A DNA stretch of 33,299 nucleotides from a virus. Below, one piece after another: positions 1 through 33,299 of the stretch. Under the pieces are notes generated by a model. The model ran no database searches, had not been told where the DNA came from, and was given only the letters and a program-made list of their open reading frames with translations. The DNA lies in IMG/VR virus record IMGVR_UViG_3300045974_000056, positions 1 through 33,299 of that record. One strand, written 5' to 3'. Numbering within the stretch: the stretch's first letter is position 1; every line of letters starts with the position of its first letter. A program made the translations under genes and the position numbers.

Positions 1-30
1 CCAGCCTCCGAAAAAGGGGTAGCGACAACG

Positions 31-55
31 AAACCGGATAACCAACCGGATATAA
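31..55 (+). repeat. 25-bp direct repeat, copy 1 (candidate integrase arm site)
   Basis: The unit is AAACCGGATAA, three variable bases, then ACCGGATATAA. It matches the copy at 241-265 at 22 of 25 positions; only the three central bases differ (CCA here, ATT there). Each copy holds two ACCGGATA cores 13 bp apart. Copies start exactly 210 bp apart, close to twenty helical turns. Paired short direct repeats flanking an integrase gene are typical of arm-type integrase or excisionase sites; the binding protein is inferred. Confidence 0.6.
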
Positions 56-240
56 ATCGAAGAAGCAAGCGCCGGGGTCTTTTGAATTCAAGGAGTTAGG
101 CCGCGCATGCTGCTGATGATCGATAATAGCGATCACTGACGCACGTTGTAGCAGCCTGAATCAGGAAGACCGCCCCAGCGCGCCGATTCCCCGGAAGATT
201 GAATCACCCAAAATCACGACGCATCACCACAGCGCATAAA

Positions 241-265
241 AAACCGGATAAATTACCGGATATAA
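241..265 (+). repeat. 25-bp direct repeat, copy 2 (candidate integrase arm site)
   Basis: Second copy of the 31-55 repeat, with ATT as the variable centre. It lies 28 bp before the integrase start codon. Together with the inverted core at 282-291 it would let integrase or excisionase cover the integrase start region. Confidence 0.6.
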
Positions 266-281
266 CCAAATCTCTCGGTTC

Positions 282-291
282 TTATCCGGTT
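282..291 (-). promoter_or_regulatory. Inverted ACCGGATA core abutting the integrase start
   Basis: TTATCCGGTT is the reverse complement of the AACCGGATAA found in the upstream repeats. It ends one base before the integrase ATG (293) and occupies the place where a Shine-Dalgarno sequence would be. No AGGAG-like ribosome site is visible there. Autoregulation of the integrase through this copy is inference. Confidence 0.45.
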
Positions 292-292
292 C

Positions 293-1519
293 ATGCCAGC
301 CCTCACAGACACAAAGCTCCGCAACGCCAAGCCCCTAGCGAATCCGTACAAGCTTCAAGACGGGCAGGGGCTGTTCCTAGAAATACGCCCGTCAGGCTCG
401 AAGTTCTGGCGGTACCGGTATTGGAAGGCTGACGGCAAAGACGGCCTCTACACTATCGGGGAATATCCGGACGTTTCCCTGTCTGATGCACGCAAGGCCA
501 GAGAGTGGGCACGCGATCAGGTCAAACAAGGCCTGAACCCGACAGAGGTCAAGAAAGCCGAGCGCTTGAGCCAGTCGGATGAAAACGCCACCACATTCGA
601 GCTGATCGCCCGCGAGTGGATCGAGGAAAACAAGAAGCACTGGTCGGAGCGCTACGCCAAGCAGGTCGAGGACAATCTTGAAAAGGATGTTTTCCCGACC
701 ATCGGGGCTTTCCCGATACGGAGCGTGAAGGCTGCGCACTTGCTGGGCATTATCCGCAAGGTCGACAAGCGGGGAGCATCCAGCATTGCGGTCCTGATTC
801 GGCAATGGTCCGGTCAGGTTTTCCGGTACGCGGTTTCAACCGATCGGGCTGACGGTGATCCGGCTGCGGTACTGTCAGGCGCATTGAAGCGAAAGCCAGT
901 GCGGCACAATCCGCCCCTATCGAAGGACGAAATACCGGTGTTCATCAAGAAGCTGGACGGGTACGGCGGTTATTTGGGAACGAAAATATCTATCCGCCTG
1001 ATGCTGCTGACGTTCGTGCGAACGCAGGAGCTGCGGCTTGCTGAGTGGATAGAGTTTGATCTGGACGCGGCTGAATGGCGCGTCCCGGCGATCAGAATGA
1101 AGATGGCGAAACACATGAAGCCCGGGGAGGTTCATATTGTTCCGCTGTCGCGCCAGGCGGTGGCGCTGTTGAGAGAATTGCACACAATTTCAGGGGGCCG
1201 CCCATTCCTATTTCCGAACTTGCGGACCCCGAAATCGTGCATGACGGCAACGACGATCAATCGAGTGCTTGAGCGCCTTGGCTACCTTGGGCAGTTCAGC
1301 GGCCACGGCTTTCGCACGACGGCGTCGACCATGCTGCACGAACTTGGGTACCGGCCCGAGGTGATCGAGAAACAACTCGCGCACGCCGAGCGGAACAAGG
1401 TGAAGGCAGCCTATAACCACGCCTACTACTTGGCAGAGCGCCGGGAAATGATGCAGGCGTGGGCAGACTGGATTGATGGGCTGTCGGCTAAAGGCGGCGC
1501 AGAGGGAACGACAGCTTAA
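293..1519 (+). CDS. int: Tyrosine site-specific recombinase (P4-type integrase)
   Basis: Catalyses integration and excision of the prophage between attP and attB. The 408-aa length is normal for P4-type integrases. Residues 1-90 form the DUF4102 arm-binding domain (N-terminus LTDTKLRNAKP is typical and fixes the start). A SAM-like core-binding domain covers about 100-185 and the catalytic domain about 205-390. Visible catalytic residues are R243 (FVRTQEL), H338 and R341 (HGFR), H364 (LAH) and the nucleophile Y374 (AAYNHAYY). The gene points into the prophage from its left end, next to the repeat region. No clear ribosome site precedes the ATG. The last 32 bp overlap a small convergent gene. 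The reading frame looks intact. Confidence 0.96.
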   Translation: MPALTDTKLRNAKPLANPYKLQDGQGLFLEIRPSGSKFWRYRYWKADGKDGLYTIGEYPDVSLSDARKAREWARDQVKQGLNPTEVKKAERLSQSDENATTFELIAREWIEENKKHWSERYAKQVEDNLEKDVFPTIGAFPIRSVKAAHLLGIIRKVDKRGASSIAVLIRQWSGQVFRYAVSTDRADGDPAAVLSGALKRKPVRHNPPLSKDEIPVFIKKLDGYGGYLGTKISIRLMLLTFVRTQELRLAEWIEFDLDAAEWRVPAIRMKMAKHMKPGEVHIVPLSRQAVALLRELHTISGGRPFLFPNLRTPKSCMTATTINRVLERLGYLGQFSGHGFRTTASTMLHELGYRPEVIEKQLAHAERNKVKAAYNHAYYLAERREMMQAWADWIDGLSAKGGAEGTTA

Positions 1520-1628
1520 TCAGCAGATCATGCCACGCCAGCCAAGCCTGCAGGCCGTGCTGCCAACAAACCAGAATTGGCGGATGTGCAGCTTTCCACT
1601 TCGCCAGGCTGATGATTTGTGCGTCCAT
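1488..1628 (-). CDS. Small hypothetical protein, 46 aa, divergent from the accessory operon
   Basis: This short ORF has an excellent ribosome site (AGGAGC, complement of 1633-1638, five bases before the ATG at 1628). It translates to a 46-residue Trp-rich protein starting MDAQIISLAKWK with a hydrophobic middle (ILVCWQHGLQAWLAW). The start resembles small phage proteins beginning with an ISLAxWKxxHPP motif, which I recall only loosely. It is convergent with the integrase, overlapping its 3' end by 32 bp, and divergent from the gene at 1764, sharing the control region 1629-1763. Function unknown. Reality rests on the ribosome site and position. Confidence 0.55.
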   Translation of the reverse strand: MDAQIISLAKWKAAHPPILVCWQHGLQAWLAWHDLLIKLSFPLRRL

Positions 1629-1649
1629 GATGGCTCCTAAAAATATTTA

Positions 1650-1691
1650 GTTTTGTGCGTACAAAACACTTGCAATCTAATTTTGTGCGTA
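1650..1691. promoter_or_regulatory. Operator-like repeats in a divergent control region
   Basis: The 11-mer TTTTGTGCGTA occurs at 1651-1661 and again at 1681-1691, exactly 30 bp apart. The first copy is half of a near-perfect palindrome (GTTTTGTGC/GTACAAAAC at 1650-1667, 8 of 9 positions paired). The second lies in the spacer of the promoter at 1670-1697. Two phased repeats around a promoter between divergent genes look like operators. The ribbon-helix-helix protein encoded downstream (2032-2400) is the obvious candidate ligand, by inference. Confidence 0.6.
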
Positions 1692-1697
1692 TATAAT
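1670..1697 (+). promoter_or_regulatory. Sigma70-like promoter for the 1764-2400 operon
   Basis: TTGCAA (1670-1675) and a perfect TATAAT (1692-1697) are separated by 16 bp. Expected transcription start is about 1704, some 60 bp before the first ATG. The spacer contains one TTTTGTGCGTA repeat, so a repressor bound there would block RNA polymerase. Confidence 0.7.
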
Positions 1698-1763
1698 AGA
1701 ACTCATGGAAGGCAACAACGCCAACCAGCCGCACCTCGGGGAATCAGGGGTAGGAGAAACAAA

Positions 1764-2018
1764 ATGAGCAACATCGAAAAGCTGACCAAGACGCTGGATA
1801 TGGTTTCCGCCCGCCAAGCTGAAGTCACCACCTCAGAAATGCGCATTCGCGGCATGAGCAACATCGACAGCATCATGCCGGCCTTTGGCCCGAGCTGGAT
1901 GCAGTTCGCCGACCTCGGAATCAAGCGCATTAACGAAAAAGACTGCCCGGTCTATACCGTGAGTGCAGAGCAGTTCTCGGCCTATCTCACCGCCAAGCGC
2001 GAATTCGCAACCAAGTAA
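1764..2018 (+). CDS. Hypothetical prophage protein, 84 aa
   Basis: I do not recognise a family. The start at 1764 is chosen because TAGGAG (1751-1756) sits seven bases upstream, whereas the longer in-frame ORF from 1653 would begin upstream of the promoter. The protein is hydrophilic with no membrane segment; the middle (IMPAFGPSWMQFADLG) is rich in Met, Phe and Pro. It is the first gene after a strong repeat-flanked promoter and is followed after 13 bp by a ribbon-helix-helix gene, so the two are probably one operon. Position between integrase and lysis genes is typical of accessory or lysogenic cargo. No function is assigned. Confidence 0.75.
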   Translation: MSNIEKLTKTLDMVSARQAEVTTSEMRIRGMSNIDSIMPAFGPSWMQFADLGIKRINEKDCPVYTVSAEQFSAYLTAKREFATK

Positions 2019-2031
2019 AAGGATAGCGGCC

Positions 2032-2400
2032 ATGACACACGACAATCGTGGCCGCCTTGCCGTCAATACAGACGGTAACTGGCGGCTCTATACCAACACG
2101 CTTCCAGTTAACTCAACGCCCCTTGGCACTGTCACGCGAGACGAGTCTGACACCGGCGCCCTGGTGCGCATCGAAGCGACCGGCGCCTATGTCCAAGTCA
2201 ATGCGTCCGTGATTCGCTCCCTGGATGGCCGCAAGGTTGCCGCTGCCCTTGGAACTGCTGGACGACCGTCTGAGATGGCCGGCGGAAAGAAGGTGAACAC
2301 CTATCTGGACGCCGAAAGCATCGCCATCGCCACACGCCTTGGCAATGGAAATGTCAGCGAAGGCATCCGCAAGGCGCTCAAAGCTGCATCTAGTACTTAG
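2032..2400 (+). CDS. Ribbon-helix-helix protein, putative DNA-binding regulator
   Basis: 122 aa with the start at 2032 (AAGGATAG upstream; earlier in-frame Mets overlap the preceding gene). Residues about 86-116 (KKVNTYLDAESIAIATRLGN, then NVSEGIRKAL) fit the ribbon-helix-helix pattern: a strand of alternating residues, helix A, a GNGN turn and helix B with SEGIRKAL. The N-terminal 80 residues look like a separate small domain of unknown role (YVQVNASVIRSLDGRKVAAAL). RHH proteins bind operators as dimers and often autoregulate, so the repeats at 1650-1691 are likely targets (inference). It could instead be an antitoxin-like protein, but no toxin partner is evident. Its 3' end overlaps the convergent gene at 2390 by 11 bp. 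Confidence 0.8.
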   Translation: MTHDNRGRLAVNTDGNWRLYTNTLPVNSTPLGTVTRDESDTGALVRIEATGAYVQVNASVIRSLDGRKVAAALGTAGRPSEMAGGKKVNTYLDAESIAIATRLGNGNVSEGIRKALKAASST

Positions 2401-2611
2401 CCTGCAGGAAAACGCGCCCGGTCTTGGCATCGTGGGTTTCCCCTTCCGGGGGAATCCCTAGCGCTATCTGGCCGTGATGCTTTGGCTGAAGAAAAGCAAG
2501 GCCGCGCTGGTCGAGAAATGCATACCCGTTGCCCCGCCCTTCCTTGCATTGCTTGGCGAAGTAGTCGGCTAGTTGGTAATTTTTAGCGGCGAAAGGAACG
2601 GGATCGGTCAT
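2390..2611 (-). CDS. Hypothetical protein, 73 aa
   Basis: A minus-strand ORF with balanced composition (MTDPVPFAAKNYQLADYF at the start, FLQPKHHGQIALGIPPEG later), not obviously a shadow. The frame is open back to 2653 (87 aa), but neither start has a strong ribosome site; 2611 is a choice based on protein-like sequence. It is convergent with the RHH gene (11-bp overlap) and divergent from the HNH gene. No family recognised; the compact Gly/Pro-rich middle could be a small beta-fold. May be translated at low level only. Confidence 0.5.
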   Translation of the reverse strand: MTDPVPFAAKNYQLADYFAKQCKEGRGNGYAFLDQRGLAFLQPKHHGQIALGIPPEGETHDAKTGRVFLQAKY

Positions 2612-2700
2612 TTTGGCCACGCATCCATCAGGGTTTGTCGCTCGCTGTAGCATTGGTCAGCCGCTGCAAAATTGTATTTATGCACTGTGTTTCCTAACAG

Positions 2701-2740
2701 TATAATGACGCAACGCCCCATGCTTGCAGGCATGAGGCGT
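2701..2740 (+). promoter_or_regulatory. Promoter -10 box and leader hairpin upstream of the HNH endonuclease gene
   Basis: A perfect TATAAT lies at 2701-2706; no good -35 box is seen 16-18 bp upstream. It is followed at 2713-2740 by an 11-bp inverted repeat (ACGCCCCATGC / GCATGAGGCGT, one mismatch, loop TTGCAG). There is no U-tract after the hairpin, so it is not a terminator. It would fall in the 5' leader of the endonuclease transcript and may affect mRNA stability or translation. Confidence 0.45.
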
Positions 2741-2776
2741 CACTTCCCAAGCAGTCGTTTATGAGGAACGAAAGCC

Positions 2777-3286
2777 ATGAGCAAACGAAATCTTACCCCG
2801 GAGAGGCTTCACCAAGTTCTCCACTACGACCCGAAAACCGGTGAATTTTTTCGGCGAATCAATAGCCGCAGAAGGCCAAATTCACTTGTCCACGCAGGAA
2901 CAAAAACTGTCGCCGGATATATTGCGATCTATGTTGATGGATACCATCACACGGCCCATAGATTGGCTTGGCTGTATACGAAATTCGAATGGCCAAAAGG
3001 CGACATCGACCACATCAACGGAAACAGACAAGACAATAGGATCAGCAACCTTCGTGACGCGACGAGGCTAATAAACTCGCAAAATAAGCGCAGCCCAATC
3101 CATGGCAAGCAGTCTGGGCTGCCCCTTGGCGTATCAAGGGTAAGGCGCGATCTTGCAAAGCCATTTTTTGCCGCGATCTGCCACAACGAAAAATCGATCC
3201 ACCTTGGCTACTTCTCAAACGCAGAAGAAGCCCATGATGCCTACCTTAAAGCTAAGCGCTCAATGCATGAGGGATGCACTATTTAG
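2777..3286 (+). CDS. HNH homing endonuclease with C-terminal AP2 domain
   Basis: 169 aa. The N-terminal third (about 1-55) resembles the leading segment of phage HNH_3 endonucleases. The HNH core is visible as H61-R62 (HTAHRLAW), D78-H79-I-N81 and N91 (DHINGNRQDNRISNLR). Residues about 118-165 are an AP2-type DNA-binding domain (GVSRVRR ... FFAAICHNEKSIHLGYF ... EEAHDAYLKA). This is a standard free-standing homing endonuclease architecture. It stands alone on the plus strand between late-lysis and accessory genes with its own promoter-like sequence, and is visibly richer in A+T than the structural genes, so it is probably a mobile passenger. Its stop overlaps the end of Rz (3279) by 8 bp. Confidence 0.93.
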   Translation: MSKRNLTPERLHQVLHYDPKTGEFFRRINSRRRPNSLVHAGTKTVAGYIAIYVDGYHHTAHRLAWLYTKFEWPKGDIDHINGNRQDNRISNLRDATRLINSQNKRSPIHGKQSGLPLGVSRVRRDLAKPFFAAICHNEKSIHLGYFSNAEEAHDAYLKAKRSMHEGCTI

Positions 3287-3761
3287 GCCATGCATCTTGG
3301 CACGTCAATGCATCGTTTGAGTGCTCATCAGCTTTGACTGCCAAGTCTGCAATTGCAATCGCGCACTCGCCGAATACGGCAAGGGCGGTGTCGGCTGTCG
3401 CATGGCAGGTTTCTGCGGTATCTGCGGACACTCGACCACGGATGGCGGCGATGTCGTTGCGCAGGCTGCCAGCAGCAGCGGTAGCATAAGATGCAGCAGC
3501 ATGGAGCGCGGTTTCACGTTGAGCGGCGTCATATTCGGCTTTCTGAAGTTGTTTGATCATCGACTGTTCGCGCTGACGCGCTTGCTGATCGGCGACGACC
3601 TGGGCGGCGAGTTGCTGCGTTTTTGCAGCGTCCCACTTTGCTTGCACCGAGTCGGAGCCGTGCGAATGACCGGTGGCGTAGATTGCGCCAATGATCAACG
3701 CGACGGCGATAGCCTCGATGGCGATCCGGTATTGGGCCGGTATCAATTGCAGCGGGTTCAT
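3279..3761 (-). CDS. Rz-like inner-membrane spanin (i-spanin)
   Basis: 160 aa from the ATG at 3761, whose ATG overlaps the TGA of the endolysin gene (ATGA), which argues against the longer 177-aa reading. One N-terminal transmembrane helix (about residues 13-30, IAIEAIAVALIIGAIYA) is followed by a long Ala/Gln/Lys coiled coil (about 37-100) and a C-terminal region with two Cys. This is the Rz layout: anchored in the inner membrane with a periplasmic coiled coil that pairs with Rz1 to disrupt the outer membrane at lysis. The Rz1 gene is nested inside in another frame. Confidence 0.9.
   Translation of the reverse strand: MNPLQLIPAQYRIAIEAIAVALIIGAIYATGHSHGSDSVQAKWDAAKTQQLAAQVVADQQARQREQSMIKQLQKAEYDAAQRETALHAAASYATAAAGSLRNDIAAIRGRVSADTAETCHATADTALAVFGECAIAIADLAVKADEHSNDALTCQDAWPK
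3305..3532 (-). CDS. Rz1-like outer-membrane lipoprotein (o-spanin), nested in Rz
   Basis: 75 aa, entirely inside the Rz gene in a different reading frame, the classical nested Rz/Rz1 arrangement. The signal peptide has a positive n-region (K8, R9), a Leu-rich core (MLLHLMLPLLL) and a lipobox LAAC with lipidated Cys24. The mature part is short and Pro-rich (SPPSVVECPQ, RQPTPPLP), as in o-spanins. A start at Met11 (3502) is also possible, but the n-region favours 3532. Partner of Rz in fusing inner and outer membranes at the last lysis step. Confidence 0.88.
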   Translation of the reverse strand: MTPLNVKPRSMLLHLMLPLLLAACATTSPPSVVECPQIPQKPAMRQPTPPLPYSASARLQLQTWQSKLMSTQTMH

Positions 3762-4183
3762 GGCATGAATACCCTGTTGCCAGATTTCGGCGGGATTGTC
3801 TGAAGGTGGCACCAGCCCGGCGTCGACTTCGGGTGCTCAAGCCACAGCCCAACCTTCGCAAGCTCCGGAAGGTTTGCCATGCACCAATTGTCGAGCGTTC
3901 CGCTCGGGTCGTGAATGTCGCAGGCTTGCCCGGTCATGTGGCGCGATCTGGCCGCAGCATTCGGCGTGGCCGCATTAACCGCAGGAGGTCGCCAGCCGGA
4001 ATTGACCAGGCTGTTATTCTTGCCGGCCACAAGCAGGACGCCGGCCTTCGTCGCCGAGAACAGAAGGCGATTGACGAGCGAAACCGTGTTTTCCGCGTTG
4101 AACCGGATGGCATCGGTCAGCGACGAGGCATATTCCTTGTCGCGGCCCATCCAGTAATCATCGAGTGATATTTGCGTGGTCAT
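3758..4183 (-). CDS. Endolysin, M15-family zinc peptidase
   Basis: 141 aa. Residues 80-89 (SRHMTGQACD) match the SxHxxGxAxD zinc-binding motif with H82 and D89 as ligands; WCHLQ at 124-128 supplies H126. This is the VanY/Ply-type M15A fold that cleaves peptide cross-links in peptidoglycan. No signal peptide is visible, so export would depend on the holin. It overlaps the upstream membrane-protein gene by 26 bp and the Rz start by ATGA, so lysis proteins are translationally coupled. The exact bond cleaved (L-Ala-D-Glu or D-Ala-D-Ala type) cannot be read from sequence. Confidence 0.92.
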   Translation of the reverse strand: MTTQISLDDYWMGRDKEYASSLTDAIRFNAENTVSLVNRLLFSATKAGVLLVAGKNNSLVNSGWRPPAVNAATPNAAARSRHMTGQACDIHDPSGTLDNWCMANLPELAKVGLWLEHPKSTPGWCHLQTIPPKSGNRVFMP

Positions 4184-4526
4184 GAAAATCCCTTCGATCT
4201 GTCTCTAGGTAGTCAGTCGCCCGGCGCAACCGGGGAACAAACTCGGGCCGGTAGTAGCCCTGGGGAACGCCATCGGCCCAATGGCGTGATGTAGCGATCT
4301 GGACCGCCGCTATCGACGCCAGAAGCGAAAGCACGAACAGGTCAGGGATAAGACCCCAGACCAACGGCGCGGCCATTCCAGCGCATGCGACGGTGCCAAG
4401 CATGACGAAGGCCAGCCGAACATCGGCGCGGACCTTTGCGCTGCTCTTGACTGACCGGCAGAACACCGAGAAGAAAATGGCCGCGCACAGGGTTTCGTGC
4501 AAAATCAGAATGACGACATGGTTCAT
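4158..4526 (-). CDS. Small membrane protein of the lysis cassette (holin or antiholin candidate)
   Basis: 122 aa with three hydrophobic stretches: about 3-21 (HVVILILHETLCAAIFFSVF), 38-58 and 61-77 (LIPDLFVLSLLASIAAV), then a charged C-terminal tail of about 40 residues. Its ATG overlaps the stop of the holin-like gene (ATGA), and its own end overlaps the endolysin start by 26 bp. Position between a holin-like gene and the endolysin suggests a second holin, antiholin or pinholin. No family-specific motif is recognised. Confidence 0.85.
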   Translation of the reverse strand: MNHVVILILHETLCAAIFFSVFCRSVKSSAKVRADVRLAFVMLGTVACAGMAAPLVWGLIPDLFVLSLLASIAAVQIATSRHWADGVPQGYYRPEFVPRLRRATDYLETDRRDFHDHANITR

Positions 4527-4900
4527 TTTTTGCCCTCGCTGAACCGTCCAAGGATGGCCGACAGAGCAAGGCCGAATGCGTCGAACACCGGGCGCCAGCC
4601 ATTGCCAAGGGCGCCAATCAGCAAAGCCACCGGGGCCAATGACTCATTGACTGGAAATCCCCACATGCGGTCTGCGATGTTGGCAATGAAGAAGGTCAGG
4701 ACCACGGCTGTCAGCGTGCAGCGCAGAAGAAGCCACGCTCCGGCCGCGTTGGTCGTTGTCTCAGATGCCGACAGAGGCCAAAGCGCGCCAGCCAGAGCCG
4801 CGAATGCGATCAGCGCATAGGGACCAGCCATCGGGCCGAATAGCGCCACGGACAGCACCGTTAAGCTGATTCCGGCACTGGTTGCAGTTGGTTCTGCCAT
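4523..4900 (-). CDS. Putative holin
   Basis: 125 aa with three to four hydrophobic segments (about 8-24, 26-42, 53-75 and 87-112), a short N-terminus and a charged C-terminal end (GRFSEGKK), which is holin-like. It is the first gene of the lysis cassette, after an intrinsic terminator at 4920-4943, with AGGGAAAG as a modest ribosome site. Holins form inner-membrane lesions that release endolysin and time lysis. Assignment rests on topology and position. Confidence 0.82.
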   Translation of the reverse strand: MAEPTATSAGISLTVLSVALFGPMAGPYALIAFAALAGALWPLSASETTTNAAGAWLLLRCTLTAVVLTFFIANIADRMWGFPVNESLAPVALLIGALGNGWRPVFDAFGLALSAILGRFSEGKK

Positions 4901-4919
4901 GTTTTCTTTCCCTGAAATG

Positions 4920-4943
4920 AAAAAACCGCCCGAAGGCGGCTTT
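4920..4943 (-). terminator. Intrinsic terminator after the tail-end SGNH hydrolase gene
   Basis: On the minus strand a GC-rich stem (GCCGCC / GGCGGT) closes a TTCG tetraloop, extended by A-T pairs, and is followed by TTTTTTC. It begins 17 bases after the stop codon of the SGNH gene (4960) and lies before the holin gene, so unmodified RNA polymerase would stop before lysis genes. Confidence 0.82.
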
Positions 4944-4959
4944 AATGGTTTTGTCTCGG

Positions 4960-5979
4960 TCAGGCCGTGACGAGCTTCTTGAGCACGCCGGCGACGTCGA
5001 TGTATGGAAAGCCGTCACTGCCAAAATAGACTTGGGCCGGAGTCATGGTCGGAGGCGCAACGACACCAGCCAACGCGGTGTAAAAGAGGTTGAAAATCTT
5101 CGAGTGCCCAGAATCCGCAGGATGCACGTTGTCGTGCATGTCCAATGGGACGAGAGCCCCGCAAACATCAACCAGGCTGACGTTCAGACCGTAACCAGCC
5201 ATTTCCTGCGATAGCGCAAGAATTGATGAATTGTAGGCATCCACATTGGCGGCAGATCCACCGTAGGTGTAGGCCAGCGCATGGGGAATATTGCCAAGCA
5301 CTACCTGCCCGCCATTCGGAACGCAACCGGAGAACCATTGCAGGAAAACAACGTTTGCGGCATTAGCCGATATAACGCTGATCTCTACCATGTGCGATCC
5401 TGCGCCAAGTCCTGGGAAGGCCAAGTCCATCGCGCCATAAGCGGCACCCAGAATCGTGCGAACGTCGCCGCCGACCGAAAACGTTCCCTTGGCAACCCCG
5501 TCGATCATCACGCTGAACGTCGCCGAGTTGTTGTATTGGCGCAGCATCCCGAGGATGATCGTATCCCCGGTGACGGTAAATGCGGCGCTTGCACCTGGCG
5601 CGCTTGTGGCGTAGCAACCGAAGGCGTAGCCATTCGACCATGCGCCGCCAAGCTGGGCCGTGCTTGGATTTATGGGCGTTGTTACCGATCCTAGCCGAGC
5701 GCAGAAGGCCCGAAGACCGTCGATGTAATAACCGCGCTTGGATGGATCAGAATCGTACTTTGCTTGATCGTTCGTACCGAGCATCACAATCGATTTGTCC
5801 CCGGGCGAGATAGTCCGAGCATAGAGCGATGGCGTCTGATCCATGACCATGCTGGTCGATACCGCCGCGTTGTCGATTGTGATACCTAGGGAAGCGTTGA
5901 GCTTGCCAATGTAGCTGTTCGCCGGCGACGATGCGCCGGCCCCTGCCGTGATTGAGTCCCCGAATGCGTGCATGGTCAT
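4960..5979 (-). CDS. SGNH/GDSL-family hydrolase at the tail-fibre end of the late operon
   Basis: 339 aa from the ATG at 5979, which overlaps the stop of the fibre chaperone gene (ATGA); the frame is open to 6030 but the coupled start is better. SGNH blocks: block I HAFGDSITAG (S9 nucleophile), block III GTNDQ (68-72, N70), block V DNVHP (D283, H286). Residues about 110-215 form an inserted beta-rich segment, so this is not a minimal GDSL esterase. C-terminal residues 310-339 may attach to the virion. Such proteins in tail loci often deacetylate or de-esterify surface polysaccharide; a receptor-binding enzyme is inferred. A terminator follows. Confidence 0.88.
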   Translation of the reverse strand: MTMHAFGDSITAGAGASSPANSYIGKLNASLGITIDNAAVSTSMVMDQTPSLYARTISPGDKSIVMLGTNDQAKYDSDPSKRGYYIDGLRAFCARLGSVTTPINPSTAQLGGAWSNGYAFGCYATSAPGASAAFTVTGDTIILGMLRQYNNSATFSVMIDGVAKGTFSVGGDVRTILGAAYGAMDLAFPGLGAGSHMVEISVISANAANVVFLQWFSGCVPNGGQVVLGNIPHALAYTYGGSAANVDAYNSSILALSQEMAGYGLNVSLVDVCGALVPLDMHDNVHPADSGHSKIFNLFYTALAGVVAPPTMTPAQVYFGSDGFPYIDVAGVLKKLVTA

Positions 5980-6305
5980 GACAGCTTTGCCCTCAGCGTT
6001 GCAATCTGGCCATTGATGTCGGCCAGCCATCTGTTGTCGGTGCCCAGCACAGCCTCGCGGATTCGGCGCGGTGTCACCGTGGCCTCAAGTGCGGCGATCT
6101 GCCCGAGAATGATCTGATTCGGCGTGGGCCGCGGCGCATCCTGGAGAACGGGATTGCCGTTTGCGTCGGCAACGATTCGCTTGCCTTCTGACTGGCCAGC
6201 AAACAGCGCAGCGTGTTCGGCTTCCGTGATTTCAACCGCATCAGCCGGAATGTCTGCATGAACATCGGCCAAATAGAAGCCACCTGTTGATTTTGAATAG
6301 AGCAT
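5976..6305 (-). CDS. Tail fibre assembly protein (Tfa-like chaperone)
   Basis: 109 aa. The opening YSKSTGGFY and following ADIPADAVEITEAEHAAL, then GKRIVADANGNPVL, match phage tail-fibre assembly proteins, which carry such a small N-terminal domain and a helical C-terminal tail (here about 60-109). It directly follows the fibre gene (9-bp gap) and its stop overlaps the SGNH gene start. It probably helps fold or trimerise the fibre and may stay bound to its tip. Confidence 0.85.
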   Translation of the reverse strand: MLYSKSTGGFYLADVHADIPADAVEITEAEHAALFAGQSEGKRIVADANGNPVLQDAPRPTPNQIILGQIAALEATVTPRRIREAVLGTDNRWLADINGQIATLRAKLS

Positions 6306-6314
6306 GCTTCCCCC

Positions 6315-6965
6315 TTAGTAACCGATTGCGAGCCAGGAGAAATTACCCGGCGTATATTTACAGAACGCCACAAAAGACGCGGCAGACATGGAGATCAGTT
6401 CGCAAATGTCATCAACGCTGCCATTGTTGTTGTAGGTGGTCAGCAAAACAGACCGGCAGGCAGTCGGGAAGGTCAGCGGGAGCGTGATAGTCGCGGTTAC
6501 GCCTGCGGCAACGCCTGACCCGTACTGGATGATTGTTCCGCCGGGGAGAATTTGATAACCATTGGCGGCGAGGGACTGATTTGAGCCTTTGAAGGCCTGA
6601 GCTAGCGTCGATGGGCTGATGGCCTTCGTGGTTGACGTCAGTGCTTGAGCTTCGGTATTGGATGCAAACGGGGTCGCCGATCCGGCGGCAATCATCGCAT
6701 TGACGCCAGCCTTCATATTTGCGATCAGCGTTGCCAACGTTCCATCATCGACCGAATTTTGACCTGACTCGTCGGCAATGAACTGAGCCAACACGGCGGC
6801 CATGATGGAACTCTGCCGCAATGCCTTGTTGAACTTGGCCGACGGCGCGACGCCGGACTGGAACCCGTTTGCCAGAAGCGTTGCCTCGGCAGCCCATGCC
6901 GCTTGCGTTTCAACGTTTGCCCCGCTGCCGATGGCAAAAGGAATGAAATCGTTTGTTGTTGCCAT
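6315..6965 (-). CDS. Tail fibre protein
   Basis: 216 aa. The N-terminal part (about 1-120) is helical and Ala-rich with features of baseplate-attached fibre stems. The C-terminal region (about 138-216) has the gp53-like fibre tip pattern: PGGTIIQYGSG, then ATITLPLTFPTAC, ending FSWLAIGY. This short single-gene fibre lies between the DUF2612 baseplate gene and its chaperone. The fibre contacts the host receptor. Length is modest, so host recognition may be shared with the adjacent SGNH protein. Confidence 0.9.
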   Translation of the reverse strand: MATTNDFIPFAIGSGANVETQAAWAAEATLLANGFQSGVAPSAKFNKALRQSSIMAAVLAQFIADESGQNSVDDGTLATLIANMKAGVNAMIAAGSATPFASNTEAQALTSTTKAISPSTLAQAFKGSNQSLAANGYQILPGGTIIQYGSGVAAGVTATITLPLTFPTACRSVLLTTYNNNGSVDDICELISMSAASFVAFCKYTPGNFSWLAIGY

Positions 6966-6974
6966 AAAGCCCCC

Positions 6975-7637
6975 TTAGAGAGAGATACCGAATGCGCCGG
7001 TTTCAAATCCGGCGATGTATTGGTTTGAAATGTCGAACCCGAACATCGGGGCGCCCGGAACTGACGATGCGGTATATCCGTTGATATGGACGCCAGCCGG
7101 CTTGATTGGCAAATAGCCGTTCTTGAGCAGAGAGGTCAGGATGGCAGACGGCTTTGATCCGGCCACATACACATCAATTGACATGTCCTGGTTATCGACC
7201 GCGAAGACCATAGACCCAGATCCGGCAAAGACTTGATTGATGACGGACTGCCAACTTCGAAGAGTTCCATCCCAGTTGTTCGCGCCGATCTTTGCCCGGA
7301 TGAGCATGCGATACGTGCCATCGTCCAGCGCTGTAACCCCTTCGGACGGATCGAACGGCCCCTTGATAGACCCCTGGTCAAAACCAAGATTGGCGGTGTC
7401 GAATGAGAAGTAAACTGCAAAAGGGGTATTCACATAGCGTGAAATTCCAACCCATAACCCAATCGCGTCCAACTGAGCCCCAACGGACAAATCAAGATCA
7501 AACGCAGGAGGGATGGCCTGAAACACATTGTTCGCATCAGCAAAACAACCGGCCACAGATTCGACCAGGGCGCGAAACTTAGGCTTTGCGCGATGCTGCG
7601 AGGTGATCAGTGCAGAATATTCGGCCGCCGTTGTCAT
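6975..7637 (-). CDS. Baseplate protein, DUF2612 family
   Basis: 220 aa with the DUF2612 pattern: an N-terminal helical part (SALITSQHRAKPKFRALVES), LDLSVGAQLDAIGLWVGISR, a Phe-Asp-rich loop (about 78-92), DDGTYRMLIRAKIGANNWDG, and a C-terminal beta region. DUF2612 genes follow J-like baseplate genes in many contractile-tail phages and act as wedge components linking the baseplate to fibres. Its start overlaps the stop of the J-like gene by one base. Confidence 0.88.
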   Translation of the reverse strand: MTTAAEYSALITSQHRAKPKFRALVESVAGCFADANNVFQAIPPAFDLDLSVGAQLDAIGLWVGISRYVNTPFAVYFSFDTANLGFDQGSIKGPFDPSEGVTALDDGTYRMLIRAKIGANNWDGTLRSWQSVINQVFAGSGSMVFAVDNQDMSIDVYVAGSKPSAILTSLLKNGYLPIKPAGVHINGYTASSVPGAPMFGFDISNQYIAGFETGAFGISL

Positions 7638-8809
7638 CAGGTCACCGTCAGTGTTATCGAGGCAACCGCGCAGGATGCCTTCTCGTTGAACAATACCGAG
7701 ACATCAGGAGAACCAGCCCCGTGCAAGCCGGTCAGCGCCAGCGATGCAACCTTGAACGACGTGCCGGCCGACTTCGCCGCGGTGATCGAATAATCCCATT
7801 CGACACATCCGGAAGCGCCACCGCCGATAGCTGTTGAATTTATGTAGTCGGCAATCGATTGTTTGATCTGATCACCGACTGCTGTGCTGTACCCGGATAG
7901 CGCCTTGATCGTAATCGCTACCGAAACAGGGGCGTCAGTTGGCCGGAAGAACCGGATTACGTGCGCAATCCCGATGTTGTCTGTGACTGTCGCCGAGGTC
8001 GTACCGTGCGTGTAAGCCCCGGGCGTTTTCTTGGCGGAAATGGCGTTGGCAATGGACGTTGAGTCGCCACCGAGCACCACAACGACAATGGAATGCTCTG
8101 GTATGCCGTTGCTGTCGGTCGCGTTGGTATCGTTCTCATAGGCGCGCACTTGGCTAACCCCTGCCAACGACTCAACGGCGCCGGCAATGCCTTCAAGGAT
8201 GGTCAGGGATGGAATTGCAACTGATTGACCTTGACGGACGCGCAACGCAGCATCTGACTCGACCGGCGCCCCTTGGCTGGCCGCCGCCGCATTGGTTACC
8301 GATTGCCAGCCATAGACCGGCGTTGAAATCTTGGTGACGGTGCCGACGGCGGCAGCGATGGAGCCGGCTGCACTACATGTTGCCGTGACCGTGATGGACC
8401 CCGATAGCGGAATGACCACGGACGCCGGAAGCAGCCAGCTATTGCTATTCGCATCCGAAACGATGCCATTGTTTATGGTCGTTCCAGCCACGCCAACAAT
8501 CGTCAGGTCGACCGTTGAATAGGACGCTACAAGACGGGAGATGCCGTTGGTCTTGACCGCTGATGACAGGTTGTTGCCTTGCGCCGTAGCTGGGCTGAAT
8601 GCGTTGTAGCAGGCCACTGCGGCTGCATTGCTGTCATTGATGGCGGCAGCGATGATGCCGATGAATTGGCCGTCCTGGCTATCATTTCCAAGATAGATGT
8701 CGGCGCCGAAAATTGACCGGTACTGCGCCTGAAGGTAGGCCAGAACATCGGCAAAGGTCGGTGCGGATATTCCGGTAGCGCTGATGGTCGGTGCTGTGGG
8801 CGATGCCAT
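7637..8809 (-). CDS. Baseplate J-like protein (wedge)
   Basis: 390 aa, normal for the Mu gp47 / P2 J family. Family features include the opening (FADVLAYLQAQYRSIFG), DSQDGQFIGIIAAAINDSN, and the central GAPVESDAALRVRQGQSVA. The C-terminal domain (about 280-390) is beta-rich. It forms the baseplate wedge with the gp25-like protein encoded just upstream (adjacent stop/start). Cytosol-assembled virion component. Confidence 0.94.
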   Translation of the reverse strand: MASPTAPTISATGISAPTFADVLAYLQAQYRSIFGADIYLGNDSQDGQFIGIIAAAINDSNAAAVACYNAFSPATAQGNNLSSAVKTNGISRLVASYSTVDLTIVGVAGTTINNGIVSDANSNSWLLPASVVIPLSGSITVTATCSAAGSIAAAVGTVTKISTPVYGWQSVTNAAAASQGAPVESDAALRVRQGQSVAIPSLTILEGIAGAVESLAGVSQVRAYENDTNATDSNGIPEHSIVVVVLGGDSTSIANAISAKKTPGAYTHGTTSATVTDNIGIAHVIRFFRPTDAPVSVAITIKALSGYSTAVGDQIKQSIADYINSTAIGGGASGCVEWDYSITAAKSAGTSFKVASLALTGLHGAGSPDVSVLFNEKASCAVASITLTVT

Positions 8810-9163
8810 TTACAGAGTCTCCGAAATAGTCGCGGCGCCATAGAATGTGTTGATCGTGGCGGTGACTGAAAAAGCGCGGGTATTCCCGTCAAACGTGCTG
8901 TCGTAACTGGTGATTTCCGTCACGCCAGGCGTCCCGAGAATTCTGGATTTGATGGCTGAGTCCGGATTGCTGCGCTGGAACCGCTTGCCGAGAACATCCT
9001 GCATGTAGGGCGTGCCATCGGAGGTATCGACAAACCATTCACTCTTCCAGAGTTTTAGGCGGGTCATGACGGCCTGCGCCACAGCGTCGGGCGAATCTTT
9101 GAGAAAATCGGACCCGCTGCCAAGCGTGTAGTCGCCGGAAGAATCCATCTTTCGGTATTGCAT
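8810..9163 (-). CDS. Baseplate gp25/W-like protein
   Basis: 117 aa. Begins MQYRKMDSSGDYTLGSG, then DFLKDSPDAVAQAVMTRLKLWKSEW, and has the conserved RILGTPGVTEI element near residue 78. This is the small gp25/W-like wedge protein that initiates sheath attachment at the baseplate. It sits between spike and J-like genes, as in Mu (gp46-gp47). Start is six bases from the spike gene stop. Confidence 0.87.
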   Translation of the reverse strand: MQYRKMDSSGDYTLGSGSDFLKDSPDAVAQAVMTRLKLWKSEWFVDTSDGTPYMQDVLGKRFQRSNPDSAIKSRILGTPGVTEITSYDSTFDGNTRAFSVTATINTFYGAATISETL

Positions 9164-9169
9164 GGGGGG

Positions 9170-9922
9170 TTACTCCGCCTGCACAGTGTTTGTAGTGTGG
9201 GTTCCAGATGCCGCTTGCTGGTTTGGTTGCAGCGTATTGCCACCTCCGGACTGTGGGTGCGTGTGGCCGTTATAGAGCGTCATGAACAGTTCCGTGCAAA
9301 TCTTTCGGAGCGCTGTACCGGCGTTTTTCAGGATGATGCTCGCCGCCTGGATGGTTGCCGTCCCGGCCGCCACAACCGATGCGTTCCCGCCTGCATTGAC
9401 ATTGATTGAGGCTGGGGTATTGATCGTTATGACCTTGCTTGTCGTATTGATCTCGACATAGGCCGATCCATCATCCGTCCTGATCTGGGCCGCCGAGGTG
9501 CTGACATTGAACTTGCGCGGCTGAGACCGGACGCCAGGCAGAACAAAACCGTCCGACAGGTCGTGCATTCGTATTTCGGCTTGGCCCTGAACGCCGCCGA
9601 GCTGCCACCATGAATCAATGCAGCGTGAAGCGAACACGACCAGGCACTCATCGCCCGGCTTGATCGGGAAGGTCATCGTTACGCCGCCGCCGCCGGGGAA
9701 GCAAACCGGGCAATCGAGGAGAACGGGCATTTGTACTGCCTGAATGTCTCCGTTGACCATGCTGCGAGCGCCATTGATTGCTGGCTGCACCTTGCATGTC
9801 ATCGCGGCCGGGTCGAAGCTTTCAATTATTCCGGGGAGCGCTGTCCAGACCTTTCCCTGCTGCCCTTCCATGGCGATGCGCTGCGTTTCCTCTGGGTCGC
9901 CGGATCGTTCGCGTCTGTCCAT
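9170..9922 (-). CDS. Baseplate spike protein (Gp138 N-terminal / V-like)
   Basis: 250 aa. Residues about 20-115 form an OB-like Gp138 N-terminal domain (GKVWTALPGIIESFDPAAMT, PVCFPGGGGVTMTFPIKPGD). About 150-205 is a repetitive beta-helix-like region (ITINTPASINVNAGGNASVV). GHTHPQ (about 220-225) is the HxH metal-binding motif found near spike tips. The trimeric spike pierces the host envelope. Its start abuts the hub gene (one-base overlap). The N-terminal 17 residues may be longer than native; a start at Met18 is possible. Confidence 0.9.
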   Translation of the reverse strand: MDRRERSGDPEETQRIAMEGQQGKVWTALPGIIESFDPAAMTCKVQPAINGARSMVNGDIQAVQMPVLLDCPVCFPGGGGVTMTFPIKPGDECLVVFASRCIDSWWQLGGVQGQAEIRMHDLSDGFVLPGVRSQPRKFNVSTSAAQIRTDDGSAYVEINTTSKVITINTPASINVNAGGNASVVAAGTATIQAASIILKNAGTALRKICTELFMTLYNGHTHPQSGGGNTLQPNQQAASGTHTTNTVQAE

Positions 9923-10908
9923 CAGCCATACCTCTTGATTGATCCGACGTCACCATTCACGCCTTGGCGCGGGATGTAGCTGGCCGGGATAGATGCGTCG
10001 ATGGCCAGGCAAAGAAGGTCTGAATACCACTCGTTGCCGCGTGTGTCTCCGATATGGTCGGCAATCATCACGTAATACAGGCCATCGGCATTCAGCTTGA
10101 TTGACTGTTCTGCCATCAGGTTGCCGGCCTGCTGGTTAATGCCGAGACCGAAGCGGTAACCCTGAATGCTTTTGTTGTCGATTTTCACGGCCTGCCCGAT
10201 CTTGATGTTCGGGTTCAGCAAGACACGAATCTTGATGCCGTTCTGGGTCTGCTCGGGCAAACCGATCATACCGGTGGCCGAAGTGATGACCGGAATATCG
10301 CCCTCGATGTAGGCACTTTCCGGAATCATCGTCAGCTTTCCGTCTTGAATGCTCCAGGCTGTCTGCGTGTTGCGGGCAATCTTGCGCAACTCGTCACGGC
10401 TCATGCCATAAATAACCTTGCCGCGTGGCAACTGGTTTCCGGGCATATCAGGAATGTATCCCTTGGAGATCGAGAATTCCGCCATGCCTTGAAGCACCGC
10501 AGAGATTTGATCTTTTGGGGAAGTGGACTCTGATGCCAGGCTGATCGCTGACATCGCGAAGTTGTAGGCGCTGTCTCCATCGGCCGCCGTGATGTCAAGA
10601 TAGGTATCTGTTTGCGACTCTCGCCCGCGGCGAACCTGCTTTATCTCGCCATCGAACAGCACGCCGAAGTTTCCGTCATAACCACCCTGAATCACGATGC
10701 GCGTGAATTCCGGCTGCGGCTGCAACTGCCGGATGCGGTCAGCTGTTGCGTCAGACACGTTATAGACGCGGATGTCTGCGCTATTCGGTGTCTGCAGGTC
10801 GCCACGCCGGATGGCAAAACGGAAGCGCAGTGCCGACAGGTCAAGTGCATCGCCATCCTGGCCGCCAATGATCAGCGAGGCCTTGCGCAGATACTGTTTC
10901 ACGCTCAT
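9922..10908 (-). CDS. Baseplate hub protein (gp44/gpD-like)
   Basis: 328 aa, hub-sized. The N-terminal region (RFRFAIRRGDLQTPNSADIRVYNVSD) and beta-rich body (IVIQGGYDGNFGVLFDGEIK, then LDITAADGDSAYNFA) match phage hub proteins that form the ring around the spike. It lies between plug and spike genes, as expected. Residues 160-200 (GNQLPRGKVIYGMSRDELRK) fit the conserved central domain. Confidence 0.88.
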   Translation of the reverse strand: MSVKQYLRKASLIIGGQDGDALDLSALRFRFAIRRGDLQTPNSADIRVYNVSDATADRIRQLQPQPEFTRIVIQGGYDGNFGVLFDGEIKQVRRGRESQTDTYLDITAADGDSAYNFAMSAISLASESTSPKDQISAVLQGMAEFSISKGYIPDMPGNQLPRGKVIYGMSRDELRKIARNTQTAWSIQDGKLTMIPESAYIEGDIPVITSATGMIGLPEQTQNGIKIRVLLNPNIKIGQAVKIDNKSIQGYRFGLGINQQAGNLMAEQSIKLNADGLYYVMIADHIGDTRGNEWYSDLLCLAIDASIPASYIPRQGVNGDVGSIKRYG

Positions 10909-11222
10909 CAGTCGGTTACCCAGAAAAGAAACGAGGCATTGCCCAAATTATCGAAAGTCGGCACGTCGTCAGGATTGACGGAGCTTTGAACCCATAGCCG
11001 GCCGGCAAACCCAAGGTGCTTGTATTGGGCGAGCAAGTCGGCCCCCGTTACGAGCGGGATGCCTTGCACGATGGCCGCCCCCTGCTTGTCGGAAATATCC
11101 AGAACCCACCCGCCACCAGGCGCGCTTCGATAGGCAAGCGTCAGCTGATACTCGGTTCCACTGAGCGAAATCGTGAAGCGCTGAGGGTTTGGCGAAAGCG
11201 GAATTTCGAAGAATTTCGGCAT
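10908..11222 (-). CDS. Baseplate plug protein (Pam3 gp18-like)
   Basis: 104 aa with short beta-strand pattern: EIPLSPNPQRFTISLSGTEY, GGWVLDISDKQGAAIVQGIP, LGFAGRLWVQ, ending FLFWVTD. Small proteins of this form between Dit-like and hub genes are called baseplate plug proteins in contractile-tail cyanophages. It probably fills the tube channel next to the hub. Start overlaps nothing upstream; its stop abuts the hub start. Confidence 0.83.
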   Translation of the reverse strand: MPKFFEIPLSPNPQRFTISLSGTEYQLTLAYRSAPGGGWVLDISDKQGAAIVQGIPLVTGADLLAQYKHLGFAGRLWVQSSVNPDDVPTFDNLGNASFLFWVTD

Positions 11223-11223
11223 G

Positions 11224-11802
11224 TCACATCCCTTGGCTTGAGACAGCTCCGCCGCTCATGGGAGAGAAGGTTTTGCTCTGCTTGTAACCGGCGTTCTCAA
11301 TGTTGGCCGTCTTGGCCGGATTGGCTTGGTTTTCCTTGGCCGGCAGCGTCGTCACTTGCGTTTCGACAATGATCATCTGGCGGCATGTGGCCTGCACCAT
11401 CAATGCGCTTCCGGTGCTCTGGTCGGTCGTCACATGCAGACCGATGATCTGCATGTTGCTGTACTGGCGCTTGCTGGTTGTAATCGCCAGCGGCTGACGG
11501 CTTTCTTGCAGCGCTAGAAGGTTCGAATAGACCGATGACACATAATCCGAAGCTGACATCGACCCGCTGAACAATTCGGAAACAGCCGACAGGAACAACT
11601 GCAGCGTTGAGTTTGTCCAGCCGCAGCGAATGACCACTTCTCTCGGGCGAACAAAGGCGTGATCCGTGATGGACGCGCCAAGTTCAACCGGGTGTTCCGT
11701 CACTTGCAGGGTGTCGGTGTAAATCTCCTCAATCGTCGCCGGAATGTCGATGGTTCCGATCCGTCCGGATGGAGCCAGCGAGAGGAGATCGAAGAGAGCC
11801 AT
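11224..11802 (-). CDS. Dit-like distal tail / baseplate protein
   Basis: 192 aa. The first 150 residues (IEEIYTDTLQVTEHPVELGA, ITDHAFVRPREVVIRCGWTN) match the N-terminal domain of Dit-like baseplate proteins, where the EHPVE..ASITDH segment is characteristic. The last 40 residues are low-complexity Ala/Asn/Ser. Forms the ring joining the tail tube to the baseplate hub. Starts at the stop of the tape-measure gene. Confidence 0.88.
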   Translation of the reverse strand: MALFDLLSLAPSGRIGTIDIPATIEEIYTDTLQVTEHPVELGASITDHAFVRPREVVIRCGWTNSTLQLFLSAVSELFSGSMSASDYVSSVYSNLLALQESRQPLAITTSKRQYSNMQIIGLHVTTDQSTGSALMVQATCRQMIIVETQVTTLPAKENQANPAKTANIENAGYKQSKTFSPMSGGAVSSQGM

Positions 11803-13244
11803 CAGTTGTACCTTAATTGCATGTTACGGGCGAGATTCTGATTCACTCGATCCTGCTCGCTGGCCACGGCACGGCCAGTCGCCGAGGCATCGCCGCCATT
11901 GACGTTGATCGTGGTGTTCTGGGCGATCTGAACCGCAGAATCGCCACGGCTCGACGCTTCAGACAATGCCTCAAGAGGCCGTTCGTAGTGGCGAGAAACA
12001 ATTTCTCCAGCCTGGCGTGCGTTGTTGGATGCTTTCAGCAACATGCCGGCCTTGCGCGCCCCGACATCCTGACCTTGCGTAAGCTCGTAATTCACGAAGC
12101 CCATTTGTTCTTCGGCAGTCGATTGTCGGATGTCTTTCCCGGCCCACTTGGCAAACGCTGCCTGACGATCCGGATGCCATTGAGCGAGGCCGTAGGCTTT
12201 CCCGCCATCGCCGATAGCATTGGGGTTCATGGTGCTTTCGCGATGGAGATTAGCAACAATTCCGGCGGCTTGATCTTTCGACCAGCCAAGGCCCATGAAG
12301 AAGGCCATTGGATCGGCGCCGCCTTTTGCCATAGGCGATTTATTGCCAGTATCCGATTGCGAACTGCTGCTACCGGTCAATGCTGAGTCGACCTGATCCT
12401 TGATACCCAGCTTGTCGAATATCCACGCCATCCCCTTGCCGATAGCATTGGCAAAACGTGAATTCGCCAGCGCTTCGCCGGCCGCGTTGATCCACGAGAA
12501 TATGTTTTTCCATCCTTCGGCGATCTTGTCGAGGATCGGCAGGATGATCGGTCCGGATTTGTTGATAACGTCAATCAGGTATGTCCCGATGGTTACCCCT
12601 ACCGCCTCGATGCGCGTTTGTATTTCGCGCAATTTGACGCCGAATTCGTGAGCCTTGCGGGTGGCCTCTTCGTATCCTGCATCCTTGAGCAATGCCTGTT
12701 GCTTTTCCAGTTCTTGGGAAAAGTCGCCATTCATCATGGCGCGCAGCGTGTCCTCGCCAATGCCAAGCATTGACCCATACTGTCGGGCGACAGTGTAGGG
12801 CTTGTCCTTGAGCGCCTGGCCGAGCTCGACCATCAACTCTGTGGTGTCTTTCAGCTCCCCATTTGCTTTTCTGGTGTTGACGCCAAGGCTGGCCAGAAAC
12901 CCTTCGGAGCCCGGAGTTTCTCTCATCCACCGAGCGAGACTTTGAACAGACTGCAGCGCATCTCCGGAAGCCGCGCCAAAATTGACAGCAGCCTTCTCAA
13001 ATGCCTTAAGGTTGGTTGCGCTCGCGCCGGTCTTCTGCGCTGCAAAGTAAAGCGCCTCCATGTTCGCAGCGAAGGCGGCAACCCCGGCCGATACTGTCAG
13101 CGCAGCGCCGGCAATACCGACGACCAGCTTGCTGACTGCCTTGGTCGCGCCTTCTACACCGTCGGTGAATTTCTTGAGGGACTTTTCGTCAGTGCGAAAT
13201 CCCAGCGATACAAGAAATTCCCGGATGACGTCAGCTTGTGCCAT
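11802..13244 (-). CDS. Tail tape-measure protein with C-terminal tail lysozyme domain
   Basis: 480 aa, short for a tape measure. Residues 1-75 and 135-290 are largely helical with hydrophobic segments (about 41-60). Residues about 312-400 match the phage tail lysozyme domain (FFMGLGWSKDQAAGIVANLH, GLAQWHPDRQ), with E336 in HRESTMNP the likely catalytic acid. It sets tail length and digests peptidoglycan during DNA entry. At about 0.15 nm per residue, 300-480 residues predict a tail of about 45-72 nm (inference). ATG at 13244 lies 14 bp inside the end of the frameshifted chaperone frame. Confidence 0.92.
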   Translation of the reverse strand: MAQADVIREFLVSLGFRTDEKSLKKFTDGVEGATKAVSKLVVGIAGAALTVSAGVAAFAANMEALYFAAQKTGASATNLKAFEKAAVNFGAASGDALQSVQSLARWMRETPGSEGFLASLGVNTRKANGELKDTTELMVELGQALKDKPYTVARQYGSMLGIGEDTLRAMMNGDFSQELEKQQALLKDAGYEEATRKAHEFGVKLREIQTRIEAVGVTIGTYLIDVINKSGPIILPILDKIAEGWKNIFSWINAAGEALANSRFANAIGKGMAWIFDKLGIKDQVDSALTGSSSSQSDTGNKSPMAKGGADPMAFFMGLGWSKDQAAGIVANLHRESTMNPNAIGDGGKAYGLAQWHPDRQAAFAKWAGKDIRQSTAEEQMGFVNYELTQGQDVGARKAGMLLKASNNARQAGEIVSRHYERPLEALSEASSRGDSAVQIAQNTTINVNGGDASATGRAVASEQDRVNQNLARNMQLRYN

Positions 13245-13865
13245 GTTTTTCCCTCGCTATTCTGTTCGCCAACGCCTCGTTGTCGGCATGGCACGCAATC
13301 GCATCATTCATCAGCGCGATGTCGGCCAGATCGATCGATCCGTCCTTGAGGCTTTCGTACCGGCACATGCCGGCGCGAACAGGCGCCAATAGCCAATCAT
13401 CGCCACCGGGCAGGCAGCGCCAATCGGCGGTTATTCCGGACTGCTCGCTTGGCTGGTAAGTAGTCCTTGAATAAAAGGGCCCAGGCTGTCCGCAATGACC
13501 TTGATTGCGATCTGGATCAAGTCGCCGAGGTCCATGTCGTCAAACATGCAGGCCTTCGCTCCCTTGTTCCAGACCGGTGCCCAGTTGCCGCCGGAAGCCT
13601 GCCGATGCACGACCGATAAGCATGTGGAGATCACGTATTCGCTCGACTCGTCGCTCATGTTGGCCAGGCCATCGGCAAACGGCCCAAGCAATGCGGCAAG
13701 ACCGGACATGTCCTTGGCCATGCTTCCGTCTTGGGAAATCTTGACGAAAACCGGGATCAGGGTCGGGATGATCGGAGCCACCCGGCGGGAAACGTGGAGT
13801 TGCTTGAACGCGTCCAGCTTCCCCGCCCGGTATTGGTTGTCACCAATTGAAAATTCGAGCATCAC
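13231..13865 (-). CDS. Tail assembly chaperone, predicted -1 frameshift fusion (G-T type)
   Basis: Predicted 211-aa product: residues 1-130 from the 13865 frame, then 81 residues read in the -1 frame from 13476 to the TGA at 13231-13233. The -1 frame is open across the slippery site and has no ATG, GTG or TTG between its previous stop (near 13541) and the slippery site. Its own protein sequence (TTYQPSEQSGITADWRCLP, then GMCRYESLKDGSIDLADIAL) resembles the DUF6889-type downstream chaperone partner. The gene pair lies between tube and tape measure, exactly where phages use G/GT frameshifting to make tail chaperones. Not verified by experiment. Confidence 0.78.
13431..13865 (-). CDS. Tail assembly chaperone (unshifted product)
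   Basis: 144 aa. Starts MMLEFSIGDNQYRAGKLDAF and continues as a helical protein (KDMSGLAALLGPFADGLANM, VISTCLSVVHRQ), a pattern of small tail assembly chaperones that bind the tape measure. Lies between the tube gene (stop at 13869) and tape measure. Codons 129-131 (GGC CCT TTT) form the slippery site that leads to the longer fusion product; without slippage translation stops at 13431. Confidence 0.85.
   Translation of the reverse strand: MMLEFSIGDNQYRAGKLDAFKQLHVSRRVAPIIPTLIPVFVKISQDGSMAKDMSGLAALLGPFADGLANMSDESSEYVISTCLSVVHRQASGGNWAPVWNKGAKACMFDDMDLGDLIQIAIKVIADSLGPFIQGLLTSQASSPE
13473..13482 (-). promoter_or_regulatory. Programmed -1 ribosomal frameshift site (two overlapping slippery heptamers)
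   Basis: On the minus strand the bases read GGGCCCTTTT. In the chaperone frame they are G GGC CCT TTT, which contains two X XXY YYZ heptamers: G GGC CCT (13476-13482) and C CCT TTT (13473-13479). Both tRNAs can re-pair after slipping back one base (GGG CCC or CCC TTT). The -1 frame is open onward to 13231. Confidence 0.8.
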
Positions 13866-13868
13866 CGG

Positions 13869-14315
13869 TTACTCCGGATACACGCCAAGAATGGTATCGA
13901 TCTTGATGCAATCGAATGCCCACTCCATGATGTCTCCGTCCTTGGCGTACTTGATAGCCGGCTTTTTCTTGAATGCCGCGTTTCGGCAGACCGTTACGTC
14001 GCCGCTAACCGGGTTGGTGATGGTGATCACGTTCAGGCCATGCAGCTTGCTGGACATGGTCTGGGCGTCGTACATGGCCATCAGCTTGGCATTCGTCGGC
14101 GACGTTTTGAGCAGGCGAACGGTGACGGTGCCCGACTTGTCGGCGTGCAGAGAATGCATGCCTTCTCCGTCAGCGCCGATCATCATCGTGTTCTTGTCGC
14201 CGGCCATCTCGATTGAAATACCTTCGTCGGCGAGGGCCGCGCCGTAGCCAAGGTACAGCGTACCAGTGGGGCCAACCAGCGCGGCGTTTACATCCATGAA
14301 AGAATAAGTTGCCAT
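13869..14315 (-). CDS. Tail tube protein (DUF3277)
   Basis: 148 aa. ATYSFMDVNAALVGPTGTLYL at the start and GISIEMAGDKNTMMIGADGE are typical of DUF3277 tube proteins of contractile-tail phages. Polymerises as hexameric rings inside the sheath. Directly follows the sheath gene (12-bp gap). Confidence 0.9.
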   Translation of the reverse strand: MATYSFMDVNAALVGPTGTLYLGYGAALADEGISIEMAGDKNTMMIGADGEGMHSLHADKSGTVTVRLLKTSPTNAKLMAMYDAQTMSSKLHGLNVITITNPVSGDVTVCRNAAFKKKPAIKYAKDGDIMEWAFDCIKIDTILGVYPE

Positions 14316-14326
14316 CGGTCAGCCTC

Positions 14327-15814
14327 TTAGCGATTAACGTTGATGATGATGTTGGCCGAATGAACGGCGCCGGCCAGCTTGATTGCGCACTGGATCGCCG
14401 GTGCCTTCCGGGCTTCGCGGTCGGCTTGCGATTGCGTGGCAACCGGCGGCGCGTAAATGTAGTAGCCCTTGGGTAGCGTATCGCCCTGGTTCAGCGCACC
14501 GAATCCGGAAGCATTCCAGACGCCGGGAGCGACAAGGCCATTGGTGACAGCCTGTTCAAGGCGGTGCGCAATGGTGGCCAGAATCAGGTTGATGCCGGCA
14601 TCCGTCTGCGGAATCTTTGTCGTGCTGGTGTAAAGCAGGTTGTAGACGGCCGTCTGAACATCGTTCTGCAGCCAGTCGGTGCCATGCACTTCGTCAAAGA
14701 AGTAGCCATTGACCATCTCGCCTTCTTGGATGATGGCCGTGTCGTTGTTGTACTGGACGAAGGCATTGCAGTTCTTGAATCCAAGCGTGGCGGCTTGGCT
14801 CTCGGTCAGGTTTTCCGCTGCGACGCCGGGCTCCTGCTTGAACTTGATCGTCAGGGTCGTGTTCGAGCCTTGGAAATTGACCGAGAAGGCGCGACCGACA
14901 ATTGAGGCGGCTGCATGCGCATTGCTGCTGGAATACTGAATGAAGGTTCGCTTGTAGCCGAGGGCCTTCAATTGGCTGGCAATGTCGGTCGTTTGCGTCG
15001 AGTCGAGGACAGTGGTGTTTTGCGTGGTGACGCCATAGATATGGCTGGCGCTCGATCCTTCGATGAAACCGGCAACGGCCAGCACATCGGCGTCAGCCGG
15101 AGCGACAGACGATGCGACATAGAGCCCGTACCAGGCATTCGAAATGTTGGCGAAGGTTGCCACGGCGTTGACCAGCGTTTCCGCTGCGATGCCATCGACG
15201 GACGAGCCGCCATTCGTGTTGCCGATCTTGAGCAAGGCACGAACGTCGGTACCGGACCCGGGCGCCGCGGCAAACGATACCTTGGACGTTGTTCCGGTCG
15301 TCGCGCTGGTGATCTCGAAGCGGCTCAGATTGGCATTCCAGACGCAGGTTGCGCCGGTCAGCTTGGCCTGAATCGCACTGGCAACACCGTTCAGGTTGGT
15401 GACGCCGGACAAGTTCAGAGCCGTCACGTTCTGCAATACGCTGTCGATGGTGACGCCAAATGCGCCCGTGGTGACGCCCGTAAAATTGGCGATTGCCTGA
15501 TCGACCGTCGAAAGAATGCCGCCATGCAGGATACCGGACATTGCGACGCGTGCCCACTTGCCGACATACAGCGTCGAGGGCTGCGGGGTCTGACCGAAGT
15601 ACAGCGCAGCAGCCTTGTATTCCGGGGCGGTCGTGCCAAAGTCAGCGGCCACGCCGTCCAGCGTGGTGTAGAGGCGCAGGCGCTCCGTGGTGTCGATGAT
15701 GGCGCTATCGCCAAGGATCAACAGCGATCCAAAGTTGCGAGTGCTTGCCGCCTTGGGCGACATCACAATCGACACGCTGACGACGTCGCTGACGTTCAAT
15801 CCGAGATTGCTCAT
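14327..15814 (-). CDS. Tail sheath protein (DUF3383)
   Basis: 495 aa, normal for DUF3383 sheaths. Opening VSDVVSVSIVMSPKAASTRN, GSLLILGDSAIIDTTERLRL, and EYKAAALYFGQTPQPSTLYV are characteristic. The C-terminal portion (about 330-495) includes the conserved core and IIINVNR end. It forms the contractile outer tube. A 414-aa ORF on the opposite strand is a shadow of this gene. Confidence 0.95.
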   Translation of the reverse strand: MSNLGLNVSDVVSVSIVMSPKAASTRNFGSLLILGDSAIIDTTERLRLYTTLDGVAADFGTTAPEYKAAALYFGQTPQPSTLYVGKWARVAMSGILHGGILSTVDQAIANFTGVTTGAFGVTIDSVLQNVTALNLSGVTNLNGVASAIQAKLTGATCVWNANLSRFEITSATTGTTSKVSFAAAPGSGTDVRALLKIGNTNGGSSVDGIAAETLVNAVATFANISNAWYGLYVASSVAPADADVLAVAGFIEGSSASHIYGVTTQNTTVLDSTQTTDIASQLKALGYKRTFIQYSSSNAHAAASIVGRAFSVNFQGSNTTLTIKFKQEPGVAAENLTESQAATLGFKNCNAFVQYNNDTAIIQEGEMVNGYFFDEVHGTDWLQNDVQTAVYNLLYTSTTKIPQTDAGINLILATIAHRLEQAVTNGLVAPGVWNASGFGALNQGDTLPKGYYIYAPPVATQSQADREARKAPAIQCAIKLAGAVHSANIIINVNR

Positions 15815-15826
15815 TTGATTACTCCA

Positions 15827-16408
15827 TTACACGTGGATGGTGCCGATAACGCCGTGGTCGTCATTGACGAAGGTGATGTCGGCGGCAAGGATGTTGAGGA
15901 CGCTGTAAGTGCGCGAGACTTGGCGCCGGAAGCGGACGGGGATGTCTGCCCGGCGAATCCATTGCTGATTGACGAACTCGGGCAACGTCCGGATCAGGCC
16001 GGCGTCGATGAACGAAACGCCACCAGCCCTGAGGGCATAAACGTTCTGCGGGATATGCAGCCCGTCGCGCAAAACCATCGCGAATCGATGACACGAAGGC
16101 CCGTAGAACGTGCAAAGGATGGAAATGTCCTCATGCCGGCTCAGCGTGTCGCTGCCTGAGCTGTTGTGCTGGATGTAGGGGCCATCCTGCACGGCCTGAG
16201 ACATCACACCGAAAGCGCACCAATTGACGGTCGGCTCGGGCTGGGTTGGAACAACGGTCTGCCAGCGCGGGCGAACCATGGGCCCAGCCAAACCGGTAAT
16301 TCCCGCTATGGCTTTCTGGAAAGCTGCGTCGAGAACGTCATCCTCATCCGGAGTCGACAGGACGCCATCCGGAAGCAGGTAGCCCCCGGTTGCTGAAGTG
16401 TTTGGCAT
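15827..16408 (-). CDS. Tail terminator / neck protein (gp12-like)
   Basis: 193 aa. The pattern PRWQTVVPTQPEPTVNWCAF, HEDISILCTFYGPSCHRF, LRDGLHIPQNVYALRAGGV and RRADIPVRFRRQVSRTYSVL fits the phage neck terminator (LIC_12616-like) family. Caps the tail tube/sheath before head joining. Sits between the neck proteins and sheath, 12 bp from the sheath start. Confidence 0.87.
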   Translation of the reverse strand: MPNTSATGGYLLPDGVLSTPDEDDVLDAAFQKAIAGITGLAGPMVRPRWQTVVPTQPEPTVNWCAFGVMSQAVQDGPYIQHNSSGSDTLSRHEDISILCTFYGPSCHRFAMVLRDGLHIPQNVYALRAGGVSFIDAGLIRTLPEFVNQQWIRRADIPVRFRRQVSRTYSVLNILAADITFVNDDHGVIGTIHV

Positions 16409-16411
16409 TGC

Positions 16412-16783
16412 TTACCCCGCCAGCGGAATCAGGTCACAGTTCGCGCAAATGAATCCGCGGCCAAAATGAGACCAGTCATTGACGACCGTGACGGTATAGC
16501 GCCGGCCCTTCCATTGAACAACGTCAGCGGCGTTTGCCGAGCTGCCGTCATCCAGCGGAAAGCGCGTGTGAATGGTCATATTGCCTTTGATGCGAGCGCC
16601 GTCTGCGGTGCGTTCCAGCAGATCGCCGTTGTCACTGGTCACCACGCCGGAAAACGTCGTGGTGGTCGTGGCATTGACGGCCATACCATCAGTCCCGACT
16701 GTCTGGACATTGCGCTCACAGATCAGGCCGGTATCCATGAAATCCGGGTCCGTCAGGATGTCGGAAACGTCAAGCAGTGCCAT
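16412..16783 (-). CDS. Head-tail connector / neck protein
   Basis: 123 aa beta-rich protein (MALLDVSDILTDPDFMDTGL, TTFSGVVTSDNGDLLERTAD, WKGRRYTVTVVNDWSHFGRG, CANCDLIPLAG). Small proteins of this kind sit between gp10-like and terminator genes in DUF3383-sheath phages and probably act as head closure or collar proteins. Assignment mostly by position. Confidence 0.78.
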   Translation of the reverse strand: MALLDVSDILTDPDFMDTGLICERNVQTVGTDGMAVNATTTTTFSGVVTSDNGDLLERTADGARIKGNMTIHTRFPLDDGSSANAADVVQWKGRRYTVTVVNDWSHFGRGFICANCDLIPLAG

Positions 16784-16785
16784 CT

Positions 16786-17364
16786 CTAATCCCTGATCAC
16801 GTAAGTCACTGCATTGCGCATCTGCGCGGTATTCACCAGCGGCTTTACGCCCGATGCGGACTCAATCTCGGAAAGGCTCATGCCGGCCGCCTGGGCGCCG
16901 GATGCAATGAGTTCCATATATTCTTTTTCGCTCTTGCGCATTGACTTGGTGTCGCGAGAGTTGCGTCGATTGGAGACAGTCGAAGGCTTCAGCGGCGCGA
17001 AGTCGCCGTCGTTGATCTTGTTCTTGACGCTCATCGAGGCAACTATGCCGGCCTGGTTAAGGTTGGCATCGACAGCGCCAGTTTTTCGGTCAAGCGTGTT
17101 CTGGGCAGCCTTCTTCAACGCACCTTCAACCTTACTCAGTGAATCCTCAACGCCAGGAACCAGAAACGGGCGGGCTGGAATGTTCGCGGCTGGGCTTCCG
17201 TTTTCATGGATGTAGGCCAGCGTTGCGTTATTCATCGGCGATCCGTTATCGTCGTCTTGTCGCGCATCGGTGCTTTCGGGGAAACCAACGAGCACTTTTT
17301 TCCTGACCAGATCATTGATGCCGACGAGAATGATTTTCAGCTTGTCGGACTTGATGAAGCTCAC
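16786..17364 (-). CDS. Head-tail completion protein (HK97 gp10-like)
   Basis: 192 aa starting at GTG 17364 (VSFIKSDKLKI), where GTGA overlaps the stop of the previous gene; the longer ATG frame (17406) would run 42 bp into that gene and gives an unnatural Arg-rich start. Residues about 24-75 (KKVLVGFPESTDARQ, NATLAYIHENGSPAANIPAR, PFLVPGV) resemble gp10-like tail-completion proteins. The C-terminal half is helical and charged. Confidence 0.8.
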   Translation of the reverse strand: MSFIKSDKLKIILVGINDLVRKKVLVGFPESTDARQDDDNGSPMNNATLAYIHENGSPAANIPARPFLVPGVEDSLSKVEGALKKAAQNTLDRKTGAVDANLNQAGIVASMSVKNKINDGDFAPLKPSTVSNRRNSRDTKSMRKSEKEYMELIASGAQAAGMSLSEIESASGVKPLVNTAQMRNAVTYVIRD

Positions 17365-17744
17365 AGCTGGATGCCCCCGGCGCCGACCATGCGGGCCATC
17401 TGCCAAAAGCGAATACCGTAGCTTGTCATGTTCCAGAACCCGGCGTCCTGATAGGTCGTCACGCTGGTGTCGTAGCTGGCCGAAACCTTGTCGACGGCCT
17501 TGGAAGTCATCGGCCCAGAGACTTTGCCCGGCGCGCCGCCCGCTGCGGCTGACTTCTGGTCTTGCGAACCAATGGTCAGGTAATGGGCCGTAAATAGCAT
17601 GGTGCCCATGTCAATCATGGTGTCCCACCGATCGACACTCAGCATGGTGCCAGCCATGTCTATCCAGATTTGGACCTGCGCATCCGGGTAATCGGTCGTG
17701 CTGGCAAACTCTGGAAATGTGGATCTCAACGTGGCTGGCGTCAT
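17361..17744 (-). CDS. Head-tail connector, DUF4054 family
   Basis: 127 aa. TPATLRSTFPEFASTTDYPD, AQVQIWIDMAG and MGTMLFTAHYLTIG match DUF4054 connector proteins; a glycine-rich loop and the ASYDTSVTTYQDAGFWNMTSYG element follow. Acts under the portal as adaptor. Lies between a small linker protein gene and the gp10-like gene. Confidence 0.9.
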   Translation of the reverse strand: MTPATLRSTFPEFASTTDYPDAQVQIWIDMAGTMLSVDRWDTMIDMGTMLFTAHYLTIGSQDQKSAAAGGAPGKVSGPMTSKAVDKVSASYDTSVTTYQDAGFWNMTSYGIRFWQMARMVGAGGIQL

Positions 17745-17747
17745 GCT

Positions 17748-18077
17748 TTATTCCTTCTTCTCAGCAGCCGCTTCAGCTTCAGCTTCTGCCTGTGCTTTTG
17801 CCTCGGCATCGGCAAGCTTCTTGAGCGGCCTTTGCTGCATCCTTCTCGGCCTTTTCGCGGGGGCCTTCTTCTCAGCAGCGGATTCCTCTGCCGGGGCAGC
17901 GGATTCCTCTGCCGGGGCAGCGGATTCCTCTGCCGGGGCAGCGGTCACCTCGTCGGAATGAGCCTGAACATACCAGTGCTCTGCGTCATCGCCCTCAACA
18001 ATATCCCCGATCCCGAAGGCTTTCTTCTTCTGGTCGGGGTATTGGAGGACAAACGGCTTGGTTACGATGCGTGCCAT
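17748..18077 (-). CDS. Small structural-region protein with PAEESAA repeats
   Basis: 109 aa. N-terminal 44 residues (ARIVTKPFVLQYPDQKKKAF, DIVEGDDAEHWYVQAH) look like a small folded domain seen after major capsid genes in related phages. Residues about 47-67 are three tandem PAEESAA repeats, from a 21-bp DNA repeat. The rest is Ala/Glu/Lys with an unusual basic patch (AKRPRRMQQRPLKKL). The -1 frame across that patch also encodes an Ala/Lys/Glu-rich stretch, suggesting past frameshift mutations or slippage. Role unknown; possibly a head accessory protein. Confidence 0.75.
   Translation of the reverse strand: MARIVTKPFVLQYPDQKKKAFGIGDIVEGDDAEHWYVQAHSDEVTAAPAEESAAPAEESAAPAEESAAEKKAPAKRPRRMQQRPLKKLADAEAKAQAEAEAEAAAEKKE
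17878..17940. repeat. Three perfect tandem 21-bp repeats in coding sequence
   Basis: Unit GCGGATTCCTCTGCCGGGGC+A (21 bp) at 17878-17898, 17899-17919 and 17920-17940, all identical, followed by a partial fourth copy. Length is a multiple of three, so copy number can vary without breaking the frame; encodes seven residues per copy. Confidence 0.92.
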
Positions 18078-18089
18078 TTGTCCACCTCC

Positions 18090-19118
18090 TTAGATGTTGT
18101 CGCGGTAGCCGATGCACTCGCCATATGGAATTTCCACGACGCCCAAGCGACCGAAATACGTGGTCAGTTGGCGAAGGTCGCGGTATTCCAGCGGAGTGCG
18201 TTGCAGCGGAACCAGCGGGAAGCGAATGCGCTGCTCGTCGTTGGTGTAGGCAACCATTCGATCCTTGGATGCCACGCCGCGCTGATACAGCCACTTCAGC
18301 GGCTGGATATTGAGCGGACGGCCGTTGATCGAATTCGCCAAGCTGTTTGTCTTGAGGTATTCGAGGATCGAGATGCTGCCAGCGGTGGATACCAGACGAT
18401 CAACCAGCAGGCTGTACTGAACCGGCGGCAGGCGCAGTTCAGACGGGCAGATGGCGTAACCGGAAGCAGCCCAGACGCTGTTCAACAGTTCGTTGACGTC
18501 GTCTAGGATTTGCTGCGCGGTGGCAGTCGACCAGGTTCCGGTAGCGGCGTTGGTGACGGTGCCGACCTTGGTATCCGAATTGACCATGCCGGTGAAGCCC
18601 AGCGCTGTATCGCCGATATAGACCTGCTCGTCGGTGTCCATCTGGTACTTGAGCTGCATGCCGGCGAACTTCTGTTGATCAACCGGGCGGCCCAACTTCT
18701 GGGCACTTTCCAATTCGGGAATCGTCCAGCCGATCTGCATTGCCCAAAGGGTCAGCGGGCTGGTGGTCTTGCCGATGTCCAGCGAAATGCCGGTGATTGC
18801 GTTGGCATCCTTGCCAACCCATGCCTTGCCTGAACCCTGAACGCCAGGAGCCGATGCAAAGCTGGAATTGGTGAAGGCGCTGAATTCGTCAGCAATCGAC
18901 ACATCTGAACGCAGCTGAATGTCGCGGCCCCAAGTGACGGAGGCGAGCGGGGCATTCAGGCGCGGATCGAGACGTTCGAGCTCGCCGATCAGGAAGGAGC
19001 CGGCACTGTCAATAGTGCGGGAATCGAAGGTCATCAGACCATCATTGAAGCGCAAAATGCGCGGAGCGGCAGAAGCGGCAAGGCCGGCAACTGCCAAGGA
19101 GATGAGATTCTTTTGCAT
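18090..19118 (-). CDS. Major capsid protein (DUF2184)
   Basis: 342 aa, normal for the DUF2184 HK97-fold capsids. RILRFNDGLMTFDSRTIDSA, GKDANAITGISLDIGKTTSP, LWAMQIGWTIPELESAQKLG and YIGDTALGFTGMVNS match this family. The N-terminal 20 residues resemble a signal peptide, but the protein is cytosolic; this segment may be cleaved by the protease. Follows the decoration gene. Confidence 0.94.
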   Translation of the reverse strand: MQKNLISLAVAGLAASAAPRILRFNDGLMTFDSRTIDSAGSFLIGELERLDPRLNAPLASVTWGRDIQLRSDVSIADEFSAFTNSSFASAPGVQGSGKAWVGKDANAITGISLDIGKTTSPLTLWAMQIGWTIPELESAQKLGRPVDQQKFAGMQLKYQMDTDEQVYIGDTALGFTGMVNSDTKVGTVTNAATGTWSTATAQQILDDVNELLNSVWAASGYAICPSELRLPPVQYSLLVDRLVSTAGSISILEYLKTNSLANSINGRPLNIQPLKWLYQRGVASKDRMVAYTNDEQRIRFPLVPLQRTPLEYRDLRQLTTYFGRLGVVEIPYGECIGYRDNI

Positions 19119-19129
19119 CAGATTGCCCC

Positions 19130-19621
19130 TTAGATGTTGAACGCGATTTCAGCGTTACCGGTAGCGTCGGCAGCGCCTTGGAACTGAGCGCCGGCAACAA
19201 GGATGGTGTTTGCGCCATCGGCCACGGCTTCAATGCCGCCGATAACCTTCGCACCGGACGGAGTGGCAACGCGGATGTACACCGCGCCACCCAAGGCTGC
19301 CGTTCCCGCATTGACGCGGACGGAGGCGTAACCGCGTTTCATCACGTCGGCAATGCCAGTGGTCGGAGGAACGGCGGTGCCCAGCGGGTCAGACGGGTTG
19401 GCGCCCTGCGTCGGGTACGGACGAACCAGCAAGCCATAGACCGAACCGGCAACATCACCAGCGCCGACAGGAACAAACTTGCCGGAACTGATCTTGCCGA
19501 ACAGGCCATAGCCACCGAATGCAGCAGCGGAGTTGAAAACATGAGCTTCGATGGTCGCCTGGGATTGGCGGGTCACGTCGCCCGGAATGCCGTAAGGCAT
19601 ACGATAGAGAAATGCAGCCAT
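19130..19621 (-). CDS. Capsid decoration / structural cement protein
   Basis: 163 aa, beta-rich and Gly/Ala-rich (YRMPYGIPGDVTRQSQATIE, FGKISSGKFVPVGAGD, YGLLVRPYPTQGANPSDPLG, GYASVRVNAGTAALGGAVYI). Fits the structural cement protein (Gp24-like) group encoded between protease-scaffold and capsid genes. Probably binds the capsid surface to stabilise it. Confidence 0.86.
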   Translation of the reverse strand: MAAFLYRMPYGIPGDVTRQSQATIEAHVFNSAAAFGGYGLFGKISSGKFVPVGAGDVAGSVYGLLVRPYPTQGANPSDPLGTAVPPTTGIADVMKRGYASVRVNAGTAALGGAVYIRVATPSGAKVIGGIEAVADGANTILVAGAQFQGAADATGNAEIAFNI

Positions 19622-19648
19622 TTGATTTTCCTCTTGGTCAGCGGGCGG

Positions 19649-20383
19649 TTAAGAACGTGCCCAAAATTCCCGATTACGGGCGTTGATGTCATCGGCTGAA
19701 GTAGCTCGGCCGAAGTCTTTGGTCGTGACGCCCGTGCGGGAGCCACGCATGTTGTTTTGAGCGCGGATAAGCTCGGCAGCGCCGGTGAATGCGGCAGTTA
19801 GCGCATCGCCAGTCAGCGACTTGATCTCGCGGCCAAGCAGCAAAGGATCGATTGCAACCTTGCCGGTTTCGGTTGCGTAGGCAGAGTCCAGCGCCTTGCG
19901 CATCAGCTTGGGAGCGACTTCCTTGCCTTTGATGGCGTCACCAGTCGGAACGGCGATGCCAGGGGCCAGAATCTCGGCGCGGGCGATGATCTGCTTCAGG
20001 CTGTCGCCGGAAAGAACGGTGCCCTTGGCTTCGGTGTTGTGCTCGGCACCAACCGGAGTGGGGATTTCATCGGAGGTCTTTTCCTTGTCCTCGTCATCAT
20101 CACCGTCTTCGTCGTCGGTCTTTTTCTTGTCGCCTTCGTCGGGATCGGCGTCCTTGGAAGCCAGCTTGGTCACCACGGCCGCCAGTGCATCAACCGTTGC
20201 GGTCAGCTTGGCAATCGAGTCGGTTGTTTTCTTTTCCTTCTCAGCGGCCTCACGCTTGGCCTTGTCTTCCGGGGTTTCTTCTTCCTCGGCGTCGGCCATG
20301 GTTGCCTTGATTTCGTCGGCATCGCCGGTTCGGATTGCCTTCATCAGGCGCGTCAGAAGCGATTCCTTGTCTTTTGTTTTCAT
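19649..20383 (-). CDS. Predicted internal-start scaffold protein within the protease gene
   Basis: An in-frame ATG at 20383 (MKTKDKESLLTRLM) has a strong ribosome site: AAGGA seven bases upstream. Translation from here gives a 244-aa protein lacking the protease domain: an acidic, charged helical scaffold core (about 20-115) followed by a helical C-terminus. Many tailed phages make the scaffold this way from inside the protease gene (lambda C/Nu3 is the classical example). The start is predicted from sequence only. Confidence 0.55.
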   Translation of the reverse strand: MKTKDKESLLTRLMKAIRTGDADEIKATMADAEEEETPEDKAKREAAEKEKKTTDSIAKLTATVDALAAVVTKLASKDADPDEGDKKKTDDEDGDDDEDKEKTSDEIPTPVGAEHNTEAKGTVLSGDSLKQIIARAEILAPGIAVPTGDAIKGKEVAPKLMRKALDSAYATETGKVAIDPLLLGREIKSLTGDALTAAFTGAAELIRAQNNMRGSRTGVTTKDFGRATSADDINARNREFWARS

Positions 20384-20941
20384 CACAGTTTCCTTGTCTT
20401 GAATTGAACAACGTGGGCCAGCACGGCCACGATCCACCAGCGCAACGTGGTTTCCCACGATGCCGCGCTGTAACCCGCGCCCAGGTCCTGTCTGCTCGTA
20501 TTCGGCTTCGTATCCAGCCGATACTTCGGGCAATTCTTTGTTGACGTATGCGATGCCGTCCGGGTCAGTGATAACCAGATCGGCGATCAGCAGGTCATCG
20601 TCTAACCCTTCCCCTCGGCGAACGTTCTGCACGGTGCCGATGGACAGGCTTTTCCAGTTTCCCGGCGTCACGAAGTCCTCGGGATGCTCGACGGTGACGG
20701 CCTTACCCTCGAAGCTGGCCAGCGTCTCATCGCGGAACACTTCCTCGGGGATGCGCTCGATGCGGATCAATCCATCCGGGCCGGGGTCAAGCGGAATCTC
20801 GGCAGTGGTGTAAAGCTGCGTACCAGTCCGGGCGATTGGAACGTCATGGCAGACCAAGAAGCCTTCCGGCGTCGTGCTCCGCTTTTCGCCAATCGCATTC
20901 GGCGCATAGAAGCGCGAGCGGTCATTTGTGCGTTGTTTCAT
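19649..20941 (-). CDS. Prohead protease fused to scaffold (DUF2213)
   Basis: 430 aa from the ATG at 20941. The frame is open to 20986, but that would place the start inside an intrinsic terminator hairpin. Residues about 1-180 are the DUF2213 protease: GFLVCHDVPIARTGTQLY, GKAVTVEHPEDFV (H of the catalytic set), YVNKELPEVSAGYEAEYE and GNHVALVDRGRAG. Residues about 187-310 are very acidic and coiled-coil-like (scaffold), and the C-terminus is helical. Processes the scaffold and perhaps capsid N-terminus during prohead maturation. Confidence 0.9.
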   Translation of the reverse strand: MKQRTNDRSRFYAPNAIGEKRSTTPEGFLVCHDVPIARTGTQLYTTAEIPLDPGPDGLIRIERIPEEVFRDETLASFEGKAVTVEHPEDFVTPGNWKSLSIGTVQNVRRGEGLDDDLLIADLVITDPDGIAYVNKELPEVSAGYEAEYEQTGPGRGLQRGIVGNHVALVDRGRAGPRCSIQDKETVMKTKDKESLLTRLMKAIRTGDADEIKATMADAEEEETPEDKAKREAAEKEKKTTDSIAKLTATVDALAAVVTKLASKDADPDEGDKKKTDDEDGDDDEDKEKTSDEIPTPVGAEHNTEAKGTVLSGDSLKQIIARAEILAPGIAVPTGDAIKGKEVAPKLMRKALDSAYATETGKVAIDPLLLGREIKSLTGDALTAAFTGAAELIRAQNNMRGSRTGVTTKDFGRATSADDINARNREFWARS

Positions 20942-20956
20942 GGCGTCCAGAAATGA

Positions 20957-20978
20957 GAAAACCCGCCGAAGCGGGTTT
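20957..20978 (-). terminator. Intrinsic terminator after the head-module SGNH hydrolase gene
   Basis: On the minus strand an 8-bp perfect stem (AAACCCGC / GCGGGTTT) closes a TTCG tetraloop and is followed by TTTTCTC. It starts 29 bases after the SGNH stop codon and lies just upstream of the protease ATG. Shape and downstream sequence (T-run, then CATTTC) resemble the terminator at 4920-4943. Confidence 0.82.
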
Positions 20979-21006
20979 GTAGTCATCGTGAAGAGGGGAT
21001 TAGAAA

Positions 21007-22761
21007 TTACTGAATCTTTGCCGTCGTCGGATGAGCAATACTAACGGTAACTGACCCAGCACCTGCAAACGTGATGACTATTTCAAGATATGCAGATTGA
21101 ACTGCGCTGGCACTGTTGGCAGTTTTCCGGGTGTTCCAGTCGGTTGTGATAATCGATGTAGGAATTGCGTCGTTATGCACGAAGTTATTCGAGCTGTTCC
21201 ATTCAGGGAAGAAGAACTGATCGACGCTATATAGCGCATCCTCTCCGAGGTAGAGGATTCTGAGCTTCGCAGTCAATCCTTTAACATTGACCATTGCCCC
21301 GGTCTTGAGTCGCAAAGCTGCGACCAAATTATCCAAGTCAAGAGCAGGCGACGTGATTGGCATCTGGATAATTACTTGGTCATTGTTGGCAGACCCAGAG
21401 GCTGCGCAGTTAAACCAGTTACCGAAGGCATCACCATCAGCTGCAACAGTTCGAGCCGTTAGTGTTGGAACTGCTGCACCAGCCCCGCCATAAACAACGG
21501 CAACACCATCTGGCACATTTGCGTTCGTGACCGAATTAAGCGTCCCGCCTGTCGTTGCGGTCAGCGCTGTATTTGCCCAAAGATTGTCATCGCTCAGTGC
21601 TTCTGACGCACAGGAAAAAAGCACGGGGGCTTTCTTCGGAATCTGCGATCCGACAGCATTAAACACTTGGAGTCCAGTACCTCTGCCAGCAGTGGTGTCA
21701 AAATGAATAGCATCCATTAAGAAATTGGCATTTGCCGTCATCTGTGTGCTGGACGTGTTGGCAAAAGTTAATCCATTGCCTGTGGCCTTTGGTGTATCAA
21801 TAGCGATACCGCCCAATGCCACAAACTGACTTCTAATCCACTCGTTTACGGCGAGGTGAGTTTTCATCAACGCCAAGGAGTACCCGGTATTTCTGGGCGG
21901 GATGCTTAAAAGAACATATTTTGCCCCGATACCATTGCATTTTTGCAGCATGGCAGTATGCGCAGCGATAATTCGGGCATAACCCCAGCCACGGGCATAG
22001 ACATCATTTGTCGATGCGTCGCCAATCACATAAACCGGATTAGCAACAGCGTGCGTCTGGTCAAACATGGCGACATTCTGCTCAGTGTCGCCACCGCCCA
22101 TGCCGAAATTACCCAGACATTTGGCGCTGAATCCTGTGTAAAACTCAAACCACCACGGCCATGATGTGGACGAAATTGGCCGCTTTGAATACATTGAATC
22201 AACCGTAATTCCTGTGCTTAATACGGGGCATCCAGGGCCGGTGATGTCGTAATCGAACCATGCCATGGCAGCGGTCCTGTCATGCGCGACTACCTTTGCG
22301 TAGAACTGGTTAAAAACTTGCGTTGCACTTCCGGCAACTCTAACTGCTAGACCTGTGCGATACAGTCGAGCGATCAGTGTCCCGGAACAACGTGCGGTGC
22401 CGTTCCCGTTATTGGCGATGGTTACAGTCGGATACTGCGGAGTGGTGGCAAAGGCGGAGATAGACGAACCGCAAATGGTGTAACTGCCGGGTATTTTGCC
22501 AAGTCCTAGTGCGCCAGAAATGTCAGACCCACCAGCCGAAATTCCAATCACCCCGGTGACACCCTTAGAAAACCGGACAATATTGTCCGGGCTATCAGCC
22601 GGCAGATCGGTAACAGATACCCACCCAAGCGCAGAAAACCCGGAAACATCGGAGCTGTCGACATAAGAATAGCCCTGCGCATCGACGGTATAAATACGGT
22701 CAGTTACCGGGCCAAGGCCAGTATTGACGCCAACCGGCGGCTTCATTTTCACAAATGCCAT
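21007..22761 (-). CDS. SGNH-hydrolase-like protein inserted in the head gene block
   Basis: 584 aa. An N-terminal domain (about 1-50, GVNTGLGPVTDRIYTVDAQG and GFSALGWVSV) may attach it to the virion. SGNH elements lie at 187-190 (VDSM, S189 as candidate nucleophile, with Val replacing the Gly of GDS), 219-224 (FGMGGG), 250-253 (STND, N252) and 350-353 (DAIH, D350 and H353). LLSIPPRN fits the usual strand before the C-terminal block. Residues 370-584 form an extra beta-rich domain. The gene is visibly lower in GC (about 45-50% in sampled lines versus about 60% nearby), has its own ribosome site (AAGGA) and a terminator behind it. Likely a decoration or injected enzyme acting on glycans or esters; substrate unknown. 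Confidence 0.8.
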   Translation of the reverse strand: MAFVKMKPPVGVNTGLGPVTDRIYTVDAQGYSYVDSSDVSGFSALGWVSVTDLPADSPDNIVRFSKGVTGVIGISAGGSDISGALGLGKIPGSYTICGSSISAFATTPQYPTVTIANNGNGTARCSGTLIARLYRTGLAVRVAGSATQVFNQFYAKVVAHDRTAAMAWFDYDITGPGCPVLSTGITVDSMYSKRPISSTSWPWWFEFYTGFSAKCLGNFGMGGGDTEQNVAMFDQTHAVANPVYVIGDASTNDVYARGWGYARIIAAHTAMLQKCNGIGAKYVLLSIPPRNTGYSLALMKTHLAVNEWIRSQFVALGGIAIDTPKATGNGLTFANTSSTQMTANANFLMDAIHFDTTAGRGTGLQVFNAVGSQIPKKAPVLFSCASEALSDDNLWANTALTATTGGTLNSVTNANVPDGVAVVYGGAGAAVPTLTARTVAADGDAFGNWFNCAASGSANNDQVIIQMPITSPALDLDNLVAALRLKTGAMVNVKGLTAKLRILYLGEDALYSVDQFFFPEWNSSNNFVHNDAIPTSIITTDWNTRKTANSASAVQSAYLEIVITFAGAGSVTVSIAHPTTAKIQ

Positions 22762-22764
22762 TTT

Positions 22765-23526
22765 TCAATCCTTGATGATGGGTTCTGCAAAGCACCGGCA
22801 GTTGTAAATGCAGCCGGGGTGCGCCCTTGCGCCTGATCGTTTATCGGCAATTGGCGGGTCGCTCCACGCGAATGCCTTGCCGTCGAGTGCCTTGTGGTCT
22901 GATCGGACATCGCCATCGTGTGATGTCCGCCAGATGTAGTGCGTTGATCCAATCGCCTCGGCTCGCGCCTGGGTGAAATTGCTCGATGCTCTGGCAACCT
23001 CGGTTCGAGCAATCGTCATGGCTCGGCTTTTTGCTACATCGCCGCTGCGCATGATCTCGGCCGCAATCTCTTTTGCCCGTGTGCTGTCTTCCAGACCCTT
23101 GATGGTCAGTTCATGCACCCGCTGCGCCGCTTCAATCGGAATGCTCTTTATGATCTCGACCTGCTCGGCCTGAAGCTTAAGGAACACATCGCCAACCGGC
23201 GTTTCTCGAATCTCACGCGCCACGCCAACCGACAATTCCTCGGACGTTGCGCGCCACGCTGCCGCGTCCTTCTGATTCACTTCTTCCAGCATCTTTGCGG
23301 CGGTTGCCGATGCCCATGGGGTCAGCGACTCAGCGTAACGTCGCAGCATGTCTGTCAGCATTGGGACCGACGACGGATCGGAGAGCGGAAAGCCCTTGAT
23401 GATCTGGCCAACGTGACCGGCCAGTTGTCTCAGCTGGCTGCTGTAGATTCTTTCGGCCCGTTTCGCGTTCGCCGGGTTACGAAGGCTGCCCCGCTTCCGT
23501 TTCTTGTCCAGCGTTAGGCTTTTCAT
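22765..23526 (-). CDS. MuF-like minor head protein (SPP1 gp7 family)
   Basis: 253 aa. The C-terminal half carries the MuF pattern: ARTEVARASSNFTQARAEAI, HYIWRTSHDGDVRSDHKALD, then AHPGCIYNCRCFAEPI with the Cys-x-Cys end. The N-terminal 150 residues are helical and basic. Minor head proteins bind the portal and are packaged in small numbers. Start overlaps the end of the portal gene by 50 bp; ends three bases before the SGNH ATG. Confidence 0.93.
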   Translation of the reverse strand: MKSLTLDKKRKRGSLRNPANAKRAERIYSSQLRQLAGHVGQIIKGFPLSDPSSVPMLTDMLRRYAESLTPWASATAAKMLEEVNQKDAAAWRATSEELSVGVAREIRETPVGDVFLKLQAEQVEIIKSIPIEAAQRVHELTIKGLEDSTRAKEIAAEIMRSGDVAKSRAMTIARTEVARASSNFTQARAEAIGSTHYIWRTSHDGDVRSDHKALDGKAFAWSDPPIADKRSGARAHPGCIYNCRCFAEPIIKD

Positions 23527-24919
23527 CCGGGGCTCCTTCTAATTCTCCAACGGAGGGCGGAGGTTCGTTCTCGGCTTCAGCAATGTCCTCATCGCTGACG
23601 TTCGAGAAAATCCCGGTGATCTGTGACGACTGGCGCAATTCCTTGAGCGCTGTCGCCCGATCAATAAGGCCAGCATCGGATGCGCTGGTGACCGCCGTTG
23701 TCACCTTGACGGCGATGTCTGCCTTCTGGTCATCCGTCATCTGCCAGAGCGAGCGGAAAGTGAAACCAAAGCCGGCTGGCGGTGCTTCGCCGAACGCACT
23801 GCGGTACATGATCTCAATCATCTTACGGACGCCAGAGCCCAGTCGCTTTTTCTGGTCCTTCTTGACGTTGTCGTAGTAGTTCCGGATGTCGCTTTCGCCG
23901 GTTGCGCTCAAGCCGGCCGGCGATTGGCCAAATAGTCGGACCAGCGGTATTCCCGTCGCGCCAGCGATCTGCTGGCCGAACTGCAGCATCATGTCGGACA
24001 GGCCAGCAAAGCTGTAGCTGTGGGCCTCGAATTCGTCCTTGGTATCCATCAGCGTCAGGCCTTCATTCGACTGATACAGTCGGATCAGGTCTATCTGCTT
24101 GACGAGCCCTTCAAAGGCTTTCCCGCCAGCGGCGATGATCTCGCGCAATCCATCAACCTTGTACGTGCGCAAGTGGGCTTTGTAGGCCAGTTGTGCCGCG
24201 CCCTCGGTGACGCTATCGAATGGGATCAGGCGATCCCACAGGCGCTCAAGGATCGATTGACCCCAGCCGTTTTCAGAGATGCGCTGCCAGTATGGCAGAT
24301 CGACGCCATCAACCCGGATTACCCGGCTGTGGTGGATTTTCATATTCACCAGGCCGGCGGCGTCAGCCACTACCTGGTAGAACTTCGGCTTTCCAAGATC
24401 AGGGCCAAAATCGGTGATCAAGTCCTGCAGCGTTGGCTGCACAACCCAGCGATCCAGAACCATGAATCCCTTGAACTGATCCTTGCTGATGGTGTCAAGG
24501 CGAAGCGGCGTTGAAACGTCTTGGCCGTCGATCAAGAACACGGCCACGCTACCACCATACAGGCGAGCCCACTTGATGTTATTGCACAGCGCTTCGAGCA
24601 GTTCCATGTGGGCGATTTGCTCGTTCAGAACCTCGATCCTGTCCGGGTCGATGTCGCCGGTAAATTCGATACCCTCGCGGGTCATGTCCTCGGCGTAAGC
24701 ATCAACGGCCTGCCCGGCAATCCACGACGACCGGTAACAGAACTCAAGCTGGCGCTGGTTGCGGGATACGGGCGAAAAGGCGTAATTGCTGGCGTCCTGC
24801 TGGCTGCCGGCGCCAAGCCCGGTGCGAGTGGCGAAGTTCTGGAAGCTGTCACCGGTCTGAACGGAGTTTGCCCCTGCCGGCCCTGTCTTTGGCGGTCGGC
24901 GGCTGCTTCGTCTGCTCAT
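23477..24919 (-). CDS. Portal protein (DUF1073)
   Basis: 480 aa from the ATG at 24919 (GGAATCAAT upstream); an ATG at 24952 would overlap TerL by 22 bp. FCYRSSWIAGQAVDAYAEDM, LYGGSVAVFLIDGQDVSTPL, SRVIRVDGVDLPYWQRISEN, GWGQSILERLWDRLIPFDSV and FGQSPAGLSATGESDIRNYY are typical of DUF1073 portals. The Gly/Glu/Pro-rich C-terminus is probably disordered. Forms the dodecameric ring for DNA passage. DUF1073-type domains have also been labelled Acb1-like in databases; the full length and location show this is a portal. Confidence 0.94.
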   Translation of the reverse strand: MSRRSSRRPPKTGPAGANSVQTGDSFQNFATRTGLGAGSQQDASNYAFSPVSRNQRQLEFCYRSSWIAGQAVDAYAEDMTREGIEFTGDIDPDRIEVLNEQIAHMELLEALCNNIKWARLYGGSVAVFLIDGQDVSTPLRLDTISKDQFKGFMVLDRWVVQPTLQDLITDFGPDLGKPKFYQVVADAAGLVNMKIHHSRVIRVDGVDLPYWQRISENGWGQSILERLWDRLIPFDSVTEGAAQLAYKAHLRTYKVDGLREIIAAGGKAFEGLVKQIDLIRLYQSNEGLTLMDTKDEFEAHSYSFAGLSDMMLQFGQQIAGATGIPLVRLFGQSPAGLSATGESDIRNYYDNVKKDQKKRLGSGVRKMIEIMYRSAFGEAPPAGFGFTFRSLWQMTDDQKADIAVKVTTAVTSASDAGLIDRATALKELRQSSQITGIFSNVSDEDIAEAENEPPPSVGELEGAPDEKPNAGQETEAGQPS

Positions 24920-24930
24920 ATTGATTCCGT

Positions 24931-26301
24931 TTAATTTCCCAGCTTTGCCCACAGCGCAGCACCGCTCACCGGCAGGAATGCCATGATGAAAGCGTCTGCA
25001 AGGTTCGGCGATGCAACGTCACGCTTTGCGAGGTCAGATTTACTTTCAACCTTCACCCGGCCGGCGTTGTCGAAATCGCGCTTTGGCGTCGATAGCTCGT
25101 CGATCAGCTTGTCGACGTTCGGCATGGTCGAGTCGATGAAGATCAATTCATCAACTTCAAACTTCTGACCGTTTCGCACGGCGTTGTAGGTGTTCTTCAG
25201 CTGGTCAGCCACCAGCCACCAGGCTTGAGCCTTGATGTTGGCGAACATGTCTTTATTCTTGACGCCGGTTCGTGCGTAATCGCCGTCAGGCTTCATTACT
25301 GCGCCGCCAGCGAAGAACTTGCTGTGCGACACGGAATCAGCCTGGCCGATGTTCAGTTCGTTGAACTTCGCCCCGCATCCAGCGCCTACACCGATGGCGT
25401 CATAAATAACGCTATCGTTACGCTCTCTTGCGGTCGACCACACGCGGGAGCACGACTTCAGCAGTTCGTCTTCCTTGGCTTTCCACAGATCAGACCACGT
25501 AGCCAGCTGGCCATGCGCTTCGATCATGGCGCAGCTATCCTCACCAGAGTCAGCAACGTCAAAGCCGATGCGGCGATGGCCTAGCGGCTCAATGTTGAGC
25601 GCCTTGTGCGCGTCAATAGCGGCCAGCAACCACGATCGCTTGATTACCGCGTCGTCGTCGTCATCGTTCGGCACGCCTTCGTAGATGTGCAGGTATTCGT
25701 CAAGGTCAGCGGCTTTTGCTGCTTCAATGACTTTTATGATTGTCGAACTGAGAAACGGGTTCTCGTTGTAGTTGATCTTCCGAACAATGGTGTCCGGTGG
25801 CGGGTTCGTCACGAAGCGCCGATAAACAAAGTCCGTCGACAGCCTGGGGTTGAAGATCACCCAGAACTGCGAGCCTTCTTTTCTCAGGGTTGGCTCGAGA
25901 ACCTCCCATTGCTCTTTCGTGAGGTTGTGCGCCTCTTCGATCCAGCAAACATCAACGCCTTCAAGCGACTTGATTTCGTCAATGGAGCGCCACAGCCCAT
26001 AGAACAGGAACTCGCTTCCCGTCCGCATGTGCGTGATGCTGTTGTCCAGAATCTTGAACTCTGAACTCTTTCCGAACCGCTCAATCTGAATCTTGAGGAG
26101 GGTATATACCGACTCGGCAATCTTGTTCTGGAACTGGCGAGCGCACAGGAAACGAATCTTGCACCTCGAGGCGAGGAACACAGCGAACGCTGCGGCGTCC
26201 CACGACTTCGACGACGACCGGCCGCCGTACAGAACGCGGTTGCGCGCCGGCTTCAGCCAGAAGTCACGCAGCACAGGGTTCGGGCTAGGCTTTGCCTCCA
26301 T
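24931..26301 (-). CDS. Terminase large subunit (PBSX-type)
   Basis: 456 aa. ATPase: Walker A-like GGRSSSKS (26-33) and Walker B VDVCWIEEAH (116-125, E122/E123). Nuclease: GFDVADSGEDS (D248 and D251), IYDAIGVGAG, and SPNLADAFIMAF near the C-terminus with the last acidic residue. Packages DNA into proheads and cuts concatemers. A run of five Asp (213-217) lies in the linker. Overlaps TerS by 17 bp. Confidence 0.96.
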   Translation of the reverse strand: MEAKPSPNPVLRDFWLKPARNRVLYGGRSSSKSWDAAAFAVFLASRCKIRFLCARQFQNKIAESVYTLLKIQIERFGKSSEFKILDNSITHMRTGSEFLFYGLWRSIDEIKSLEGVDVCWIEEAHNLTKEQWEVLEPTLRKEGSQFWVIFNPRLSTDFVYRRFVTNPPPDTIVRKINYNENPFLSSTIIKVIEAAKAADLDEYLHIYEGVPNDDDDDAVIKRSWLLAAIDAHKALNIEPLGHRRIGFDVADSGEDSCAMIEAHGQLATWSDLWKAKEDELLKSCSRVWSTARERNDSVIYDAIGVGAGCGAKFNELNIGQADSVSHSKFFAGGAVMKPDGDYARTGVKNKDMFANIKAQAWWLVADQLKNTYNAVRNGQKFEVDELIFIDSTMPNVDKLIDELSTPKRDFDNAGRVKVESKSDLAKRDVASPNLADAFIMAFLPVSGAALWAKLGN

Positions 26302-26818
26302 AGAATTCTTCCAGGGTCATTGCCTGCGGCTCGTCGGCGGCGTGCGCGGCCTTCGTCATTTCCTTGTTGGCTGACAGCAGGTTCAAACCGGTGGCGGCGG
26401 CTTCGTTTGCCGTCTTGGTCAAAGCCATGACGGACTTCAAAGCCTCGGCGTTTTCTTCACCCGTTGCTGCGGAGTCGATGAACTCTGATTGCTCGTTGGC
26501 GATGGCGCTCAACTTGTGTGCGGTCATTGCGCCAAACTTTGCGGCGCCGGCCAAGTGTGTCGATATGGCGCGAAGCTCATCGGCGAGCGTAATCGCCTGC
26601 AATTGTTGCGCAACAGGAAGCGCACGAAGCGACTTTTCAACGGCAACAATTTGATTCGCAACGAGATTAACGTTTCGCACCTGTTGCGAAAATTTGCGAG
26701 TGATGGCCGCCCGGTCGATTCCGTACTCTTTGGCTAGTGCGGCCGGCTTATCACCATCCAACAGCCTTCGCTCAATCTCGGCCCACTGCTTGTCAGTGAG
26801 TTTTGAAGGACGGGCCAT
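26285..26818 (-). CDS. Terminase small subunit
   Basis: 177 aa. N-terminal helix-turn-helix (about 8-45: LTDKQWAEIERRLLDGDKPA, AALAKEYGIDRAAITRKFSQ) for DNA recognition, followed by an Ala-rich helical oligomerisation region. Recognises the packaging site and stimulates TerL. It is upstream of and overlapping TerL, the normal order. Confidence 0.88.
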   Translation of the reverse strand: MARPSKLTDKQWAEIERRLLDGDKPAALAKEYGIDRAAITRKFSQQVRNVNLVANQIVAVEKSLRALPVAQQLQAITLADELRAISTHLAGAAKFGAMTAHKLSAIANEQSEFIDSAATGEENAEALKSVMALTKTANEAAATGLNLLSANKEMTKAAHAADEPQAMTLEEFYGGKA

Positions 26819-27129
26819 GGGGTAATCCGTAAAGCGGAGCGCCCGATTCCGACAATAGCCGGTGATCTGGCTACATCGAGCAGCGGTATGAAAGGAGAGT
26901 CATGCGTGTTCTTTCCGGATACAGCGTCCCGGATGCCGTGTTGCCGCGCCTTGTGAGCGCGCCGGCTGAATGTGCTGGGCCTATACCTTCCGCCCTGAAT
27001 TGTCGCGTGGTAGTTTTGCGGCGTCATCTGGATTAACGAGGCATCGGCTTGTCCTCAATCCATCAGCCAACTTTGATCCGATTCCCGATTTCGTCCGGGT
27101 CTATACGGCCTGCGGATAGGAAAGAAAAT
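26819..27129. other. Gap between the first late gene and terS, no confident gene
   Basis: 311 bp without a convincing gene. A minus-strand ORF (26734-27027, 97 aa) has a plausible first half (GGRYRPSTFSRRAHKARQHG) but runs into terS and lacks a ribosome site. A plus-strand ORF (26902-27036, 44 aa) has a strong AAAGGAGAG site but unusual protein sequence. Next to terS, this is also where a packaging (cos or pac) site might be. No terminator is seen. Confidence 0.4.
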
Positions 27130-27378
27130 TTACTTTCCAGCAGGGCGCTTGTCGAGGCCTTTTTCGGCCAGCAGAGCAGCAAGGTCATCAATGTGCAGGC
27201 AGTCACACATGCAGGCGCCTTGCGCGGCGTGTTGAATCGGCGCGATGTTGCCATTGCAATAGTCATTGCCCGGCGTCGCGTTGTACAAAATCCCCAAGGC
27301 GTTGATCTTCCCACCTTCGTAGCTGATCTGAACAATGGTGTCGCCGTTCTTTGCCTCGCGGCCGTTGCGATAGTGCAT
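27130..27378 (-). CDS. First late-operon gene, small hypothetical phage protein, 82 aa
   Basis: Starts at ATG 27378 with CGGAG seven bases upstream; a TTG at 27384 is less likely. MHYRNGREAKNGDTIVQISY and GILYNATPGNDYCNGNIAPI resemble a small phage protein group sharing the opening MHYRNGREAKNGD. Several Cys (ACMCDCLHIDD) could bind metal. It is the first gene after the predicted late promoter and terminator. Function unknown. Confidence 0.8.
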   Translation of the reverse strand: MHYRNGREAKNGDTIVQISYEGGKINALGILYNATPGNDYCNGNIAPIQHAAQGACMCDCLHIDDLAALLAEKGLDKRPAGK

Positions 27379-27410
27379 TTTCAAACTCCGATTGAATTTT
27401 TTTTAGACAA

Positions 27411-27446
27411 CAAAAAGCCCGCTCGGCTTGTGGCCTTCGGGCTTTG
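27411..27446 (-). terminator. Intrinsic terminator in the late leader (tR'-like)
   Basis: On the minus strand the arms AAAGCCCG and CGGGCTTT (complements of 27438-27445 and 27414-27421) form an 8-bp stem with a small inner GGC/GCC stem, followed by TTTTTGTTGTC. It lies about 20 bases after the predicted late transcription start and before the first late gene. Confidence 0.8.
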
Positions 27447-27448
27447 TG

Positions 27449-27463
27449 CGTAGCAACGCTACG
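27449..27463 (-). promoter_or_regulatory. Small hairpin in the late leader
   Basis: CGTAGC-GTT-GCTACG is a perfect 6-bp stem with a 3-nt loop, directly upstream of the terminator and within the first bases of the predicted late transcript. It might be a pause or antitermination element; that role is inference. Confidence 0.4.
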
Positions 27464-27474
27464 GTATGCAAAAG

Positions 27475-27503
27475 AGTCTATCTGAGACATTCAAATTCCG
27501 CAA
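27475..27503 (-). promoter_or_regulatory. Predicted late promoter (pR'-like)
   Basis: On the minus strand TTGCGG (complement of 27498-27503) and TAGACT (complement of 27475-27480) are 17 bp apart, a moderate sigma70 match. The site is just downstream of the Q-like gene and upstream of the terminator at 27411-27446. Confidence 0.55.
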
Positions 27504-27509
27504 CTTTTT

Positions 27510-28034
27510 TTATTCAACAACCCCGGAGTCTTTCAACCGATCATCAATCAAGCACTGAGCCCGGCTTTCCATCTCCTTCAGCCTGCGGAATATCGCCGAC
27601 TTCCTGCGCGTCATCGTGTCGTCTGACATGGCGAACTGGTCGCACAACGTCGAGAGTTTTACCTTCTGGCCATCCTTGCCTGGGATCCGAAAGTAAAGGC
27701 AGATCAGGGCGGTGACCATGTGGCGGGGATGGCCACCGGTGCCAAGCGCCGGCATGACCGATTCAACAAGCAGCGCAGCGTACTTCCTGGAAATTTCGTG
27801 ATTCAACTCACACCGGGAAGCAATCAACAGCGGATTCGGCATCGGCATTGCCTCAACGTGCCTCTTTACCGTTCCGGCGACGGCCGCCCCATCCAGGCCA
27901 ATCAACCCACGACCTGAACCGATCCCCACGCATTGCATGATCTTCGCCATGACCGACAGCGGGTATTGCTGGCCGCTGAATGCGTAGGCGAATCGGCAAG
28001 CCTCATGCCCTGACCTGAATATTGCGTCGCTCAT
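27510..28034 (-). CDS. Putative late-gene regulator (Q-like antiterminator candidate)
   Basis: 174 aa. The first 110 residues are helical (MSDAIFRSGHEACRFAYAFS, SRCELNHEISRKYAALLVES). Residues about 125-165 (KLSTLCDQFAMSDDTMTRRK, then SAIFRRLKEME) look like a helix-turn-helix. It is the last early gene, followed immediately by a promoter, a terminator and then the late operon, as for lambda Q. Sequence alone does not identify a known Q family, so it could be a transcription activator instead. Start overlaps the previous gene by ATGA. Confidence 0.7.
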   Translation of the reverse strand: MSDAIFRSGHEACRFAYAFSGQQYPLSVMAKIMQCVGIGSGRGLIGLDGAAVAGTVKRHVEAMPMPNPLLIASRCELNHEISRKYAALLVESVMPALGTGGHPRHMVTALICLYFRIPGKDGQKVKLSTLCDQFAMSDDTMTRRKSAIFRRLKEMESRAQCLIDDRLKDSGVVE

Positions 28035-28336
28035 TTTGGCGCCCCTTCGAAAACAAGCCTTCTCATGTCCTCAAGGTGCTTCACGGTTGCAGATAAAGAT
28101 GCGGCGCTTCCTGCCGACTCTGTTGGCCTAAACCCGCAGCGCCATAGGTCATCAATCAATGCCTGGGCCTGAATCCCATCAATTCGTAAAGACGGCTCAA
28201 TAATTGAATCAGGATTCTTCTCTGAAAGCGTCAAATTATCGGCAGTGAAAAACCTGTCTCCTCTCTGCTCACCGATAAGTATTTCAATGCTGTTTTGCCA
28301 CGGGTTTTTATTGGCTTTGATGAATTTAACGCTCAT
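28031..28336 (-). CDS. Hypothetical early protein, 101 aa
   Basis: Starts at ATG 28336, where AAGGAGACAGA gives a strong ribosome site; the ORF is open much further but the upstream part is a shadow of the next genes. Opens SVKFIKANKNPWQNSIEILI and has a helical C-terminus (ASLSATVKHLEDMRRLVFEG). No family recognised. ATGA overlaps link it with genes on both sides. Confidence 0.82.
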   Translation of the reverse strand: MSVKFIKANKNPWQNSIEILIGEQRGDRFFTADNLTLSEKNPDSIIEPSLRIDGIQAQALIDDLWRCGFRPTESAGSAASLSATVKHLEDMRRLVFEGAPK

Positions 28337-28539
28337 TCTGTCTCCTTCCAGATCGAACATTTCCCCTTGCGGCCAACCTTCCGGCCCCGGTCGCAACTGG
28401 TGATAACCCTGTCGCCGCTGGCGTCGTAGGTCAGGTGCGAGCAGCCTTTGCAGCCCTTGATCCTGTTCTCGACGGCGTTTTCCTTGTTGATCAGGACTTG
28501 GAGCGGGTCGCCGTATTTGTGGGATGGGAGGACGGTCAT
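28333..28539 (-). CDS. Small Cys-containing early protein, 68 aa
   Basis: C30xxC33 (IKGCKGCSHL), C49 and C61 could form a zinc-binding site. Basic C-terminus (CDRGRKVGRKGKCSIWKETE). Starts at the stop of the nuclease-like gene (ATGA) and ends in an ATGA with the following gene. Function unknown; possibly a small nucleic-acid-binding protein. Confidence 0.78.
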   Translation of the reverse strand: MTVLPSHKYGDPLQVLINKENAVENRIKGCKGCSHLTYDASGDRVITSCDRGRKVGRKGKCSIWKETE

Positions 28540-29129
28540 GCTGCCTCTCCAACCTGTTGGCGCCAGTGATTAGCGTCCTGCCTTGCCATTTCGGCCGATT
28601 TGTAGGACTCCCACATTCGCAGGTTCGCAAGCCGGGCAATGTCCATGACGTTCTGCGGGGTGAGCCTGTAGGCGTCATTGTTTGGAGTTGCTCGGCGCGC
28701 GCAGCAGACCTCTATCAACCCGTTGCGATCCGAAACCAACAACACGCCACTTGCTTTGCTCGGCAGGAATTCCAACAGATCAGGCTTCCAGATGTCTTTC
28801 GGTAGCGCGTAGTAGTGCTTCCAGACCTTGCGCGGGTGCTCAACTGGGTCCCGGTGGTCCCATAGCTCTCGGTTCTCGGGAACGCGACCAGCGGCCATCT
28901 TTTCATTCCAAGTCAGCGACTTCCACCACTTGTCTTTCTTCGCGTCCGCCTTTAGATCGCCGCGGCTTATCTTCACCTCGACGTCGATAATTCGCAGGTC
29001 TGTCGTCACGCCAAGCACATCGCATTCATGGCCGGTCCAGTTGCAGTTATCGACCAGCACCACACACTTACGGGCGAGCGTCTGCAGCGAGATTGCGCGG
29101 GCTATCATGTGCTCGTTCCAAATCGTCAT
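28536..29129 (-). CDS. PD-(D/E)XK nuclease-like protein (MmcB-like core)
   Basis: 197 aa from the ATG at 29129 (ATGA with the upstream stop; the longer ORF is a shadow). Residues 35-53 (ECDVLGVTTDLRIIDVEVK) show the nuclease core D37 ... E51-V-K53, followed by SRGDLKADAKKDKWW, as in MmcB-type repair proteins. The rest has a helical C-terminal part (about 155-197). Probable nuclease or DNA-repair role in phage recombination. Adjacent to a DUF1064 nuclease. Confidence 0.75.
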   Translation of the reverse strand: MTIWNEHMIARAISLQTLARKCVVLVDNCNWTGHECDVLGVTTDLRIIDVEVKISRGDLKADAKKDKWWKSLTWNEKMAAGRVPENRELWDHRDPVEHPRKVWKHYYALPKDIWKPDLLEFLPSKASGVLLVSDRNGLIEVCCARRATPNNDAYRLTPQNVMDIARLANLRMWESYKSAEMARQDANHWRQQVGEAA

Positions 29130-29509
29130 TCGAACACCTCGATTTCCCAGCCTCCGCCGTCCTTCTTCGATTTCGGCTTTGCCGCCAGAAAGCGGAACGG
29201 GTAAAGCTCTGCGGCGATCTTGATCTTGGCCCGAGCATCGTCCTGCCAGAAGCCCTTGACCTCGTGCATTTCCATCTGCCCGTTGGTGAGCATCACAGCG
29301 AAGTCGGGCGTGTAAAACGTGTTGTCGGCGAGCCGTAGCTTCACGCCCTCGAACTTGAACCAAACCACCTGCCCGGCGCGTTGCAGCAACGTCAGAAAAT
29401 CTTCGTATGCCTGCTCGGTCTTGTTACGCTCGCCGGTCTTGAGCCGCCCTAGAGCAAAGCGCCCTGCTGCTGCCTTGTTGCTGACTCTGGTTTTTGTGAC
29501 TGTCGCCAT
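29126..29509 (-). CDS. PD-(D/E)XK nuclease-like protein (DUF1064)
   Basis: 127 aa from the ATG at 29509 (GGAGAGGT upstream). NKTEQAYEDFLTLLQRAGQV, FYTPDF (D69), MEMHEVKG (E83, K85) and DDARAKIKIAAELYP match DUF1064, a phage PD-(D/E)XK family. Catalytic residues are present. Likely acts on branched or replicating phage DNA. Overlaps the previous gene by 61 bp and the next by ATGA. Confidence 0.86.
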   Translation of the reverse strand: MATVTKTRVSNKAAAGRFALGRLKTGERNKTEQAYEDFLTLLQRAGQVVWFKFEGVKLRLADNTFYTPDFAVMLTNGQMEMHEVKGFWQDDARAKIKIAAELYPFRFLAAKPKSKKDGGGWEIEVFE

Positions 29510-29691
29510 ACCTCTCCAACCTTCCTTTTCAGTTCCGCCGTTGCCGGCGATCCGTGTTTCTTCTCGAAATCCGCGTAGTGCTTCGCTCGCCAGTCCGGGG
29601 ATTGCTTGCCGATGTGCCGGAGCCAGCATTCCATCCGCCAGGCCTCCGACCAGGTGCAGTTCGGCTTGTCGCATGAAGCGCTCCCGCACAT
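29449..29691 (-). CDS. DUF7696-like early protein, 80 aa
   Basis: Starts at ATG 29691, where TGATG couples it to the stop of the P-like gene. N-terminal Cys-rich segment (MCGSASCDKPNCTW) followed by SEAWRMECWLRHIG and helical KHYADFEKKHGSPATAELKR, matching my memory of the DUF7696 pattern (SEAWRxECxxRH). Possibly zinc-binding. Overlaps the DUF1064 gene by 61 bp. Confidence 0.78.
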   Translation of the reverse strand: MCGSASCDKPNCTWSEAWRMECWLRHIGKQSPDWRAKHYADFEKKHGSPATAELKRKVGEVWRQSQKPESATRQQQGALL

Positions 29692-30290
29692 CAGGCAGCA
29701 CGGCGATGCAACGGCCACCACTGGCCGTCCTTGTAGGTCTTGAGCAGATGGCCTTCGGCTGTGCAAACGCCTTGCTCGGCCATCTGGGCAATGCACGGCT
29801 TGAACCGCTGGTCGCGCTTTGCTGCGTCGAGAATCATCCGCATGTGGGCCGGCGTTCTCGGGTGCGTGGCCCAATGCTCGTCAATGCCATCTCCGCTGAA
29901 TTTCTTGATTGCCTTGGCGGCGCTGGCGGCTGCCTGGCGGGCGCGTTCTTCGTCCTCAAGGGTCGGCACGTATCGCAGGGCTGGTCCCGATGCCTTGGCA
30001 GGCGCTTTGCGGCACGCAGCGATGAATTCCGGCAGAGTCGGCGGGAATCTTTCGTCAGACAGCGACTTCAAGGCGTAAGCAATGCGTTCAGGCTGATCTT
30101 TGAAACCGGCAAGTTCTTCCGCCCATGTTTCGCGCACGTTGTCCATGTCACAGCCCCGCCAGCGATCAAGGAACAACGAACCGTACCGGGCCTCGAACTT
30201 CGAGAAGATTTTTGCGATCCAGCTATCCGGCAACACGCTCGCATTCGCCGGTGATGTCGCGCTCTGCGTTGTTGGCAATCGGTCGTTCAT
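29691..30290 (-). CDS. Replication protein P-like (helicase loader)
   Basis: 199 aa. Residues about 20-100 (DSWIAKIFSKFEARYGSLFL, ETWAEELAGFKDQPERIAYA, FPPTLPEFIAACRKAP) match lambda P-type loaders. The C-terminal part is basic/helical. Loads the host DnaB helicase onto the origin opened by the O-like protein. Good ribosome site (AAGGAAG). Overlaps the initiator gene by 68 bp. Confidence 0.86.
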   Translation of the reverse strand: MNDRLPTTQSATSPANASVLPDSWIAKIFSKFEARYGSLFLDRWRGCDMDNVRETWAEELAGFKDQPERIAYALKSLSDERFPPTLPEFIAACRKAPAKASGPALRYVPTLEDEERARQAAASAAKAIKKFSGDGIDEHWATHPRTPAHMRMILDAAKRDQRFKPCIAQMAEQGVCTAEGHLLKTYKDGQWWPLHRRAA

Positions 30291-31125
30291 TTTTCGGCTT
30301 CCTTCCGGTCAGGGCTATCGATACGGCTTCGCGTTCTTCGGCTGCGGTCTGTCGTCGGCCTGTTGGCGGTGAGCCCCTGGCGTTCGGCTTTGACGTTGCC
30401 CGCAGTTGTTCCGCCTTGAGGCTTTTAACCAGGGCGTGATCCCACTCGTGCTGAGTCCGGTGCCGGTTTGGCTGCGTCATCCAGTAGGACTTGAATTCAG
30501 CGAGACCATGGTTGAAAACGTCGCTCCCTGGCATTGGCAGGCCGGCTTGTTTTGCAAGGCTTGGGAAATGGCTCGATGGAGACCAGTCGACGCCTATCGG
30601 AAAACTTCCCGATGCGCTCGCGGTAGGAGGTGGTAGGTATACGTCTTCGTCTACGTCTCCGCCTCCGTCTACGTGCGCATTTGATTGCACGTGCTGATCG
30701 TCTGCTGTGCATGTGCTATGCACGTGCTGATCGTCTGACGGCGGGTGCGGGTATTTGCTATCTTTCGCCCGTACCTGCTGACGGAAGTCAGCCAGGATTA
30801 GGAACGGCTTTTCATCGCCAGAAACGGCAGTACCGGCCTTCTCGCACTCGGCGATCCAACGGGTAACTCCGGCCCTGTTTGCGGCGTAGAGAATGATCAC
30901 TCCGGCCTTCTCGCACTCGGCGATCCAACGGGATATGTCGGCCTCACGCACAACATCGACTTTGAGCGGATAGCAAGATGCGCGAAGCATGGATAGCCTC
31001 GCGTCGAACCTTCCGAAATCATCTACAACAGACATCAGCCTGCGATAGAAAACCTCTGCGGGGAAAGATAGCGAGTTGATGCGCTCGCTAGTCAGGATGC
31101 CTTCACGGATGATCCTATTGGGCAT
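30223..31125 (-). CDS. Replication initiator O-like
   Basis: 300 aa from the ATG at 31125 (GCGGGGGC upstream). The N-terminal domain (about 1-120: NRIIREGILTSERINSLSFP, AEVFYRRLMSVVDDFGRFDA) is a winged-helix initiator-like domain. It contains a duplicated RWIAECEKAG (31-bp DNA repeat). A low-complexity linker (about 125-185) holds iteron-like DNA repeats. The C-terminal part (FKSYWMTQPNRHRTQHEWDH) resembles the DnaT-type DNA/protein-binding domain. Binds origin repeats and recruits the P-like loader. Confidence 0.85.
   Translation of the reverse strand: MPNRIIREGILTSERINSLSFPAEVFYRRLMSVVDDFGRFDARLSMLRASCYPLKVDVVREADISRWIAECEKAGVIILYAANRAGVTRWIAECEKAGTAVSGDEKPFLILADFRQQVRAKDSKYPHPPSDDQHVHSTCTADDQHVQSNAHVDGGGDVDEDVYLPPPTASASGSFPIGVDWSPSSHFPSLAKQAGLPMPGSDVFNHGLAEFKSYWMTQPNRHRTQHEWDHALVKSLKAEQLRATSKPNARGSPPTGRRQTAAEEREAVSIALTGRKPKNERPIANNAERDITGECERVAG
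30687..30737. repeat. Iteron-like repeats inside the initiator gene (candidate origin)
   Basis: GCACGTGCTGATCGTCTG occurs at 30687-30704 and 30720-30737 (18 bp, 33 bp apart). Between them lies GTGCATGTGCTATGCACG, rich in related palindromic GCAYGTGC elements. Lambda keeps its origin iterons inside gene O; the same place is used here (inference). Confidence 0.65.
30833..30932. repeat. Two perfect 31-bp direct repeats in the initiator gene
   Basis: The same 31 bp (CCGGCCTTCTCGCACTCGGC plus 11 bases) occurs at 30833-30863 and 30902-30932, 69 bp apart (23 codons). It duplicates RWIAECEKAG in the protein. Confidence 0.92.
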
Positions 31126-31615
31126 CAACAGCCCCCGCTGAAGCCGGCTTTTTTGTTTCTTCCAAGAAGGCTTCAAACTTGGAAAAAAGATCCTTATCGT
31201 CGACAAGACGAAAAGAAAACAGGTCGATTGTCTCGATTATTTTTTTGGTTTTATCCGGCCCGTATGCCGAGACCAGAGATTCAACGGTAAAACCCATCGA
31301 TGCAATTTGGCCAGGACGGATGCCCGTTCGTTTGAGCGAATAGGCCAGCAATTTTTCTAAATCAAATGCGTATTGATGCTCGTCATTGTGGCAATTTTGG
31401 CAAAGAGTAATTAGTGCCGAATTCGGGTATTCCCAAGGCATTGCGCCTTTGTTGTAGTAGATGTGGTGGACGTTAAGCATGGTTGTCTTATCGCCACAGT
31501 CTTGGCACTCGAAATCATCGCGCTCCATTATTTCGAGCCGCTTTTTTTGCCAGCGCGGGTCTTGGTAATTGGCGGAGAAACTGCTCTGCTTTTTCATTTT
31601 TACGGGCTCACTCAT
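31115..31615 (-). CDS. HNH endonuclease in the replication operon
   Basis: 166 aa. ERDDFECQDCGDKTTMLNVH H: zinc Cys C37/C40, H50-H51, then N65 and LCQNCHNDEH (C72, C75, H76/H80), the full zinc-supported HNH motif. The remaining 85 residues are helical. ATGA overlaps link it with the genes on both sides. Lower GC than the surrounding genes suggests acquisition. May be a homing endonuclease. Confidence 0.92.
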   Translation of the reverse strand: MSEPVKMKKQSSFSANYQDPRWQKKRLEIMERDDFECQDCGDKTTMLNVHHIYYNKGAMPWEYPNSALITLCQNCHNDEHQYAFDLEKLLAYSLKRTGIRPGQIASMGFTVESLVSAYGPDKTKKIIETIDLFSFRLVDDKDLFSKFEAFLEETKKPASAGAVDAQ

Positions 31616-32361
31616 TGAAACAGCGCCTTCTGACCAGCCACCGGAACCCGCAGCAACTTGGCCCCGCGCCCGCTGGCAGTTTTTCCGCCGTCGATTTCCT
31701 CAAGGCAGTTTTTTGCGACTAGGGAATTTGCCCGGCTCTTATGCCTTGCTGGTGTTGTGAATGCCTTCTCCAAGCCCCAACCAAGATCGAACCGTTTCTG
31801 AAGGCATCCTTTCGACAGATTCAGGATTTCGCACCACTCGGCAAAGCATCGCGTTTCGCCTTTAAATGTGATCAGATGGCTATTTCGCTTGTTTCGGTTT
31901 TGATCCTTGCAGGAAGCCCACCGGCAATTTGACGGCTCGTAATTTCCATTCACGTCAATCCTGTCTATCTCATAACCGGCAGGCATTGGCCCCATGTCTT
32001 CCGCGAAGTTTTCGAAATAGCCCCAGCGCTCGCAGATGCGAATTCCACGGCCTCCGTAGTTCGCAAAAGCCTTGTCGTTTTTGTTGTTGCAGCGTTGCCG
32101 CATTGACATCCACGACCGGTGAATTGGCGTGTCTGCCATGCCATGTCGTGTCGCCGATACCCGGCTTTTCTCTGCGCGCTGGCAACCGCATGATTTGCTC
32201 TGACCTTTAGTCAGATTTGCGGTTAAAACTGTTGTCACAGAACCGCAAGCGCACTGGCATTTCCAGGCTGAACCGCCTGCGTACTCAAGAACGGTGTAAA
32301 GGCCGAACTTGAGCCCGGCCAACTGAAGGCGAGGCGATATGGTGTGATTGTTGTAGCTCAT
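31612..32361 (-). CDS. HNH-type homing endonuclease-like protein with N-terminal zinc ribbon
   Basis: 249 aa. N-terminal Cys cluster (C35, C37, C39, C58, C60: WKCQCACGS and SCGCQ). Residues about 78-160 carry HRSWMSMRQRCNNKNDKAFA, NYGGRGIRICERW, EIDRIDVNGNYEPSNCRWAS, the pattern of a widespread phage homing-endonuclease-like family, followed by a short DNA-binding helical region. The last 45 residues (SLVAKNCLEEIDGGKTASGR, then GAKLLRVP) look unlike the rest and may be from another gene. ATGA overlaps on both sides. Confidence 0.85.
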   Translation of the reverse strand: MSYNNHTISPRLQLAGLKFGLYTVLEYAGGSAWKCQCACGSVTTVLTANLTKGQSKSCGCQRAEKSRVSATRHGMADTPIHRSWMSMRQRCNNKNDKAFANYGGRGIRICERWGYFENFAEDMGPMPAGYEIDRIDVNGNYEPSNCRWASCKDQNRNKRNSHLITFKGETRCFAEWCEILNLSKGCLQKRFDLGWGLEKAFTTPARHKSRANSLVAKNCLEEIDGGKTASGRGAKLLRVPVAGQKALFQ

Positions 32362-32624
32362 TGGTCCGCCCTCTTCGTAGCGCGAACCGTCTTGCCGGTG
32401 ACCTTGCAGGCCCGAAGCCTGCTGATAACTACCGCTCCGGTTTCAAGCATTTCGTTGATCCGGCCCGACACGCTGGACTTTTCAACACCGGTCATCGCTG
32501 ACAGCTCTGAAAGCGAGTAATCGCGGCCCGGCATCATCTTGTTGAGAATGGCCTGCTGGCTGCTGGTTACGTGTCCCGATGCGCGGTGTTCGTGATAGGC
32601 GGCGACGCTGGTCTGGGCGATCAT
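32358..32624 (-). CDS. Winged-helix DNA-binding protein, 88 aa
   Basis: Residues about 18-75 (TSSQQAILNKMMPGRDYSLS, ELSAMTGVEKSSVSGRINEM) match a winged helix-turn-helix with a recognition helix EKSSVSGRINEML and wing. The basic tail (KVTGKTVRATKRADQ) suits DNA contact. ATGA overlaps with the micro-gene upstream and the endonuclease downstream. Possibly a regulator or accessory replication factor. Confidence 0.85.
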   Translation of the reverse strand: MIAQTSVAAYHEHRASGHVTSSQQAILNKMMPGRDYSLSELSAMTGVEKSSVSGRINEMLETGAVVISRLRACKVTGKTVRATKRADQ

Positions 32625-32710
32625 TTGTCATCACCTTTGAGCATTTCGCGCAGGCCGATGAACAGGAAGATGCAGCCAACAACAAGAGAAAACAGGGCCG
32701 CGTAGATCAT
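32621..32710 (-). CDS. Micro membrane protein, 29 aa
   Basis: ORF MIYAALFSLVVGCIFLFIGL then REMLKGDDK: one hydrophobic segment and a charged tail. Both ends use ATGA overlaps (with 32707-32826 and 32358-32624), which is strong evidence that it is a real gene. Function unknown; candidate for a small early membrane protein. Confidence 0.72.
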   Translation of the reverse strand: MIYAALFSLVVGCIFLFIGLREMLKGDDK

Positions 32711-32826
32711 TGCTCGTCCCTCGGGCAATTGCGGAACAAGCGCGGCGCAATGAGTGCTCCGGCAGCGATCCAGAACATCGCGATCACGATCACTTCGGAT
32801 AGCGAGAAGTCAATAACTGGGTTCAT
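32707..32826 (-). CDS. Micro membrane protein, 39 aa
   Basis: ORF starts MNPVIDFSLSEVIVIAMFWI and ends RLFRNCPRDEQ: one hydrophobic segment (about 11-29) with charged C-terminus. Overlaps the CII-like gene and the next micro-gene by ATGA. Function unknown. Too short for many gene finders. Confidence 0.72.
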   Translation of the reverse strand: MNPVIDFSLSEVIVIAMFWIAAGALIAPRLFRNCPRDEQ

Positions 32827-33212
32827 GCTGCACTCCCGGTAAGTATGCGACGAAGGGCCGAGACTTCCTCTCGCAGAAGGCGGTTTTCGCGCTCTGTTTC
32901 GGTTTCACGGCGACGGATTGAGTGGAGGTCGTAACCTCGTTGGTGAAGCATCCAGAGAAGCGGCGCGTCGTTTCCGCAGACGTCCATGAGCGCTTCCAGC
33001 TTTTCCCACTTGATGCCTTCGCTTCCAGACTGCCAGCGTGACAACTGGGTCTTATCAACTGGGCACCCTGACTTGCGCATTTCGTTCTCGAGCTCCTTGT
33101 CGTAGCTCAATGACTGAAGTTCTGCGCAATGCTCAATAGCCTGCCCAAGAGAGCGCTTGCGGGCTATCTCTTCGGGATTAACCGTATGTTGTACAAGGGA
33201 TTTCTGGATCAT
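32823..33212 (-). CDS. CII-like / phage regulatory helix-turn-helix protein
   Basis: 129 aa. Residues about 52-90 (DKTQLSRWQSGSEGIKWEKL, then EALMDVCGNDAPLLWML) form a helix-turn-helix typical of a betaproteobacterial phage regulator group; a coiled-coil Glu/Arg tail (RRETETERENRLLREEVSAL) follows. AGGAG lies nine bases before the ATG. It is the first gene of the early operon, downstream of the inverted repeat at 33266-33298. It may be a CII/Cro-type regulator. Confidence 0.85.
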   Translation of the reverse strand: MIQKSLVQHTVNPEEIARKRSLGQAIEHCAELQSLSYDKELENEMRKSGCPVDKTQLSRWQSGSEGIKWEKLEALMDVCGNDAPLLWMLHQRGYDLHSIRRRETETERENRLLREEVSALRRILTGSAA

Positions 33213-33265
33213 CTCGCAATGCTCCTCAATTCATTTGCGTAGCGTTGCGAGGTAAACTTGGCGAA

Positions 33266-33298
33266 AATTTTTTGCATGGAAACGACATACAAAAAATT
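33266..33298. promoter_or_regulatory. 33-bp inverted repeat, candidate early operator
   Basis: AATTTTTTGCATG (33266-33278) and CATACAAAAAATT (33286-33298) are inverted copies with one mismatch, separated by 7 bp. It lies 54 bp upstream of the first early gene, at the window edge. This is the size and position of a phage repressor/Cro operator. The cognate repressor should lie to the right, outside the window. Confidence 0.65.
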
Positions 33299-33299
33299 C

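Follow-up and report, generated by a model that had tools for sequence, protein, structure and literature searches.

A predicted -1 ribosomal frameshift in a myovirus-like tail assembly chaperone, with a conserved T_TTT core and a covarying stem-loop

We analysed a viral sequence of 33,299 nt (IMG/VR record IMGVR_UViG_3300045974_000056, positions 1 to 33,299; called the window below). It very probably directs a programmed -1 ribosomal frameshift, aided by a stem-loop, that would yield a minor G-T-type fusion of the myovirus-like tail assembly chaperone. A sequence-only reading of the window had proposed such a G/GT-type frameshift, and this part of it is strongly supported by the gene order, the Pfam and PHROG families, the conservation of the -1 frame and annotated precedents.

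According to PHROG and Pfam, the genes of this region follow each other in the order sheath, tube, chaperone, extension and tape measure (Table 1). The chaperone frame starts with an ATG at 13862 (143 aa) or an alternative GTG at 13865 (144 aa), and its stop ends at 13431. The -1 frame opens at 13539 and contains no ATG, GTG or TTG upstream of the slip site. It continues for 81 codons beyond GGGCCCT or 80 beyond CCCTTTT before reaching a stop whose last base is 13231; this lies 14 nt into the tape-measure ORF, which starts at 13244. All of this agrees with the sequence-only reading, and so does the predicted length of the fusion, 211 aa from the GTG (210 aa from the ATG), with the junction ...LGPF-YSRTTYQPSEQSG.... 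A -1 frame of this length would be open by chance in about 5% of cases; the open length is weak evidence, the conservation described below strong evidence. AlphaFold2 models of the chaperone and of the extension reached mean pLDDT values of 90 and 88. A PDB structure search with both models gave no significant match and a PDB sequence search no relevant one. Because no PDB structure matched either model, the name of the chaperone rests on families and synteny. Both databases list the function of the extension families, Pfam DUF6889 (PF21829) and phrog_4364, as unknown.

Table 1. Features of the chaperone region, in window coordinates.
Feature	Position	Strand	Evidence or remark
Tail sheath	14327..15814	-	phrog_205 tail sheath E=6e-132; Pfam DUF3383
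Tail tube-like structural protein, directly upstream of chaperone	13869..14315	-	Pfam KPP10_Orf10 E=6e-58; phrog_280 virion structural protein
Tail assembly chaperone, 0-frame product, 143 aa	13431..13862	-	PHROG 1688 E=1e-36; Pfam TAC_15 E=2e-27
Overlapping heptamer GGGCCCT, probably incidental	13476..13482	-	Would give same product; GGGCCCTTTT in 4/207 unique relatives
Shift site CCCTTTT	13473..13479	-	In register; conserved core CCT_TTT, i.e. T_TTT then ATN
5' stem arm GGACUACU	13459..13466	-	6 nt after shift site; spacer scan, covariation, RNAalifold
Loop GCCAA	13449..13453	-	Complementary to UUGGC at 13419-13423; candidate pseudoknot partner, unsupported
3' stem arm AGCAGUCC	13438..13445	-	7/8 pairs form in window, one A.C mismatch
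-1 frame extension (T-like part), 80 aa	13231..13473	-	Pfam DUF6889 E=5e-19; phrog_4364 E=2e-19
Tape measure protein with tail lysozyme domain	11802..13244	-	PHROG tape measure families; Pfam Phage_lysozyme2

Two other genes of the window attracted our attention. A tail-region protein (4960-6030, minus strand) carries a GDSL-like esterase domain, and the head module includes a 584-aa ORF (21007-22761, minus strand) that has no PHROG, Pfam or PADLOC match and none in 50,697 phage records; its matches in viral contigs are all from the same phage. Visually, its N-terminus is similar to small decoration proteins, and SGNH-hydrolase-like motifs are present.

Near the end of the TAC_15 chaperone, the window reads GGGCCCTTTT (13482-13473, minus strand; 0-frame CTG GGC CCT TTT ATT). 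As the sequence-only reading had pointed out, this stretch holds two overlapping heptamers, GGGCCCT and CCCTTTT, both in register. Slippage at either would give an identical fusion, so the product alone cannot tell them apart. They are the only canonical in-register heptamers in the chaperone gene, and such heptamers are rare in the window overall (12 in 5,883 codon positions of 20 genes). Two of the others lie close to gene ends: GGGAAAT at 24940 (minus strand) precedes the stop of the terminase by 3 codons, and TTTGGGC at 10947 (minus strand) precedes that of 10908-11222 by 13 codons. At both, the -1 frame enters the next gene; they are probably chance occurrences at gene overlaps.

We gathered relatives by tblastn in phage records, scans of viral contigs and one genome scan. 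DUF6889 lay in the -1 frame in 180 of 180 cases of a first-pass survey and, with profiles for both domains, in all 335 loci in which TAC_15 and DUF6889 stand side by side (209 unique pairs), although several annotations present it as a separate hypothetical gene or omit it. In 201 of 207 unique relatives, the codon that follows NNT_TTT is the first of the conserved extension sequence, and an R two residues past this start is invariant in an alignment of 11 diverse members. NNT_TTT itself occupies the shift site in 207 of 209 unique relatives. The remaining two, L010 and L131 (a Bordetella phage; an Achromobacter relative), lack T_TTT and have at the same place GGGAAAT followed by ACT or ATT and TTC, a site close to the GGGAAAG of lambda.

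The alignment of relatives, proposed as a check in the sequence-only reading, upheld the -1 frame and the shift core. The GC-rich double heptamer, which had been singled out as special, did not hold up: with GGGCCCTTTT in only 4 of 207 unique relatives, we rejected the GGGCCCT overlap as part of the signal, and what is kept is T_TTT. The most frequent sites are CCCTTTT (75), AAATTTT (66) and GCCTTTT (37), followed by CAGTTTT, TTCTTTT, TCCTTTT, CGGTTTT, GGGTTTT, GGATTTT, ACCTTTT and others. In the CCTTTTAT group, to which the window belongs, CCT accounts for 5% of the Pro codons and TTT for 19% of the Phe codons elsewhere in the genes, and the base before CCT tracks Gly codon usage (GGC in 75 of 116 versus 81 expected, p = 0.19). 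Since both codons are rare elsewhere and the preceding base follows Gly usage, the selected unit in this group is CCT_TTT. The first triplet of X_XXY_YYZ is not under selection here (GCCTTTT is frequent, and TCCTTTT and ACCTTTT occur), and codon usage largely explains why the sites take the form of a canonical heptamer. The AAT groups present another picture: GGA, which makes G_GGA_AAT_TTT, represents 63 of 64 Gly codons at the site versus a background of 10–16%.

The sequence-only reading had missed a covarying stem-loop that follows the shift site. An 8-nt 5' arm (GGACUACU in the window, GGGCUGCU in most relatives) is separated from its partner by a loop of usually 13 nt. An unbiased spacer scan gave a signal at 5–8 nt with a maximum at 6 nt for the 8-nt arm (z about 12). 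When arms were swapped among 127 unique sequences, the pairing score was 18.4 for own arms versus 14.5 +/- 0.23 for swapped ones, and none of 20,000 permutations was as good. The signal persisted after removal of close relatives (z 9 to 14; z 11 with thinning below 75% identity). Within the 13-nt-loop class, the alignment shows pairing in 98.6% of cells, four pairs that have changed on both sides, and a covariation of 0.239 versus 0.128 in shuffles (0/500 as high); these counts are taken over related sequences, and shuffling and arm swapping remove relatedness only in part. One pair occurs as GC, CG, AU, UA and GU, which includes all four Watson-Crick types. RNAalifold recovers the same stem unaided, and Acinetobacter relatives keep it with loops of 20–23 nt. 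For the window's own stem, the folding advantage over shuffles is modest (z -1.9), and an Rfam search over 12800-14400 found nothing at E values up to 1. Since two coding frames pass through the stem region, part of its conservation is protein-driven, for which arm swapping controls partly.

The loop could also pair with sequence downstream of the stem. Six base pairs are possible in most relatives of the 13-nt-loop class, with a weak signal in the swap test. For the pairing of loop CCAGCC with downstream GGCUGG, covariation was not above controls in two registers, and we did not adopt this form. A loop-downstream pseudoknot is possible but not supported.

The presence of the stem depends on the type of shift site. 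It is found in 84–90% of relatives with TTTTAT sites and in 0–8% of those with TTTTTT sites, two classes that also differ in ancestry. The 50 sites without any canonical heptamer keep it as often as other AT-followed sites, while none of 37 sites of the GGGAAATTTTTTN type, which have three in-register heptamers, carries it. In the AAATTTTTTG and AAATTTTTTT groups, where structures of another kind may exist, the swap test was unconvincing at every spacer. The simplest reading of this pattern is that a weak shift site would depend on stimulation by structure, whereas a strong one would work without it. On balance, we lean towards a single chaperone family with two interchangeable settings, either a weak CCU_UUU_AU or AAU_UUU_AU with a compensated stem or a strong G_GGA_AAU_UUU_UUN without one, in which the trade-off would hold the dose of fusion protein.

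Peptidyl-tRNA-Phe on U_UUU might move back alone before the next codon is read, so that the heptamer as such would be irrelevant. We regard such single-tRNA slippage as a possible if somewhat doubtful explanation: T_TTT is the one feature common to 207 of the 209 sites, and both the Gly codon usage before CCT and the retention of the stem at sites without a canonical heptamer fit it, but the strong selection in the AAT group for the base completing A_AAT_TTT means that tandem slippage matters there, and sites with only a partial X_XX are functional in other systems (PMC5009743). A further alternative accepts the frameshift and explains the stem by dual-frame protein coding, without any stimulating effect. 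The arms do encode conserved residues in both frames, and the controls leave some relatedness. However, protein coding does not readily account for a pair at which all four types of compensatory change are seen, for arms that remain complementary while the loop varies in length, or for a signal that peaks at the standard 6 nt spacer and is absent in TTTTTT relatives. We therefore consider a non-stimulating stem unlikely.

Two other explanations do without ribosomal slippage. DUF6889 may be a separate gene with its own start or with re-initiation, as drawn in the annotations of BgManors32, yong1, RCIP0034 and others, and the window offers a TTG at 13389. This TTG, however, falls within the conserved core, which a start there would truncate, and it is the slip site, rather than any start codon, that marks where conservation begins. 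Of 207 relatives, 108 lack any ATG, GTG or TTG in the -1 frame ahead of the core (176 lack an ATG), so that independent initiation is ruled out as the general case and a separate gene is very improbable. Slippage of RNA polymerase on the T run, for which six or seven T's in some relatives could be cited, seems more improbable still: the window has only four T's, and reported transcriptional realignment involves runs above eight T's (PMC3711429). Ribosomal frameshifting is thus the reading that we retain.

Comparable systems are known from phages and bacteria. Xu, Hendrix and Duda (2004) reportedly described the -1 frameshift of lambda gpG/gpGT and its counterparts across long-tailed phages. 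On bacterial ribosomes, stem-loops stimulate -1 frameshifting in E. coli dnaX and in IS911; the arrangement described here shares with them a slippery site and a 3' stem-loop at a short spacer (6 nt and covarying, within 5–9 nt), and differs in the genes and the shift site. In lambda, the programmed shift takes place at G_GGA_AAG, with counterparts in long-tailed phages (reviewed in PMC5009743). The position before the tape measure, the -1 direction and the pairing of a short chaperone with a minor, C-terminally extended fusion are as in lambda, whereas the TAC_15 and DUF6889 families, the core CCU_UUU in place of GGA_AAG and the covarying stem 6 nt downstream are not. Partial slippery sites have been described for the Japanese encephalitis serogroup (U_CC) and an insect-specific flavivirus (G_GA) (PMC5009743). 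Their imperfect P-site re-pairing resembles that expected in GCCTTTT, TCCTTTT and GGATTTT relatives, although these are RNA viruses translated by eukaryotic ribosomes.

The chaperone frameshift itself is already known in this family. The joined product is annotated in two database records, Klebsiella phage Mulock (QFG06717.1) and Burkholderia phage Magia (YP_010668111.1). Both are direct family members with the same chaperone-extension arrangement; Mulock falls into the AAATTTTTTG class and is without the stem. In addition, a chaperone frameshift at GGGTTTT was predicted for ORF16.1 of the B. thailandensis phage phiE067 (PMC7266877), which we liken by its published description and which lies outside the sequences aligned here. 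Neither the Mulock and Magia annotations nor the available passages of the phiE067 paper (PMC7266877) give a stem or a conserved core. Judged from the open-licence literature, the stem and the T_TTT core would be additions to the known frameshift, and an earlier mention of the stem may exist. An apparently different solution is seen in a Methylobacterium prophage (L157:1479-2731, plus strand; also L341), where a first chaperone gene is followed by a second chaperone-like domain and DUF6889 in a single frame. The duplicated gene could make a shift at the usual site unnecessary for producing both forms; this is one genome and not enough to build on.

Taken together, we infer the following course of events. 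Ribosomes on CUG GGC CCU UUU AUU would pause once the mRNA entry channel meets the stem-loop that starts 6 nt downstream. CCU would then occupy the P site and UUU the A site, and their tRNAs would slip back by one base; the UUU tRNA can re-pair perfectly on U_UUU, and the P-site tRNA would have to tolerate re-pairing on NCC. Translation would then enter DUF6889 and end across the start of the tape measure. Presumably, the 143-aa chaperone comes from the majority of ribosomes and the 210-aa fusion from a minority. By analogy with lambda (PMC5009743), DUF6889 may have a binding role, and the fusion would connect tube subunits with the tape measure.

About a quarter of these chaperone genes would escape a search restricted to canonical heptamers. 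If the stem works as we suppose, the more than 200 unique sequences represent a natural series in which the strength of the shift site is traded against RNA structure, and phage control of the chaperone dose would become directly testable. DUF6889/phrog_4364 would also gain a role, as the T-like frameshift extension.
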